Source: Thermoplasmata archaeon
Lineage (GTDB): Archaea > Thermoplasmatota > Thermoplasmata > Thermoplasmatales > Thermoplasmataceae
Reading direction: 5' to 3'
NCBI GenBank assembly: GCA_021797555.1
Contig: JAJZZM010000005.1
Span: 62,001-126,000, forward strand
Length of the DNA: 64,000 bases
Part shown: in pieces, positions 1 through 64,000 of the stretch
How positions within the stretch are numbered: the first letter of the stretch is position 1
Layout: each line of letters starts with the position of its first letter
The notes under the pieces: model-generated
Seen by the model: only the letters and a program-made list of their open reading frames with translations
What the model was told of the DNA's origin: nothing
Database searches by the model: none
Translations under genes and position numbers: made by a program

Positions 1-1
1 A

Positions 2-910
2 GAAGCATTTTTCGCCCTCGGGATAATAATATTTGTGGTTGTATTTATTTTATGGTCGATCCGTGGGATCACCATACATGATGGGAAATGGAGCCACTGG
101 AACAGCCTTACCAGACTCAGCTTCATTGCACTGATTCCCATAATTTCCTTTGTGATAAATCATATACTTATAGACCTCTACGGGATCAGCAGCCTGATGG
201 CCATACTATCTTTATATAATTATTTCTTCAGCTATTTCCTTGCACTTATACTTGGAATTCTTCTGGGTTACAGGCTTTATACCAAGGAAATAAACAAAGA
301 TGAAATCAACTATGCAATAATAATACCTCCACTGTCAATAGGTACAAGTATATTTCTTGCAACCCCATTGATGGGGTATTATCATGGAAATACTGCACAG
401 ACAATATACTTCCTTGTTTTAATGGGCCTTGGCATATTCTTCTTTCTGTACATATTCATAGGTTCTGTTGCATTATCCGGGCATGTATCCAATAAATCCG
501 GTTCAACACTACCTACGGCAATGCTCCCTGTAGGAGTATCCAGCCTGATAATAATCAATCTTCTTTCAATTACATCCTTCGGAGCAGTAATAGGTAATAT
601 GGTTCTGAACATCGGTACAGTAGAATTCATTTCTATCCTGCTCTGGGGATTTGAAGTCTGGAATTTCCTTGTAATGTTCATTATAATGTTCAGGAAGGAA
701 ACATTCGGATATTTATCGGTATGGGCATACGGTTTCCCTCTGGGCTTATTTGCAACGTCCACCATAAAGCTTGAGGCCGTTACAAAGATTGCAATTCTGG
801 GGTACATATTCTTGTTTATATGGATTGTCCTGATTTTACTCTGGTTCTATGCACTTTTGAATACTTATGTATTTGTGCACAGGCTTGACAGGAACATGAA
901 GGCACAATAA
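2..910 (+). CDS. TDT-family (tellurite-resistance/dicarboxylate, SLAC1-like) transporter, 5' truncated by window edge
   Basis: The reading frame is open from base 2, so the true start lies upstream; the GTG at 35 is only an internal candidate. About 300 codons are visible and form roughly eight to nine hydrophobic segments with short charged loops, such as the GYRLYTKEINKDE loop. Segment pattern and length suggest the TDT/SLAC1 class of ten-helix anion or dicarboxylate transporters in the cytoplasmic membrane. I recognise it from overall pattern, not from a decisive motif, so another polytopic transporter is possible. It ends in TAA and the next gene follows after 69 bases in the same direction. 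Confidence 0.5.
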   Translation, partial: EAFFALGIIIFVVVFILWSIRGITIHDGKWSHWNSLTRLSFIALIPIISFVINHILIDLYGISSLMAILSLYNYFFSYFLALILGILLGYRLYTKEINKDEINYAIIIPPLSIGTSIFLATPLMGYYHGNTAQTIYFLVLMGLGIFFFLYIFIGSVALSGHVSNKSGSTLPTAMLPVGVSSLIIINLLSITSFGAVIGNMVLNIGTVEFISILLWGFEVWNFLVMFIIMFRKETFGYLSVWAYGFPLGLFATSTIKLEAVTKIAILGYIFLFIWIVLILLWFYALLNTYVFVHRLDRNMKAQ

Positions 911-979
911 TCTAAATAAATAATTCTTTTAATTTTTATAGGTTCTTAAAATATTTTTTTCTGATTCTTTTTTGTTCCA

Positions 980-1624
980 ATGATTAAAAATAAGTATAGA
1001 TTAGGATTAAATTCATTAATGTCAGATATGAAATATATATACATCACCGGCGGAATAACGCTTATCCTCATTTGGATTGTTATTATCATTTCGGCTGCAT
1101 TTAATCCATGGTTCAGGGTTACTGGAAACGCCCTAAGCGACCTGGGAGGTGGAAATATGATTCTGAATGGCCATCCTGCGCCAGCATATCCTTACATCTA
1201 TAATGTCGGATTGATAATTGAGGCTATTTTTATAGCAATACTTGCATCACTGTTCCTTTCAAAAAGCAGGAATAAAATAGAAAATGCAGGCATTTCATTT
1301 TTTATGATATCGGCACTGTTTCTTGCTCTTATAGGTATATACCATGAAGGCACATATCCTCATGATTTTGTGTCAATATGGTTTTTTATTCTTGCAAGTA
1401 TTTCTTACATTACAATCGGGATATCACTTATTATAAATAAAATGAAATATGGAATTCCCATAACATTATCAATAATATTTTCATGGATTTTATATGCCAT
1501 GATTCCCTGGCAATCGGTTGCGGAAGATGAAATATTCGGAATAGCAGTTATAGAACTTGTAGTCATTTTCCATATATTCTCATTTAGGAACAGACTGAAT
1601 TATTTTATCACAAGAAAAAATTAG
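980..1624 (+). CDS. DUF998 family membrane protein
   Basis: This 214-residue protein has about six membrane segments. It carries the DUF998 hallmarks: an early WFRVTGNALSDLGG segment (about residues 46-59), then YNVGLI, and later GIYHEGTYPHDF (about 119-130). DUF998 proteins are small integral membrane proteins of unknown function, common in archaea. A second in-frame ATG at 1019 (MSDMKYIY) would give a shorter N-terminus; the first ATG keeps a basic cytoplasmic tail. The stop is TAG, which shows that TAG is used as a normal terminator here. Confidence 0.75.
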   Translation: MIKNKYRLGLNSLMSDMKYIYITGGITLILIWIVIIISAAFNPWFRVTGNALSDLGGGNMILNGHPAPAYPYIYNVGLIIEAIFIAILASLFLSKSRNKIENAGISFFMISALFLALIGIYHEGTYPHDFVSIWFFILASISYITIGISLIINKMKYGIPITLSIIFSWILYAMIPWQSVAEDEIFGIAVIELVVIFHIFSFRNRLNYFITRKN

Positions 1625-1799
1625 CACCTATTATTTGCCGGCATATATTTAAAATGAAAGTGTCCAATAATTATTATTTTATAAACCACAGAAATATATC
1701 ATTTTGACCCTGTTTAATGATTAACATACAACATCAATGGTATGATTCATTATATTCATGCAGATCGTTTCCATATAATCATCAAAGAAAAATACATAA

Positions 1800-1895
1800 C
1801 ACTTGATTCATGGACCATACCTGCCTTTACATAAGGACTTATATTAAATCCTTCAGGGTATTGGCATTCATCTCCACAGGCGTATATTCCCCCCA
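1800..1895 (-). pseudogene. Relic of a TnpB 3' end
   Basis: Read on the minus strand, this stretch matches the C-terminal coding region of the intact TnpB at 6640-6740. The shared words are tacgcctgtggagat, then gaccata/catggtc-type spacing and a recognisable ISPYV-K-G-MV-HES peptide. At least one frameshift separates TPVEMNA from ISPYVK. It is a leftover right end of an IS1341-type (tnpB-only IS200/IS605) element with no function as a protein. Confidence 0.55.
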
Positions 1896-1925
1896 CTCAT
1901 TAGGAAGAATATACCATAACCGGCA

Positions 1926-2095
1926 AATGGAAAATTAGAAAGATTAAATTATGCAATAAAAAGATTAGGGCATTATTTCCCAACATGGGATGCGGCAATT
2001 TATTATTATAATCATGAAAGGATGCATGGTTTATTGTCGACATGTGATAATATAGTTACACTGCAATTGCATATAAAGATAATATGTTGGTAAAA
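1926..2095 (+). pseudogene. Relic of an rve-type (IS3/IS481-like) transposase C-terminus
   Basis: The frame reads NGKLERLNYAIKRLG, then YYYNHERMHGLLS. This is the C-terminal signature of DDE integrase-fold transposases (glutamate in NGKLER, then YN-ERMH-L). A better-preserved relative lies at 62474-62701, and similarity continues into the noncoding flank (atataagtttataaagtata). No start and no upstream catalytic domain remain, so this is a dead fragment marking an old insertion next to the following ATPase gene. Confidence 0.65.
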
Positions 2096-2173
2096 TGAAA
2101 TATATAAGTTTATAAAGTATATAAAGGAAATAATAATTGAATAGCATAACCTTATATGTTTGCACGAACTTTA

Positions 2174-2213
2174 AATAATAGGGGGTATTACTTAATAATA
2201 GGGGGTATTACTA
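2174..2213 (+). repeat. Perfect 20-bp tandem duplication carrying the ribosome-binding region
   Basis: The unit aataatagggggtattact is present twice (2174-2193 and 2194-2213), differing only in the last base. The second copy ends right before the ATG at 2214. Each copy contains a GGGGGT core that could pair with the 16S rRNA tail, so the leader of the ATPase gene has two candidate ribosome-binding sites, only the second at a plausible distance. Confidence 0.85.
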
Positions 2214-3314
2214 ATGCTATTTGACATAACACCAAAGGACAATATTAAAGACCTGTTCGGGCGGGAAAAAGAAATATTATTATTAAAAAGATGCGTTACA
2301 GAACCATTAACAGTAATATACGGAATTAGAAGAACCGGAAAAACCAGTTTATTAAAAAGCGTATTAAATTACATTGAAATGCCCTACATAATAATAGATA
2401 TAAGGGAATTATTCAATGAATCAGGAACCATCAGGGAAAATGAAATATCCTTGAAAATATTAAATGAACTAAAAAAGAATATGAGAATCTCTCAAAAACT
2501 TAAATTCTCCATTGCCGACATCTTATCCAAAATAAATGGCATTGAAATAAACCATTTCAAGATAGATATAGACACATCCAAAAAATATAAATTGAATAAT
2601 ATTCTTGAAATAATTAATGAAATTTCACAGAAAAATAATAATATATTCATCCTGGCAATAGATGAGGCCCAGTATCTAAAGTACAGTGGAAAACGATATA
2701 ATAATGTACTGGCCTGGGCATACGATAATTTAAAAAATATACATATAATAATAACCGGAAGCGAAATCGGAATTTTAGAGGATTTTATTGATATCGAAAA
2801 TACAGAAAGCCCGTTGTTCGGACGAATGATAAATGAAATTAAAATTGACCATTTCGATAATAATGTGTCTTATAACTTTTTAAAATCAGGTTTTGAAGAG
2901 GCCGGACTAAATATAAATGATAATGATGTAAATTCTGCAATAGATGTGCTGGACGGAATAGCAGGATGGCTGACATACTATGGGTATAACCGCACGGTTA
3001 GGAAATTAAATAATTACAATTCAATAAATAATGTCATAGAATATAGCAAAAGATTGATCGACAGCGAGATAAATAAATTAATAAATAATTCCAGGGATAG
3101 GTATATGGCAATAATGGAGGCAATTGCGGCAGGATTAAACAACTGGTCTACAATAAGGGCCTATGTTGCATCAAAAACAGGCTATATATCGTCCACGATT
3201 TTAAACAACCATATAATAAAGCTTCTAAAATATGGATTTATAAAAAAATCTGAAAACAAATATTATATTGAAGACCCATTGATTAAATTAAAATTTATTA
3301 ACAAAAATAAATAA
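2214..3314 (+). CDS. Archaeal ATPase (ATPase_2 / PF01637-like) with C-terminal winged helix
   Basis: This 366-residue protein begins with the FGREKEILLLKR entry motif of archaeal P-loop ATPases. It has Walker A GIRRTGKTS at about residues 37-45 and Walker B IFILAIDEAQ at about 141-150. ITGSEIG at about 180-186 fits sensor 1. The last 90 residues look like a winged helix (IRAYVASKTGYISSTILNNHIIKLLKYGFI). The family is an expanded STAND-related group in archaea with largely unknown roles, often mobile or toxin-like. It stands alone, downstream of a transposase relic and a duplicated leader, which suggests lateral movement. Confidence 0.85.
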   Translation: MLFDITPKDNIKDLFGREKEILLLKRCVTEPLTVIYGIRRTGKTSLLKSVLNYIEMPYIIIDIRELFNESGTIRENEISLKILNELKKNMRISQKLKFSIADILSKINGIEINHFKIDIDTSKKYKLNNILEIINEISQKNNNIFILAIDEAQYLKYSGKRYNNVLAWAYDNLKNIHIIITGSEIGILEDFIDIENTESPLFGRMINEIKIDHFDNNVSYNFLKSGFEEAGLNINDNDVNSAIDVLDGIAGWLTYYGYNRTVRKLNNYNSINNVIEYSKRLIDSEINKLINNSRDRYMAIMEAIAAGLNNWSTIRAYVASKTGYISSTILNNHIIKLLKYGFIKKSENKYYIEDPLIKLKFINKNK

Positions 3315-3753
3315 CAAAAATTTGTGTACTGTTTCCATTTAGCATTTAACTTTTGCAAGCTGGAAGTCTCTGGTTAGCCAGAGTAGGATATTAATAGCTT
3401 TCCACCCGTATATTTGCCTTCACATTTAGTATTATGTTTACACCCCTCTATAATAATATTTGTTAAAAGTTTTCTGTTATAACTAGTTTAAAATTCCGGA
3501 ATCCTAATATTAACATTGCAACAATATGAACTCATTACAGGATATTTTTAAAGAATATTAAAAAAGCTAAATAAAGAGAAAACACAATTATTATAATAGA
3601 TAAAGGTCTCATGAAATAGAAATATTTTTGTTTAACAATCACTATCCAGTATCAGAAAATAAATATAAATAATAATGAATATATTAAAAAGTATTGCAAA
3701 AATAAATATTAACATAAATTTATATAGATTGCAATTATAATAATACGATATAT
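3315..3753. other. Intergenic region with transposon-end relics
   Basis: No intact gene is present. At 3350-3405 the plus strand reads QAGSLWLARVG over a CTCTGG-TTAG-CCAGAG hairpin, resembling the 3' end of tnpB and the right end of the element (compare DESGSLIALA and its hairpin at 6730-6765). At about 3590-3660 there is a degraded copy of the sequence tctcatgaaat-gaaa-atttttgttta also present at 10600-10640 and 19640-19690. Confidence 0.5.
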
Positions 3754-4152
3754 TTGCCGGCAGATGAGGAATATAATCTTTTTATTGAAAAATCAAGGCG
3801 CTATCTTGAGGATGCTATTGATAATTATAATAAGGAATATTATGACCTTTCAATGTTTTCTCTTCATCAATGCCTTGAACTATTTTTCAAGGCTTTATTA
3901 ATAAAAAATGCCGGTGATTTTCCACATACCCACAATATAAGAACTTTGTTGGAAACATTATCGGAAGTCGAAAATGAAAAATGTAGAATAACAATTAAAA
4001 ATTATATAAATAAATATGGATTAGAATTATCCATTTTAACTGATGCTTATATAACATCAAGATATTTTGAGTCAAGTTATGATAAAATTAACATACAAAA
4101 ATTAATAGATATTGTAAGGAATATAAAAGAAGGTATTAAAAATGTTTGCTAA
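3754..4152 (+). CDS. HEPN-domain protein (PF05168 type), partner of the following nucleotidyltransferase
   Basis: This 132-residue all-helical protein matches the HEPN family by AIDNYNKEYYDLSMFSLHQCLELFFKALL (described in pieces: YYDLSMFSLHQ then LELFFKALL), PHTHNIRTLL and AYITSRYFESSYD. The start is TTG at 3754; no in-frame ATG precedes it. It overlaps the MNT gene by 11 bases, as is usual for HEPN-MNT toxin-antitoxin modules. The RNase motif Rx4-6H found in toxic HEPN proteins is not evident, so the exact roles of the two proteins within the pair are inferred. Confidence 0.8.
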   Translation: MPADEEYNLFIEKSRRYLEDAIDNYNKEYYDLSMFSLHQCLELFFKALLIKNAGDFPHTHNIRTLLETLSEVENEKCRITIKNYINKYGLELSILTDAYITSRYFESSYDKINIQKLIDIVRNIKEGIKNVC

Positions 4153-4450
4153 TTTATATAAAAAAAGAAGGGGTATATTCAATAATCTGGATTATAATAT
4201 TAATACGCTTGTTAATATTATAAAAAGAGAGGACCAGAACTCTGAAATTTATTTATTCGGCTCAGTGTTATTAAATAATTATAATATGTCAAGTGATATA
4301 GATATTTTAATAATAACAAATAATAAGGAAAAAATAATGAAATTATTATGGGATAACAGTTATGATGAACCGTTTGAATTTCATATAAAAAATAAGGATG
4401 AGGCAAAAATATATTTTAGGCATATAAAAAATATTAAAAAATTATTATAA
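4142..4450 (+). CDS. Minimal nucleotidyltransferase (MNT)
   Basis: This 102-residue protein carries the polymerase-beta-type nucleotidyltransferase signature: LFGSVLLNNYNMSSDIDILI at about residues 38-57. It gives the GS pair, the ten-residue spacing and the DxD metal ligands. MNT proteins partner HEPN proteins; in studied pairs the MNT adenylylates the HEPN toxin and silences it. The 11-base overlap with the upstream HEPN gene supports translational coupling. Length is normal for the family. Confidence 0.85.
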   Translation: MFANLYKKRRGIFNNLDYNINTLVNIIKREDQNSEIYLFGSVLLNNYNMSSDIDILIITNNKEKIMKLLWDNSYDEPFEFHIKNKDEAKIYFRHIKNIKKLL

Positions 4451-4490
4451 ATATACAATTTATCTAGGTTATAATTTCTTAAATATTAAT

Positions 4491-4625
4491 AAGTTATCCG
4501 CATCGAAAAGATCGGTTTTTGTTATCGATAAAAATGGCATGTTAAGGTAAAAATGGATCAGAGGGGACGCATCAAAGGAGCCGGATTATAAAAAATTGGA
4601 GGGGAAAATTTCAAAATTAAGCTGA
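4491..4625 (+). pseudogene. Relic of a peroxiredoxin (Bcp/AhpC-TSA) C-terminus
   Basis: The frame reads ASKRSVFVIDKNGMLR, then a TAA, then KWI-GDASKEPDYKKLEGKI and a TGA. SVFVIDKNG followed by RYKW and EPDY is the familiar C-terminal half of thioredoxin-fold peroxiredoxins. The TAA sits where tyrosine (TAT/TAC) is expected, a one-base change. The catalytic N-terminal half is absent, so the gene is dead. Confidence 0.6.
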
Positions 4626-4803
4626 GTTTATTTATATTAAAATTATTATTTTTTATAAAATTCAAAATATGTTATATTAATATAAAATGTATCATTTATA
4701 ATAAATTAATCTTATTATTAACTTTCTTATGAACCTTGGAGTTTTGTATATAAAAATCACCACATTTAATATAAATTAGATATTTTGATATGGAAATTTT
4801 ATA

Positions 4804-5165
4804 TTAATTTCTGAAGGACCAGAAATTGTATGCTAATTTTAAATTTATTAACCTTGTAATTATATAATCTTTAAATTTTGTTTCCATGGCCATATTATAC
4901 ATATTTTCAAATGCTGGCAATGATTTTTTAATAAAATCCAATTTTCTTTTTATTAATGTATCAAAATTATTATCGTTTAATGCACTTGTCTGGTTTTCAT
5001 GTATTCTATAAAATGTTAAAATTCTTTTATCAATGTATAAATCAAGACCTGATAAAAGCGAAACCGAAAATAAAAAGCGGTCTATATTTGTAATCTGATT
5101 TTTAAGATATTCGCTATATTTTATAAGTATACTTTTTCTGATTGATATGCAGGAATTATTTACAA
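4804..5165 (-). pseudogene. C-terminal fragment of a GT2 glycosyltransferase, cut off by a TnpB element
   Basis: The minus strand is open for about 120 codons, starting VNNSCISIRKSIL and ending FWSFRN before a TAA. It has no start codon of its own. It continues in frame and sense with the N-terminal glycosyltransferase piece at 6769-7312 once the intervening TnpB element is removed (join ...LESRLA-FVNNSCIS...). The reconstructed protein is about 300 residues, normal for archaeal GT2 enzymes. Confidence 0.7.
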
Positions 5166-5400
5166 ATCAATCCACCAGAAAGAAAGCCACTGAGCTTGCG
5201 ATGTGGATGAATTTCTGGCACATATTATCATATATTTAATAAATGTTAATAAAATTAAATATTTTTATAACTCATGAATAGTTTAATTTTTAAAATAACA
5301 ATAAATTATATATTTTTAGAATAAATATAATAAATAATAATATTTATATAATATTATAATATTATAATATTATAATATTTAAAATAAATCATTGATTAAC

Positions 5401-6756
5401 ATGATTAATACATCAGAAGAGAAAAATAATAAAATAAAAGATTCGTTAAATAAAACCAAAAATAAGAGAAAATCACAGGAAATAGCAATTATCAAAACAA
5501 AGATAGACAATGATAAACTAAATAAAAATACTGTAAAAATATTAAATAGAATATTTTTAGAGGCTAAATGGTTATACAATTATATAATAAATAAAGAATT
5601 CAACAATGATATTTTTAATATAGATTATAAAATAAATAATGTACCAGTATATGTAAAGGACCATTATGAAACAAGAAGATTAAAATATATATCATCTCAA
5701 ATGAAGGAAGAAATCATTGATAGGGCAATAGATAATATAAAAGGATTGCATGAATTAAAGAATAAAGGATTTAAAACAGGAAAATTAAAATTTAAATCAC
5801 ATATAACATCAATACCATTGAAGCAATATAACAATACATATAAAATAATAAATAATAAATATATTAAAATACAGGGAATTAAACAATTATTAAAAGTAAA
5901 TGGTTTGGACAACTTAAAATACTATTTTGAACCTTCTAATGCATTATTAATCAATAAAAATAATAATTATTATATTTATATAACAGCATATAAAAACAAA
6001 TATATTCTGGATAAACCGGTAAATAATCAAAAAATAATATCATTTGACCTTGGAATCAAGAACCAGTTAACATTGTCAAATGGTTTAGTATTAAATTATA
6101 ACATACCAAAATCTAAAAGAGAGAAGAGAATACAGAGAAGATTATCTAAAAAGGTTAAAAACTCCAATAATTATTATAAACTAAAAAATAAATTAAATGT
6201 AGAGCAAACAAAAACAACAAACAAGAGAAAGGATACAGTTAATAAAATAGTTCATTATATATCATCAGATTATAATATAGTAATAACACAGAAGGATAAT
6301 ATTAGAGGGTGGAAGCATCTCTTTGGTAAAAGAATAGAATCTACTGGTATAGGTGGAATAATCGAGGCACTTAAATATAAGGCTTCAACATTTATACTTC
6401 TTAACAGGTTCTTGCCAACAACCAAGGAATGTTCTAAATGCCATAATAAATACAATATAAATTTAGATGAGAGAATATATAAATGTCCTAATTGTGGTTT
6501 TATTATAAATAGAGATTATAATTCTACATTAAATGACATATATTATGGCATTATAAAAATAAATGAATTATTAAAGAATAAATATAATAAAATAAATAAG
6601 GATTTAAAGAAATACAATATAAATGTACTTGCGGAGCGCTTAAGGGAATATACGCCTGTGGAGATTGATGCCCCTGCCCTAGAAGGACTTAAAATAAGTC
6701 CGTATGTAAGGGTAAGCATGGTCGATGAATCAGGAAGCCTCATTGCCTTGGCATGA
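5401..6756 (+). CDS. tnpB: TnpB, RNA-guided nuclease of IS200/IS605-family elements
   Basis: The protein is about 451 residues. It has a RuvC-I motif SFDLGIKNQ (about residues 216-224), the ITQKDNIRGWK segment of the RuvC-II region, a zinc ribbon ECSKCHNKYN...YKCPNCGF, and RuvC-III NRDYNSTLND. The ATG at 5401 is preferred over the TTG at 5392. In the usual TnpB register the RuvC-II acidic residue falls in QKDN, a variant also seen in other members with QDEN. TnpB is guided by an RNA from its own 3' end and cuts the empty donor site, which keeps the element in place. Confidence 0.92.
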   Translation: MINTSEEKNNKIKDSLNKTKNKRKSQEIAIIKTKIDNDKLNKNTVKILNRIFLEAKWLYNYIINKEFNNDIFNIDYKINNVPVYVKDHYETRRLKYISSQMKEEIIDRAIDNIKGLHELKNKGFKTGKLKFKSHITSIPLKQYNNTYKIINNKYIKIQGIKQLLKVNGLDNLKYYFEPSNALLINKNNNYYIYITAYKNKYILDKPVNNQKIISFDLGIKNQLTLSNGLVLNYNIPKSKREKRIQRRLSKKVKNSNNYYKLKNKLNVEQTKTTNKRKDTVNKIVHYISSDYNIVITQKDNIRGWKHLFGKRIESTGIGGIIEALKYKASTFILLNRFLPTTKECSKCHNKYNINLDERIYKCPNCGFIINRDYNSTLNDIYYGIIKINELLKNKYNKINKDLKKYNINVLAERLREYTPVEIDAPALEGLKISPYVRVSMVDESGSLIALA

Positions 6757-6768
6757 GGTAGCTCACAT
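6600..6768 (+). ncRNA. Probable omega (re)RNA of the TnpB element
   Basis: In IS200/IS605 elements the guide RNA is made from the 3' end of tnpB and the element's right end. The guide then reads into flanking DNA. Here the region ends in a hairpin (GCCTCAT and ATGAGG arms around GCCTTGGC) just before the right junction. A guide starting at about 6769 would read the glycosyltransferase gene. Position and existence follow from family knowledge and the visible hairpin. Confidence 0.35.
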
Positions 6769-7312
6769 ACGCCAGCCTGCTTTCAAGAAAATATAATTTT
6801 TTTAATTTTTCACTGTTTTTTATTCTCATTGTTTTATATTCAGGGGAACTTATTAATTTATTATGTATAATATTATTATTATATAAAACGATGTAATTAT
6901 TGTGAAAATATCCTATGCCTTTATCCTGGAATATATTATACACAATTTCTAATTTGTTTTTATCAATTAGATCATCATCATCCAAAAAAACCAGAACATC
7001 ACCGGCAGAATACTGCAGTGCAAGATACGGATAATATCCCTCTATTCCTGAACTTACTATATTTTTTATATTATTTATTTCAATAAAATCATCTATTATA
7101 TCATCGTTAAAATTTTTTATTACAATAATTTCGTAATATTTTTTATCTAATGTCTGGTTTAAAGCACTTTTAATAGCATTTAATAAAAACTCCTTTCTGT
7201 TATATGCCGTAATTATTAATGAAATAAATGGCGTATTTCTATTGATATTATGATTATCCGGTTCTGTATATGGTTTCATATAAATTCTCCATTTTATTTT
7301 TAAATATTTCAA
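6769..7312 (-). pseudogene. N-terminal part of a GT2 family glycosyltransferase, truncated by the TnpB element
   Basis: The fragment has the GT-A fold start of family 2: FISLIITAYNRKEFLLNAIKS, and further on DVLVFLDDDD with the metal-binding acidic run. It breaks off at ...LYFLESRLA, where the frame runs into the TnpB element and stops soon after. The start may be the ATG at 7279 (MKPYTEPDNH) rather than 7312. It overlaps the 3' end of the upstream glycosyltransferase, so the two were once a cell-surface glycan operon. Both are now broken. Confidence 0.8.
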
Positions 7313-8324
7313 ATGAATATTTTTTTGCCTCTATTAAACCATTCTTTTTAAGCTCATCTTTTCTTTCCAATGCCTCATTTATTCCATTATACAATGAATT
7401 AACATCATACGGATTTATAAATACAGCATTATTATTTGATACCTCCCTTAATACAGCTATATCAGATGCAACAACAGGCAAACCAGTTTTAAATGCCTCT
7501 ATTACCGGAAGGCCCTCTCCCTCCTCAAGCGACGGAAATAATAATAAATCGCATGCATTGTATAATTTATTTAATGTTTCATCATCTATATTATTAAAAT
7601 TAATGCTGTTTCCAACAGGAGTTCCAACCCTTATTATGCAGTATTTATCATCAATGATATTATTTAATTTATACACTGCATCAAAATTTTTTCTAAAAAC
7701 GCTGTTGGAAACACTAAGAATCAAAATCTTGTCCCTGGGTAAATTCAATTCACCCCTTATTGTGCTTTTATCCTCATTTAAAATATAAAATTATTCAGAA
7801 ACTGGAATGTTTATAACATATATATTGCCATTATATCCCCATTTTAATAATGATTTTTTAACATAATTTGTATTTACGGCAATAAATTTTGAATGCATGG
7901 CATATTTATTAAAAATATATTTTTCATATAATTTTGATATTTTTTCCATAAATTTTTTGCCGTTGTTGTAATATAAATTCGATTTAAACTGAGAAAACGG
8001 GTTGTCATGAACTGTAAATAATACGTTTTTATTATTATAAAATAGTACATCCCTCTGCGATGTATAATGGTATATTATATTTTCACCACTTAACTATTTA
8101 AGGTAATCTGTTAAATTTTTATGGGATATTAATGGCAGTAGAGTATTAAATTTACTGTTTTTAAATTTCCATGAATAATCATTACCATTATGATTATATT
8201 CCCATTTTTTCGCATTATCCACAACATTAATAATATGCGTGTTATCAAGCCTGCCAAGCATCTGTACATATCTAAAAATGGCTGTGCATGGATTCCAGAA
8301 GTTTATTATAATTTTTTTTAGCAT
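7254..8324 (-). pseudogene. GT4 family (GT-B fold) glycosyltransferase with two in-frame stop codons
   Basis: One continuous minus-strand frame of about 357 codons starts MLKKIIINFWNPC at 8324 and ends YETIYRTG. It is interrupted by TAG at 8094-8096 and TAA at 7791-7793. The C-terminal half shows the GT4 donor-binding signature LFPSLEEGEGLPVIEAF and GLPVVASDI; the central part includes LFTVHDNPFSQ and NKYAMHSKFIAVN. Because all three pieces share one frame, the damage is two nonsense substitutions, not indels. It probably transferred sugars to a surface glycan or lipid. Confidence 0.8.
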
Positions 8325-8503
8325 TTTAGACCTTATTATAATATAAATTTTAACTTTTTATATTTTATAATATTAATATTGTATAATTTTTGCATTTAGG
8401 ATAAAATAATAAAATCAAACAGCATAATTTTATCATTAAATAACTAAATAGTATATATTAATATAAAATTAAAAGTTTTTATATAATTATAATTTATATT
8501 AAT

Positions 8504-8782
8504 ATGATTAATGATTTATATGAAAAATGGGATAATGGAAGCACTATTGAAAAGGATTTTATTCAGGGCTATGATAAACTTCCGGAGTTTCTGGATAAAT
8601 TATATTCAAAATTAAAAATAGATCTAAATAAGGATATAAAACCATATGAGGCATATTTCAGCATAATTAAAATAAATAATTTTGTAAATTCTATTTTACA
8701 GGGAAGGCCGGATATTATTGATACTATTGGCCACTGGTTTGAACATAAAAAAAGGATTCGGAGGTTATATCTAAAAAAATAG
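8504..8782 (+). CDS. Small hypothetical protein (92 aa)
   Basis: I do not recognise a family. The predicted protein is mostly helical with a charged C-terminus (HKKRIRRLYLKK). The ATG is preceded at about 25-30 bases by a TTTATATAATTATA stretch, which fits a TATA box for a leaderless archaeal transcript and supports expression. It stands alone between decayed glycosyltransferases and an ATPase gene. The stop is TAG. Confidence 0.5.
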   Translation: MINDLYEKWDNGSTIEKDFIQGYDKLPEFLDKLYSKLKIDLNKDIKPYEAYFSIIKINNFVNSILQGRPDIIDTIGHWFEHKKRIRRLYLKK

Positions 8783-9166
8783 GCGCCATTTATTTCGAGG
8801 TGTGTTTTGGAATACCTGTAGGTATAAGCGTTAGCCTGACTTTTCAGCCAAAACTTTAAAATGTGTTTTATTATAAATATTTATTTTAAAGGTTATGTTA
8901 AATACATAATTATATTTAATAGAATATATAAAATATTACCATTATAACTTTTAATATAATTATAATAATTGCAGAGCATTATTAAATAAAAAATGGTATA
9001 TTATAGTAATATTATTTATGTGTGTTTATTCTATCTATAAGGGTTTGAAATAAGTTATAAATATAAGTAATATTCATTATATATTTGTTTGAATATATAT
9101 ATGCTTTATCTAATTATCGTTGGAAATTCCTTATATTTTACCTTAATAATATATATTATTAATGAT
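8783..9166. other. AT-rich intergenic region
   Basis: No gene is seen. A short hairpin with arms ATACCT and AGGTAT lies at about 8812-8825 just after the preceding stop and could be a terminator or an element end. The rest is very AT-rich between two convergent genes. Confidence 0.5.
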
Positions 9167-10492
9167 TTAATATTTATCGTTTTTAGCTTCATTTAAGAAA
9201 AGTGCCCATTCATAAAAGGTTATTATTTTAATTCTCAAGTCATTTAACCTGATATTATCTTTTTCCATGATAATTATAAGGCCTTCTTTAATGTTATATT
9301 TATCAATAAATTTAGTTAACGGCCTTACCTCACGGTCTATATTTAATGCATTTAAATTATAGCATACCTGTATTGCCTGGACCGTGATGTTATTTCTTGT
9401 TATTATAAAGTCAATTTCAGAATTTTCGCTGAAATAAAATATGTCCATTCCTGTGAGCCTCTCTTTTAGCCTCAGTAATTCGATATAAACAGCATTTTCA
9501 AGCAGTTTACTCATATCATATGATTTTTTATATAACAATGTGAACCCATTATCGATTAAGTATGCTTTTTTTCTTGACTGATGCATTTTTTTATAACTCG
9601 CTGAAAATTTCATATTCATAAACAAAAAAAATACGTTTTCTGCATAATTTATATAATTATTCACCGTTTTTTTGCTAATTTCTATATTTGCCGATTTTAA
9701 ATAATTGTATAATTTTGATACACTGAATGGAGATGAATAAGAATTTATTGCATATCCTATTACCAATCTTAACATATTCACATCGGATATATTATATCTT
9801 CTTGAAATATCGTTAAATAATATAGAATCATAATATGATGATATTATTCTCATTTTTGTGTTTTCATCATCTATAAATGCAATTTCGGGGAATCCACCGT
9901 ATATTAAATATTCTATTGAGTACTTTTTAATTTCTTGTATTTCTGAATAAATTGATAATTTATTTACATTAAAGTTCTTTGATAGCATGAATTCCTTAAA
10001 GGAAAATGGATATATAATATATGTCAGGTTCCTGCCTGCAAGGGCAGTTGAAATTTCAGCACTTAGCAGTTTAGAGGATGAACCTGTTAAAAATATCCTA
10101 TAGTTATTTGTATCATAAAGCCTCCTGATAGCCCGATCCCAGTTTTCAATATTCTGTATTTCATCAAAGAAAAGGTATATTTTATGTTTTTTATCAATCT
10201 TTGTTAAGGAATAAAATGTATCAATAATAAAGTCAAAATCAGTGGTCTTAAAATCCAGAAAACGTTCATCCTCAAAATTTATATATAACATATTTTCTCT
10301 GGGAATTCCATTATTTAACAAAGATTTTAATATATTGAACAGTTCATATGTTTTTCCAGCACGCCTGACACCGGCCAGAACTATAATTTTATTTGTTGAT
10401 AAATCTATATATATTTCTCTGTTTATTGTATCAGGGAATTTTATTTCCATAAATTCTGCTATTGCCCTTGTTACTGATTCTTTATCAAGCAT
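9167..10492 (-). CDS. AAA_14/DUF4143 family ATPase
   Basis: This 441-residue protein has Walker A AGVRRAGKTY (about residues 36-45), Walker B KIYLFFDEIQN (about 99-109) and FLTGSSS as sensor. It ends in a DUF4143 C-terminal domain with YGGFPE and the nuclease-like SEIDFIITRNNITVQAIQV. In that restriction-enzyme-like fold the usual ExK after the second strand is replaced by QAIQ, so nuclease activity is doubtful. The family is widespread, mobile and of unknown function. Two palindromes lie directly upstream of the start. Confidence 0.88.
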   Translation of the reverse strand: MLDKESVTRAIAEFMEIKFPDTINREIYIDLSTNKIIVLAGVRRAGKTYELFNILKSLLNNGIPRENMLYINFEDERFLDFKTTDFDFIIDTFYSLTKIDKKHKIYLFFDEIQNIENWDRAIRRLYDTNNYRIFLTGSSSKLLSAEISTALAGRNLTYIIYPFSFKEFMLSKNFNVNKLSIYSEIQEIKKYSIEYLIYGGFPEIAFIDDENTKMRIISSYYDSILFNDISRRYNISDVNMLRLVIGYAINSYSSPFSVSKLYNYLKSANIEISKKTVNNYINYAENVFFLFMNMKFSASYKKMHQSRKKAYLIDNGFTLLYKKSYDMSKLLENAVYIELLRLKERLTGMDIFYFSENSEIDFIITRNNITVQAIQVCYNLNALNIDREVRPLTKFIDKYNIKEGLIIIMEKDNIRLNDLRIKIITFYEWALFLNEAKNDKY

Positions 10493-10494
10493 AT

Positions 10495-10543
10495 GTTTCT
10501 AAATGGAAACATAATTAATATACTTTTGTTTCCTATAGGAAAC
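10495..10543 (-). promoter_or_regulatory. Paired palindromic operator upstream of the AAA_14 ATPase
   Basis: A perfect 16-bp palindrome, gtttcctataggaaac, lies at 10528-10543. A near copy, gtttctaaatggaaac, lies at 10495-10510, only two bases before the start codon. The two sites are 33 bp apart, three helical turns. This arrangement fits cooperative binding of a dimeric repressor, possibly self-regulation. Confidence 0.6.
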
Positions 10544-10943
10544 ATATTAATGAACATTTATATAATTAATGTATAAAAACTAATTCCAGGATGATCTTGG
10601 ATAATGATTCTTAAACAAAAATCTTTCCATTTTATGAGACATTTATCATCGACCTCCTATAATAATTGTTCTTTCTTCTTTTGTAACCATCTTTTAAGTT
10701 CTTTAAAAACCCTCTATAATATTCCCTGAAGCTGCTGTCATTATTCCATTTATCAAGGAACTGCAACGGTGAATAATAATCCAGTGTAGAAGGGGCCTTA
10801 TATTATTGTAATCATTGAATGCATTTTCAATTATCTTTTTTCCCCTCATTAAAATTATTATTTAATTTATTAATGTCTTTATAAATATAGTCAAAAATTG
10901 TACGTAATATTAATTATACCTCTAAATTTTTATATCACTGTGG
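10544..10943. other. Intergenic region with an rve-type transposase relic
   Basis: Besides the transposase fragment at 10632-10880 and an adjoining conserved segment at 10600-10640, no gene is seen. A TATA-like tttttatatca at about 10927-10937 belongs to the following antitoxin gene. Confidence 0.6.
10632..10880 (-). pseudogene. Relic of an IS3-like OrfB transposase C-terminus
   Basis: The minus strand encodes, with at least two frameshifts, ENAFNDYNNIRP, then STLDYYSPLQFLDKW, and ends INVS before TAA. AFNDYN-RPH-TLDY-SPLQF is the standard C-terminus of IS3-type integrase-fold transposases. One frameshift lies in the CCC run after IRP. Just beyond the stop, the same DNA reads MSHKMERFLFKNHYP in another frame, a segment repeated twice more in this window. 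Confidence 0.65.
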
Positions 10944-10961
10944 TATAACAATATTGTTATA
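10944..10961 (+). promoter_or_regulatory. Perfect 18-bp palindrome, probable AbiE operator
   Basis: The sequence tataacaatattgttata is a perfect palindrome that ends 11 bases before the ATG at 10973. AbiEi-type antitoxins bind inverted repeats in their own promoter, so this is the likely operator. A diverged copy of the whole promoter segment occurs at 44075-44125. Confidence 0.65.
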
Positions 10962-10966
10962 ATGGT

Positions 10967-11545
10967 GTGACAATGAAAGAACTATCATTGTATAAAATTC
11001 GTGATATGGCCTTAAATTCAGGCGTAAGCGTATATAATTCGCAGGAGCTTTCAAATCTAATAAATAAGAATAAAAATATTGCATTGGTTTATATGAATCG
11101 ACTGGTTAAAAACGGACTTGCAACCAAGCTTACTAAGGGAAAAATTTCATTTATTAAGGACGATTTTATCATAGCATCACAGCTGATTTCACCATCATAT
11201 ATATCATTAAATTCAGCATTATTATTCCACAATATAACATATCAGGTCCCGGAATATATAGAATGCGTTGATACTATTAATTCATTTAATTATTATAATT
11301 TGGGAATAATATACCATAAAATAAGACCTGAATTATTTTTCGGATATAGGAGATACAATAAAAATGGAAGCTTTATATTTGTTGCAAATCCAGACAAGGC
11401 AGTTTTTGACGGGTTGTATTTTAAAATATTTTCTAAATTTGATATAATGGATTTTAAAAATGAAATGGACTTTTCTGAATTATTGTCCATATTAAAGAAT
11501 GTTAAAATAAAAGGAATAAAAAAAATTATGGAGATGTTAAAATGA
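10967..11545 (+). CDS. AbiEi-like antitoxin/transcriptional regulator
   Basis: The 192-residue protein starts with a winged-helix segment (residues about 5-60: VYNSQELSNLINKNKNIALVYMNRL...KGLATKLTKG type). The C-terminal domain follows, with PSYISLNSALLFH and ANPDKAVFDGLYF, both typical of AbiEi. GTG at 10967 and ATG at 10973 are in frame; the ATG fits the operator spacing better. It overlaps the toxin gene by four bases (ATGA). It probably represses the operon and counteracts the nucleotidyltransferase toxin. Confidence 0.82.
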   Translation: MTMKELSLYKIRDMALNSGVSVYNSQELSNLINKNKNIALVYMNRLVKNGLATKLTKGKISFIKDDFIIASQLISPSYISLNSALLFHNITYQVPEYIECVDTINSFNYYNLGIIYHKIRPELFFGYRRYNKNGSFIFVANPDKAVFDGLYFKIFSKFDIMDFKNEMDFSELLSILKNVKIKGIKKIMEMLK

Positions 11546-12291
11546 TTTCAAGAAATGAGATAATATCATTATCAAGGCTGCACAATATAAGGCCGTGGCA
11601 GGAAGAAAAGCGATACATGCAGGCCTTAATTTTAAATTCATTGTTTAATTATCCACTGGTGTTTAAGGGCGGAACATATTTATGGCTATTTCATGGATTA
11701 AGGAGATTCTCAGAGGATCTAGGTTTTACCTCCAATGGCGAATTAAATGATAATATTCCAGAAAATATTAGCCGGGATATAAAATTGCTTGGCATAAATA
11801 ATGATCTAAAAATTATAAAAAATAATGATATTACATTATCATTCAGGATAATATCAAATGGCCCGCTTTACACCGGAATCCTGGACCGCACGCCAGTATA
11901 TCTTGAGATAAGCAAAAGGGAAAAAATAATAAATAAGCCTCTTGCATTAAAATTTGATTTCCCGGAATATAACATGCCTGTTAGAATATTATCAGGAATG
12001 TCGCTGGATGAGGTTGCATCCGAAAAGGTAAGGGCAATCTATACAAGGAAAAAACCTAGGGATATTTATGATCTGTTCTTTTTAATTACAAAGAAAGGAA
12101 TAGGAATCAACAAAGAAACGGTAAACAAAAAGCTGGAATATTATAATATATCCTTCGATAAAGAATCATTTATCAGAGAAATTATGAAACAGGAAGAGAA
12201 TTTTAGCAAAACATTGAAGAATATTGTAATGGATCAATTGCCGGATATCAATTATATCATAGAAGTTATAAAATCGTGGATAGATAAATAA
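11542..12291 (+). CDS. AbiEii-like nucleotidyltransferase toxin
   Basis: This 249-residue protein has the AbiEii/DUF1814 core FKGGTYLWLFHGLRRFSEDLGF at about residues 37-58 (quoted in pieces: FKGGTYLWLF, RRFSEDLGF), and the later SLDEVASEKVRAIYTRKKPRDIYDL split as VASEKVRAIYTR and PRDIYDLFFL. The usual RFSxDxDF has become RFSEDLGF, so the second metal-binding aspartate is a glycine (GGT codon, one base from GAT). The toxin may therefore be weakened or dead. Coupling to the antitoxin gene is intact. Confidence 0.85.
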   Translation: MISRNEIISLSRLHNIRPWQEEKRYMQALILNSLFNYPLVFKGGTYLWLFHGLRRFSEDLGFTSNGELNDNIPENISRDIKLLGINNDLKIIKNNDITLSFRIISNGPLYTGILDRTPVYLEISKREKIINKPLALKFDFPEYNMPVRILSGMSLDEVASEKVRAIYTRKKPRDIYDLFFLITKKGIGINKETVNKKLEYYNISFDKESFIREIMKQEENFSKTLKNIVMDQLPDINYIIEVIKSWIDK

Positions 12292-12482
12292 GAACGTTTG
12301 CAATTGTTAAAGTGTATATCACAGTTCATTTCATTAATATTTCAATTATTTTTTTCATTATATGGAAACGATGCAGAATCCTTATCAAGAATTGCATCAC
12401 TCCAGAATGGATTTTATTTTTAATTCTCGGAGAATAAACATTAAGAACAATAATTTATTAGCATATATTTTATTATATAACA

Positions 12483-13085
12483 ATGCCTGAAAACTTAATA
12501 GAAATTATATTAACTGCCGAAAAGCCATCATGCGGGGTTTTAAAGAAACTCTCAACTGTTAATGTCATGGCCAGAATATTTCAGATAAATCCAGGGATAG
12601 AATATACAAACCACCTTATGGGAATTGAGAATTACTCTAAAAACAGGGATATTCTCAGGGATGACAACATTACAGTGTATAAAAATCAGAGGGATAAAAC
12701 ATGGATGGAAACAAGAAGTTGTGAAATCTGCAGGGCATCAGCAGCCACTAGTGCAATGATAATATCCGTAAAAGTTTTTGAAAACCAGAAGGTTCAGTAT
12801 AAAATCATGTTAAAAAATGAGAGTTCATTAAAGAATCTTCAGGAAAACATTAACGGAATAAAGTATGGATATTACGAGGACAATGAACACATGCCGGGCG
12901 AATTAACCTTAAGGCAAAAGGAAATACTATATACTGCATATTCAAAGGGCTATTTTGATTTTAACAGGAGGGTAGACCTTGATGGAATAGCACAGGAAAT
13001 GGGAATAAGTAAAAAATCTATTCAGGCAACATTAAGGCGTGGAATAGAAAAGATAATAGAGGAATATATTTTCAATAATTTGTAA
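12483..13085 (+). CDS. HTH-10 (bacterio-opsin activator-like) transcriptional regulator
   Basis: This 200-residue protein ends with the HTH_10 domain: LTLRQKEILYTAYSKGYFD at about 139-157, then GIAQEMGISKKSIQATLRR. This is the Bat-like regulator fold common in haloarchaea and Thermoplasmatales. The N-terminal 130 residues form an uncharacterised sensing domain with two cysteines in RSCEICRAS. It is followed after 53 bases by a DUF1059 gene in the same direction. Confidence 0.85.
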   Translation: MPENLIEIILTAEKPSCGVLKKLSTVNVMARIFQINPGIEYTNHLMGIENYSKNRDILRDDNITVYKNQRDKTWMETRSCEICRASAATSAMIISVKVFENQKVQYKIMLKNESSLKNLQENINGIKYGYYEDNEHMPGELTLRQKEILYTAYSKGYFDFNRRVDLDGIAQEMGISKKSIQATLRRGIEKIIEEYIFNNL

Positions 13086-13138
13086 ATGTATTACACATGT
13101 GATATGCTTGATTTTAATATTATGAAATAATAAATGAT

Positions 13139-13324
13139 ATGGTAGAGATGGGATACGAATTTAAATGCAAGGACATAGGAATGGATTGTGGATTTGACGT
13201 AAAGGCTGATTCTGTGGATCAATTAATACCTGTAATCCAGGCACATGCAAAAAATGCACATGGAATAAATGAGGTAACTCCAGAACTCTTTGAGAAGGTT
13301 AAATCCGCAATAACTGAGTATTAA
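13139..13324 (+). CDS. DUF1059 family small protein
   Basis: This 61-residue protein matches DUF1059: YEFKCKDIGMDCGFDVKA, then HAKNAHGI. Family members are short cytoplasmic proteins of unknown function, common in archaea, with two conserved cysteines. A second in-frame ATG at 13148 would remove three residues. A strong T run follows the stop (13329-13344), a probable archaeal terminator. Confidence 0.85.
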   Translation: MVEMGYEFKCKDIGMDCGFDVKADSVDQLIPVIQAHAKNAHGINEVTPELFEKVKSAITEY

Positions 13325-13328
13325 ATAA

Positions 13329-13344
13329 TTTTTTTATTTTTTTT
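13329..13344 (+). terminator. T-rich terminator after the DUF1059 gene
   Basis: The non-template strand carries ttttttattttttttt directly after the stop codon. Archaeal RNA polymerase terminates at such U-tracts without a hairpin. Confidence 0.5.
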
Positions 13345-13543
13345 GGGTCATAGCGAAATCCAGTGTAATTTTAATTATTATAATCATATATTTTTATAAT
13401 AGGAATCAAAAATTGTATAATTAATTTTAATTAATATATAACTATTTTTTATTTAAAATCCATAAATAAAACTATAAGTTAAAATTTATAATGAAATAAT
13501 ATATCATGGCAAAGTATATCTATAATCTAAAAATAATCTATAC

Positions 13544-13771
13544 ATGAACAAATACATCCTTGAATATGATTCGCAAGCCGATGCTGCTTACATTAAGCTT
13601 TCAAGGGCAAATATAGCAGAATCAATGGATATAAATGAAGATGTAATTGTTGACCTTGATAAAAATAAACATTTAATTGGAATTGAAATCCTCAATTTCT
13701 CAATGAGTAAATTCGATATTAAAACTTTGATTACTGAAGATATCGGGAATCTAACTTCTATTGTAAAATAA
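13544..13771 (+). CDS. DUF2283 family protein, probable antitoxin partner
   Basis: This 75-residue protein matches DUF2283: YDSQADAAYIKLS near the N-terminus, then IVDLDKNKHLIGIEILN. DUF2283 genes are usually paired with DUF4258 genes as putative toxin-antitoxin modules. Here the DUF4258-like gene follows after 32 bases. The function is inferred from that pairing. Confidence 0.8.
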   Translation: MNKYILEYDSQADAAYIKLSRANIAESMDINEDVIVDLDKNKHLIGIEILNFSMSKFDIKTLITEDIGNLTSIVK

Positions 13772-13803
13772 TAATTATATATTAAAGGCATGCCATAGAA
13801 CGG

Positions 13804-14004
13804 ATGAAGCAGAGAAAGATTTCAGGGGAAGTTGTAGAAATGTCCTTTGCAAATCCAGAAAAAATTGAAGATAGAGCCAATGAAAGCATACTTATTAAGA
13901 AACTGGAAACTAAATTACTTGTTGTGGTTTTTAGAAAAACCGATGATGTAATATTTATAATCACGGCATATACAACATCAAAAATTGATAGGTATCTCAA
14001 CTAA
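13804..14004 (+). CDS. DUF4258-like protein, N-terminally shortened
   Basis: The 66 residues starting MKQRKISGEVVEM and ending VIFIITAYTTSKIDRYL match the bulk of DUF4258. Upstream of the ATG, the same frame still encodes HAIER after an in-frame TAA. HAIERMKQR is the conserved opening of the domain, with its histidine. The only usable start therefore leaves out the conserved histidine, so the protein is probably a truncated, perhaps inactive, toxin. Confidence 0.65.
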   Translation: MKQRKISGEVVEMSFANPEKIEDRANESILIKKLETKLLVVVFRKTDDVIFIITAYTTSKIDRYLN

Positions 14005-14359
14005 AAATTTTTTATGTTTTTGTTGTTTCCTGATATTTTAATGATGTGTGCATTATTCTGTGTATTTATAAAGAGTACCTCTTATTGAACATTTTTTTAA
14101 TCCTATCATTGCATTTATAATATTCGTTCATCTTCCTGTATATATGCCTGGAATTGAATTCTATTGATTTCAAATAGAATGTTTTCATTTCAGAATACTC
14201 ATCTGGGGATTATGATGGTTATGGTTAGTTTAAATTTACACAAAAAATTGTACACGATCGCATCCAGATTTATTACTGGTTTAGGAGTATATAAATAGGA
14301 AACCATTGATAATATAATAGCTCCATTTTTAAACACATTAAAAAATTGTTATAATTGGT
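14005..14359. other. Intergenic region with a possible gene relic
   Basis: On the minus strand at about 14070-14200 there is an open stretch reading FYLKSIEFNSRHIYRKMNEY, then KCNDRIKKMFNKR. It looks like coding sequence by composition but has no start and no recognised family. It could be a transposase tail. Nothing else is seen. Confidence 0.35.
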
Positions 14360-15640
14360 TTATTTTAGAGTTTTAATATTAATGAGGGGCACATACCATA
14401 CCGGTAAAATTTTAATTTTGATATTATCTATAATTTCATCCCTGAATTCATCCTTGCTTATAATTATACCATAATTTAAATTCAGTTTTTTTAAAACTTT
14501 TATAAAATTTTTTGTCTCCACATTATTTCTATATTTAACTTCCACAGGTATAATATTACCATTTTTTAAAATAAAGTCTATTTCATAACTTTTATCCCTG
14601 AAATAATATTTGGCATCAAGTTCCTGCATGACAAAATTTTCTATTAATTTTCCATAATAATTATAATCCATAATATTTTTATAGTTATATGAAAAGGATG
14701 AATTGTAAAAATATACCTTTTTCATTTTCCTTGATGCTGAGGCAAATGACCCCCTAAAATTTAATACTAATTTAATGATCAATGAGTATTCTAAATAATA
14801 AAAATAATTTATTAACGTCTCCTTTGATACATTAAAATCTTTTGACAATGAATCATAGTTTAATATAAATCCAGGCTGGTATCCAGTAATATTTAAAATA
14901 TTTTTTAATAATTCAATGTTTTTAATATGAAACTCTTCAGGTATATCTATTAATGCCACCCTTTCAATTATACTGTTTATATATCTTTTTATTTTAATTT
15001 CATCATCTTCATTGACTATTTCTGGAAAACCACCTTTTAATAAATAATCATTGAATAAATAACTTAATTTAGATGCAGATATTTCAATATTATTAATATC
15101 ATAGTTTATATTCTTTAATGCCAGATATTCTTTAAATGTTAAGGGTTTTAATATAAAATCATACATTCTGCCTGCAAGGCTTTCGTTTGAGTTTCTCTCT
15201 ATATTAATGGATGCAGACCCTGAAATTATAAATTTTATATTTTTATATAAATCATAATAAATTTTGATTTTATTTTCCCAATCATTAAGTTTCTGGATTT
15301 CATCAAGAAATATGTATATTTTATTATTTTCCATTTTTATGGGTTTTTTTAATATATATTTTTCATAGTCCTCCATTATATCTTTTAATTCAATATTGGT
15401 GTAATCAAATGAAAAATATAATATATTGTTTCTATTTATATTGTTTTTTAATAAATAATCTATGATCTGGTACATTATTGTTGTTTTTCCTGTTCTTCTC
15501 AAACCGTAAATTACAAGGATTTGCCTGTCATCTAAATATTTTATAAGTTCATGAAGCAACGGCCTTTTATAATCCGGTATATCATTTACAGAACCGGTTT
15601 CCCACCATGTATTATAGTTTATTATATCATTTATTGGCAT
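14360..15640 (-). CDS. AAA_14/DUF4143 family ATPase, second copy
   Basis: This 426-residue protein has Walker A YGLRRTGKTT (about residues 42-51), Walker B KIYIFLDEIQK and FIISGSAS. The DUF4143 region includes LLKGGFPE, and the nuclease-like end has YEIDFILKNGNIIPVEVKYR. Unlike the copy at 9167-10492, the D-ExK core is complete. The two paralogues are clearly diverged, so this is not a recent duplication. A promoter inverted repeat lies immediately upstream. Confidence 0.88.
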   Translation of the reverse strand: MPINDIINYNTWWETGSVNDIPDYKRPLLHELIKYLDDRQILVIYGLRRTGKTTIMYQIIDYLLKNNINRNNILYFSFDYTNIELKDIMEDYEKYILKKPIKMENNKIYIFLDEIQKLNDWENKIKIYYDLYKNIKFIISGSASINIERNSNESLAGRMYDFILKPLTFKEYLALKNINYDINNIEISASKLSYLFNDYLLKGGFPEIVNEDDEIKIKRYINSIIERVALIDIPEEFHIKNIELLKNILNITGYQPGFILNYDSLSKDFNVSKETLINYFYYLEYSLIIKLVLNFRGSFASASRKMKKVYFYNSSFSYNYKNIMDYNYYGKLIENFVMQELDAKYYFRDKSYEIDFILKNGNIIPVEVKYRNNVETKNFIKVLKKLNLNYGIIISKDEFRDEIIDNIKIKILPVWYVPLINIKTLK

Positions 15641-15697
15641 ATTAGTAAAGTATAGTTTACTAATATATCAATTTTTAGTATAGTTTACATTACTAAT
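15641..15697 (-). promoter_or_regulatory. Inverted and direct repeats upstream of the second AAA_14 ATPase
   Basis: Arms attagtaaa (15641-15649) and tttactaat (15656-15664) form an inverted repeat around gtatag. The word gtatagtttac recurs at 15650-15660 and 15678-15688, and the second copy is followed by attactaat. The start codon ends at 15640, so binding here would control transcription. The layout parallels the paired palindromes before the other AAA_14 gene although the sequences differ. Confidence 0.55.
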
Positions 15698-15974
15698 GTA
15701 TAATTATAATATACATCTAAATGTCTTAAAATTATTTATGGAATAAAAAGAAAATATTTTTTATTAATATGGCATTTAAGAACAAGATATTATAAAAATA
15801 TTTTAAAGTCATATTTTTATAATAAACATAAAAATTAAAGGAGTATTATAAATGATAATATTAATTATTTATATTGCTTTTTTAAATAACATAATGCTGA
15901 TCTGGTTATTCTAAATTAAAATATTAGCAAATAATAATAGGTTTATATTACTAGGCAAATATATTTTATAATAA

Positions 15975-17267
15975 TTATCCATCAACTATATAATCATTGG
16001 AAGTATCATCTATGCTCCGATTTTCTGTTTTTACCCATGATGGATTGATTATTGAAAATATAATTATAACTATTAAATCAAGTAAAATCATTGACCCAAG
16101 CATTGCATATAAACCCGAAATAGCAATAATGGTTATAACTGTTGGTGTAAATAATCCAAAGAATGCGGCTTCAAATCTCATTGTTGACCATATAAACCCC
16201 TGACCAGAAGATCTAAGGCTTGTAGGAAAATGAACTATTGAAAATAATCTGTTTATTATGTCAAACCCCAATCCTATTCCCGCACCTGATATAATTGGAA
16301 CTGCAATAATATATGGAAGTATATGATACAATGTTGGATCTATTAGCATATATAACCCAAAAGAGTATACTGCTGCGCTTATTATGTATAATTTTACCCT
16401 TCCAAGTTTATCAACAAAGAACGTAAAGAAGAATATACAAAACAAAGATGCGGTATTGTATAAAAGTTCAAATTCATAGGATTGCACCGTGTCAAATCCT
16501 AATGTTTTAAAAATAAATGGATAAAATTCACCCCCAGTGGATAAGGGTATTCCTGCCATTAGATATAAGAACCAGCTAAATATAACTGCCTTTTTATACT
16601 TTTTAAAAAGTTCTTTGTATCGCATTTTTTTATAATGTTTTTTTGATTTTGAAATTCCATCTATTAGGTCAAAACGCGGTGATTCAATAAGTTTTCTTCT
16701 TAAAAAAAATCCTATAACTGCAATCACTGCAAGTACAATCCATATTGTTCTAAATATTACCATTCCATAGCTTGCCAGCAGTATTCCAAGTATTATAACA
16801 ATATCTATGCCTATAAACCATGAAACATATGTAAAGGAAAATAATTTACCACGGTGCTTCTTAGGAGAGAATTCAGAAATAAGAGACCATGATATTGGCA
16901 CATCACCACCAACTGCAAGTCCAACAAGGAAGAAGAATATCATTGCATAATAAAGTTCTGTTGTTAACGCAAGAAGAAAGGCTGATGATGCGTAAAGTAT
17001 TAAATCAAATCTGTATATATATTTTCTACCATACTTATCACCAAGAGGCCCTAAAGACAATGCGCCAACTGCAGTGCCAAGAAGCGTTAACAGTGCAGGC
17101 AAACCCTCCTCAAATGAGTTTAGATGAAGATATGCAATTAGTGGAATTAATGTAACCCCTGTTGCCACAAACATACCGCCATCTAAAATATCCCCTATTG
17201 TTGCTATAAAAGTCCATTTATAATGCTTTGGTTCCAGTGGAGCATTATCATAATATGTGTCCTCCAT
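15975..17267 (-). CDS. MFS transporter (sugar porter / metabolite:H+ symporter type)
   Basis: This 430-residue protein has twelve hydrophobic segments. The MFS loop 2-3 signature reads GPLGDKYGRKYIYRFD (about residues 73-88), and PRFDL follows the central loop helix RRKLIES. Acidophilic archaea use many such proton symporters for sugars, acids or phosphate, but the substrate cannot be read from sequence. It lies alone, downstream on the minus strand of a second, broken MFS gene. Confidence 0.85.
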   Translation of the reverse strand: MEDTYYDNAPLEPKHYKWTFIATIGDILDGGMFVATGVTLIPLIAYLHLNSFEEGLPALLTLLGTAVGALSLGPLGDKYGRKYIYRFDLILYASSAFLLALTTELYYAMIFFFLVGLAVGGDVPISWSLISEFSPKKHRGKLFSFTYVSWFIGIDIVIILGILLASYGMVIFRTIWIVLAVIAVIGFFLRRKLIESPRFDLIDGISKSKKHYKKMRYKELFKKYKKAVIFSWFLYLMAGIPLSTGGEFYPFIFKTLGFDTVQSYEFELLYNTASLFCIFFFTFFVDKLGRVKLYIISAAVYSFGLYMLIDPTLYHILPYIIAVPIISGAGIGLGFDIINRLFSIVHFPTSLRSSGQGFIWSTMRFEAAFFGLFTPTVITIIAISGLYAMLGSMILLDLIVIIIFSIINPSWVKTENRSIDDTSNDYIVDG

Positions 17268-17539
17268 GATTATATATTTTTTATTTATTAATAAATTTTT
17301 TTAAAGGTATCATAATACTTAAATACTTGAATATTAATTTTTTAAATTTTAATTAATTTTAATATTTATTATATAATAAAATAATAAATTATCATATTGT
17401 TTTTATATTACTATTATAAATTACTTTCATTTCATATTTTAATAAATATTTAATTACAAATAAAATTTATAAAAATTTATGTAAACTATTGGTATTTAAT
17501 ATTAATAATTCATAAATAATTAAAAATATTTAAAAATAT

Positions 17540-18378
17540 TTAATCATTCTCACTTTCATATATATCTCTAGATGTTTCTTCAAGGCTTTTATTCTTGGTT
17601 TCAGGAATTATTGTTATAAACAATATTAACATTACAATGAAAATAACCACAGATGGTATTAAAGCACCCATTATTCCATATCTTGCAACAAGAAATGGGA
17701 ATATTAATGTTCCCATGGGGCCTCCGGTTTTTGCTGTTGCAACCACAGATCCCTGAACAGTACCCCCTAACCTTTGTTGGCGATAATTCTACTGCCGGCA
17801 TTTCGGTTCCTATTATTGGATGCACGCCTATATTGTAAACAAGATAATAGCTTGATATAACCAAAAATAACACATATAAATATGAGGAAAAATAATCCTT
17901 TAAAAATACAAATAATATTAAAACTGTTACCAGTGATAACAGAGAAAGTGCCTGTGTAATTTTTCTGCTTTTATCTATTATTAAAATTCCTATAAATGCT
18001 CCTGGAAGTGCAAAAGCAAGATCTGTTACAATAGCATATATTGCAGGGTCTGTAATTCCTATGCTTTTTGCTATTAAGGTTGGCCCAAATTCCTTTATTC
18101 CCATGTTTAAATCAAGCAACGCCCATAATAATGCAGCAGTCATAAATAATTTCCAGTTTCTTTTAAAATATATGCTTGCAGGTGTATTATCCTTAATGCT
18201 GTTTATTTCTTCATTATTTCCGGTTATTGTTTTTAATGCATTATCAAAGCGGTGTGTATCTCCATCTATTCTACCTAAATACCTTACTGTTTCTGGTAAT
18301 TTCCTTCTAAAATATAAAACGCCTAATGCAGGTATAACACCAAGCGCCAATGTAATTCTCCATAACATATTAGTACTT
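17540..18378 (-). pseudogene. MFS transporter, 5' truncated by an IS and frameshifted
   Basis: The minus strand encodes the C-terminal two thirds of a symporter: WRITLALGVIPALGVLYFRR, KLPETVRYLGR, IIGTEMPAVELSPTKVRG. The frame then shifts at a five-base G run (17763-17767), and TVQGSVVATAKTGGPMG and PETKNKSLEETS continue in the next frame. The first six helices are missing; sequence stops at the edge of the IS element at 18379. One base removed from the G run would restore the C-terminal part. Confidence 0.85.
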
Positions 18379-19616
18379 ACAATACTTTGCATTTATCCCG
18401 AAAACAACCTCGATTTGTAGTTCTTTTTGAGAATCAGAATCTCCTTTATAGCCCTGGAACATTCACCTATTGTCTTTAAAATCCTTCCAAACAGTTTATT
18501 TGATGCCCTGGACATAATGGACAGGAGGGCATAGGCCGCGATAGTGATCCTCGCGTGTATAAGCGACCCTTCACTATCACGTACCTGGTACTCTCCCAAA
18601 CCTAGAGCCTTTGCATCCTTATGAAAGTTTTCTATTGACCATCTTATGCTCCATGCATTTATAATTTCTTCACCTGAAATATAATCTAATGCTATGAATT
18701 TCTTCCTTTTATTATCAGGATTGTACAGGATTATAAGGTTAATGGGTTCTCCATTTGATAAATACACTGTAAACTCCCTCTGGAGCGGGAACTCCTTCAA
18801 AGTATAAGAATCCCTATTATACATGAGGAATGTTGATTCAAGAATCTCATCCATGGTGTAAAATAAATCCCTGTTCTTTATTGTCATCCTTCCAAGGTTG
18901 TAAAAGGATGCTTTCCTGTTGGCTTTAAGTTCTGTAACATAGTTATTTCCAAGGAACTTTACGCTTGAGTACCATGAATCAACAACCTTGCCTGACACAT
19001 TGAAGTTGTTTTCTGCTGTATTGAATATATCTTCCATGATCTCAAGCTTTGTCATGAATCTTGTTCCTGACTGTGCTCTCTTAACGTAAAGCCTTGCAAG
19101 GAATGGATAGAATATCCTTGTTTCAAGATCATAGAGTCCTGATGTAACAGGCTGGTGTGCAGGGACATTGTTTCCCGATGCATGGTCAAAGAACCATCCT
19201 ACATACTCCATGATCCTTGATCCTGGATGTTCCAGCATTGTATCATCACCTATGAACATAATTTTATGGTTGTCTATTGCTGTTTTCAGGAATTTAATAT
19301 AGTTCTGTTCCAGAAGATTAGAATCTATTCCATGTAATGCCCTGTTGACTGTGCTCTGATCATACTCAGATAGAAGTGACGATATGTTTTATATGCTCTT
19401 CCTCCTGTTCTCAGGAGGGATCATTATTCCAAGCATGTATTCCCTGAAGTGCTTCCTCACAGACCTCTTCATTCCGGATGTCATATTATCAGAAAATTCA
19501 CCTATGTGTTTAGTCAGTTCAGCTACAGAAACTGTTGAAGTCATACCAATGTCTTGCAAACATCGTATTATGGCTTATATCTTTTCACTTTAGGGGTCAT
19601 TTTGCAAAAGTATTGT
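18379..19616 (-). mobile_element. IS4-like insertion sequence with short terminal inverted repeats
   Basis: The left end acaatactttgca (18379-18391) and right end tgcaaaagtattgt (19603-19616) are inverted copies with a one-base gap. They enclose a single transposase gene. No target-site duplication is visible: the left flank is an MFS gene lacking its 5' part and the right flank is a transposase relic. A deletion after insertion would explain this. Confidence 0.75.
18393..19544 (-). pseudogene. DDE transposase (IS4-like/IS701-like) with one in-frame TAA
   Basis: The intact part (from 19259) carries FIGDDTMLEHPG (first catalytic Asp), GWFFDHASG, VVDSWYSS (second Asp) and WSIENFHKDAK (catalytic Glu), the normal order of an IS4-type enzyme. 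Upstream the same frame continues for about 95 codons to MTSTVSVAELTKHIGEF at 19544, interrupted by TAA at 19389-19391. A restart at 19259 begins right at the first catalytic Asp and probably gives no activity. Confidence 0.8.
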
Positions 19617-19624
19617 TATTATAA

Positions 19625-19700
19625 TAAGGTGATGATAAATGTCTCATGAAATGGAAAGATTTTTGTTTAAGAATCACTATCCAACATCAAGGAGCATGTA
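19625..19700 (+). repeat. Copy of a dispersed transposase-end sequence
   Basis: The segment gatgataaatgtctcatgaa and the following ggaaagatttttgtttaag repeat the downstream edge of the IS3-like relic at 10590-10645 (minus) and resemble 3600-3660. In all copies it reads roughly MSH-MERFLFKNHYP. It is a conserved flank or terminal region of one IS family. Confidence 0.6.
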
Positions 19701-19761
19701 AATTTATTAAAAATATCACTGCCGCCACCAGAATAAATTTTAATAATAATTTTATATTTTA

Positions 19762-21252
19762 TTAATTATCATTGCATATTTTATCTTCATATTTTTCAAT
19801 AAATTCTCTTGCCTTGCCGGTTAGTTTATATTTAATTTCATTAATGTCATCACAGTCAATATAATTGTTATTTAAAAGTTCATTAAATTTTTCATCTGAA
19901 TTTTTATATATTCCATCGGCTATGGATTCTGCTAACAAAAACGAATCATTTAAATCATCATTATGATTGGTATTCAAAAATTTGTAAACTGTTTCCTCAT
20001 CTGAATTATCAACAAGCTCTGAAAATATATAAAATACATAATCATCATCACTATTTAAAACCATTTTTATGTAATCCATTGATTTTTCGTAATCCTTTTT
20101 ATATAAATACGATCTAAAATACTCGTAATATTTATTATAAGCATTTTCAGGTTCTGATGCATCAAGGTATTCTAAAGCATCATCCATCCTTTTAAGGTTA
20201 TTTAACTGGTCTGCGCACATTATTTTTCCATTTTCATCATTGTATTCATTAACTAATTTCTCTGATATTTTAAGAGCATTATCATAATCATTGCTGTTAT
20301 CATATGCAAGATATAACATATTAAGTATTTCATCGTCCTCATGGCCAAATTTTTTTATTTCTGAAATTGCATCATTTAATTCGCCATGGTTTATTAAAAA
20401 CATAAACCATAATTTATATGAATTCATATCATTATTTTTTAATATTTTTTTATAAGCATTATATGCATCATCTTTTTTATCCTCTGGCATTAATATATCT
20501 GCAAATAAATCATAAAAAACAGGCAGATCAGGATTAATATCAATATAATTTTTATATAAATCCTCACCAACATCATACATGCTATATTCTATAAGAACAT
20601 TGTTTAAATTATATAAATAATCAAAATTTGCTGTATTTTCAAAGGCATCAATTGCGGTTTCCAGATATTTTACAGGATCATTATTATATTTGTATATAAA
20701 AAGCAGAATATCATATGCATCCTCATTTTCATTGTCATATTTAAGCGCTGTTTTTGCCTCATTTATTGCGCTTTTATCCCTATCAACATAAAAATACAGC
20801 TCTGCAAGCTCTGAATGCGCCATTGAATTCTTGTTATCCATTTTTAAATACTTTTCAAAAAATTTTATGGATTCCTCATAATGATCAAGATTTTTTAATG
20901 AAATCGCCTTATAAAAATACGCAATTTCATTTTCACGATCAAGTTCCAGCGATTTATCTGCAAATTTTAAACTATTTTTATAATCATCAATTGAATAATA
21001 GCACATGCTTTCATATGCATATATTCCGGGATTATTATTGTCAATGTTTTCCATAAATTTAAGCTCTTTCAGTGCATTTTTATAATCATATAATTCAATT
21101 AATATATTTATCTTATGAAGCCTGTAATTTAAATTAAGCGGTTTCATGTTTATGGCCTTATTTATATACTCAAGTGATTTATCATAATCCTTTAAATCAA
21201 AGCTTTTTAATGATAAATCATAATATTTATCATCATCCAGATTTCCAAACAT
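19762..21252 (-). CDS. Tetratricopeptide-repeat (TPR) protein
   Basis: This 496-residue protein is built of about ten to twelve 34-residue TPR units. Examples are YDKSLEYINKAINMKPLN, YKNSLKFADKSLELDREN and YEESIKFFEKYLKMDNKN. There is no signal peptide or membrane segment, and it is strongly acidic. TPR proteins are scaffolds for protein contacts; no partner is suggested. Downstream, the 19617-19761 gap holds only a transposon-end copy. The next gene upstream, an ABC-type permease, is divergent. Confidence 0.88.
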   Translation of the reverse strand: MFGNLDDDKYYDLSLKSFDLKDYDKSLEYINKAINMKPLNLNYRLHKINILIELYDYKNALKELKFMENIDNNNPGIYAYESMCYYSIDDYKNSLKFADKSLELDRENEIAYFYKAISLKNLDHYEESIKFFEKYLKMDNKNSMAHSELAELYFYVDRDKSAINEAKTALKYDNENEDAYDILLFIYKYNNDPVKYLETAIDAFENTANFDYLYNLNNVLIEYSMYDVGEDLYKNYIDINPDLPVFYDLFADILMPEDKKDDAYNAYKKILKNNDMNSYKLWFMFLINHGELNDAISEIKKFGHEDDEILNMLYLAYDNSNDYDNALKISEKLVNEYNDENGKIMCADQLNNLKRMDDALEYLDASEPENAYNKYYEYFRSYLYKKDYEKSMDYIKMVLNSDDDYVFYIFSELVDNSDEETVYKFLNTNHNDDLNDSFLLAESIADGIYKNSDEKFNELLNNNYIDCDDINEIKYKLTGKAREFIEKYEDKICNDN

Positions 21253-21365
21253 AAATAGGTATAATTAATAATGTAAATAAAATTTTGTTGCATAATTAAT
21301 ATATAATTTAAATTATACTAATAATGTCATGAAAAAATTTTTATTTATTTTAATATTGCAACATC

Positions 21366-22772
21366 ATGTTTTCCGGCCTTACAAAATTCATGATAAAGAC
21401 AAGGATGAAATCACCGAGGTATATGCTTTATTTTATTCTATTTTTATTATCCATATTTGTTAATTTCATCTATTTCAGGTATGATTTTCCAAGGCCTTAT
21501 GTACTAAAATACATGGTTATTATAATTATATCAACAATCATAATAATACCATTGTTCAAATCAGGAAATGTTATGATAAAATCTGATAATGATTTTTTAT
21601 TAAATATACCATTAAATAAGAAGAACCTATTTAAATCATATTTTTTTGTTTCATTTATAGGCTATTCCCCTGTATTCATATTATTTTTATATATTATAGG
21701 GTTATCATTAAATTCATATAAAATAATAATAGGAATTTTTGACTCATTTTTATTATATTCAATATCCATAGGTTTATCATATATATTTTCATATATATCA
21801 AATAAAAAGTACCCATTAATATTATTCATCATATATTTATTAAGCCCATTGATATATAATTATAAATTCAATATAAATTCCGTATTTTTTGGAAATATTT
21901 TATATGGAACAATATCATCATTGATTATATTTATTTTGGTTTTTTATTATATATTTTCGAGGTCATATAAATTAAATTTCCTAACCTATGATAAACCATC
22001 AGAAAAAACATACAAACCAAGGAATTTAAGGGGGAAACCGGTAAATGTGATATATAAACTAAACACAATCTATTCAAATACAGTATTTGCCTTTGGAATA
22101 TCCAAAAAGAGGTATCATTTCTCACGCAACATATTTATGTGGCTAATTATATACATATTCGCAGGCATTGGCTATTTCCTTTTAAATTATTATCTGGTGC
22201 GTTTTTCATCATCCGGAAGATACCAGACATTCTTTTTAATATGGGAGGCCTCGTTTTATCCAACACTATTCAGGCAGGCAACACCGTGGGCCCCTGAAAG
22301 ATTATGGCTTTCCTTTACATCCATGGATCCATATAAATACATTAAAAATTATATTGCGTCCAGATCTCTATCCATGAGTTTGATAACACTGCCGCTATTA
22401 TTATCATCAATAATTGTTTATATTTTATTTCCTAATGATTATAATTTAATGATATTAATTTTTCTTCTGGTTATTCCAGAATCTGTAACATTAAATATAA
22501 TATACACTTCAGGAATATCATATCCGTTTCAGGTTGTCGATTTATCATCATATCCAAGCAGTGCATTTATGATGAACAATTTTAGAAAAACATTAATTCC
22601 ATTAATAGTGATGATGATTGCATTAATACTGCCCTTTATAATGATTTTTACATCATATTATTTAATATTTTATTTATATACCATATTGCTTGTTGTATAT
22701 GATTTTTATCTGCTTTCAAGGAAAAATATAAAGGAAATAGAGAATAATATGGAATTTATGAATTTTATATAA
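21366..22772 (+). CDS. ABC-2-like membrane protein (permease)
   Basis: This 468-residue protein has about eleven to twelve hydrophobic segments with a central cytoplasmic stretch (KPSEKTYKPRNLRGKPVNVIY). It is a clear paralogue of the minus-strand gene at 22792-24201. Shared features are NDFLLNIPLNKKNLFKSY, the NLRGKPVN.IYK.N segment, and PERLWLSFTSMDPYKYIKN. The genes are convergent with 19 bases between stops. It probably forms the membrane part of an exporter energised by the ATPase at 24198-24899. Confidence 0.75.
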   Translation: MFSGLTKFMIKTRMKSPRYMLYFILFLLSIFVNFIYFRYDFPRPYVLKYMVIIIISTIIIIPLFKSGNVMIKSDNDFLLNIPLNKKNLFKSYFFVSFIGYSPVFILFLYIIGLSLNSYKIIIGIFDSFLLYSISIGLSYIFSYISNKKYPLILFIIYLLSPLIYNYKFNINSVFFGNILYGTISSLIIFILVFYYIFSRSYKLNFLTYDKPSEKTYKPRNLRGKPVNVIYKLNTIYSNTVFAFGISKKRYHFSRNIFMWLIIYIFAGIGYFLLNYYLVRFSSSGRYQTFFLIWEASFYPTLFRQATPWAPERLWLSFTSMDPYKYIKNYIASRSLSMSLITLPLLLSSIIVYILFPNDYNLMILIFLLVIPESVTLNIIYTSGISYPFQVVDLSSYPSSAFMMNNFRKTLIPLIVMMIALILPFIMIFTSYYLIFYLYTILLVVYDFYLLSRKNIKEIENNMEFMNFI

Positions 22773-22791
22773 TTTTTTAAAATTTAATTAT

Positions 22792-24201
22792 TTAAATTAA
22801 ATCTCCATTTATTAATTTATTTGCCATGTAATTTATCATCCTTTTTGAATTCATAAATGAGAATATTATTATTAAAATTATTAAATAAAATAATGATATA
22901 TAAATTATATTATTTAAAAACATTGAAAGCATAAACATTATCAGAAATGAAATATATAAAATAAATAATGGAATTAACTTTTCTATATTTTTCCCGCCAT
23001 TAACAAAATTGTGTATGCCATCATAATCAGTTATTTGAACAGGTGATATCATAATATATGAATAGATAAGTATTGCGGCTGTTGCAGATGGCATTATAAG
23101 GATAAATAAAAATATCATTATATATAATATATTAAAATAAAAAACAAGCAACAACCCGCTAAAGAAGATAAGCGGGCCAGTTGCAATAAAAACTGATAAT
23201 ATTATCGAGGCAATTAAATTTTTGATATATTTATATGCATTAATTGATGTGAGTGAAAGCCAGGGCCTTTCCATTAATACTGGCCATGTGGATACAGTAA
23301 TGGAATACACAATCCCTGGTAAAAATGCAATATACATGTCTATAAGTAAAATTATAAATGTATTGTATAATCTAATATTCAGTATAAAATAGGCAACGCC
23401 TATAAATGAAAATATTATAACCGGTTTGTATATCCCCGATCTTATTGGATATATTTTCACACTTGAAAATGATCTGTACACATACAATGTATTTACATAA
23501 AATGCATTTTTCCTATAAATGGTTTTTAATGGTGATCCAGAGATATTCTGTGGTTTCACATTATTTTTAATTTTATTTTCCTTATAACGGAAATTAAATT
23601 TATCCAGGTTTTTTATTATATAGAACAATGATAATGAATATACCAGTAATAATATTACTATTCCATTAATTGTATAACCATAAAATATTGATGTTATATC
23701 GTATTTAAAATTAATAAATCCCGGAATTAATAAAAAGACAAAAAATAAGGCCGGAATTAAATAACCGTACTTTAAAATATATTTATAAATAATGCCCATA
23801 TTAATGGATGTAAAAAATAATAATATAATATAGGGTATTAATAAAAATACTAAATGAGAACTTATTGAAAGAGTTGAGAAGATGATGGATAATATAATAA
23901 AAGTGTATAATATTATAAAATTATACACATAATAAGCTTTTAAAACATCTTCTTTTTTAAGTGGTATACTTAATAAAAAATCATGGTCGGATTTATTTAT
24001 ATAAAATCCGGATAATAATACAATAAAAATTGAAATAATGGAAATGGAAATTGCTGAAAATTTTCCCTCATGCAAATTGATATTGGATGAATAAAATATG
24101 GATAAAACCGGAATAATCATAAATGTAAATATTATTATTAAAATATAATAGCCAAGAGGTACTTTTGTTTTCAAAAATAATTTTGTTAATGTATATTTCA
24201 T
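22792..24201 (-). CDS. ABC-2-like membrane protein (permease), paralogue of the convergent gene
   Basis: This 469-residue polytopic protein shares HDFLLSIPLKKEDVLKAYY, the NISGSPLKTIYRKNAFY segment and ERPWLSLTSINAYKYIKN with the neighbouring permease. Its start overlaps the ATPase stop by four bases (24198-24201), so the two are translationally coupled and form one exporter. Two paralogous permeases beside one ATPase suggest a heterodimeric channel. The substrate is unknown. Confidence 0.78.
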   Translation of the reverse strand: MKYTLTKLFLKTKVPLGYYILIIIFTFMIIPVLSIFYSSNINLHEGKFSAISISIISIFIVLLSGFYINKSDHDFLLSIPLKKEDVLKAYYVYNFIILYTFIILSIIFSTLSISSHLVFLLIPYIILLFFTSINMGIIYKYILKYGYLIPALFFVFLLIPGFINFKYDITSIFYGYTINGIVILLLVYSLSLFYIIKNLDKFNFRYKENKIKNNVKPQNISGSPLKTIYRKNAFYVNTLYVYRSFSSVKIYPIRSGIYKPVIIFSFIGVAYFILNIRLYNTFIILLIDMYIAFLPGIVYSITVSTWPVLMERPWLSLTSINAYKYIKNLIASIILSVFIATGPLIFFSGLLLVFYFNILYIMIFLFILIMPSATAAILIYSYIMISPVQITDYDGIHNFVNGGKNIEKLIPLFILYISFLIMFMLSMFLNNIIYISLFYLIILIIIFSFMNSKRMINYMANKLINGDLI

Positions 24202-24899
24202 GAAATCATCCTTGATATTACGCTTTCTATTGTTTCATCTCCAGTTTTCCTTGATTCTATTTCCGATAATTTCCCGTTGAATATTATACTGCCATTATTT
24301 ATCATAATAATATTTTCAGTAAAATTTTCGGCTATTGACATTTCATGTGTTGAAATTAAGAATGTTGAATTCATTGTTTTAAAATATTTTATAATTTTTT
24401 CCTGTGTTGGTATATCTATATAATTAAATGGCTCATCAAGAAGAACTATTTCAGGATTATGTATTATTGATAATGCTATGGATAATCTCTGCTTTGTTCC
24501 CCTTGATAAATTAGAAACCATTGAATTTAAATAAGAATCGAGGCCGAATAAATCTATTAAAAATAAAATTCTTTTTTCTAAATTGTTAACATTTCTTAAT
24601 GATCCTATGTAAAGCAAATTCTCCTTTTCTGTTAGATTAATATACGGTAATGCCTCCTCGGCCAGATAGCCTGTGATTTTTTTAGCCTCATCAGATCCGG
24701 GTTTGTTTCCCTTTATTGATACATTTCCGGTATCAGGGCTTATAAGGCCCGAAATTATTTTTAATATTGTGCTTTTCCCGGCCCCGTTTGGGCCTATTAA
24801 TGAATAGCTTTTATTGCATTCAAGGGAAAATGATACATTGTTTAAGGCATACTTATTTCCATATTTTTTTGTAATAGAATCGAAGTCGACACAGTACAT
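24198..24899 (-). CDS. ABC transporter ATP-binding protein
   Basis: This 233-residue protein has Walker A IGPNGAGKST (about residues 34-43), the signature NLSRGTKQRLSIA (about 130-142), Walker B EIVLLDEPF and the H-loop STHEMSIAE. It is the motor of the ABC-2 exporter with the overlapping permease gene. The segment ENLLYIGSLRN (24590-24626) is mirrored by an old spacer in CRISPR array 1, which encodes the near-identical peptide ENLLYIVSLRK. Confidence 0.92.
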   Translation of the reverse strand: MYCVDFDSITKKYGNKYALNNVSFSLECNKSYSLIGPNGAGKSTILKIISGLISPDTGNVSIKGNKPGSDEAKKITGYLAEEALPYINLTEKENLLYIGSLRNVNNLEKRILFLIDLFGLDSYLNSMVSNLSRGTKQRLSIALSIIHNPEIVLLDEPFNYIDIPTQEKIIKYFKTMNSTFLISTHEMSIAENFTENIIMINNGSIIFNGKLSEIESRKTGDETIESVISRMIS

Positions 24900-25230
24900 A
24901 AAGTTATAATATTTAACATAATAAATATTTTTTGATTAAATTTGAATGTAATAATTTATTTAAAAATATAATTTATATTTAATATTTACTTTAAATATTG
25001 TATATGTTCTATTTTTAACTTCTATTAGATTCAGAATAATAGACTTAATAAACTTATATTCATATTATTAAAAAATGTATGAAATTTAGTCTATGGGTGG
25101 TTATTCTGATTAGTACCCTAGAAAGTAAGAAATATATAATCACCTCTAATTCTCACAGCTATATCATCACATAGCTTGGCTAAATAAGATTTTTCATAAT
25201 TTCTTTATATTTAATTAAAGTTGAAGTATG
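24900..25230. other. Intergenic region between the ABC operon and the leader-distal end of CRISPR array 1
   Basis: This is AT-rich DNA with no gene or repeat. It contains the divergent upstream region of the ATPase gene. It is the trailer side of the array, not the leader side. Confidence 0.6.
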
Positions 25231-28074
25231 TTTTTAATCCTATTAAGGTTATTATTTAATATTTGTATTAATTCATTAAACAATATCATTCTCTTTCAAT
25301 CCTATTTAGGTTATTATTTAACTTTTTCTTAATGAGACTATATAAAGCAAATTCTCTTTCTTTCAATCCTATTTAGGTTATTATTTAATTTCACAATATA
25401 AGTCTTTGGCAGTTTTTATTGTATTCTTTCAATCCTATTTAGGTTATTATTTAATTTTTTAACCTTGACAATAGACCATAACAAAGTTAAATCTTTCAAT
25501 CCTATTTAGGTTATTATTTAATCATCCCTTTTATCAGTGCCTTAAATCCAGATTCTGACTTTCAATCCTATTTAGGTTATTATTTAATAAGTCTGATAGA
25601 CAGCATTTTGAAACTCTCCAAGAGTCTTTCAATCCTATTTAGGTTATTATTTAATCTTCAAATCCGTATTACGAAATAAATGGAAAAGTTTTCTTTCAAT
25701 CCTATTTAGGTTATTATTTAATCACAGAAACAAATGCAGTTTATGGAAGCATAGGAACCTTTCAATCCTATTTAGGTTATTATTTAACATTTTAGACAAT
25801 GTCAAAAAGATAAAGCGGGAAACAGCTTTCAATCCTATTTAGGTTATTATTTAATCACAGAAACAAATGCAGTTTATGGAAGCATAGGAACCTTTCAATC
25901 CTATTTAGGTTATTATTTAATTTGCTGCCCTTTTTTGTGCCATTGTTGCCATTTTCATTCTTTCAATCCTATTTAGGTTATTATTTAATATAATAGACGG
26001 AAACGGCAATTCATTAATACCTATAGCTTTCAATCCTATTTAGATTATTATTTAATAAAAGCATCAGGGTCATGGAATGGATATCTAAATAATTCTTTCA
26101 ATCCTATTTAGGTTATTATTTAATATTACATTACAGTATAAAACTGACTTCCCGGTAAAGCTCTTTCAATCCTATTTAGGTTATTATTTAATTAAACTCT
26201 GGATACTCAGTAGCAGTAAGCCAGCCTTCTTTCAATCCTATTTAGGTTATTATTTAATTAATCATATTCTTTTTTTTCATTCATTTTTAAGACCTTCTTT
26301 CAATCCTATTTAGGTTATTATTTAATTAAAACATCTCTTTAATTAAAAGAGGAAAATTTTCATTCTTTCAATCCTATTTAGGTTATTATTTAATTATTAC
26401 AGGTCATTACTTTCAGGTGGGGTTGGAAATCTTTCAATCCTATTTAGGTTATTATTTAATCCAGAAATAACAATACCAACAAGTGATTGGGTGTCCTTTC
26501 AATCCTATTTAGGTTATTATTTAATCTATAAAGTAGTTCTCAGTTATACCCAGGTAGGGAGCCTTTCAATCCTATTTAGGTTATTATTTAATTTACCAGA
26601 TAATCCAAACTGAATGGGAAGAATATTTTACTTTCAATCCTATTTAGGTTATTATTTAATTATTATTTTTTTTATGTGTCCCGATCTGTCCCAATACCCT
26701 TTCAATCCTATTTAGGTTATTATTTAATTAGATAATAAAAATAGCCTATCAGTGCTATAAACCCTATCTTTCAATCCTATTTAGGTTATTATTTAATTTT
26801 TACTATTTCAATGACAGAAAACACGGAAAATTTCTTTCAATCCTATTTAGGTTATTATTTAATATATCATACGGCATACTTGATGTGCTTGGCGTTACAC
26901 TTTCAATCCTATTTAGGTTATTATTTAATTAAAGAATATTATAAATAGCAAGTTAGATTTTTATATCTTTCAATCCTATTTAGGTTATTATTTAATAATT
27001 CGTTAAAATTTTTAGAGATAACGGCATACAAACCTCTTTCAATCCTATTTAGGTTATTATTTAATTATAATATTCTCTAAAATCCTATGTTAATGTTAAT
27101 TTTCTTTCAATCCTATTTAGGTTATTATTTAATACGGATAATAAGGATAAATCATTCGTTGCCAGTGCATACTTTCAATCCTATTTAGGTTATTATTTAA
27201 TGATCCCAATATCATCATATATCCAGCAAAAGACAGCAGCTTTCAATCCTATTTAGGTTATTATTTAATTATGACAGAATATGAACAAATATTTTTTTAG
27301 TGATTATTCTTTCAATCCTATTTAGGTTATTATTTAATATGAAAGTATGGGTTTAATGTTCTCTATTTATGATTTCTTTCAATCCTATTTAGGTTATTAT
27401 TTAATCAAATGATATTCTTGAAGTTTACGCCAATCCAGAAGACTTTCAATCCTATTTAGGTTATTATTTAATTTATATAACAGAATTATATATGTAACAA
27501 TGAAAATCTTTCAATCCTATTTAGGTTATTATTTAATCAACAACGGCTATTAAAGCCCCAATAAATATTTCCAACTTTCAATCCTATTTAGGTTATTATT
27601 TAATATAAGATTAGGCATTAGGGGAATACCACCATTGGTTCTTTCAATCCTATTTAGGTTATTATTTAATATCCCTGTCATTATACCTTATTTCAAAGGT
27701 CTTTTCTTTCAATCCTATTTAGGTTATTATTTAATTTTCTATATTTTCTATATTTTCCATTTTTTACACCCATCTTTCAATCCTATTTAGGTTATTATTT
27801 AATATAATATCGATAACTCCAGGAGAAACAGGATATATATCCTTTCAATCCTATTTAGGTTATTATTTAATCACAAAGTTCTTCTCGCTTGTACCGAAGC
27901 CGAGTGTCTTTCAATCCTATTTAGGTTATTATTTAATCATCCCTCATTTTCCACCTCTAAAATATCATCCTTATGCCTTTCAATCCTATTTAGGTTATTA
28001 TTTAATTTCCAGTCAGAGACAAGATGCTGTGATTCACCTGAAAACTTTCAATCCTATTTAGGTTATTATTTAAT
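25231..28074 (-). CRISPR. CRISPR array 1, about 43 repeats, read leftward
   Basis: The 30-bp repeat begins CTTTCAATCC and ends TTATTATTTAAT on the plus strand. Spacers are about 34-39 bp. In crRNA sense the repeat ends in ATTGAAAG, the usual 8-nt tag. I count 42 good repeats plus a degenerate one at 25231-25260, which marks the old, leader-distal end. Most repeats end in T on the plus strand (A at crRNA-sense position 1). At least two, ending at 25322 and 25788, end in C like array 2. Spacers 25723-25758 and 25856-25891 are identical. Confidence 0.98.
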
Positions 28075-28200
28075 CCGTTTCTAACACTCAATATTACAAA
28101 TAGTTTTTAAATGTTTTTATTTTTTAAAATGTAGCAAACCTTACGTTTACTTCTGAGTATTTAAAGGATTAGTACATTTTAAATTATATTTTAAAAAGCA
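28075..28200 (-). promoter_or_regulatory. Leader of CRISPR array 1
   Basis: About 105 bases after the last repeat are roughly 90 percent identical to those after array 2 (43751-43870). Shared words include atattacaaatagttttta and gagtatttaaaggatt. Read leftward it has a TTTAAATA box, a likely TATA element for pre-crRNA transcription. New spacers enter here. Confidence 0.85.
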
Positions 28201-28315
28201 CAATATAATACTAATAAATATGTTTATTATACACTAACTTTAAAATATTATAAATATCAAATTTCTAATTTAGTTAAATATACACTTAAAAAAAATACCC
28301 TATAATTTTATTATT

Positions 28316-28579
28316 TCATATTATATTGTCCTTTTTCATAATATCTCCAAGTTCTATAACTTTTCCTCTTCTATCCTCTCTAAATGAATATATTTTAACT
28401 TTATCATACGATTTGTCTATTTCCTTTTTTATTCTTTTAATTAATATATTTAACAAAGAAGCAGATATATAGCCTTCAAATGCAGATTCCTGAACCCTTA
28501 TTAAATAACCTTCACATATTTTCCTGATTTTATTTACCCTAGATTTATCCACATCATATATTAATATTACCCATACCAA
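28316..28579 (-). CDS. cas2: Cas2 endoribonuclease-fold adaptation protein
   Basis: This 87-residue protein has the Cas2 ferredoxin-like start VILIYDVDKSRVNKIRKICE, with the conserved Asp of the first strand, then RVQESAFEGYIS and KIYSFREDRRG. The length is typical. It works with Cas1 as the spacer integrase, mainly as a structural bridge. It is the last gene of the cas operon, seven bases after cas1, and faces the leader of array 1. Confidence 0.95.
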   Translation of the reverse strand: MVWVILIYDVDKSRVNKIRKICEGYLIRVQESAFEGYISASLLNILIKRIKKEIDKSYDKVKIYSFREDRRGKVIELGDIMKKDNII

Positions 28580-28586
28580 TTTTTAA

Positions 28587-29558
28587 TCACTTCCTTGATA
28601 TATATGGTTTGTATTTTTTTCCCTCCAGAATATACTTTTCAATTTTATATAATTCAAGTCTTATTAAATATTTATAAGAAACATATCTTTTTAGTGATGA
28701 AGAATAAACAGTTTCCTGCAATTTATCATCAAACATTTTTACCACTTTTTTTCTACCATTTTCATTTAGGAAAACTCCATTTTCCTCTAGAAAATCAGAA
28801 TCTTTAATAATTTTCAATTTAACCATTTTTATGGCTAATCTGTCACAAATTAATGGTTTAAATATTTCTGATACATCAAGGCTTAAGCTATTCCTTCTTT
28901 CAAACGGTTCATGCAAAAATGATATGGATGGATTTAAATGGGTTAAAAATATTTGGCTTTCAATAATTGAATATAAAAGCATATTTAAAAAACTAATTAA
29001 AGCGTTCATTTTATTTCTTGGTGGTCTTCTGCTTCTTTTTATTATTCTGTAGTGTTCTGGCAAATATTTATCTATTATATTTAAAAAATTATTTCTAAAA
29101 TTCCCCTCATAGCTCATTAGCTGATTAATGCCCCTAGATTCCATAATCTCTTTATATGGTATTCTTATGGTACCCATATTTCCTCTTTTCAGTATAATAG
29201 CCATATTACGGGCTGCACCATAGACAAAAATTCTTGCTATTTTAAGCCTCTCATCCATATTATAAGCTTTTATTGCCTGGTTCATAATAACCTTTCCACT
29301 TAAAAGGTAATCTTCTGGAATTAATGAGGAAATATAATTATCATACATGGACATGAAAAAAACAGATACATTATTCTTTGATAATATTGATATTGCTGGT
29401 TTAGTTATAGAGACGTTTCCGGATATAACTATTGATTCAATATTTTCTAGTGGGATAATTCTATTCTCATTGCTATTTGAAAATTTTAAGGTATCGCCAT
29501 CCCGGTTTATTGTTCCAGATGATATTATATAATATGTCTGCATTTTTAACACCAGCAA
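28587..29558 (-). CDS. cas1: Cas1 spacer integrase
   Basis: This 323-residue protein starts with the Cas1 beta domain (YIISSGTINRDGDTLKF, then IPLENIESIVI). It has the catalytic residues in the order Glu in LMSYEG, His in FLHEPFERRNSL and the acidic residues in SLDVSEIFKP. It integrates new spacers at the leader end with Cas2 and, in this operon, probably with Cas4. It overlaps cas4 by 13 bases. Confidence 0.96.
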   Translation of the reverse strand: MLVLKMQTYYIISSGTINRDGDTLKFSNSNENRIIPLENIESIVISGNVSITKPAISILSKNNVSVFFMSMYDNYISSLIPEDYLLSGKVIMNQAIKAYNMDERLKIARIFVYGAARNMAIILKRGNMGTIRIPYKEIMESRGINQLMSYEGNFRNNFLNIIDKYLPEHYRIIKRSRRPPRNKMNALISFLNMLLYSIIESQIFLTHLNPSISFLHEPFERRNSLSLDVSEIFKPLICDRLAIKMVKLKIIKDSDFLEENGVFLNENGRKKVVKMFDDKLQETVYSSSLKRYVSYKYLIRLELYKIEKYILEGKKYKPYISRK

Positions 29559-30058
29559 AAATCACTATAACTGCAACCGTGAAGGCAAAAATAATTCCTC
29601 ACCGGATCTGGAGGGGAATTCATATTTTTTAGCTTGTTTATATTTTCATAGCTTTTATATAATTCATTTAAATTATCATCATTAAGTTCTACATCAACAA
29701 CTTTTTTAGACCCTAAAAAATGTAGCTTACCAATTATTTTATGGTTTTCATTTAATTTAATTAGATACATATAATGCAAAATTTGCATTTTATCAGCATT
29801 AATCATTTTATAGCCTCTTTTATATTCATGAACTATTATAGTGTCTTTATAAATCTGAACATTGTCCATTGCCGACCTTCCAATACTTAATGGTGTGCCC
29901 TTTCTATCCCTATTAGCAAGATATGAGCCATCCATAACATAAAACGAATCCCTGACATAAAAAATTTCATGCAAAGAAAGCCATGCTCTTCTCATGCATA
30001 TATTAACATAGCTTACATCTATTCCACGGTATTCATTTGGATCATACTTAGTCTTCAA
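29546..30058 (-). CDS. cas4: Cas4 exonuclease
   Basis: This 170-residue protein has one cysteine near the N-terminus (NICMRRAWL) and three more in the C-terminal CLHGCSYSDFC cluster, the set that binds a 4Fe-4S centre. In between are the RecB-like residues: IGRSAMDNV, TIIVHEYKRG (catalytic E-K) and LHYMYL. Cas4 trims pre-spacers and selects them by PAM. It overlaps cas3 and cas1 on either side. Confidence 0.94.
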   Translation of the reverse strand: MKTKYDPNEYRGIDVSYVNICMRRAWLSLHEIFYVRDSFYVMDGSYLANRDRKGTPLSIGRSAMDNVQIYKDTIIVHEYKRGYKMINADKMQILHYMYLIKLNENHKIIGKLHFLGSKKVVDVELNDDNLNELYKSYENINKLKNMNSPPDPVRNYFCLHGCSYSDFCWC

Positions 30059-31790
30059 TTGAAATCACCTTTAATCTATCTTGGTCTGCAGTGGAATATA
30101 TTATATCTTTTAATTTTTCATCAAAAATAATATTTGTAAATAAATTCCTAATTTCACTTATTTCGACATCAGCGCAATCTTTAATTTTTTTACGTGCATT
30201 ATATATCTCGGAATAATCTATAACCATGTTGCAGAATGGTATACCTGAAACCTTTAAAGAAATTTTTAGTGGCTTGCTTCTGCTATTTAATGCTTTGTTT
30301 CCAACAATATCTTTAAATCTCCTTATCCATATTTCACTATATTCAGTATCAATATCTTTGCCATCCAGTGTTAAATCCTTAATTTTTATCTTTCTATCAC
30401 CATTTATGAAAGTTTCCATGGTTTCCTTATAATTATTCCACCACGTCTGTATAACATTTGCAACTTTCTTATTATTTTTAATAAGATTATTTTTTAATAT
30501 TGCATTATTAATTACAATAAAATCAAGATATCCGTGCCTTATTTCCTTATAGTCTTTAATAAACTCTCTGTAAAGTGCATACCTCATCCTATAAGAAAAA
30601 TTCTCTGCTATTTTAGCTATTTGTACTCCAAGAGAATACTCGCCAAATTTTCTTTCCCGTTTAGGAAATATTTGATAAAATTTATCTATTAACTTATCAT
30701 AATTTTCTATTTTGCAATCAAAGTTTTTTTCTGATATATTTTTTAAAATAATATATACATTTGAATATTCTGATCTACCCCTGCCAACCCTGCCTAGGCG
30801 TTGTTCCAGGTTTACTGCTGATTTGCCAGGTTCTATAACAACATTTTCTGTTGCTGGTATATTTATTCCCTGCTCCAAAATATTAGATGATAAAATAATC
30901 CTCCTATTCCAGTTTTTATCATTATGATACCCATCAAAAAGACTTATATCGTTTGGATTTACTTTATGATTCAATAATTTATTATATACCATTTCTATGC
31001 AAATTATTTTATCTAGTATAAATAACCATTTTCCATTATTTATTGATTTTATATTTTCATCTATAAAATCTTCTATTTTCTGGTTATAATATATGTTTAC
31101 ACACAACGGGCCCTGGATTATGTCACTTCCGTCTATTTGCCTTTTTACATTGTATTTTATAATCCTATTTTCACCTATAGCTTTTTCAAGAGGTTCTAGA
31201 AAGCTATAGTTTGGGGTTGCAGATGTTAAAAGTATCTTAAATGAACGCTGAAGTATATACATAATAGCTGCTATTTCCTTTAATTGTTGAATATTATAAA
31301 CATGAAATTCATCTATTATTATTAAATTAAAGCCATTTTTTCTTAATAATGATATTTCATCTATTCTATCACTTATTGTATATTTATTAATTACCAGCCT
31401 TAATAAAATCTCAGGATTGGTTACTACAAAGTAGTTATCATCAAAAGGTGAACTTATTAGTGAATTAAAAGCACTTTTTCTATCCATGCCTTGGCTATTT
31501 TCTATTAAATCCAGATCACTAGCAGTAATTTTTTTAACATTTTTACCCATTTTTTTAATATCATTATATACCTGTTCAACCAGCTCATTGTTTGGCATTA
31601 TTATTAAAACATTGTTTTTTTCATTTAACATATAAAATCCAAAAGTTTTTCCACTGCCTGTAGGTGCTTTTAATACCATGACTGAATGCTCTTTATCCTC
31701 TAAAAAATCCTTCATGGCTTTTTGAAATTCTCTTATGCCATTCTCAGTATTTATATAAGATGGTCTAATATTATAATGAATATAATTCAT
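30048..31790 (-). CDS. cas3: Cas3' helicase of type I-D, without HD domain
   Basis: This 580-residue superfamily 2 helicase has motif I LKAPTGSGKTFG (about residues 40-51), motif II IIDEFHVYN (DEFH box), motif III LLTSATPN, and motif VI NLEQRLGRVGRG. No HD nuclease domain is fused, as expected in type I-D, where the HD domain resides in Cas10d. It unwinds target DNA after interference-complex binding. It overlaps csc1 by 20 bases and cas4 by 11. Confidence 0.92.
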   Translation of the reverse strand: MNYIHYNIRPSYINTENGIREFQKAMKDFLEDKEHSVMVLKAPTGSGKTFGFYMLNEKNNVLIIMPNNELVEQVYNDIKKMGKNVKKITASDLDLIENSQGMDRKSAFNSLISSPFDDNYFVVTNPEILLRLVINKYTISDRIDEISLLRKNGFNLIIIDEFHVYNIQQLKEIAAIMYILQRSFKILLTSATPNYSFLEPLEKAIGENRIIKYNVKRQIDGSDIIQGPLCVNIYYNQKIEDFIDENIKSINNGKWLFILDKIICIEMVYNKLLNHKVNPNDISLFDGYHNDKNWNRRIILSSNILEQGINIPATENVVIEPGKSAVNLEQRLGRVGRGRSEYSNVYIILKNISEKNFDCKIENYDKLIDKFYQIFPKRERKFGEYSLGVQIAKIAENFSYRMRYALYREFIKDYKEIRHGYLDFIVINNAILKNNLIKNNKKVANVIQTWWNNYKETMETFINGDRKIKIKDLTLDGKDIDTEYSEIWIRRFKDIVGNKALNSRSKPLKISLKVSGIPFCNMVIDYSEIYNARKKIKDCADVEISEIRNLFTNIIFDEKLKDIIYSTADQDRLKVISIED

Positions 31791-32442
31791 TCATAACATC
31801 TCCTTTTATAGGGCCTGCTATTATATAATTATTCAATATTGAATACATTTGCAGGTCATTTGCTTTAACATTTTTTCTAAAAATGTTTTTAATTGTAAAT
31901 AAGTTTATATAAACATTGTTTAGATCCTCTATTTTACCTATTTTTTTATAATTAACTCTAATTAATCCAGTTTTGCCGTTTCCAACCCTTAATGCAGATG
32001 GGAGTCTTTCTATATTTAAATCTGTTTTAATTGCAGCATAAAATTTATTTCCAGGCCTTATTGGTTGCACAAAATAAAAATTTTTATACATATAGCTTCC
32101 AACACGGTATAATGGATTTAAATTGGTACCATTATAATCTATTCCAAGCATTGTATTTCTGTAAAACATTTTCATATATCTAACTGAAAAGGTATTGTTT
32201 TTTATTCTGCTTTCAGGTACTGCCACAGTCCAGAGCGTTGAAAAATTTTTTATCTCATCATAATCTGGTTTTTTAATGTCTAATTTATGATGATCAATAT
32301 CGCCTGAATAATACGCTGTTGCATAATCCAGTGCAAGATCCCCAATAAAGGGACCTGTAAGCATGCCCCCTCCAGATTGTACTGTATAGTATTGTACCGG
32401 GCTTATATTGGTTATTTCACACCAGTATATCATGTGTATCAC
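31771..32442 (-). CDS. csc1: Csc1 (Cas5d-type subunit of type I-D)
   Basis: This 223-residue protein is placed as Csc1 by its GPFIGDLALDYATAYYS segment (about residues 30-46), its length and its position right after csc2. It is a Cas5-family RAMP protein that holds the 5' tag of the crRNA. It begins directly after the csc2 stop with no gap. Confidence 0.85.
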   Translation of the reverse strand: MIHMIYWCEITNISPVQYYTVQSGGGMLTGPFIGDLALDYATAYYSGDIDHHKLDIKKPDYDEIKNFSTLWTVAVPESRIKNNTFSVRYMKMFYRNTMLGIDYNGTNLNPLYRVGSYMYKNFYFVQPIRPGNKFYAAIKTDLNIERLPSALRVGNGKTGLIRVNYKKIGKIEDLNNVYINLFTIKNIFRKNVKANDLQMYSILNNYIIAGPIKGDVMNELYSL

Positions 32443-33375
32443 CTATTTACCGGAGAAAAGTTTTTCCCACTGCTGTCCAATTTTTTCATTTACTGGTTTG
32501 TAAAATTTCTCTGCCATCTCCATAGTGCTTACTGATTCTTTTGCCCCTTTGATTATATTATTTAAATCATCTCCCTTGATTATATTGTCTTTATATATAT
32601 CATCCATTTTTTCAAGAAGCAATTTTTCAGGGTTATATTTATCAAGTTTCCAAGCCTCCTGCATTACTGTATATGACGATATTGGTTTTTCTCCCTTTGA
32701 CAGGCCTATTGCTATTATATTATTTTCCATATTATCTCCAAGGATTGCGGTTCTTCCACCATATCTTGTAGTTTGAAGTGTTGTTGCAAGCTGTAAATAA
32801 AGCAATTCAAGGCTTACGTTTTCAAGAGTTATAAATCTTATGAATTTGGTATTAGGCTTTATATAATTTACATCATATATAGCATTTGATGCAACACCAC
32901 TTTTATCTCTTAATATTGCACCGCTTTCATCCAGGCTGTTGTGCTGTAAATTTAGTGTAATCTGTGTTAGTTCTTCATAACTGTATGACCAGTCATAATA
33001 ATTTCTTGCTGCAATTGCGGCTGCGTTGTCCTGCACACTGGTATCGCCAAATAAAAGGCTCATTGGATTTTTTAAATCATCCTTTTTAGCAACCATGTTT
33101 CTGGAATATTCAGAGCTTATCAGATTAAATTTTCTCATTAGCGAAGTGGCATAGCTTTTCTCCGGGCCACGCCATTTACTTGCCGGAACGATTGCTCTTA
33201 TACTGTTTTCAAATTCATCACTGGTAATCTCCCTTGGATCATTATTTCTATCTATAAAATATCCTGTAGTTGTGCTTACCATTCCTATTTTAACAACATT
33301 ACCATAGCTTTTCCTTATGTCAAGGCTATTTAAATCTATTATATAGCCAGATTCCATTAATTCGTTTACATTCAT
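32443..33375 (-). CDS. csc2: Csc2 (Cas7d backbone subunit of type I-D)
   Basis: This 310-residue protein has typical Csc2 features: SLLFGDTSVQDN (about residues 107-118), IKPNTKFIRFITLENV and TRYGGRTAILG. Csc2 is the Cas7-family subunit that polymerises along the crRNA spacer. The stop is TAG. It lies immediately after cas10d with no spacing. Confidence 0.9.
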   Translation of the reverse strand: MNVNELMESGYIIDLNSLDIRKSYGNVVKIGMVSTTTGYFIDRNNDPREITSDEFENSIRAIVPASKWRGPEKSYATSLMRKFNLISSEYSRNMVAKKDDLKNPMSLLFGDTSVQDNAAAIAARNYYDWSYSYEELTQITLNLQHNSLDESGAILRDKSGVASNAIYDVNYIKPNTKFIRFITLENVSLELLYLQLATTLQTTRYGGRTAILGDNMENNIIAIGLSKGEKPISSYTVMQEAWKLDKYNPEKLLLEKMDDIYKDNIIKGDDLNNIIKGAKESVSTMEMAEKFYKPVNEKIGQQWEKLFSGK

Positions 33376-35961
33376 TTATTCCACCTTTTTATTTTTTTTC
33401 TCAAAAAACTCTTTAGATTTAACAAGATAAAGATATTCAAATCCAGATATCAGGTATGTTTTAAGATTGCCTGATGGTAATTTTCCATGGAAATCGTCAT
33501 TAATCATTTTAATTAATGTCTTTGTAAAATTCCCGGTATTTTCAATAGGATTATTTTTATATTTTAGCCTTCTATCTGCTTCAACGTATAATTGTCCCGC
33601 ACACACATCATATAGTTCATCTAAAGGTTTTTTTGTAACCACCATCATCTTTTCCAGCACCTCAAAGCCATCCCTAAGAAGCCATGTTTTATCCGTATTT
33701 GAACCCCTCTCGCTTACTGCATTAAGTTTTACGGCTATTTCAGCCAGTTCTTCTAAATTTTTCATTTCAACACCCCTAATTTTTATTATTTCTCTAATCT
33801 TATCATAATAATTTAGAGAAAATAATTTTGCATTAACTGCATAGTAAAAAATTGCCATCGGCTCACTTGCCACGCTCCTCATAATTTTGTCCACTTTATT
33901 TGCACTTGTTGCCATTTTGAAATATAACTGAAGCTCCTCATCTTTTTTGTATAAGTTATCAATACCGATGGATGAAAATCCAAGCTCATTAAGTATTTCA
34001 TTGAAAATATTTATTTTAATTATTAAATTGTCCATCTCTGAAAACATGTTTACCGGAACCACTGATATATGCATTCCTGTTTTTTCAGCAAGGTTTATAA
34101 TATTTTTTATAAGGAAAATAAAGTCTAAATCCCTTCTCAAGGATTGTACAGGTATTTCTATGTAATCTCCGGTCATTGCCGGTATTTCTAGATTTCCTAT
34201 CGTTAATCCCATTTCAACATTTTTTGTGCTATTTCTTATATCAGATTTTTTAATCATTTTTAATATGCTTTCTATGGAGAATACAGGTATTGGCCCAGGA
34301 AACTTTGCATATATTACTGCATCGGCCGATTTTTTTAGCAATAATTTTCTTATCATATTTTCATACACAGAGATTGCATCTATTTTTCCGCCAGAATTTT
34401 TTATTGATACCACTGTTCTATTAGAAAATGTTTGATGGTTGACGCCATAAAGATTCTCCTCGATTGCATCTATTTTGGCTTGCCCTCCGGTTATCATTGA
34501 CATCTGGCTTTTTTCTGGCACATCTTCTATTTTTGGAATAAATGAGGATACTGTGCTATTAAGTACTTCATTAAAATTAATTTCACTATGCTGCTCTGCA
34601 TTTAGATTTTCTATAAGTTTTGAATTTATTGATTTCCAGTCCAGTGACATATCAGCCGCAACAAAAGGAACTATAAAAACTGATTTTTCTTTATCTTTTC
34701 CTATTAAATCTTTAAAGTCCATTAAAAGCTCCTTGAAATATCTTTCAACTGCATTACCAAGATCAGGTACTTCTATGCTTGGTTTAGAATTTAGGTATTT
34801 TAACTGAAATGCCCTAACAGAGAAAAGTCTTAATGCAAATTCTTTATCTATATCAGTTATATTATTTATTCCAGCATCACGATATGCTTTTTTTCCAGCA
34901 AAATCCATATAAAAATTTTCAATTCCTAAATTGTTTATTCTTATACTGTACTTTTCTGCTTCGTCTCTTTCATCATTGGATATTTCCCTGCTGGGCATAT
35001 GCAAAATTTCTCCTATGTTCTTTTGAGCGTATGTGTTTATTATATCCTTATTTATTCTTAAAAATCTTAGTATAGGTGCCCTTATAGTTCTGTCTGTCAT
35101 TTCTATTAACTTAGATCCTGGACTATTTAAAAGTTCATATAATTCTGTGTTAAAATTGTTTTGTACTTGGCTTAATTCATTTTCCTCTATTTTTTTCCCA
35201 ATATAATAAAGTCTGTTTTCCGTATCCCAAATAAATAAGTGGCATTCCAATTTATTGATATAATTTCTAATTGCAGATCTTACCAGCCCTTTTATGGCAA
35301 ATAATGAATTGTGCTGAAATTCAATAAAATGCACATCACTGGAATTTATTATAAGTTCTCCACCTAAATATATTTTTGCAGGAAAATTATCCTTATTTTC
35401 TGATCTGGCATAAAATGAGGAAATGCTATCAGCCAGAGTGGAAAATGAATTTTCAAAGCTCATATTCTCTAATGTGCTGTCTGTGTTAAATATATTTTCA
35501 AAGCTTGTTCCAAGTTCCGTTGAATAAGCCCCATGGCATATCTCTTCTATGCTAAGGTTTAATTCTATAGCTATGTTTTTTAAATTAGGATATTTTTCTA
35601 GTAAGTCTTTTATTTTTTCTTTGCAGTCAGGCATTGATATTTCATCGTTTGTCAATTTGTTATAATCATGGAATAAATAAATAAATGATGCTCTTTTTAA
35701 TTTATTAATATTATATTTTATCTCTTTATTCCTAATTTTGTATATATCAAGAATTCTGTATGCACACGCTATGCCGGTAATATAATGGTCTCGCATATCC
35801 ATGTCAACAAAATTTTTAAAATTTTGTCCACCCTTAACTGTAATTGCCCATTTTCCTATTTTTTTGTCATTATATATTTGCGGCATTATTGTTTCCATTA
35901 CATAATTCAGGCCATCAGATAAAGTATCATCAGAAATATTCTCTGAATATACGCCCTTCAT
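33376..35961 (-). CDS. cas10d: Cas10d (Csc3), HD-containing large subunit of type I-D
   Basis: This 861-residue protein is the signature of type I-D. The N-terminal third carries an HD-type nuclease pattern: His in MRDHYITG, the pair in IYLFHDYNK (about residue 112) and His in EEICHGAYS. The remainder is the Cas10-like region without a GGDD cyclase motif, as is normal for Cas10d. I see no CxxC zinc-finger pair. It overlaps cas6 by four bases. It provides target recognition and cleavage together with Cas3'. Confidence 0.9.
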   Translation of the reverse strand: MKGVYSENISDDTLSDGLNYVMETIMPQIYNDKKIGKWAITVKGGQNFKNFVDMDMRDHYITGIACAYRILDIYKIRNKEIKYNINKLKRASFIYLFHDYNKLTNDEISMPDCKEKIKDLLEKYPNLKNIAIELNLSIEEICHGAYSTELGTSFENIFNTDSTLENMSFENSFSTLADSISSFYARSENKDNFPAKIYLGGELIINSSDVHFIEFQHNSLFAIKGLVRSAIRNYINKLECHLFIWDTENRLYYIGKKIEENELSQVQNNFNTELYELLNSPGSKLIEMTDRTIRAPILRFLRINKDIINTYAQKNIGEILHMPSREISNDERDEAEKYSIRINNLGIENFYMDFAGKKAYRDAGINNITDIDKEFALRLFSVRAFQLKYLNSKPSIEVPDLGNAVERYFKELLMDFKDLIGKDKEKSVFIVPFVAADMSLDWKSINSKLIENLNAEQHSEINFNEVLNSTVSSFIPKIEDVPEKSQMSMITGGQAKIDAIEENLYGVNHQTFSNRTVVSIKNSGGKIDAISVYENMIRKLLLKKSADAVIYAKFPGPIPVFSIESILKMIKKSDIRNSTKNVEMGLTIGNLEIPAMTGDYIEIPVQSLRRDLDFIFLIKNIINLAEKTGMHISVVPVNMFSEMDNLIIKINIFNEILNELGFSSIGIDNLYKKDEELQLYFKMATSANKVDKIMRSVASEPMAIFYYAVNAKLFSLNYYDKIREIIKIRGVEMKNLEELAEIAVKLNAVSERGSNTDKTWLLRDGFEVLEKMMVVTKKPLDELYDVCAGQLYVEADRRLKYKNNPIENTGNFTKTLIKMINDDFHGKLPSGNLKTYLISGFEYLYLVKSKEFFEKKNKKVE

Positions 35962-36659
35962 TCATTCACCTCCCAGCAACCAAGACCCAAACCAGTTTTT
36001 GAACCAAGTCCTCTGTAATATAAAAGTTGGAGCATTTCAGGATCGGCCATTTTAAATTTTCCGTATAAAAGCAATGCCCTTAATTTTATTTTGTTGCTTG
36101 ATACCATAACACTTTTTACTTTTATTTTATCTATATCTATACTAAAATTTACATCAAATTTTTTACCTGTATATTTATAGTATGTATTTACCATCCATGC
36201 CTTTAAATTTGGCTCTATTTCGTTTTCCTGTGTAACAAAATTATTAAGCTTATCTTTATATCTTATAAGCACTGGCGACAAACTTTTAAAATTTACTATG
36301 TTATTAAATAAGGTCATTCTTGTATCCTTAATTTCATATATTGAAAATTTACTGTTTCCAATTCTCATTTCAGGATAAAAAGAAAAGGCTGCCTTTAATT
36401 TATTTATAAATTCATCGTCAAGAGATCTAAGAATAATAAAAAATTTATTTGTATATATGCCATTATCTTTAATTTCCCCATTTTTTGTTATTATTGAGCT
36501 AATGGTATAATTGTTTTGAAGCCTACTGTGCATATTTAGCTTTTCGCTGTACATAATCTGATTATATTTTTGTTGTATAGCAATGCCTGTATAGTAATTA
36601 TGATCAAAGGGTATAACCTGTTTTTCTGGGGATTTAAATTTTAATATTACCGATTTCAT
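35958..36659 (-). CDS. cas6: Cas6 pre-crRNA endoribonuclease
   Basis: This 233-residue protein begins SVILKFKSPEKQVIPFDHNYY with a conserved early histidine region. It ends with the Cas6 glycine-rich loop RGLGSKTGLGLGCWEV. It cuts pre-crRNA within each repeat, leaving the ATTGAAAG tag. It is the first gene of the leftward cas operon and starts 38 bases from the divergent Csa3-like gene. Confidence 0.9.
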   Translation of the reverse strand: MKSVILKFKSPEKQVIPFDHNYYTGIAIQQKYNQIMYSEKLNMHSRLQNNYTISSIITKNGEIKDNGIYTNKFFIILRSLDDEFINKLKAAFSFYPEMRIGNSKFSIYEIKDTRMTLFNNIVNFKSLSPVLIRYKDKLNNFVTQENEIEPNLKAWMVNTYYKYTGKKFDVNFSIDIDKIKVKSVMVSSNKIKLRALLLYGKFKMADPEMLQLLYYRGLGSKTGLGLGCWEVNE

Positions 36660-36697
36660 AGATACATTATTATATTAATTATTAATAAACTTTTCTA
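36660..36697. promoter_or_regulatory. 38-bp divergent promoter between cas6 and the Csa3-like regulator
   Basis: The gap is very short and very AT-rich, with ttattatattaattatt that can serve as TATA-like sequence in both directions. Two oppositely oriented leaderless promoters must overlap here. This makes it a natural site for regulation by the adjacent CARF-HTH protein. Confidence 0.5.
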
Positions 36698-37390
36698 ATG
36701 ATAGTACAAAATGAAGAAAAATATTCTTCTAATTTAGCTATAACATTTATAGGATTTACGGATTACTTGGTTTTGGAATTTTTAACTGCAGTTATACAGG
36801 ATTTTAAAGATTCAAAAAACATTGATTTTTTATTTGTTCAATCTAAAGATGCAGGCGATAAAAAGGATGTTGTATTAAAAATTAAAAGCAATTCAATTGC
36901 AAAAATTAAATCTAATTGGCCTGGTAAGGATATTAAGGAAGAATATGTGGAAAATGTATATGATTTTACTAACTATCTAAACATACTTAAAAAGTATAGT
37001 AATATACAAAATTTAATATTAAATGTTAGTTCAGGTCCATATGCGTATACATCTGCGGCTTCTATTTTTGGGCTTATGCACGGTTCTATTATTTATTATA
37101 ATATTTTAACAGCAACAAAAACAACATTTTTTAGGCCTATAAATACTAAGCCACTTAAATATATACTTAATTTAATACCAATAGATAGAGAAATAATAAA
37201 TATACTTAAAGATAAAAAAACTTGCACTGTAAACGAATTATATATATTAATGAGCCAAAATGGTATAAAATCAACTACAAGGAATATACAATATAGACTA
37301 AATGAACTATATTTAGAAGGGATAGTTTTGAAAAGTGGTAAAAAATCTACTTTATATTATCTTAATGATTTTATTAAAACTTTGTTATAA
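36698..37390 (+). CDS. Csa3-like CARF-HTH transcription regulator
   Basis: This 230-residue protein has a Rossmann-like CARF half, with NLILNVSSGPYAYTSAAS as the ligand-loop strand (about residues 105-122). A C-terminal winged helix follows (EIINILKDKKTCTVNEL, then RNIQYRLNELYLEGIV). Csa3 proteins bind cyclic oligonucleotide-like ligands and control cas genes or array transcription in archaea. It diverges from cas6 and ends just before the old end of array 2. Confidence 0.8.
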   Translation: MIVQNEEKYSSNLAITFIGFTDYLVLEFLTAVIQDFKDSKNIDFLFVQSKDAGDKKDVVLKIKSNSIAKIKSNWPGKDIKEEYVENVYDFTNYLNILKKYSNIQNLILNVSSGPYAYTSAASIFGLMHGSIIYYNILTATKTTFFRPINTKPLKYILNLIPIDREIINILKDKKTCTVNELYILMSQNGIKSTTRNIQYRLNELYLEGIVLKSGKKSTLYYLNDFIKTLL

Positions 37391-37452
37391 ATTTAAAATT
37401 TTGAGAATTTTCATTTACTTTATATTAGTTTTCCTATAAAAATATCCCGTTT

Positions 37453-40400
37453 ATTTCAATCCTACTAAGGTTATTATTTAACTGATCCTCACAATACAAC
37501 TGTGTCACCAAAAATTGCACTCTTTCAATCCTATTTAGGTTATTATTTAACCATTTATGACGGTTATAAAGAGATAGGTAAGGAATGGCTTTCAATCCTA
37601 TTTAGGTTATTATTTAACGCCATTTTTACCGCCTCAGTTGAACCTCGAGTTCTTCTTTCAATCCTATTTAGGTTATTATTTAACAATAACACATAATATA
37701 TATTATTCTATGATAATTATCTTTCAATCCTATTTAGGTTATTATTTAACTATAAAACATACATATACCTAGATGTAACCTTATCCATCTTTCAATCCTA
37801 TTTAGGTTATTATTTAACTTGAACTCATTGAGCAATCCAGTTCTACCATTTCTGGCTTTCAATCCTATTTAGGTTATTATTTAACGCCGCAGGAAATATT
37901 CCTTGAAATAGCAAATTTACTTTCAATCCTATTTAGGTTATTATTTAACTCTATTTCATAGTATAATATCAAATAGTAGGTATTACTCTTTCAATCCTAT
38001 TTAGGTTATTATTTAACTGGCACATCGTCCAGGTAGATCCCCAAACACATGACTTTCAATCCTATTTAGGTTATTATTTAACTATAAAAAATACGGTGTG
38101 GTTAAAGTATTCCATAATTCTTTCAATCCTATTTAGGTTATTATTTAACTATGATTATCAACGGCTAATCGGTTTTGACAACGTTTATTACTTTCAATCC
38201 TATTTAGGTTATTATTTAACTAAAATCCGTTATTAAAAAAATTAAAATCATATTTCTTTCAATCCTATTTAGGTTATTATTTAACCTTCTGTGAAAATTT
38301 TTGTGTAATTGTCTGGGAAGTACTTTCAATCCTATTTAGGTTATTATTTAACCAACATTAGTTTTGATTTTGAACCCCTCAAAAGTCGACTTTCAATCCT
38401 ATTTAGGTTATTATTTAACTCTGATACAACTGCCTTGCCTATAACATTTCCATTTGTCTTTCAATCCTATTTAGGTTATTATTTAACCAGCAGAAATGGC
38501 AGTAATAGGCATAGGGATAGTTGTAATCTTTCAATCCTATTTAGGTTATTATTTAACTATCCTGGAACAAGTCCATATCAATACTAACACTTTTCTTTCA
38601 ATACTATTTAGGTTATTATTTAACTTACGGGAACTCGAACTACCTATGGAGGTCGTAATAACTTTCAATCCTATTTAGGTTATTATTTAACTAAAATACC
38701 GGAATTACAGCAAAAATTGAGGAATTATTCTTTCAATCCTATTTAGGTTATTATTTAACAAGGAAAATTGCTGTTCCAGTTCCAAGGAAAAATATGACCT
38801 TTCAATCCTATTTAGGTTATTATTTAACTGCATGATAGGGCAATCAAAGGTGTCAAGAGCAGGGTTCTTTCAATCCTATTTAGGTTATTATTTAACGTCT
38901 GGAGGTCCTCATGCCCGAGAAGCTGGGAAACACTTTCAATCCTATTTAGGTTATTATTTAACTTAAGGCCTTCCTTGAGGATTATATACGCAAGGATGAT
39001 CTTTCAATCCTATTTAGGTTATTATTTAACATTCAAATAATAATATAAATATCGTTGCAGATAATCTTTCAATCCTATTTAGGTTATTATTTAACCTCAT
39101 TAAACTCTTTACGTTCCTGTGCTATTTTTTCATTCTTTCAATCCTATTTAGGTTATTATTTAACAAAAGCATTAAGGAACATTCCGGAACATTAAAGAGT
39201 TCTTTCAATCCTATTTAGGTTATTATTTAACGCAACAAACGGAATAAGTGGCGCTGCAACTGATGCAGGCTTTCAATCCTATTTAGGTTATTATTTAACT
39301 TTGATTACGCCGTTTAAAATCAACACCACCGGCTATCTTTCAATCCTATTTAGGTTATTATTTAACAATATGTCCACTAATATCCGTGATATTCAAATAA
39401 CTATCTTTCAATCCTATTTAGGTTATTATTTAACTAGACATATCCGGCTGCTGATGCGTTCACGGTCAGGTTCTTTCAATCCTATTTAGGTTATTATTTA
39501 ACGAGGCAATTCCTGGGCGAGCAACAAGAATTTTCAACATCCTTTCAATCCTATTTAGGTTATTATTTAACCCTAAAACCCCCTTGATTTGGCGTATAAG
39601 ACTAACTCACTTTCAATCCTATTTAGGTTATTATTTAACAGATTCAAAAACTTCAAAAACTCAAAGAGGAGCTTTCAACTTTCAATCCTATTTAGGTTAT
39701 TATTTAACATAATTTTAACTCTGTGATTGGAGGGTGGTTTGAAGTGCTTTCAATCCTATTTAGGTTATTATTTAACCATATTGGTCAACCCAGACCCTTC
39801 AGTCTCAATATCGCTTTCAATCCTATTTAGGTTATTATTTAACATTCCTTTATTTGTTGATTTCAAATTATAAAAATAATCCTTTCAATCCTATTTAGGT
39901 TATTATTTAACGAAGATGGCGATGTGCCGTTGGGGAAGTACAGCTGGCTTTCAATCCTATTTAGGTTATTATTTAACTATAATTATCGGCGTCTTCATTT
40001 AATCCCAATTTTGTTCTTTCAATCCTATTTAGGTTATTATTTAACAGATATGAATGGGAAACTGAACCAATGTTATTATTAACTTTCAATCCTATTTAGG
40101 TTATTATTTAACTTTTCACTTGTAGGTCTTGGATCAGCCGCAGCAATACTTTCAATCCTATTTAGGTTATTATTTAACTAGAACAGGTGGAATACAGCGG
40201 AACAATAGGGAATTTCTTTCAATCCTATTTAGGTTATTATTTAACGCATACCAGATGTAAGCACGCTGGAAAATCTTATTTTCTTTCAATCCTATTTAGG
40301 TTATTATTTAACCAATATTATATCGGACCCATAGAAAAATGCTGCATCGCTTTCAATCCTATTTAGGTTATTATTTAACTTCTTATATTTTTGGGATAAA

Positions 40401-43400
40401 TCAAAGCTGTAATAAGGGCTTTCAATCCTATTTAGGTTATTATTTAACATTCAACATCAAACAATGCAATAGGCGACCACGCTATCTTTCAATCCTATTT
40501 AGGTTATTATTTAACGATAAAAAGTAATCTTTTGTAAATGATTTATACCATCTTTCAATCCTATTTAGGTTATTATTTAACCAGTAGATATGGCAATCGG
40601 CAATGTAAAAACTGATATAACTTTCAATCCTATTTAGGTTATTATTTAACAAGGGCTATTATGTTTCAGATGCATCCGCTGCGGGATTCTTTCAATCCTA
40701 TTTAGGTTATTATTTAACTCAGTAATTGTAAACCCAAATCCATCAGTAACCATACTTTCAATCCTATTTAGGTTATTATTTAACCACTTTATCAAATTCA
40801 GGCTCGGCAGGTGCAACAATCTTTCAATCCTATTTAGGTTATTATTTAACTAAATATTATTTGAATATTTTATATAAACTACTTTATCTCTTTCAATCCT
40901 ATTTAGGTTATTATTTAACTATAAAACATACATGTGTGTAGATGTAACGCTATCTTCCTTTCAATCCTATTTAGGTTATTATTTAACTAGTGTATAGGCA
41001 TTTAATATCGGTGTTCCGGCTATATTCTTTCAATCCTATTTAGGTTATTATTTAACTTTGTAATCGGCGTTGTTACGGCTATCGAATTAATCTTTCAATC
41101 CTATTTAGGTTATTATTTAACGGTTTTTTAGCAGTTTTTTGTATTTATGATTTTATCCTTTCAATCCTATTTAGGTTATTATTTAACAATGTTTGAATTC
41201 GTTAAAATTACAAAAGATATAACTTCTTTCAATCCTATTTAGGTTATTATTTAACCTCATGAAGAAACAAGAGGCAGGCATTTCCTTTATTACTTTCAAT
41301 CCTATTTAGGTTATTATTTAACTTCTATTTCTGCGGTGGTTATGACTAAAAATTGTGTTCTCTTTCAATCCTATTTAGGTTATTATTTAACGCAAATGAC
41401 GGCTATTCGGTAGCAATATCGCAATCATCTTTCAATCCTATTTAGGTTATTATTTAACTTTAGCGATCCTAAACTAAATATGTTAATGCAAATTTCTTTC
41501 AATCCTATTTAGGTTATTATTTAACACCGGTAAGGAACAGCACGGCACCGTAATGCCTTCTCTTTCAATCCTATTTAGGTTATTATTTAACGGCCAATCC
41601 GGATGATCCTGATGATCAGGGAGTATGCCTTTCAATCCTATTTAGGTTATTATTTAACTCGACGACATAACCTATGATGAGGAGAAAGAAAAATATCTTT
41701 CAATCCTATTTAGGTTATTATTTAACTTTCATCAAATTTTTCATATTGGTCCTTGTTTTTTATCTTTCAATCCTATTTAGGTTATTATTTAACTTGTGAT
41801 GCCGACCCGGATGCATGGTAGCCCGATACTGCTTTCAATCCTATTTAGGTTATTATTTAACTCTTTCTCCTGTACTTTAAATCTATAAGCGTCCACTTCT
41901 TTCAATCCTATTTAGGTTATTATTTAACTCTAAAACCTTATGAAAAATTTCATTTTCCCTTAATTCTTTCAATCCTATTTAGGTTATTATTTAACTCGAA
42001 TATGATAATTACAGTTATATTTCTTTAACTGACTTTCAATCCTATTTAGGTTATTATTTAACGATGCCTTCATTAGCCTTAAACGGAGTTTTAGAGGCCT
42101 TTCAATCCTATTTAGGTTATTATTTAACAAGGATAATAAAAAGTTGAGTAAATGAATTATTCAAAATCTTTCAATCCTATTTAGGTTATTATTTAACCCT
42201 AAAATACCCGCCTGAATAATATTTTCTAAAATTATCCTTTCAATCCTATTTAGGTTATTATTTAACTCTATATAATGCATAGCCATTTTCTTTAAGGAAT
42301 TTTACTTTCAATCCTATTTAGGTTATTATTTAACGCAATTCAGTAAAATAGACGAGTCTATGGAAACAACTTTCAATCCTATTTAGGTTATTATTTAACG
42401 GTGGTCCATCATGCTCTGCTGCCTGAATCACTTGCCTTTCAATCCTATTTAGGTTATTATTTAACCTCTAAAACTAAAAGATCTTGAGAGTGTTGATCAG
42501 GAACTTTCAATCCTATTTAGGTTATTATTTAACCAGCCAGTACACACAGGTTGGATCTGATAAGCCTGTTTATCTTTCAATCCTATTTAGGTTATTATTT
42601 AACCCTTATACAATAAAATGGGATATTATGGGGGAGCATCCTTTCAATCCTATTTAGGTTATTATTTAACAATGCCTCCTGATGCTGATATTTCAGCCAG
42701 CGGTTTGCCTTTCAATCCTATTTAGGTTATTATTTAACCATCATATATAACATCATCATGCAGAAAAACAATTTTCTTTCAATCCTATTTAGGTTATTAT
42801 TTAACATGTTCAACCTCTAAATATACACCGAAATTATACATCTTTCAATCCTATTTAGGTTATTATTTAACCTGATGATAGAGGCGGACACCCTTTATGA
42901 TGTGTTCAAACTTTCAATCCTATTTAGGTTATTATTTAACCTGGCATCTTCTGAATACTTTTTTACTTCATTTAAATCTTTCAATCCTATTTAGGTTATT
43001 ATTTAACTTAAACGAATTTGAAAAATCATTTTTTACCGTTTTTTCCTTTCAATCCTATTTAGGTTATTATTTAACTGTATATTCACAGTATTTTACAGCC
43101 AATGGCACGTACCTTTCAATCCTATTTAGGTTATTATTTAACTATGCTTGCATGCCCATAATCAACGCCGTTTTCCTTTATCTTTCAATCCTATTTAGGT
43201 TATTATTTAACCTTACTATAAACTGCACCAACATCAAGGTCATTAATATCTTTCAATCCTATTTAGGTTATTATTTAACTAAATTACACTAACATTATTT
43301 AATAAATTGCCATTTTCTTTCAATCCTATTTAGGTTATTATTTAACCCGGATCACTCCAGAATGAAAAAATCGGATCATACGGACTTTCAATCCTATTTA

Positions 43401-43750
43401 GGTTATTATTTAACTTCGTGTATTGCCATCATTATGAAGAAAATTATTATCTTTCAATCCTATTTAGGTTATTATTTAACCTTGAAAATCCCCCACACAT
43501 TGAATATAGCCAGAAATATCTTTCAATCCTATTTAGGTTATTATTTAACATCTGTATATGGCGGCGATTCATATAATACATCAATCTTTCAATCCTATTT
43601 AGGTTATTATTTAACCTGATAATGTGGATTTTAATAATAGGATTATCACATTCTTTCAATCCTATTTAGGTTATTATTTAACCTCCAGTGGAATGTTTCC
43701 CTTCCGTTTATTGATGATATCTTTCAATCCTATTTAGGTTATTATTTAAC
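37453..43750 (-). CRISPR. CRISPR array 2, about 94 repeats, read leftward
   Basis: The same 30-bp repeat as array 1 occurs here but with a final C on the plus strand (G at crRNA-sense position 1). I count 94 repeats and 93 spacers of about 35-39 bp. The leftmost repeat (37453-37482) is degenerate, marking the old end. One repeat at about 38597 has a C-to-A change in the core (CAATACT). Several apparent reading frames across the array come only from the repeat translation. Confidence 0.98.
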
Positions 43751-43870
43751 CCGTTTCTAATAATCAATATTACAAATAGTTTTTAAATGTTTTTATTTTT
43801 TAAAATGCAACAAACTTTACATTTACCTCTGAGTATTTAAAGGATTGATACATTTTTACTTTTTGCTACA
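43751..43870 (-). promoter_or_regulatory. Leader of CRISPR array 2
   Basis: This segment is nearly identical to the leader of array 1 for about 105 bases, including a TTTAAATA box in leftward sense. It sits next to the last perfect repeat, so new spacers enter here. It lies over six kilobases from the cas genes. Confidence 0.85.
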
Positions 43871-45483
43871 TATTAACATTTTAAATAAGATTAAATGTTT
43901 TTTTGTTCTTAATTCGCGGTTATTAATCAAAAATATAAAAATATCTCTTTAAGTTCTTTAACAAATTATTAAACAGAAAATGGACTTTAATAAATGACTT
44001 AAAGACACAGTTATAGCTGAACTTTTAGATATGAATTATATTATTATGGCCATAGAATTATAGCTCAATAAGAATATCACTATGGTATAACAGTATTATT
44101 ATATGGAGATAACAATAAAAATTTTTTATTGTCTAGAGGTACATTAATTTCAATCAGGAATTATAAAAAATGCTATTAATAGACTCAATATTGTAATTTT
44201 TAAAACATTTTAAGATAGAACAAATAAAAATAGAAGCCATTATAAATATTTTCTCCAGTCTAAATTGGTATTTTCTTGTATTTTTCATGATTTTCTAAAA
44301 ATGCAGTATAACTTCAAAAATACTTTTCAAAATTTAAATATTATTTATAATTACATATATTATTAAAATAATATAATATTTTATATAATTATATAATTAA
44401 TTTAATTATTATAATATTAATAATATAATAAATTATTATAAATATATATAAAATTATAATATTTATTAAATAAATTATATAATCATATTTAAAAAGTATT
44501 TATTTTCTATTATTAAATATATACTCATTAATTTCCTTCCAGAAATAAAGTCCTTATACCCTGCGATCAGGCCTTAATTCCCTGAGTATATAAACTATTT
44601 AAATAAAAACGCCGTATAACGTTTGTTATACTGCATTATTTGGGTAATTTTGAGAAAAATGGAATTTTATAGGCTAGAGATAAGTGGAATTTAGAGATAT
44701 TAAGAAAATGAATATATATTTTATACAGTAATGTATATTATATATGGCAAATTTATAAACGATTTAAGGCTTGTATTTTTATTAAGATGATAAATTAATC
44801 ATTAAAGAGATAATATAAGATGGTTATATAAATGCATAAATTATATGTGTTGTGATTATTATGTATAAATATAAAATTATTTAATAATTATATAATAAAT
44901 TAAAATAAATTATAATATAATTAAATATAAATAATTTTAATATTAATTATATTTATATAAATATAATCTATTATAAATAATTATAATTTAAATTTTGATA
45001 ATTATATTATAATAATAAAATAATATTAAATTTTTTTAAAGTAAAATTTAGTTATACTGCATTATTTTCAAATTGCAAATTTGAGGGGTTTTGTATAAAA
45101 ATTAAGAAAATTACAATAATAAAATATTTAATCAGAATTTTATTTAAAAATATAAACTTCATTCGGATAATAAACCTTCAACATCATTTCTTGAATTATT
45201 TATTCGGGCTTTACGGCCCTTATTACCTCACCAAATAATTTCTTATTCCAGAGAAATATATTTATACATTCTATTTTAACCCATAATTGTTCTTAATCTT
45301 CCATAACTCTTCATTAAATCTTTTATAAAAAATTTAGTATTTATGGTTTGACTAGATATATTTATAGCTTATATATATTACAGTTCAAATTCTAGTAGAC
45401 CCATTCCAATATTGGGGATATAGATAAGACCAAAAAATGATACCCCTATATAAACTAATATTTACAGTCTAAAATATTATTTT
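43871..45483. other. Very AT-rich intergenic region with decayed fragments
   Basis: No intact gene is seen. At 44075-44125 there is a diverged copy of the AbiE promoter. The word gttatactgcattattt occurs twice as a direct repeat (44625-44641 and 45051-45067). On the minus strand near 45190-45250 the peptide NKKLFGEVIRAVKPE precedes a stop and resembles a transposase tail. The remainder is nearly pure A and T. Confidence 0.6.
44075..44190 (+). pseudogene. Relic of an AbiEi antitoxin promoter and 5' end
   Basis: The segment atatcactatggtataacag followed by tattattatat is a close copy of the promoter of abiEi at 10931-10963, including one arm of its palindrome. Downstream, broken frames give NQEL and AINRLNIVIFK, compatible with the SQEL and MNRLVKNGL region of AbiEi. 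It is too decayed to be sure about the coding part. Confidence 0.4.
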
Positions 45484-45774
45484 TTAAAGTTTAGAATTGT
45501 GGTTCTTATATAATTGTAGAAGAATTTTAACAATCTTGGTCTTAGGCTTAAGTAACTTTCCTGATCTAATCTTAGACTTTTGTCTCTTTAATTCCCTTTC
45601 AGATATTCCCTTATTCCTGACATCCTTAGGCTTCAATGACAAAATCCAGTCGTAGAATTCCTTGATGTTATCATATTCAAGGTATGAATCGTCACCTATG
45701 CCTATAACCTGAGATTCGTCAAGGTTGTTTGATTCTTTGCCTATGTACCTGATACGGTTAGTGCATGTGATTCA
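45484..45774 (-). pseudogene. 3' fragment of an unidentified gene
   Basis: An open minus-strand frame of about 95 codons has no start codon. It reads NRIRYIGKESNNLDESQV, GIGDDSYLEYDNIKEFYDW, then ISERELKRQKSKIRSGK before a TAA. The last part resembles a helix-turn-helix linked to a basic tail, as in some plasmid or intron-encoded proteins. I cannot name a family. The base composition is clearly less AT-biased than its surroundings. Confidence 0.45.
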
Positions 45775-45882
45775 TATCTATAAATGCGAACAGAACCTTA
45801 TTTTTATCAAGACAATTCGGTTTCATAATGCAGACAAATAAAGTATCTAATGTTATGATATTTTAAATCTAATCTAGTTGCT

Positions 45883-48636
45883 TTATGAAGTATTCTCTAT
45901 AATTCTGATTTCAGATTTATTGATATTGTATATTTCGTAGACAAGCGAATCAATTGAGTTCTTGTAATTATCGAGCTTTTTCTCCATTTCCTCTCGTTGG
46001 TCAGTTTTATCTTTAAAATTAAATAAAACTTTGGCGTTAGTGATATACTCTTTCACTAGTGCTGAAATTTTATTCTGTTGAGTTTCATCAGCTATTACTA
46101 TTGGTATTTTTTCCAATTGACCCTTATTATAACCTATATATCCACCAGCAAGGTGCTTTGAAATGAACTGAGATTTGTAAAAGAAATCAATTAATCTTGA
46201 ATTTAATACACCAAGCAAATAAAAAAGGTCAACGTTTGTGTCAATTTTTGTAATTGTATAAACGGAGACACCACATGCACATCCAAATTCGTCGTATGCA
46301 GCGGTTAGGCTAAGTGCCATGCCTCTAATTACAATCTTTCTAGATGAAAACAATTCCCACTTTCCTTGAGTTACTTCATTTCCTTTCTTAAAGTAAGCAT
46401 TAACTAGTTTTCTCCCTTGATATCTGATTGTCCTACCTCTGTTTAATACATATTTTTCAATGTTTCCTGTAACAATGAATGGGATTGTGCCATCTGTCAT
46501 TTCCTCCGTTATATATTTTCCCCAATTGGTATATTCGAATCCAGTTGTCCCACTGTTTATTGTGCAGATGCTAGATAAGGGTTTAGACCTCATTATAATT
46601 TTCTTCAATATCCTATTTTTTGCATTCTCATTTCCAAAGAATAAAGTTTTGTTTTCATTATCTGCATATTCTTTTTGTTTGACACTGAATAAATCGGCGT
46701 TACTGGAAAAATCATTTTCATTACTAATTTTTAACGTTATCACTTCATTCTCCATTCTGTTAATTTCATTAGATTCCTTTTTAAAAACGAATATTATGGG
46801 GTAAGTACCAATATCTTTAAAGACCGAGATTGAAGATACATCGACTATTTTCTTAATTATTACCTCCTCAAGAATAAATTTCCTGATACCACTACCATAA
46901 TCTGTAACCATGAATTTATTTGGTACTATAAAACTAATAAAGCCATCAATCTTTAGCAATGAAATACCTTTTTCAATAAACAGAACATATAAGTCATAAT
47001 TTCCTACTGCTGCATTGAACGTTCTTTTATAATATACTTTTTCTCCATCATCATTCCTAGTTAATAATTTAATATTTATGTATGGTGGATTTCCAATCAC
47101 AATATCGAATCCCCCTTCTTTCATTATCTCAGGAAATTCCTCTTCCCATTTGAAGGCTTTATCGCTAACATTAGGGTCATCAATCAAGCTGTTTCCAACC
47201 TTGATGTTATTTTGAAGTATAGGCAATCTCTGTTTCCTTTCAGATATCTGCAATAATAAATTCAACTGAGCTATTTCAACAGCTTTAGGGTCTAAGTCCA
47301 CACCAAATATGTTATTCTTGAGGATTTCTACCTTCTTTGAATAGAACTCCTCACTGTCCAGAGTGGTCTGAGCAAAATCGGAATTATGTAACCAGTAGTT
47401 CTCCAATTCCTTGTAAGCTCTTATCAGGAAACTACCAGAACCACAAGCCGGATCAAGTATCCTAACCTTACGGATTTCCTCTGGTGTATGAGTCTTGATG
47501 TATTCGCCAACCGTATTCTTGACTATGTAATCAACTATGTAAGAAGGTGTGTAATAGATGCCCTGTTCTTTCCTGTGCGTCTTTGATTCCTCAAGCTTTG
47601 CTCTCTTTGGTGTTGACTTGAGGATATTGCCAAGGTATTGCTCGTATATGTTTCCCAGAACGTCAGATTCGATGATCGAGAAATCGTATCTGTATGAATT
47701 ATCTTTGGAATGATTAAGGCCCTCTATGACCTCTTGTAGTGGTTCATTGTCAATGTAAAGGTCATCACATAGATGATGGGCAAATAGTTTACTATTATAT
47801 CTATCATCGAAGTATGAGTATACTTTAGAAATTTCCTTTACAAGTTGCCCCTTCCCTTTAGATGCCCACTGCCTAACATTTGATTCAAGCTGATTTGCCT
47901 CTAATCCCCTATCCTCGGCATTTCTTATGAATATTAAACGATCTAGAATTCTCTGTACAGATTCATCTATATCATCCTGGGTGAGCCCCTTATTATTCTT
48001 AGCAATATCCTCTGAAAGTATATCACGAAAATTGATCATATCCTTTAAAAGTTGCTTGTCAATTTTGTACTTTAACTGTTTCTTTCCATATTTTGATGCT
48101 ATACCATCAAGCTCATCATTTTTGAAAGCCTTCTTTGAAAGAAATATAAATCTTTCATCGGTTAAGAAATCTTTTGGATGAAGGACAAATAATAGATTAT
48201 TTCCATAATTTGAATCTTTCCAGTCTGCGTTGTAAACAGCCAGCGTTTCAAAATTGGTTAATACAGCCCATGAACATGATTTCATCCATGAATAGTCTAT
48301 CGCTTGTGCTATATACTTATGGTTTGTTTGTATATTATTTTCTTTTAAAGATTTGGCTTCAAGGAAAAACTTTGGAATACCGTTAATTCTGAATCCATAA
48401 TCCACTCTTTTCTTTGATATTGTTTCCTCAGCACTTACATAATCATTGGTTTTACCCCTATTGTCCACGTTCCAGCCTAAAGCCTTAAACAGAGGTAATA
48501 TGAAATCCTTCTTTGTTGATTCCTCATTGTACTTTTTTATTTCACCTGATTTTGTAATATCTTCATATTTCGAAATTAGTTCTTTGACCCTTTTAAAATT
48601 AATGCCATAATCCTTACTATCCACTACTTCAGTCAT
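45883..48636 (-). CDS. Single-chain restriction-modification enzyme (type IIG / Eco57I-like N6-adenine methyltransferase with N-terminal endonuclease)
   Basis: This 917-residue protein has an N-terminal PD-(D/E)xK-type region (VDYGFRINGIPKFFLEAKS, about residues 77-95). The methyltransferase core has motif I ILDPACGSGSFLIRAY near 395 and motif IV IVIGNPPYINIK near 515. A TaqI/Eco57I-like C-terminal recognition domain follows (LAGGYIGYNKGQLEKIPI). Both activities in one chain mark a type IIG enzyme; a BREX PglX-like protein is less likely because the endonuclease motif is present. It overlaps the CBS-HEPN gene by four bases. Confidence 0.85.
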   Translation of the reverse strand: MTEVVDSKDYGINFKRVKELISKYEDITKSGEIKKYNEESTKKDFILPLFKALGWNVDNRGKTNDYVSAEETISKKRVDYGFRINGIPKFFLEAKSLKENNIQTNHKYIAQAIDYSWMKSCSWAVLTNFETLAVYNADWKDSNYGNNLLFVLHPKDFLTDERFIFLSKKAFKNDELDGIASKYGKKQLKYKIDKQLLKDMINFRDILSEDIAKNNKGLTQDDIDESVQRILDRLIFIRNAEDRGLEANQLESNVRQWASKGKGQLVKEISKVYSYFDDRYNSKLFAHHLCDDLYIDNEPLQEVIEGLNHSKDNSYRYDFSIIESDVLGNIYEQYLGNILKSTPKRAKLEESKTHRKEQGIYYTPSYIVDYIVKNTVGEYIKTHTPEEIRKVRILDPACGSGSFLIRAYKELENYWLHNSDFAQTTLDSEEFYSKKVEILKNNIFGVDLDPKAVEIAQLNLLLQISERKQRLPILQNNIKVGNSLIDDPNVSDKAFKWEEEFPEIMKEGGFDIVIGNPPYINIKLLTRNDDGEKVYYKRTFNAAVGNYDLYVLFIEKGISLLKIDGFISFIVPNKFMVTDYGSGIRKFILEEVIIKKIVDVSSISVFKDIGTYPIIFVFKKESNEINRMENEVITLKISNENDFSSNADLFSVKQKEYADNENKTLFFGNENAKNRILKKIIMRSKPLSSICTINSGTTGFEYTNWGKYITEEMTDGTIPFIVTGNIEKYVLNRGRTIRYQGRKLVNAYFKKGNEVTQGKWELFSSRKIVIRGMALSLTAAYDEFGCACGVSVYTITKIDTNVDLFYLLGVLNSRLIDFFYKSQFISKHLAGGYIGYNKGQLEKIPIVIADETQQNKISALVKEYITNAKVLFNFKDKTDQREEMEKKLDNYKNSIDSLVYEIYNINKSEIRIIENTS

Positions 48637-49457
48637 TGAAACACGCCTTTACCCTTAATTACATTTATAGCCTTCTGGCAAAAGTTCATAAAGTCTAACC
48701 ACTTACTAATATCAGATTTTTGTTTTATGATTTCTGGTTTAGAGTGCATAATATTGGTTCTCAATTCATTGTAAGAACGAATAGAGATATCAGAAAGGTT
48801 AATATAATTATTAAATTTTTTAAATTGATCGGAGTTAAGTTTAACCTTAAATAATTCCCTTAACAAAATAAGCTCATCATCCAAATATAGCTCATCAAAT
48901 AAGTCTGTTTGTGTTTGATTTTTCAATTTTGTATTAAATTGTTTAACTGCTCTTTTAACATCTATTTTATAATCACCCTCTATATTCTGGTTTATGCTAC
49001 TTAAAAAGTTTTCAATTCCCTTCTCTGTATTATTTATACAATTTTCCCTCGCAAAATTACGGATTTCAATTTCACAGTAAGATATTTGCGTGTATAATGG
49101 TGTTAAAACTAGCTGATTGTTAAGGTCTGAATAATGAACAATGTGAGTAATATCATTTCCACTCAGAACAAAATAGAAATCCTTCTTAGAAAGATAGCTA
49201 AGAGTTTCAAGAATACCAGTTGAGTCGGATATAATTTCTCCTGGATCAATTTGCTTTTCTGAATTTGAATTGGAATCGTAATAAGTGGTGATTTTTCCAT
49301 CTATCCTTATAGGAATCCTATCAAAATCCCTCTCAGATTTAATTAGTTTAGCTTCTGTAATATCCTTAGCAGTCACTAATTCTTTAGCAATGTCCTTTAC
49401 TTGGAATGTTTCATTTAATTTAAACAACACATAATCAACCGGTATATCTCCATTCAT
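48633..49457 (-). CDS. CBS-HEPN protein coupled to the restriction-modification enzyme
   Basis: This 274-residue protein has an N-terminal CBS-like pair, with FDRIPIRIDGKI and FYFVLSGNDITHIVHYSDLN as beta strands. A helical C-terminal domain with the HEPN RNase signature Rx4H follows: NELRTNIMHSKPE (about residues 232-244). The stop overlaps the downstream methyltransferase start (ATGA), so both are made together. It resembles the protein at 58025-58972 in domain order. I infer a nucleotide-sensing RNase that guards or assists the restriction enzyme; this is not established. Confidence 0.6.
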   Translation of the reverse strand: MNGDIPVDYVLFKLNETFQVKDIAKELVTAKDITEAKLIKSERDFDRIPIRIDGKITTYYDSNSNSEKQIDPGEIISDSTGILETLSYLSKKDFYFVLSGNDITHIVHYSDLNNQLVLTPLYTQISYCEIEIRNFARENCINNTEKGIENFLSSINQNIEGDYKIDVKRAVKQFNTKLKNQTQTDLFDELYLDDELILLRELFKVKLNSDQFKKFNNYINLSDISIRSYNELRTNIMHSKPEIIKQKSDISKWLDFMNFCQKAINVIKGKGVFQ

Positions 49458-49764
49458 TTAATCCTCACCTTTGTTTTGTTATATACCTTAATGGTTTTAT
49501 TATCCTTTAATGTTTTCCCTTTAATATAACAATGTTGATTTATTTATTTTCAATTATTTTCTTTTCTTAGATTAATTTTTACTTAAATTAATGTTTATAT
49601 TATGATATCAAATATAAATCAATATAGATAATGGAAAAATGATATTAACTGATGTTACTAGCCTCATAGTATTGTCAATGATAAATATATTCTTTTATGG
49701 TTAATATTTTTTAACAATGCAAAAATTATTATATGGTTTTATTTTGTATTAGAATGAATATATA

Positions 49765-51264
49765 ATGAAAATAACCAAGGTCCACATTGAAAACTACAGG
49801 TCTATAAAAAATGTTGATATTAAAATCAATGATATTATCGCACTTATTGGAGAAAATAATGCTGGTAAAAGTAATATTATGAGTGCAATCAATTTATTTT
49901 TTGGTGATAAATTACCTCAGCTGGATGATTTTTATACAAAGAATGAAAAGTTAGCGATTAGAATAGAAATAAAATTTGAAAAATTTAATGGTAATGAGGC
50001 AACTTCATTATCTGAATATATTAAAAACGATACTGCCATATTTCAAGAAAGATTTTGTTATAAGGATGGTAAATCCAAAAGTGAAATTACATCACAGTAT
50101 TATAAAGGTAGGTCTTCGATCATAAAAGCAGCAGAGTGGAAACGTATATTGCATGAAAATCTACCTGATGTGATTTATATTCCTGCTGTTTTAGATGCAA
50201 CAAAGGAATCTGAAAATACAAGCACCACATTATTTGGCAAAATATTTTCTAAATATCTAGAAGAAAATAAAGAAATCAATCAAAGTTTTAACGATATTTT
50301 ATCTGGAGAAACATTTAAAAACATGATATATAAAATCACAACCGATTTTAATAATAATATAAAGCAATATATAGATGCGAATATAAATATAAGTCCATTA
50401 GGTGACATTAAAAATGCATTAAGTAAATCAATAGGTATAAATCTTAATGATGGTATAGAAACAGATATAAAATATAAAGGTAATGGGTTACAAAGAATTG
50501 TGATATTCGCATTATTTAATTTATACTATGATGTTGTGCCAAAAAATGGTAACTCAAGAAGTTTTATATTTCTAATTGAAGAGCCAGAAATATACATGCA
50601 TCCACAAATGCAGCGGAGCATGCTAACACAGTTTAAAAAGACATCTTTAGAGTTTCAGATAATTTTTAGTACACATTCCTCAAATTTCATAGATATATTT
50701 GATTATTAGGATATAATTATTGTTAGAAAAAATCAAAATTCATCATATATAAATCAAATTCAACAAGAAATATTCAATAAAAATGAAAAGGAGGATTTTA
50801 ATAAATTGTCAATGTTTGATAATGCTGTTAATGATTTATTTTTTGCCAAAAAGGTAATATTAGTTGAGGGATCAACTGATAGTATTGTATTAAAATTATT
50901 TTCAGAATATAATAAAGTTGATTTAGATATGTTAAATGTTTCAATAACTATCTGTGGAGGTAAAGGTCAAATAAAAAATATCCAAAAAATTTTAAATGAA
51001 TTTAAAATAAACTATGCTGTTATCTTTGATTATGATGTAAATCAAGAGAAACTTAACAATGAAATAATTGAACTTTGCAATAATAACAAATATTGGTATT
51101 TTAAACCCAATCTTGAAAGTGAATTAGAAATTCCTAGTAAAAGTAATAAGGATAAACCATATACAGCATATACATTTTTTAAGGATGGAAAAAAATTCGA
51201 TGAATTAAAAGAAGAATCCAAAAATAAATTGGTTAAAATAATGGATTGGATTAAGAGTGAGTAA
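49765..51264 (+). pseudogene. OLD-family nuclease (AAA ATPase plus Toprim) with one in-frame TAG
   Basis: A single frame of 500 codons codes for an OLD-type protein. It has Walker A ALIGENNAGKSNIMSAI, Walker B FLIEEPEIYMHPQMQRS, and FSTHSSNFIDIFDY; then TAG at 50707-50709 and DIIIVRK in the same frame. The Toprim domain then has ILVEGSTDSIVL and VIFDYDVN. The stop lies at the ATPase-Toprim border, where a GAG or similar codon is expected. Without readthrough, the nuclease half would need its own start near 50806. OLD proteins act in phage defence. Confidence 0.8.
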
Positions 51265-51485
51265 TACTAATCTAAATTTATCTGTATTTTATTTATTACC
51301 ATTAATTTATATAGATTCTAACTATTGTTTTATAAATTATGATATTATAATCTCTTATTTGTTTCATCTGTGTTTTTGGTTTATTAACATTTTGTACATT
51401 AATTTTACAGACCTTAATAAAATATACAATTATGCAAGGAAATTGCATAATATGGTTTATTCTAAATAAGGGCAGATATAAAATA

Positions 51486-52055
51486 TTATATACGTTTTAA
51501 AATATTTTTTCCAAGAGAATTTTTATCATATACTCTGAAATCGTTATTTGCTAATATCATGAATTTAATTAAATCTTTATAATTTTTAAACCATGATCTG
51601 TAAAGTTCTTCATAAAATTCAAAAGGCGTTTCATAGATTGATGTGCTCGAATTATTTATTCTCAAAAATTTAATTACATCCTTTTTGTTGTTTGATACAA
51701 TCTTTATGTTGCTTTTATATTCCTTGCTTAAATTAACCAATGATTGTTCTCCCCTATCCTTTAATCTGGTAGGATCTGATGCCCCTTTTTTAATAATTAG
51801 TTGAGATTTTACGCTATCCCCGAGCCTATTTATTTCATCTATTTCATTGTCGTTCACATTTACTTTATTATATATTTTAGTTCTTGCCATTTTATTTAAT
51901 CCACTTTTAATCTCTAAACAAACTATATCAGTTGTAATTAATTGGAAATGTTCGGCTGCTTCGCTAATATTTAAGTCAATATTTCCCTTATGCTTCATCA
52001 ATAGTATATTTGAAAGAACATCTGTATCTATAAGCCTGACTTTAATCATTGCCAT
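51486..52055 (-). CDS. PIN-like domain protein, probable toxin
   Basis: This 189-residue protein starts VRLIDTDVLSNILL, with the first PIN aspartates. A glutamate-containing TTDIVCLEIKSGL follows, and then DRGEQSLVNLSKEY and KIVSNNKKDVIKFLR. This pattern fits a PIN-fold RNase although the final acidic cluster is altered. Its start overlaps the upstream gene stop by 14 bases, as in toxin-antitoxin operons. It could act on tRNA or mRNA. Confidence 0.6.
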   Translation of the reverse strand: MAMIKVRLIDTDVLSNILLMKHKGNIDLNISEAAEHFQLITTDIVCLEIKSGLNKMARTKIYNKVNVNDNEIDEINRLGDSVKSQLIIKKGASDPTRLKDRGEQSLVNLSKEYKSNIKIVSNNKKDVIKFLRINNSSTSIYETPFEFYEELYRSWFKNYKDLIKFMILANNDFRVYDKNSLGKNILKRI

Positions 52056-52635
52056 AAAGAATCAGATTAGCAGTATTCTCGTCTATAACCTTTTTCTTTA
52101 ATAATTGCCTAACGTAGTACTCTTTCTTTGATTCCAATTTATCTTTTATCTCAGAATTTGAAATAAAATATTGTCTAAGATCGCCATCAGTATCCGGATA
52201 TATGTCTGGATTGAAATATATATAAAATGTGATTTCCATGGGATCCAGATTTTCAACTAAAAACTTTATATTTTTTATTATATCTTTTTGCCTTTTATCT
52301 AATTTATAAGCATCCCTGCCTTTTTGACTTGCCATTATTCTAATGGAATTCTTTTCTTTTTCTACTTTAATATAACCGTATCCTTCCAGAGTTTCAATTT
52401 CGCCGTTAACAAAATCACTGAAGGGACCTAACTTATATGGTTCAAAATCTATTATATCTGCTATTTCCTTGAAGTTATACCCCTCCTGCCTGCTCAAAGA
52501 TAATAAGTAAAAGAAAATTCCCTTCTGGAGGGTTATTGCATTTACTGATTTGTCTGATGCAAGGTTAATTATAGCTGCATCCATAATTTCGCCTAATTCG
52601 AATATATCCGGCTTCTTATTTATTAAATCACTCAT
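52042..52635 (-). CDS. SocA/Panacea-like (DUF4065-related) protein, probable antitoxin
   Basis: This 197-residue protein has the layout of the Panacea domain: ITLQKGIFFYLLSLS, then FEPYKLGPFSDFV and LEGYGYIKV. DUF4065/SocA proteins serve as antitoxins for many unrelated toxins. A helical C-terminal part follows, with ESKKEYYVRQLLKKKVID. The 14-base overlap with the PIN-like gene suggests that this pair is a toxin-antitoxin unit. The match is by pattern only. Confidence 0.5.
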   Translation of the reverse strand: MSDLINKKPDIFELGEIMDAAIINLASDKSVNAITLQKGIFFYLLSLSRQEGYNFKEIADIIDFEPYKLGPFSDFVNGEIETLEGYGYIKVEKEKNSIRIMASQKGRDAYKLDKRQKDIIKNIKFLVENLDPMEITFYIYFNPDIYPDTDGDLRQYFISNSEIKDKLESKKEYYVRQLLKKKVIDENTANLILYGND

Positions 52636-52695
52636 ATATATACTGCCTAAATATATAATCAGAAAAGCATATAAATAAATTATGTATTAACATAT

Positions 52696-53742
52696 ATGAA
52701 ATTTTCACTTTTAAATGATGATGAATTTTTTTCGATGAAAATCTCTAATGTTGAAGGCAACGTTAGAACAACACCTTCCAGAGCTTTTAAAAAGGTTAAT
52801 TCCATATATGATAAATCTTATTTTACAGAGGTTTTAACCGCCATCAAACACGACAATTTAATAGGCCAAAAAAATTACAGCTCCTTTAATAATAGTATTG
52901 ACCAGAAGATTAAAAATAAGGAAACTAAGGATAATATAAACATAATTAGCTTTTTTGGTGATAAGCAGACTGATATATCTGAAATTTCTAAGTTTGAGGA
53001 TATAGGCCTTATAGATAATTTTGAAAAGCTTTTTAATGACCACCTGATTTCAACCCCCTATTCTCTAAGCCTTTATAATAAAGATAATTTTGATAGCATA
53101 CTGGCACAGGTTAAAGATTCCTTTGACAATTTTGCAACTTCATTAAACACTAAAAATATATTCTGTTACATACCTGCTTATATTAACTATAAACAGCTGG
53201 ATGATTTTATCAGATTTTATTCCGGCAAGAATTTAGGTACTGTATTTTATTCAGGTGGAACTTTTAATGCAATTCCATTATATATCGATTTCAAGAGGTC
53301 AAATCCCGATACATTTAAAAGATCGGTGGCAATGCTCTACAGGTTGAAGCAGGAATACATAAAGGAGGGCTTTTACCCCATATATTATGCAGCAAATGTA
53401 AGCAAACCACGTCTGAGCAGTAAAAAAAATACAACAATCGCCAAAGAATTTATGTTATCTTTTCTTGGATTTGATATTATAGGGTCATCACTTGCATTTC
53501 AACCAAGAGAAGGACCAATGGGATATACACCTATAAATAAATACATAGATTTTGATTTATCAACTTTCAATTATTTTTATAAAGATGAAACTAATATAAA
53601 AAATAAAGAAGCTAATAACAAAAAGGCAGAAATATTCAGCAAGCAGACAGATTATTTATCCAAAATACAGGATAAAAATAAGTTGGAAAAAGAGCTATCC
53701 ACAAGACCCGAGGCAAAAAAATATATAAAAACATATGAATGA
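52696..53742 (+). CDS. Unknown protein (348 aa), possible beta/alpha-barrel
   Basis: I cannot assign a family. The central part alternates strands and helices (NIFCYIPAY, LGTVFYSGG, AIPLYIDFKR, FYPIYYAANV, FDIIGSSLA), which would fit a TIM-barrel-like fold. The end is a charged helical tail (NNKKAEIFSKQTDYLSK). It diverges from the PIN/Panacea-like pair with 60 bases between the starts, so it may share regulation with that unit. The sequence looks intact and well conserved in codon pattern. Confidence 0.6.
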   Translation: MKFSLLNDDEFFSMKISNVEGNVRTTPSRAFKKVNSIYDKSYFTEVLTAIKHDNLIGQKNYSSFNNSIDQKIKNKETKDNINIISFFGDKQTDISEISKFEDIGLIDNFEKLFNDHLISTPYSLSLYNKDNFDSILAQVKDSFDNFATSLNTKNIFCYIPAYINYKQLDDFIRFYSGKNLGTVFYSGGTFNAIPLYIDFKRSNPDTFKRSVAMLYRLKQEYIKEGFYPIYYAANVSKPRLSSKKNTTIAKEFMLSFLGFDIIGSSLAFQPREGPMGYTPINKYIDFDLSTFNYFYKDETNIKNKEANNKKAEIFSKQTDYLSKIQDKNKLEKELSTRPEAKKYIKTYE

Positions 53743-54247
53743 TACAAAAAATTATAATTACATTATATTTCTCCTCATTTTTATATATTTTCATATTCTT
53801 TTCTTCTCTATGTTATCTCGAAGTTAGTTCCTGTTTAAATATTATTTAAGTATAAATATAAATGATAAGTCAAGGTGAAACTTAAGATGCGATTTAACTA
53901 AAAGTGAGATGGTATTTGTACAAATTAAAGGAATTTGGCACGGAATTTCTGTAAATTTGTATTATTCTATGGTTATGGATATTTTAAACTTATACACATG
54001 TAAACAAATCATGAAAAACCTTATTTGGCCTCAGATATATGACGATATGGATGTGAGAATTATAAGCATATATATATCTTGACCTTCGGGATTTCTTTTC
54101 TTTAAATGAGTACAAACATAAAATCCCTGAAGTTTATAGGACCTATAGAATATTCCTTATTAGTCACATACGAATCTTGGAGTTTACCATTATTTCACAT
54201 TTTCTAACTGCAAAATAGTGAAAATATTATTTAATACATACTAAATA
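53743..54247. other. Intergenic region with no clear gene
   Basis: One plus-strand frame of 57 codons (53909-54082, starting MVFVQIKGIWHGIS) is open, but it has no recognisable family or clear promoter. Arms such as gggattt and aaatccc near 54088 and 54120 could form a weak hairpin. I see nothing else. Confidence 0.45.
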
Positions 54248-54844
54248 TCACAGGATATCAAGCTCAGGCATGTCCATGAACTGCCAATGGGGATAATATG
54301 AAGCAACATTCATTTTAATTATATTCCAATTATCCCTGCCTGCAGGTACTGGTTCCAGAAGGCTTTCAGGTTTCTCACCGGACATTGTGTATCCCCATGT
54401 GAAACCTGCTAGAGGCGTGATCTTTCTATATTCTTTATTGTTTGACAGTGATAGAGGGCATAGAAATGTGTATGCCTTCCACATCTTGATATCAGAACGA
54501 TTCATGCGTGGTGCATCATAAAATCGTGGTCTGTAGCCATAATAGCAGAACGGATTTGCAAATTCCTGGAACTGGTTTGTAATATCAACTGAGAAGTCTG
54601 TCTCTCCGGCGCCAATGTCATGTGATATAACCTGTAACCATCCAAACATGGCCTCATAGCCTGCACCATGAAATGACACATTGGCATTTACCACAGGATA
54701 TCCAATGACCATATTGTTAGTTAACCTCGCATCGATTGCTGAGAATCCTGAGGACATTACACCACGGTTACGCCTAAATGATACACTGACCCATCCACTG
54801 TATCCGTGATGTGTGAATTTTATTCTGATCCTATTGTATTTCAT
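54248..54844 (-). CDS. Hypothetical protein (198 aa) of distinct base composition
   Basis: The family is not recognised. The protein is rich in Gly, Tyr, Trp, Phe and Arg (for example THHGYSGWVSVSFRRNRG and AGFTWGYTMSGEKP) and has no signal peptide. It looks like a beta-rich, possibly virus- or plasmid-derived protein. Its codons use far more G and C than the surrounding genes, which suggests recent acquisition. It stands alone between two AT-rich gaps. Confidence 0.55.
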   Translation of the reverse strand: MKYNRIRIKFTHHGYSGWVSVSFRRNRGVMSSGFSAIDARLTNNMVIGYPVVNANVSFHGAGYEAMFGWLQVISHDIGAGETDFSVDITNQFQEFANPFCYYGYRPRFYDAPRMNRSDIKMWKAYTFLCPLSLSNNKEYRKITPLAGFTWGYTMSGEKPESLLEPVPAGRDNWNIIKMNVASYYPHWQFMDMPELDIL

Positions 54845-55512
54845 TTGTGGCGCATGTCATTTTTAAATAAAAATATTTTTATTTTATTAGACATTTAATT
54901 TCACATTTTTATAATAAATACTCTTTCTATGAAATTGGAAATATAATCCATATAGTATATATTTTTAATTTATTCTCTTGGTTTCAATATTATTTGTAAT
55001 AGGTTATCTTATGTCTATAATAATACATTAGAAAAATGATAGATAAATCAATAAAATTAGAACATAACATTTTAATTCTTAATTAAATTAAACAATTATT
55101 TTAAATCGATTAAAATATATCATCCAGGGCTTCCTGCATTTTTTTATAACAATATGATCTGAATTTCTCATTATCGTAAACTGTAATATAACTAATTCCA
55201 TTAATTGGATAACCTCATTTAGATGCCATAAAATTATTTAAGCTTCTTAACTCTTACTGTTCTATATAATGACTCGTAAGGTTTCTTGAAAAAGTTTCAT
55301 TGATGCAGTCTAGAATATCATCCTATGGAACATAGTATATATCTGATTCATTCTTCATATCTGTTTGATAAGGCTTTTATTTTTACTATATAACTTATTT
55401 TTATAATTAAAATTTGTAGGATTTGATATATTTATGATAATTTTTGATATTTCTATATCTAAATGTTTTAACTATATCTATAATATGATAGTTAATTATA
55501 AAATATATTAGC
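54845..55512. other. AT-rich gap with a short gene relic
   Basis: On the minus strand at 55110-55230 a frame reads FMASK, TGA, GYPINGISYITVYDNEKF and ends EALDDIF before TAA. It looks like the C-terminus of a decayed protein of unknown family. The rest has no supported feature. Confidence 0.45.
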
Positions 55513-56430
55513 TTATTCAACCTGCTCTACCAGTTTTTTAGTTATGTTTTCATCTCCACTTATCATATCATCTTCTCTTTTTATGATATTAAAATTTGAT
55601 AATGTATCTATATAAACATTGAATTTATAATCCTGCATTTTTTTATTGTATAAGTTATTATAAAATTGATTCAACTCCTCTCTACAAATTTCAACATTCC
55701 TTTTTAAATGTATTATATTATAATATAATGAATTTGATATTTTTATATAAGGGCTTAAGGAATATATACCAATATCTTTATATAAATACTCATATCCATT
55801 TCCTAAAACATAATTAAATATATCTTCAATAGCATTTTTTGTATTCCTTTCTATTAATTTATATTCCTCACCAATATTAAATTCTAAAGATCCATTATCC
55901 TCTTTAATTGTTATAATATTTAAGTCTTGAAGGAATTTGCCATATTTTATTAGCTTCATATTAGATTTTTTATACATAATTTTCATGGATCCACTATCAT
56001 GCAGTTTAGTGATTATTTCAATAATAGGTCTATAAAATACGAATACTTCTGGTATTTTCATAAATTTATTTTGAGATATTTTAAATAATAACTTTTCAGA
56101 TTTTAAAATTTTATTATTTTTCTCCTGTTCTATTATTGCCATAACACGATTTCTGGTTAGGCCAGAAAATTTTACATAGTTATTATCCACCTCATAATTT
56201 ATTTCAGCTATGTTTTGATATCTATCGAATCTCAGAAGTTTTTTACCCATATCGGTTAATTCATAAGGTAAGCTTGCACTAATTAAAAAATTGTTATTGT
56301 TTAGTTTATTTGCATATAGAAATTGCCCATAATAACCATGTATAAATGAGTTTACAGAGCTAACCAGCCCACCATCTTTCATCCTATATTTTTTCTGGAA
56401 ATATATATTTTTTTCCACACCCATCACCAT
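55513..56430 (-). CDS. Unknown protein (305 aa), second gene of a two-gene unit
   Basis: I do not recognise the family. A probable winged-helix element (LPYELTDMGKKLLRFDRYQNIAEI) lies near residue 70. A later GYEYLYKDIGIYSLSPYIKIS region and a helical end follow. It starts two bases after the upstream gene stop, so the two are an operon. The location in a defence island is the only hint of role. Confidence 0.6.
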   Translation of the reverse strand: MVMGVEKNIYFQKKYRMKDGGLVSSVNSFIHGYYGQFLYANKLNNNNFLISASLPYELTDMGKKLLRFDRYQNIAEINYEVDNNYVKFSGLTRNRVMAIIEQEKNNKILKSEKLLFKISQNKFMKIPEVFVFYRPIIEIITKLHDSGSMKIMYKKSNMKLIKYGKFLQDLNIITIKEDNGSLEFNIGEEYKLIERNTKNAIEDIFNYVLGNGYEYLYKDIGIYSLSPYIKISNSLYYNIIHLKRNVEICREELNQFYNNLYNKKMQDYKFNVYIDTLSNFNIIKREDDMISGDENITKKLVEQVE

Positions 56431-56432
56431 AC

Positions 56433-57131
56433 TTAATACACATCTAAACTTGAATTACTTTCAAATTCCATATCTATAATTATTCTATCATCGTCCATGC
56501 TATCATATCGCATTGTTAACAATTTTTTAATATCTTCTAAATTAATATTTATTATTTTATCATTATATTTTTGCTCAATTTCATTAATGTTTATAAATAT
56601 ATCTTTGCTATCTAATTCTATGTTAGGGTCTATTAGAATATATTTTTGAATTCCTGTTATATAATATATTATTAATGTAAAGCAATGCTGTATATAATCG
56701 GATTCAAAACTTTCGGCATTATTATAATAATTTGAAAAATAATTTCTGGTTTTAAGGAATTTATAATACTGGCTAAGCGATATACATATAGTGAAGATTT
56801 GGTTATTTTTAGTATTATTTAACTTTTTAAAAAATTTTGTATTATCTAAAAACAAAAGTGTAGATTTTGGAACATTTAATTTATTTTGTGTATTTAATTT
56901 ATTAATTCTATTGGATAGTTTTGACAAGTTTTCAGCAGTTATTTGAGAACCACTTAATTTGCTGAAACCTATGTTTCTTGCGATATCATCCAATTTTATA
57001 CTTTCATGAAAATTACCGTCATTAATATAAGAATTAATCATTGAATTTATTTGTAGATATAATGAGTTTGGTGCACAAAACCTAACATCGTTTTTATGAT
57101 TGTATTGAAGTATTTTTAGATCCGCAAGCAC
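56433..57131 (-). CDS. Unknown protein (232 aa), first gene of a two-gene unit
   Basis: No family is recognised. The N-terminal third suggests a DNA-binding winged helix (KLDDIARNIGFSKLSGSQIT). The rest is helical with many Asn, Ile and Tyr and an acidic C-terminus (YDSMDDDRIIIDMEFES). It is coupled to the following gene by a two-base gap. The pair has no mobile-element marks and both frames are intact, which argues that it is functional. Confidence 0.6.
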   Translation of the reverse strand: MLADLKILQYNHKNDVRFCAPNSLYLQINSMINSYINDGNFHESIKLDDIARNIGFSKLSGSQITAENLSKLSNRINKLNTQNKLNVPKSTLLFLDNTKFFKKLNNTKNNQIFTICISLSQYYKFLKTRNYFSNYYNNAESFESDYIQHCFTLIIYYITGIQKYILIDPNIELDSKDIFININEIEQKYNDKIININLEDIKKLLTMRYDSMDDDRIIIDMEFESNSSLDVY

Positions 57132-57269
57132 AATGATTTATTTATAGGTTCTATATATTTTTTTGTTTAATATAAAATTAATTATTATTTCAATTGAGCC
57201 CTGTGTAATATAAAATGTTGATGAAAACATAAATTTAAACAATATTATATTTTTAATATTATTTTTATT

Positions 57270-57577
57270 TTAATCTGTATTAATCCATTTTTCTATTGTG
57301 TTTTTATTAATGTTTTCAGTCTTTTCCATATATATTTTTATAAGATTATTAAACAATTTATCGTGCTTTTCATATCTTAGATGCAATAGCTCATGGATTA
57401 TTACCTCCTGATAAAATCATTATTTTTATCCAGCAAGGTTAAATTAAATGTAAGCCTTCCCTTGGATGAGCAGCTTCCCCATTTCCTTTTCATTTTTCTA
57501 ATCTGTATCTCATTTGGCTTTACATTTATAATATTGGCTATTGCATTGACCATATTAACAAATTCAATTTTATTCAC
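57270..57577 (-). pseudogene. DUF45/YgjP-like metallopeptidase, frameshifted
   Basis: The minus strand from GTG at 57577 reads FVNMVNAIANIINVKPNEIQ, then KMKRKWGSCSSKGRLTFN. The frame then shifts near 57410, and the next frame continues VIIHELLHLRYEKHDKLF with the HExxH zinc site. This is the short metallopeptidase that often follows hsdR in type I restriction loci. One lost base before the HExxH segment breaks it. It overlaps the HsdR fragment by eight bases. Confidence 0.8.
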
Positions 57578-57959
57578 TTACAGCACCCTTTAATTTGTCC
57601 ATTGTATCCTTTACTATTTCAGCAACCTCTTTTGTACTTAAAACTTTTTTAGACAGCATGTTTTTTATTAATTTCCTTTTTATTGTAATTTCCTGATCAG
57701 AATTTGAATACCATGATTTATATGTTTTTATTTCATTTAAAAATATATTTGATAATTCCTCCGGCTCAGGATATTTTGATATTTTTATAAGATAATAAAA
57801 TGCAAAAACCTCCTTGGGAAATCCAAGCTCATTTTTTTCCTCATTTGATTTGTTTATATCATTTATAATATCATATATTTTCTTTAATGTTTCCTCTGAT
57901 GATTCAACATTACTGTTATATAATTCCGCAATCTGGCTTGCCCTCTCTCCTTTTCTCAT
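57570..57959 (-). pseudogene. C-terminal remnant of HsdR (type I restriction subunit)
   Basis: The 129 residues match the helical C-terminal domain of HsdR: ELGFPKEVFAFYYLIKI, then ELSNIFLNEIK, and IKRKLIKNMLSKKVLS. Full HsdR proteins exceed 900 residues, so the helicase and nuclease parts are gone. The first codons (MRKGERASQIAELYNS) may only be a chance start. Together with the metallopeptidase it is the stump of a deleted type I restriction operon. Confidence 0.7.
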
Positions 57960-58024
57960 TATGTTTTTTAATGTTGCCTACTATATGATTTCTTTTGTCA
58001 ATATAAAAATACAAATACAGTTAT

Positions 58025-58972
58025 TTGTATATACTAATGGGATTTTATATGGCAGTAAAAAATGAAGGATTAGATTTGAAAAAACTACATGAGGGCTTTA
58101 TTAATAATATTTACTTTTCTGCCTTTTCATTAATGACTCCTAAAGAAAACTGGCTAGCTATTGATAGGAATGAAACTAATAATATAGAAGCTAAAATTAA
58201 TGAAGCTAAACAAAAGAAAATATTTAATTTGGTTGTTATAGAAAATGAGAAAGTTATTGGTTCAATCAATATAAAGGATTTATATAATAAAAACTGGAAT
58301 ATGTTCATAAAAGATGTTAATAAATATAGCGTGGATGCGTCTACAGGCCTGCCTAAACTATCAAGTATCATGGCAAATGATGCTAAGGGATTAGTTAGAG
58401 AGGACAGTCCCTTGTATTTTGTTGTTGAATCAAGAAATATTGAATCGGAACCTTTAGGAATTCTGACATTTTGGGATTTGAATAGAGCTCCATCATATAT
58501 ATTTTCTTATGCTGTTCTGGTTTATTTAGAGCATAATCTTTTGATAAAAATCAGAGAGTCTCATCAACAATGGTGTAATCATAGTGATGTAATAAATAAA
58601 ATATGGCATATGGAAAAGCCACCAACATATAAAGATGATATTAAAAAATTTATTAACGAACAACAAAAAAAATATAACTACAGAAAACTTAGTAAATGGG
58701 GGCTTCCAGAACTTTTGGCTTTTTATAAATTTGATGAGCATATAGAGAAAGACTCATCCGAGGATATGGAAAGTTTAATAGGTTTATTTAATGAAGAGCC
58801 TTCATTTAGGATTAGAATTGGTCATTCCGTAAAACTTTTGGTTAATGACGATGAAAAATTTAAAGATGACATAAATAAACTTAATGAAATATGGAAATAT
58901 GGAAGAAGGGCCTTTATTGAATTTTCTGATCCAAAAATTAGTCATAGTTCTCCCATCTTTGGAGACTTATAA
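58025..58972 (+). CDS. CBS-HEPN protein, stand-alone copy
   Basis: The protein is up to 315 residues; the start may be the ATG at 58040 or 58052 (MAVKNEG). The N-terminal half is CBS-like: IFNLVVIENEKVIGSINIKD and LYFVVESRNIESEPLGILTF (each 20 residues or fewer). Then FSYAVLVYLEHNLLIKI leads into a helical C-terminal domain. That domain holds the HEPN Rx4H signature in FRIRIGHSVKLL (about residues 277-288). It shares architecture with 48633-49457. I infer a ligand-controlled RNase; the ligand is unknown. Confidence 0.6.
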   Translation: MYILMGFYMAVKNEGLDLKKLHEGFINNIYFSAFSLMTPKENWLAIDRNETNNIEAKINEAKQKKIFNLVVIENEKVIGSINIKDLYNKNWNMFIKDVNKYSVDASTGLPKLSSIMANDAKGLVREDSPLYFVVESRNIESEPLGILTFWDLNRAPSYIFSYAVLVYLEHNLLIKIRESHQQWCNHSDVINKIWHMEKPPTYKDDIKKFINEQQKKYNYRKLSKWGLPELLAFYKFDEHIEKDSSEDMESLIGLFNEEPSFRIRIGHSVKLLVNDDEKFKDDINKLNEIWKYGRRAFIEFSDPKISHSSPIFGDL

Positions 58973-59077
58973 TTTAAACTTGGAATATTTATATGGATAC
59001 ATGGCTAAATAAGTACAGGAAAAAATAGATATATATTTATATAAAATAATTATATTATTTTTATTATTCAATTGCAA

Positions 59078-60346
59078 CTATATAATCTTCTGAAAATCTT
59101 CCTTAAATCTGTGAACCAGATTTGATTCCCAATTATCACCATTAAGATTTAGTTTGAACATATATATCCAGAGTTTTTTATTGTCATTTTTAGTAAAACT
59201 GTAAGGTTTACTCAGTTTACTATCAAATCCTGGAAATACTAGTATAGTATCTTGAGAATTGTATATCTGCGAATATGTGTACATCTGGTAAAGATCACTC
59301 TGCGCAATTGAATGCACTTTATCATATCTGTCCTTGGGTCTATCTATTTGTGGTTCATCAAGTTTTTTGTATTTTGTATCAAATATATATCTGCGCTCAT
59401 TAAAACATAATATTAAATCAGGCTTTGTTAACCTTATGACTTTACCGCTACTATCATATATAAAATTATTATTAACCTCCTGAACTCTTATTTGTGGAGT
59501 TTGATTTTCAAATATTTTTTTCTTGTTCCTGCATATAAACTGTGCAAAGAACCTTTCAAATAAAATGTTCATATCAAATATCAAGGCCATATTATTAAAT
59601 CCATTGCCAGACAACATAAATTGATTGTCCAGTATCATCTTAGCGTATATATACGGAATTCTGAACCTTTCATTCATTCTATTAAAATAAATTTTGCAAT
59701 GGTTCCATGGTGATATATCCTCTTCATGCATCATACCATCTATGGATGCAAGAAGGTCTGCATTTGTATCATCTTTTGTAAGCCACATAAAATATTTGTT
59801 TGCATGTGCGAAGAACCTGTTTAATTCATTATTCATTGAGAAATTAAAATAGTCAACATAAAACCTAGACTGGTCTATTCTGTTTACCTGCTTTCCAATG
59901 TTCAACCTACCCCTAAGGTATTTGCTTTCTCCGGAAAACCTTGTATATGTCCTGTATGCTCCATGCAGTATCTCTTCCTACAGCGATATAGCATACAAAC
60001 GTATTATGATTTCTTTAATGTCCAGTACATCCTCATTATTTTTAATTTTTGATTGTGGAAATTCCATATCCATGCCAGAGAATACATATAAAAGAAACTT
60101 GATAAGATTTTCCTTGATCTTGTTCTCTCCTTCATCAAGATTCCTGATCTTTGGAAGCACCTGGATTCTGTAATTCCTAGTAGGAATAAAACCTGCATAG
60201 TGTCTGAATTTTACATATTTACTGGTGATTTCCATGTATTTTATTAGTCCCTCATTATTAGATACCAGCTCGTTAAGCTCACGTATTACATCAACATCAG
60301 TGCATGGTTCATATTCATAGAGTGTTTTTAAATTATTGCTGTTCAT
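59078..60346 (-). pseudogene. mcrC: McrC with one in-frame TAG
   Basis: One frame of 423 codons codes for McrC. The N-terminal part ends IIIRLYAISL, TAG stands at 59978-59980, and EEILHGAYRTYTRF continues in the same frame. The PD-(D/E)xK nuclease site is intact downstream: LTKPDLILCF and YIFDTKYKKLDE. The stop is a single codon change and the rest looks undamaged. A restart at TTG 59905 would give a nuclease domain lacking the McrB-contacting part. Confidence 0.85.
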
Positions 60347-62309
60347 TCTTAATCTCGTTCCCTAATTTTTTAAGGTAATCCAAATAAGATTCTATATTTT
60401 CTTCGGTTAGACTTTTTTCATCAAACTTATTCGGAATTAGGTCATTTAAAATATTGTCCTGTCTATAAAAAATTTCCCTAAGAAGAGGAAATATTCTGTA
60501 TTTGAATATATTAACAAGTTCTTTTCTTTCATTGTCTGTGTTTTCAAGGCTTTTAAAGAAAGCGTGCCCTATCTGTGAATCTGCATCCTTCTTGTTTTTT
60601 ATTACATCATTTAATCCCTTAAAAGCATCTATCGCTTTTCCTTTTAGATAATCATCTTTAATCCATCCTTCCAGAACACCGTAGTTGGGTGGGACATTAA
60701 AGAATATGAATCTCCTTCTCAATGCAACATCTAGCAACGCTATGCTCTTATCGGAATCGTTCATCGTGCCGATAATGAAAACATTTCTCGGAACAGAGAA
60801 TAGGCTATCGGAATCTGTTTGATAGAAGTTTGGTATTGCAATTTTCATTTCATTGATGGCTTTTTCTCTTTTGTCCTCTTCAATTAATGTTATGAGTTCA
60901 CCGAAGATTCTTGATATATCACCTCTGTTTATTTCATCTATAATTAATACATAATTATGATCTAAATGCTTCCGGGCATCATTGCAGAGTTTCATGAAGA
61001 TTCCCGGTTCTGGATTATACAATATTCCGCCCTTATCATCTGTCTTTGCCCTAATTCCGCCGATAAAATCTTCATAACCATAAGACTGGTGGAATGTTAT
61101 TATTTGTACATATTGTTTATCAATGTCTCTGTTTTCATATTCTTTTTCGAGACCAGATTTACCTTTTATTAGATTATCTATTTCTTCAATAGATGAGATT
61201 TTATTATCAGTAATTCCCATAGCAAGAAATCTGGCAAAACGTGTTTTGCCCGTACCTACTGGACCATGTAAAATTATATTTCTTGGAATTTTGTTATATG
61301 TACGTTGTTTAGTCTCTTGGTCTTTATTCAAAGCGGTTATTGTATCAGGACTTATAGCTCCATTGCCTTCTTTCTTATTCTTTTTGGAGTATGAATAAAA
61401 GAACTGATCTATCTCTATATGCCTTAAAATGGTTCTTTTCTGTTCACCTGATAGTTCATTGGGCAGTTTGTCTCTTAAATCCTTATATGTTGGATCACTG
61501 TCTATGATAGTATCTCCATATTTTTGCTCTATAAATTCTCCATATATTTTAAATAATTTGAATAGTTCTCCAAAGCTCTCGGGTTTTGCAATTTGATATC
61601 CGAAGGCTTTGAGATCTACACTTGAATTATATATGTATACGCCGGCCTTATGTAAATTGACAATGCCGTATAATTCAAATATGAATGTATTAAGGTGGAA
61701 AAAGCTATAGTCATCTGTATAAAGTTTTGGATTTTGCTTTAATTGTGTAACTGTATAATTTTGATATTTTTCTAGCTCTACTATATTATTATTTTTTATA
61801 TGATTCAGTAGATTCAATATTTTAATATATCTATTGCCACTAAATACCATGTATGGAAGAGTACCTGTTGCAGAAAATGGCTTTTTAAGTAATTCAATAA
61901 TCTCATCACTTAAGATTTTAAGGTAATCTAGAACCTTTTTACCTTCAGTCTCTGAAATTTCTAAATCATGTCTCAAGAGTTTAATGTATTCTATATCTTC
62001 CTTTAATCTGTCGTCTTTATTATAATGTCCTTTATCTTGCTCTTCTTCTGCCTTGGGTATTATGATTTTTTGAGAGAAAATATCTTCTATAATTTCCTTG
62101 CTATTAGGTCTATTCCTTGCTTTCTCAGACAGCAAATTCAAAACCTTATCTATAAATTCATCAATGGATGGTATATCTTTAAGGAGTTTATGACAATTAT
62201 TATATCTTTCCACATAATGCTTGTATTCTGGCCATGATTTTCTTTCACCATTGAGCCATTTATTAAGATAAATTGAAATATTAATCATTACAATTAAATA
62301 TTCATACAA
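60333..62309 (-). CDS. mcrB: McrB, AAA+ GTPase of a McrBC-type modification-dependent restriction system
   Basis: This 658-residue protein has an unidentified N-terminal DNA-binding part. The AAA+ motor of McrB follows: Walker A ILHGPVGTGKTRFARFL (about residues 344-360), Walker B VLIIDEINRGDIS with the McrB-type INRG, and sensor region FIIGTMNDSDKSIALLD before LRRRF. It translocates DNA and directs the McrC nuclease. It overlaps mcrC by 14 bases. The partner McrC is interrupted by a stop, so the system may be silent. Confidence 0.92.
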   Translation of the reverse strand: MYEYLIVMINISIYLNKWLNGERKSWPEYKHYVERYNNCHKLLKDIPSIDEFIDKVLNLLSEKARNRPNSKEIIEDIFSQKIIIPKAEEEQDKGHYNKDDRLKEDIEYIKLLRHDLEISETEGKKVLDYLKILSDEIIELLKKPFSATGTLPYMVFSGNRYIKILNLLNHIKNNNIVELEKYQNYTVTQLKQNPKLYTDDYSFFHLNTFIFELYGIVNLHKAGVYIYNSSVDLKAFGYQIAKPESFGELFKLFKIYGEFIEQKYGDTIIDSDPTYKDLRDKLPNELSGEQKRTILRHIEIDQFFYSYSKKNKKEGNGAISPDTITALNKDQETKQRTYNKIPRNIILHGPVGTGKTRFARFLAMGITDNKISSIEEIDNLIKGKSGLEKEYENRDIDKQYVQIITFHQSYGYEDFIGGIRAKTDDKGGILYNPEPGIFMKLCNDARKHLDHNYVLIIDEINRGDISRIFGELITLIEEDKREKAINEMKIAIPNFYQTDSDSLFSVPRNVFIIGTMNDSDKSIALLDVALRRRFIFFNVPPNYGVLEGWIKDDYLKGKAIDAFKGLNDVIKNKKDADSQIGHAFFKSLENTDNERKELVNIFKYRIFPLLREIFYRQDNILNDLIPNKFDEKSLTEENIESYLDYLKKLGNEIKNEQQ

Positions 62310-62334
62310 CTAATAAATTTTATGTTTTTGGTGA

Positions 62335-62701
62335 TTATTATGTTGCCACGTAAATATTTCCTATATACACCCAATAAAAATATAATAAGAGGATATAGAC
62401 CAAGAATGAAGTTAACTGATAGGAAGAGAAAAATACATAATAAGGAAAAAATTAAAAAAAGATCATCAACAATATGGATTATAATGGAATAAAGCATATA
62501 TTGACAAAGGTAAATTATTCTGAATCAAATGGTAAATTAGAGAGATTAAATTATACAATTAAATCATTAGGGCCATATTTTAGCATATGTGATGAAGTAG
62601 TATACCATTATAACCATGAAAGGATGCATGAGTCATTATCAGATGGTGATAATATAGTTATACCTACAATGGCATATAAAAATAAGATGGTGGTAAAATG
62701 A
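62335..62701 (+). pseudogene. Relic of an rve-type transposase with internal deletion
   Basis: The first part (MLPRKYFLYTPNKN, then RGYRPRMKLTDRKRK) and the second (ESNGKLERLNYTIKSLG, YHYNHERMHESLSDG) belong to one transposase family. They are joined by a frameshift near 62490 and lack the central catalytic aspartates. The C-terminal part matches the relic at 1926-2095, and similarity extends past the stop into aagtttataaagtatataaa. The element is inactive. Confidence 0.65.
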
Positions 62702-62792
62702 AATCATATGAGTTTATAAAGTATATAAAGGAAATAATAATGGGACAACACAAATTTATAGCTAAAGTTAATCATTTATATTAATCATCTAC

Positions 62793-63713
62793 TCAATTAG
62801 TTGTAAGAGGCAATAAGGTATTTTGATAAGATGGGGGTATTTTTTTGTTAGAAAATAATACTTCATATACAATTCTTTTTTTAGAAGAAATTAAATATTT
62901 CCTATGCAAATATGTATATTTATTAGTCAGCACCTTATCACAGAATATACCTTTTTTGGAATATAAACTTTTAATAAATTCATTATCATCATAAGACACA
63001 AGCCATGGATTCTTTATTTCATCATCCAATAATAAATTAGCAAGTATTTCATGATTATTTGTGTTGAAATAAAAGCTATAAAGATCTTTTCCAGCCTTAA
63101 AGTATGGTGGGTCTATATATAACAAGCTATTAGTATAGTTATTAGCAAATTCTTTAATAAATTCTATTCCATCTAAATTTGAGAGCTCTACTTGCTGCCT
63201 AAACTTATATAAGTATCTGATTTTATTTATTATATTGTTTATTCCAAATCTACAATCTATTTTATATTTTGATTCCTGTTTTTTACCGCCAAGTGGTCCA
63301 CCTTTAACAATTCCAGAGTAAGAAGTTCTATTCAAAAATAGAAATGCAGATGCATAATTAAGTATATTTTTATTATCACATTCTGTTTTTGAATTAATAG
63401 AAATATTATAAAAATTTTTTAATTCATAATATTTTTTAACTGTAATATTTGTTGCCATTTCTTTTATTTTTTCTATTAATTCATCATTTAAATTAAATAC
63501 AGAATACCAGAATGCATAAATCATTGGGTCTTTATCATTAACATATGCTTTATTGACAATATTCATGTCAAGTAAGCCAAGAGATATAGAAGCGCTTCCA
63601 CCATAAGGCTCAGCAATAATATTATTTAGTTTATGATATATTATAAAACCTTTTACATAATCTACAAGCCATCTTTTATTTCCTGGAAATCTTAGAGGTG
63701 TTAAATTTCGCAT
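62793..63713 (-). CDS. D12-class DNA adenine N6-methyltransferase (Dam/MboIIA-like)
   Basis: This 306-residue protein begins LRFPGNKRWLVDY, the FxGxK SAM-binding motif of the D12 class. It continues with AEPYGGSASISLGL, and has the catalytic LLYIDPPYFKAG (about residues 192-203). It methylates adenine, most often as half of a type II restriction system of the DpnII kind or as an orphan. The gene that precedes it in the same direction, cut by the window edge, could be a partner. It starts 11 bases after that gene ends. Confidence 0.88.
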   Translation of the reverse strand: MRNLTPLRFPGNKRWLVDYVKGFIIYHKLNNIIAEPYGGSASISLGLLDMNIVNKAYVNDKDPMIYAFWYSVFNLNDELIEKIKEMATNITVKKYYELKNFYNISINSKTECDNKNILNYASAFLFLNRTSYSGIVKGGPLGGKKQESKYKIDCRFGINNIINKIRYLYKFRQQVELSNLDGIEFIKEFANNYTNSLLYIDPPYFKAGKDLYSFYFNTNNHEILANLLLDDEIKNPWLVSYDDNEFIKSLYSKKGIFCDKVLTNKYTYLHRKYLISSKKRIVYEVLFSNKKIPPSYQNTLLPLTTN

Positions 63714-63724
63714 ATTATTACCTT

Positions 63725-64000
63725 TTAATTAATAGTCCACATCATTATATCATCATATAATTTCTGTTTTAGCTTCAAAGATATATTACTATCTTCACTT
63801 AAAACCTCATACCTCTTAGTATACATTTTATTTAATAGTTCTTTAAGCTTTTGCTTATTAGGGAGTGTTGGGAAAATTAATTTAAGTATTGAATAGAGAT
63901 TATTAACATTAACATTATTATTAACTATTATATTTAGATAATGACCAAATTTTGTATCTTTACAGTAAATATTATTAGTCTTTATACCTATATCATTTAT
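63725..64000 (-). CDS. Unidentified protein, C-terminal 91 codons only (continues beyond the window)
   Basis: The minus-strand frame is open to the window edge. It ends KLKQKLYDDIMMWTIN before TAA, with FPTLPNKQKLKELLNKMY further upstream. No motif is visible in this part. Its position right before a D12 methyltransferase and the 11-base spacing suggest one operon, so a restriction endonuclease is a fair guess that cannot be tested here. Confidence 0.55.
   Translation of the reverse strand: MNDIGIKTNNIYCKDTKFGHYLNIIVNNNVNVNNLYSILKLIFPTLPNKQKLKELLNKMYTKRYEVLSEDSNISLKLKQKLYDDIMMWTIN

Follow-up and report, generated by a model that had tools for sequence, protein, structure and literature searches.

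A CRISPR spacer resembles the ABC-ATPase gene beside its own array and may derive from an allele of a related lineage

How does a CRISPR spacer come to resemble a chromosomal gene that stands beside its own array? The question is raised by an archaeal genome of 1.94 Mb in 24 contigs, of which we analyzed a stretch of 64,000 nt (hereafter the window). A spacer at 25323..25359 (-) aligns without gaps to 24590..24626 (-) in an ABC-ATPase gene at 31/37 positions, or at 31/35 without the two low-end bases, with a spacing of 733 bp between spacer and match. The nearest named relative of the ATPase is that of Acidiplasma aeolicum (90% protein identity), and the genome was therefore taken to represent an Acidiplasma-like member of the Thermoplasmatales. 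The 469-aa partner of the ATPase is probably its membrane permease. An earlier note on this DNA had described the match; its coordinates and count proved exact, and the peptides that it gave agree with the minus-strand translations of spacer (KENLLYIVSLRK) and gene (KENLLYIGSLRN). It had also placed the spacer among the two oldest of array 1 and the array end less than 1 kb from the gene, and we indeed found the spacer to be second from the leader-distal end among 42, with 332 bp between the array end and the ATPase start codon. The features are listed in Table 1.

Table 1. Features of the window that bear on the spacer and its match
Feature	Position	Strand	Description
Partner protein	22792..24201	-	469 aa; no family match; pair conserved in A. 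aeolicum
ABC transporter ATPase	24198..24899	-	233 aa; single copy in genome (next paralogue 39%)
Matched part of ABC-ATPase gene	24590..24626	-	Codons 92 to 104 (first base); 31/37
PAM-position codon 91	24627..24629	-	GAA (Glu) here; GTN (Val) in 22/24 nearest homologues
CRISPR array 1	25231..28074	-	43 repeats, 42 spacers; old end at 25231; minus-strand reading
Degenerate terminal repeat	25231..25260	-	3/30 changed
Oldest spacer	25261..25292	-	Resembles ATPase-proximal decayed spacer of A. aeolicum
Repeat, old side of spacer	25293..25322	-	Same as array 2 consensus
Spacer	25323..25359	-	37 bp; second oldest in array 1; crRNA sense AAAGAGAATTTGCTTTATATAGTCTCATTAAGAAAAA
Repeat, young side of spacer	25360..25389	-	Same as array 1 consensus
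Type I-D cas genes	28587..36659	-	cas1, cas4, cas3′, csc1, csc2, cas10d candidate, cas6
CRISPR array 2	37453..43750	-	94 repeats, 93 spacers; two spacers with GTA, GTT flanks

The repeat 3′ end in crRNA sense reads ATTGAAAG, which we take to be the usual crRNA 5′ handle; the minus strand is therefore the reading strand of both arrays, the leader of each lies at its high-coordinate end, and the degenerate repeat at 25231 marks the old end of array 1. Within this array, spacers 8 and 10 (25723-25758 and 25856-25891) are identical, and an AAC-type repeat variant at 25759 lies between them. The pair arose by internal duplication or by recombination, for which array 2, whose repeats all end in AAC, is a possible partner. 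Spacer 38 (27736-27773) has about 18 bases (ATTTTCCATTTTTTACAC) in common with spacer 17 of the A. aeolicum C145 array, an overlap of low complexity that perhaps reflects a target in common.

The cas block sits between the two arrays. By gene content (Csc1, Csc2, Cas3′, Cas6, Cas1 and Cas4) the locus is assigned to type I-D, with profile matches beside the arrays for Csc1 (E 2e-57), Csc2 (E 7e-16), I-D Cas3′ (E 5e-24) and Cas6 (E 7e-32). In these genes and in the flanks described below it is like the type I-D systems with a GTN PAM (PMC10212523); in contrast to them, the 861-aa ORF in the expected place of cas10d (33376-35961) matches nothing in Pfam or NCBIfam, and no profile confirms the small ORF where cas2 would stand. 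A 230-aa ORF between cas6 and array 2 (36698-37390), also without a Pfam or NCBIfam match, has a counterpart beside cas6 in A. aeolicum (25% identical) and is possibly a CARF-type regulator, judged by eye.

The type I-D PAM is GTN in Synechocystis and GTH in Microcystis (PMC10212523), and the earlier note had reasoned from a GTN-type PAM. Two spacers of array 2 are in line with it. Spacer 64 (41727-41763) matches A. aeolicum contig C252 (L131:2388) at 33/37 with a GTA flank, inside a large gene that reads by eye as primase/helicase-like, and its target is probably an element common to both species. Spacer 33 (39640-39678) matches genome G005 (L132:5811) at 34/39 with a GTT flank, in a region that encodes an integrase as well as a large, repetitive protein of surface type (functions again read by eye), probably a provirus or integrated element. 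These flanks agree with a GTN PAM from two independent matches only.

We screened all spacers against their own genome by BLAST of both arrays and by window-level scans. Among the 135 spacers of the two arrays, the scan sets spacer 25323-25359 apart as an outlier at 84% identity, the next reaching 72%. The maximum from 300 dinucleotide shuffles of the spacer was 28/37. When array 1 was compared by BLAST with all 1.94 Mb of the genome, the spacer gave the top match outside the arrays (E 5.9e-5), followed by a match of a low-complexity T-rich spacer (E 2.1e-4). It matches the gene at 24198..24899 and none of the 26 other ATPase matches in the genome. By these comparisons, spacer and gene are truly homologous.

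In crRNA sense, the protospacer begins exactly at codon 92 of the ATPase, i.e., at a codon boundary, so the PAM bases are those of codon 91. The crRNA-strand 5′ flank of the resident match is GAA and not GTN, as the earlier note had observed. Across the 24 distinct nearest homologues (43-90% identity; records L022 and L050 are one contig), codon 91 is hydrophobic in 24/24: 22 have Val, encoded by GTN, one Leu and one Ile. Glu91 is found in the resident gene only (1/25 aligned homologues). Judged from this alignment, the ancestral codon was very probably a Val codon, i.e., a usable PAM, with its loss confined to the resident lineage. One T-to-A change is enough to turn GTA into GAA, and two changes are needed from GTT. 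The source of the spacer is most likely an allele of the same ATPase gene with a Val91 GTN PAM.

The six mismatches fall at crRNA positions 3, 18, 23, 24, 36 and 37; position 3 lies in the seed, and positions 4-17 form an uninterrupted match of 14 bases. With the relatives as outgroup in the alignment, mismatches 3, 23, 24 and 37 look like spacer-side changes and 36 like a gene-side change. Mismatch 18 is ambiguous: the spacer has T, as do most relatives, and the resident gene and A. aeolicum have C. The resident match is thus not one that permits interference, given its GAA flank, its mismatch at seed position 3 and its six mismatches overall, and the earlier note's view that mismatches and flank avoid self-targeting held up. 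Lacking a PAM and mismatched in the seed, the resident gene should be neither cut nor repressed, and the spacer should be inert toward it. It could still act on an incoming allele that is GTN-flanked and matches better, which would bias exchange against related alleles.

We looked for the source in genomes, viruses and plasmids. No perfect protospacer, of the kind that the earlier note had suggested looking for in another ABC ATPase gene, turned up in IMG/VR, in phage or plasmid records or in 419 Thermoplasmata genomes, and the 419 genomes (order and class searches) contain no site with three or fewer mismatches to the spacer. The best other genome is that of A. aeolicum, at 29/37 with a GTT flank, so that no related chromosome searched matches better than the resident one. 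IMG/VR holds no relative of the ATPase protein, and four spacer patterns retrieved no convincing source there, the best viral full-length identity being 27/37, as expected by chance. None of 72,556 plasmid records carries an ATPase relative of at least 60% identity, and phage records gave chance-level matches only. The virus, phage and plasmid collections, in which we found no protospacer, hold few Thermoplasmatales elements. A viral contig (L100) with about 21 bases in common was rejected as source, as it matches at 25/37 overall and in a different reading frame. Of the homologous source on a foreign element or in a sister strain that the earlier note had proposed, the homology is real (shuffles reach at most 28/37), while the foreign origin found no donor. 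The source is most likely an allele of the ATPase gene from this or a nearby lineage, absent from the collections.

Compared to A. aeolicum, the surroundings of the gene have changed more than the gene. There, a type I-D locus adjoins the same ATPase-permease pair; three decayed repeats lie immediately upstream of the ATPase, and the cas block (L021:1-7053) is inverted relative to that gene, as against 28587-37390 here. The Cas6, Cas10d, Csc1 and Csc2 proteins of the two are 29-47% identical, compared to 90% for the ATPase and 71% for the permease, so the type I-D CRISPR module beside the gene has turned over, replaced in one lineage, while the gene stayed. The oldest spacer (25261-25292) ranks 1/135 in similarity to the ATPase-proximal decayed spacer of A. 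aeolicum (L021:7155-7235; shuffle P 8e-4). The extreme array end may therefore predate the species split, and the oldest spacer is possibly common to both species. Descent of spacer 25323-25359 in common with the second decayed A. aeolicum spacer is not supported (P 0.17).

We tentatively favor, with a probability of roughly 0.48, the hypothesis that a closely related lineage supplied the spacer, from its allele of the same chromosomal gene with a Val91 GTN PAM, and that the spacer is now an inert relic. DNA of a sister strain or species would have entered the cell, e.g., by mating, uptake or transduction, and the spacer would have been captured from the donor allele of the ABC-ATPase gene, whose Val91 codon would have been the type I-D PAM. 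Most of the six differences would be the donor allele's own. As the resident Glu91 (GAA) provides no PAM and position 3 is a seed mismatch, interference by the crRNA would be impossible, and the spacer would persist as a relic. Two steps here are inferred: a GTN codon in the donor, and a donor other than the cell's own chromosome. There is precedent for spacers against chromosomal genes of related archaea (Brodt et al. 2011, PMC3285040).

Two features of the sequence bear on this hypothesis. The 60 bp of flanking repeat contains no decay mutation, and since both repeats equal an array consensus, one would hardly expect four to five decay mutations confined to the spacer; this slightly favors a sister-lineage donor over self-acquisition, an argument that is weakened if the repeats are kept uniform by selection or recombination, as they may be. 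In addition, the mismatches are spread over codon positions 1/2/3 as 1/1/4, a pattern like that by which the coding sequences of the gene differ between the two species (19/7/66), and one that would favor a donor allele. A molecular-clock argument that set spacer-gene divergence against the dS of 0.67 between species was dropped, 37 bp being too weak. Several points stand against a sister donor: its sequence was not found in the collections searched, the source gene is the array's own neighbor, which self-acquisition predicts equally, and the spacer encodes Val where all close homologues carry Gly or Ala, which is odd for a functional donor gene. Likelihood placement on the gene tree (with L054 left out of the final run) also joins the spacer weakly to the resident gene, the resident tip being best by 0.8 log units; an AU test excluded none of the placements.

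A close rival, nearly as good, is that the spacer originated from the cell's own chromosome. The resident ATPase gene would have been sampled in an array-side hot spot, the PAM lost (V91E) by mutation or allele replacement from GTN to GAA, and the rest left to drift; in a variant, these events took place in another lineage and the array and cas block were imported later. We regard self-acquisition followed by escape as a real possibility, if a somewhat less probable one than a sister donor. The 733-bp proximity, the placement on the resident tip, the Glu that is unique in 25 aligned homologues and falls exactly at the PAM, and the module turnover at this site all speak for it. Hot spots of this kind are reported: PMC7521656 describes acquisition by archaea close to their CRISPR loci, from their own DNA and in the course of mating, with Pyrococcus furiosus and Haloferax mating as cited cases, and E. 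coli is reported to acquire spacers upstream of its CRISPR-1 array (PMC10011333). Since most new spacers in Haloferax mating came from around CRISPR loci, again according to PMC7521656, proximity is compatible with a sister donor as well. Against self-origin, divergence at six of 37 positions would require that the spacer persisted for a long time or that the allele was replaced, and yet the repeats on both sides show no decay. Nor is there another match to an array's own neighborhood among the spacers of this genome, the 115 of A. aeolicum (compared with one neighboring contig) or the 135 of genome G004 (compared with 40 kb). The further claim that autoimmunity forced the radical V91E change in a transporter ATPase, through a spacer from the array-side gene that then lost its GTN PAM, with the spacer left as a trace of the event, strikes us as unlikely.

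A copy of the ATPase borne by a virus or plasmid is improbable as the source, and is the least supported version of the earlier note's proposal. Mobile elements are the usual source of spacers, and two other spacers of the same system match element-like DNA, but the virus and plasmid searches above returned no convincing source, and the ATPase is a conserved chromosomal gene adjoining the CRISPR locus in both Acidiplasma-like genomes. That the spacer came from an unrelated virus gene and resembles the ATPase by coincidence is very improbable: the genome is AT-rich and other spacers reach partial genome matches of 25-30 bp at E 1e-3, but the shuffle and BLAST results above argue against chance, and the match lies less than 1 kb from the array, in codon register and next to a codon that is GTN in relatives. 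Least probable of all is regulation of the ATPase by partial complementarity, CreA-like or CRISPRi-like, for which a single nearby target and the 14-base unbroken match could be cited, but the target is in coding sequence and not in the promoter, with no PAM and with a seed mismatch, unlike the CreA-like pattern of a seed match and PAM in a promoter, and the crRNA has the sense of the ATPase mRNA and is therefore unable to pair with the transcript.

The spacer has parallels in three known situations. It is like the archaeal spacers against chromosomal genes (PMC3285040; for Haloferax, work cited in PMC12814878 and PMC7521656) in that a non-mobile gene is matched at sub-perfect identity and a related lineage is implied, and unlike them in that the host here keeps the ortholog beside the array and the donor genome was not found. 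With self-targeting spacers that have mutated PAMs or mismatches (PMC6990116) it shares an own-genome match beyond chance and a self copy without a PAM; it differs in having six mismatches instead of an exact match, and in that relatives polarize the PAM loss to a unique Val-to-Glu change. As in the acquisition hot spots near CRISPR loci (P. furiosus and Haloferax, PMC7521656; E. coli, PMC10011333), the source gene lies less than 1 kb from the array, but here there is one old, natural spacer and not an experiment, and self-acquisition is only proposed.

Under either origin, the spacer adds to the known archaeal chromosomal spacers and founds no new kind. The phenomenon is already known; its PAM-loss signature is unusually legible here. 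If the PAM was lost after self-acquisition, a single natural genome would preserve both spacer and escaped codon, relatives would show the state before escape, and an autoimmunity-driven protein change would become testable. Given a sister-lineage donor, the spacer would testify to exchange of chromosomal DNA among Acidiplasma-like archaea.
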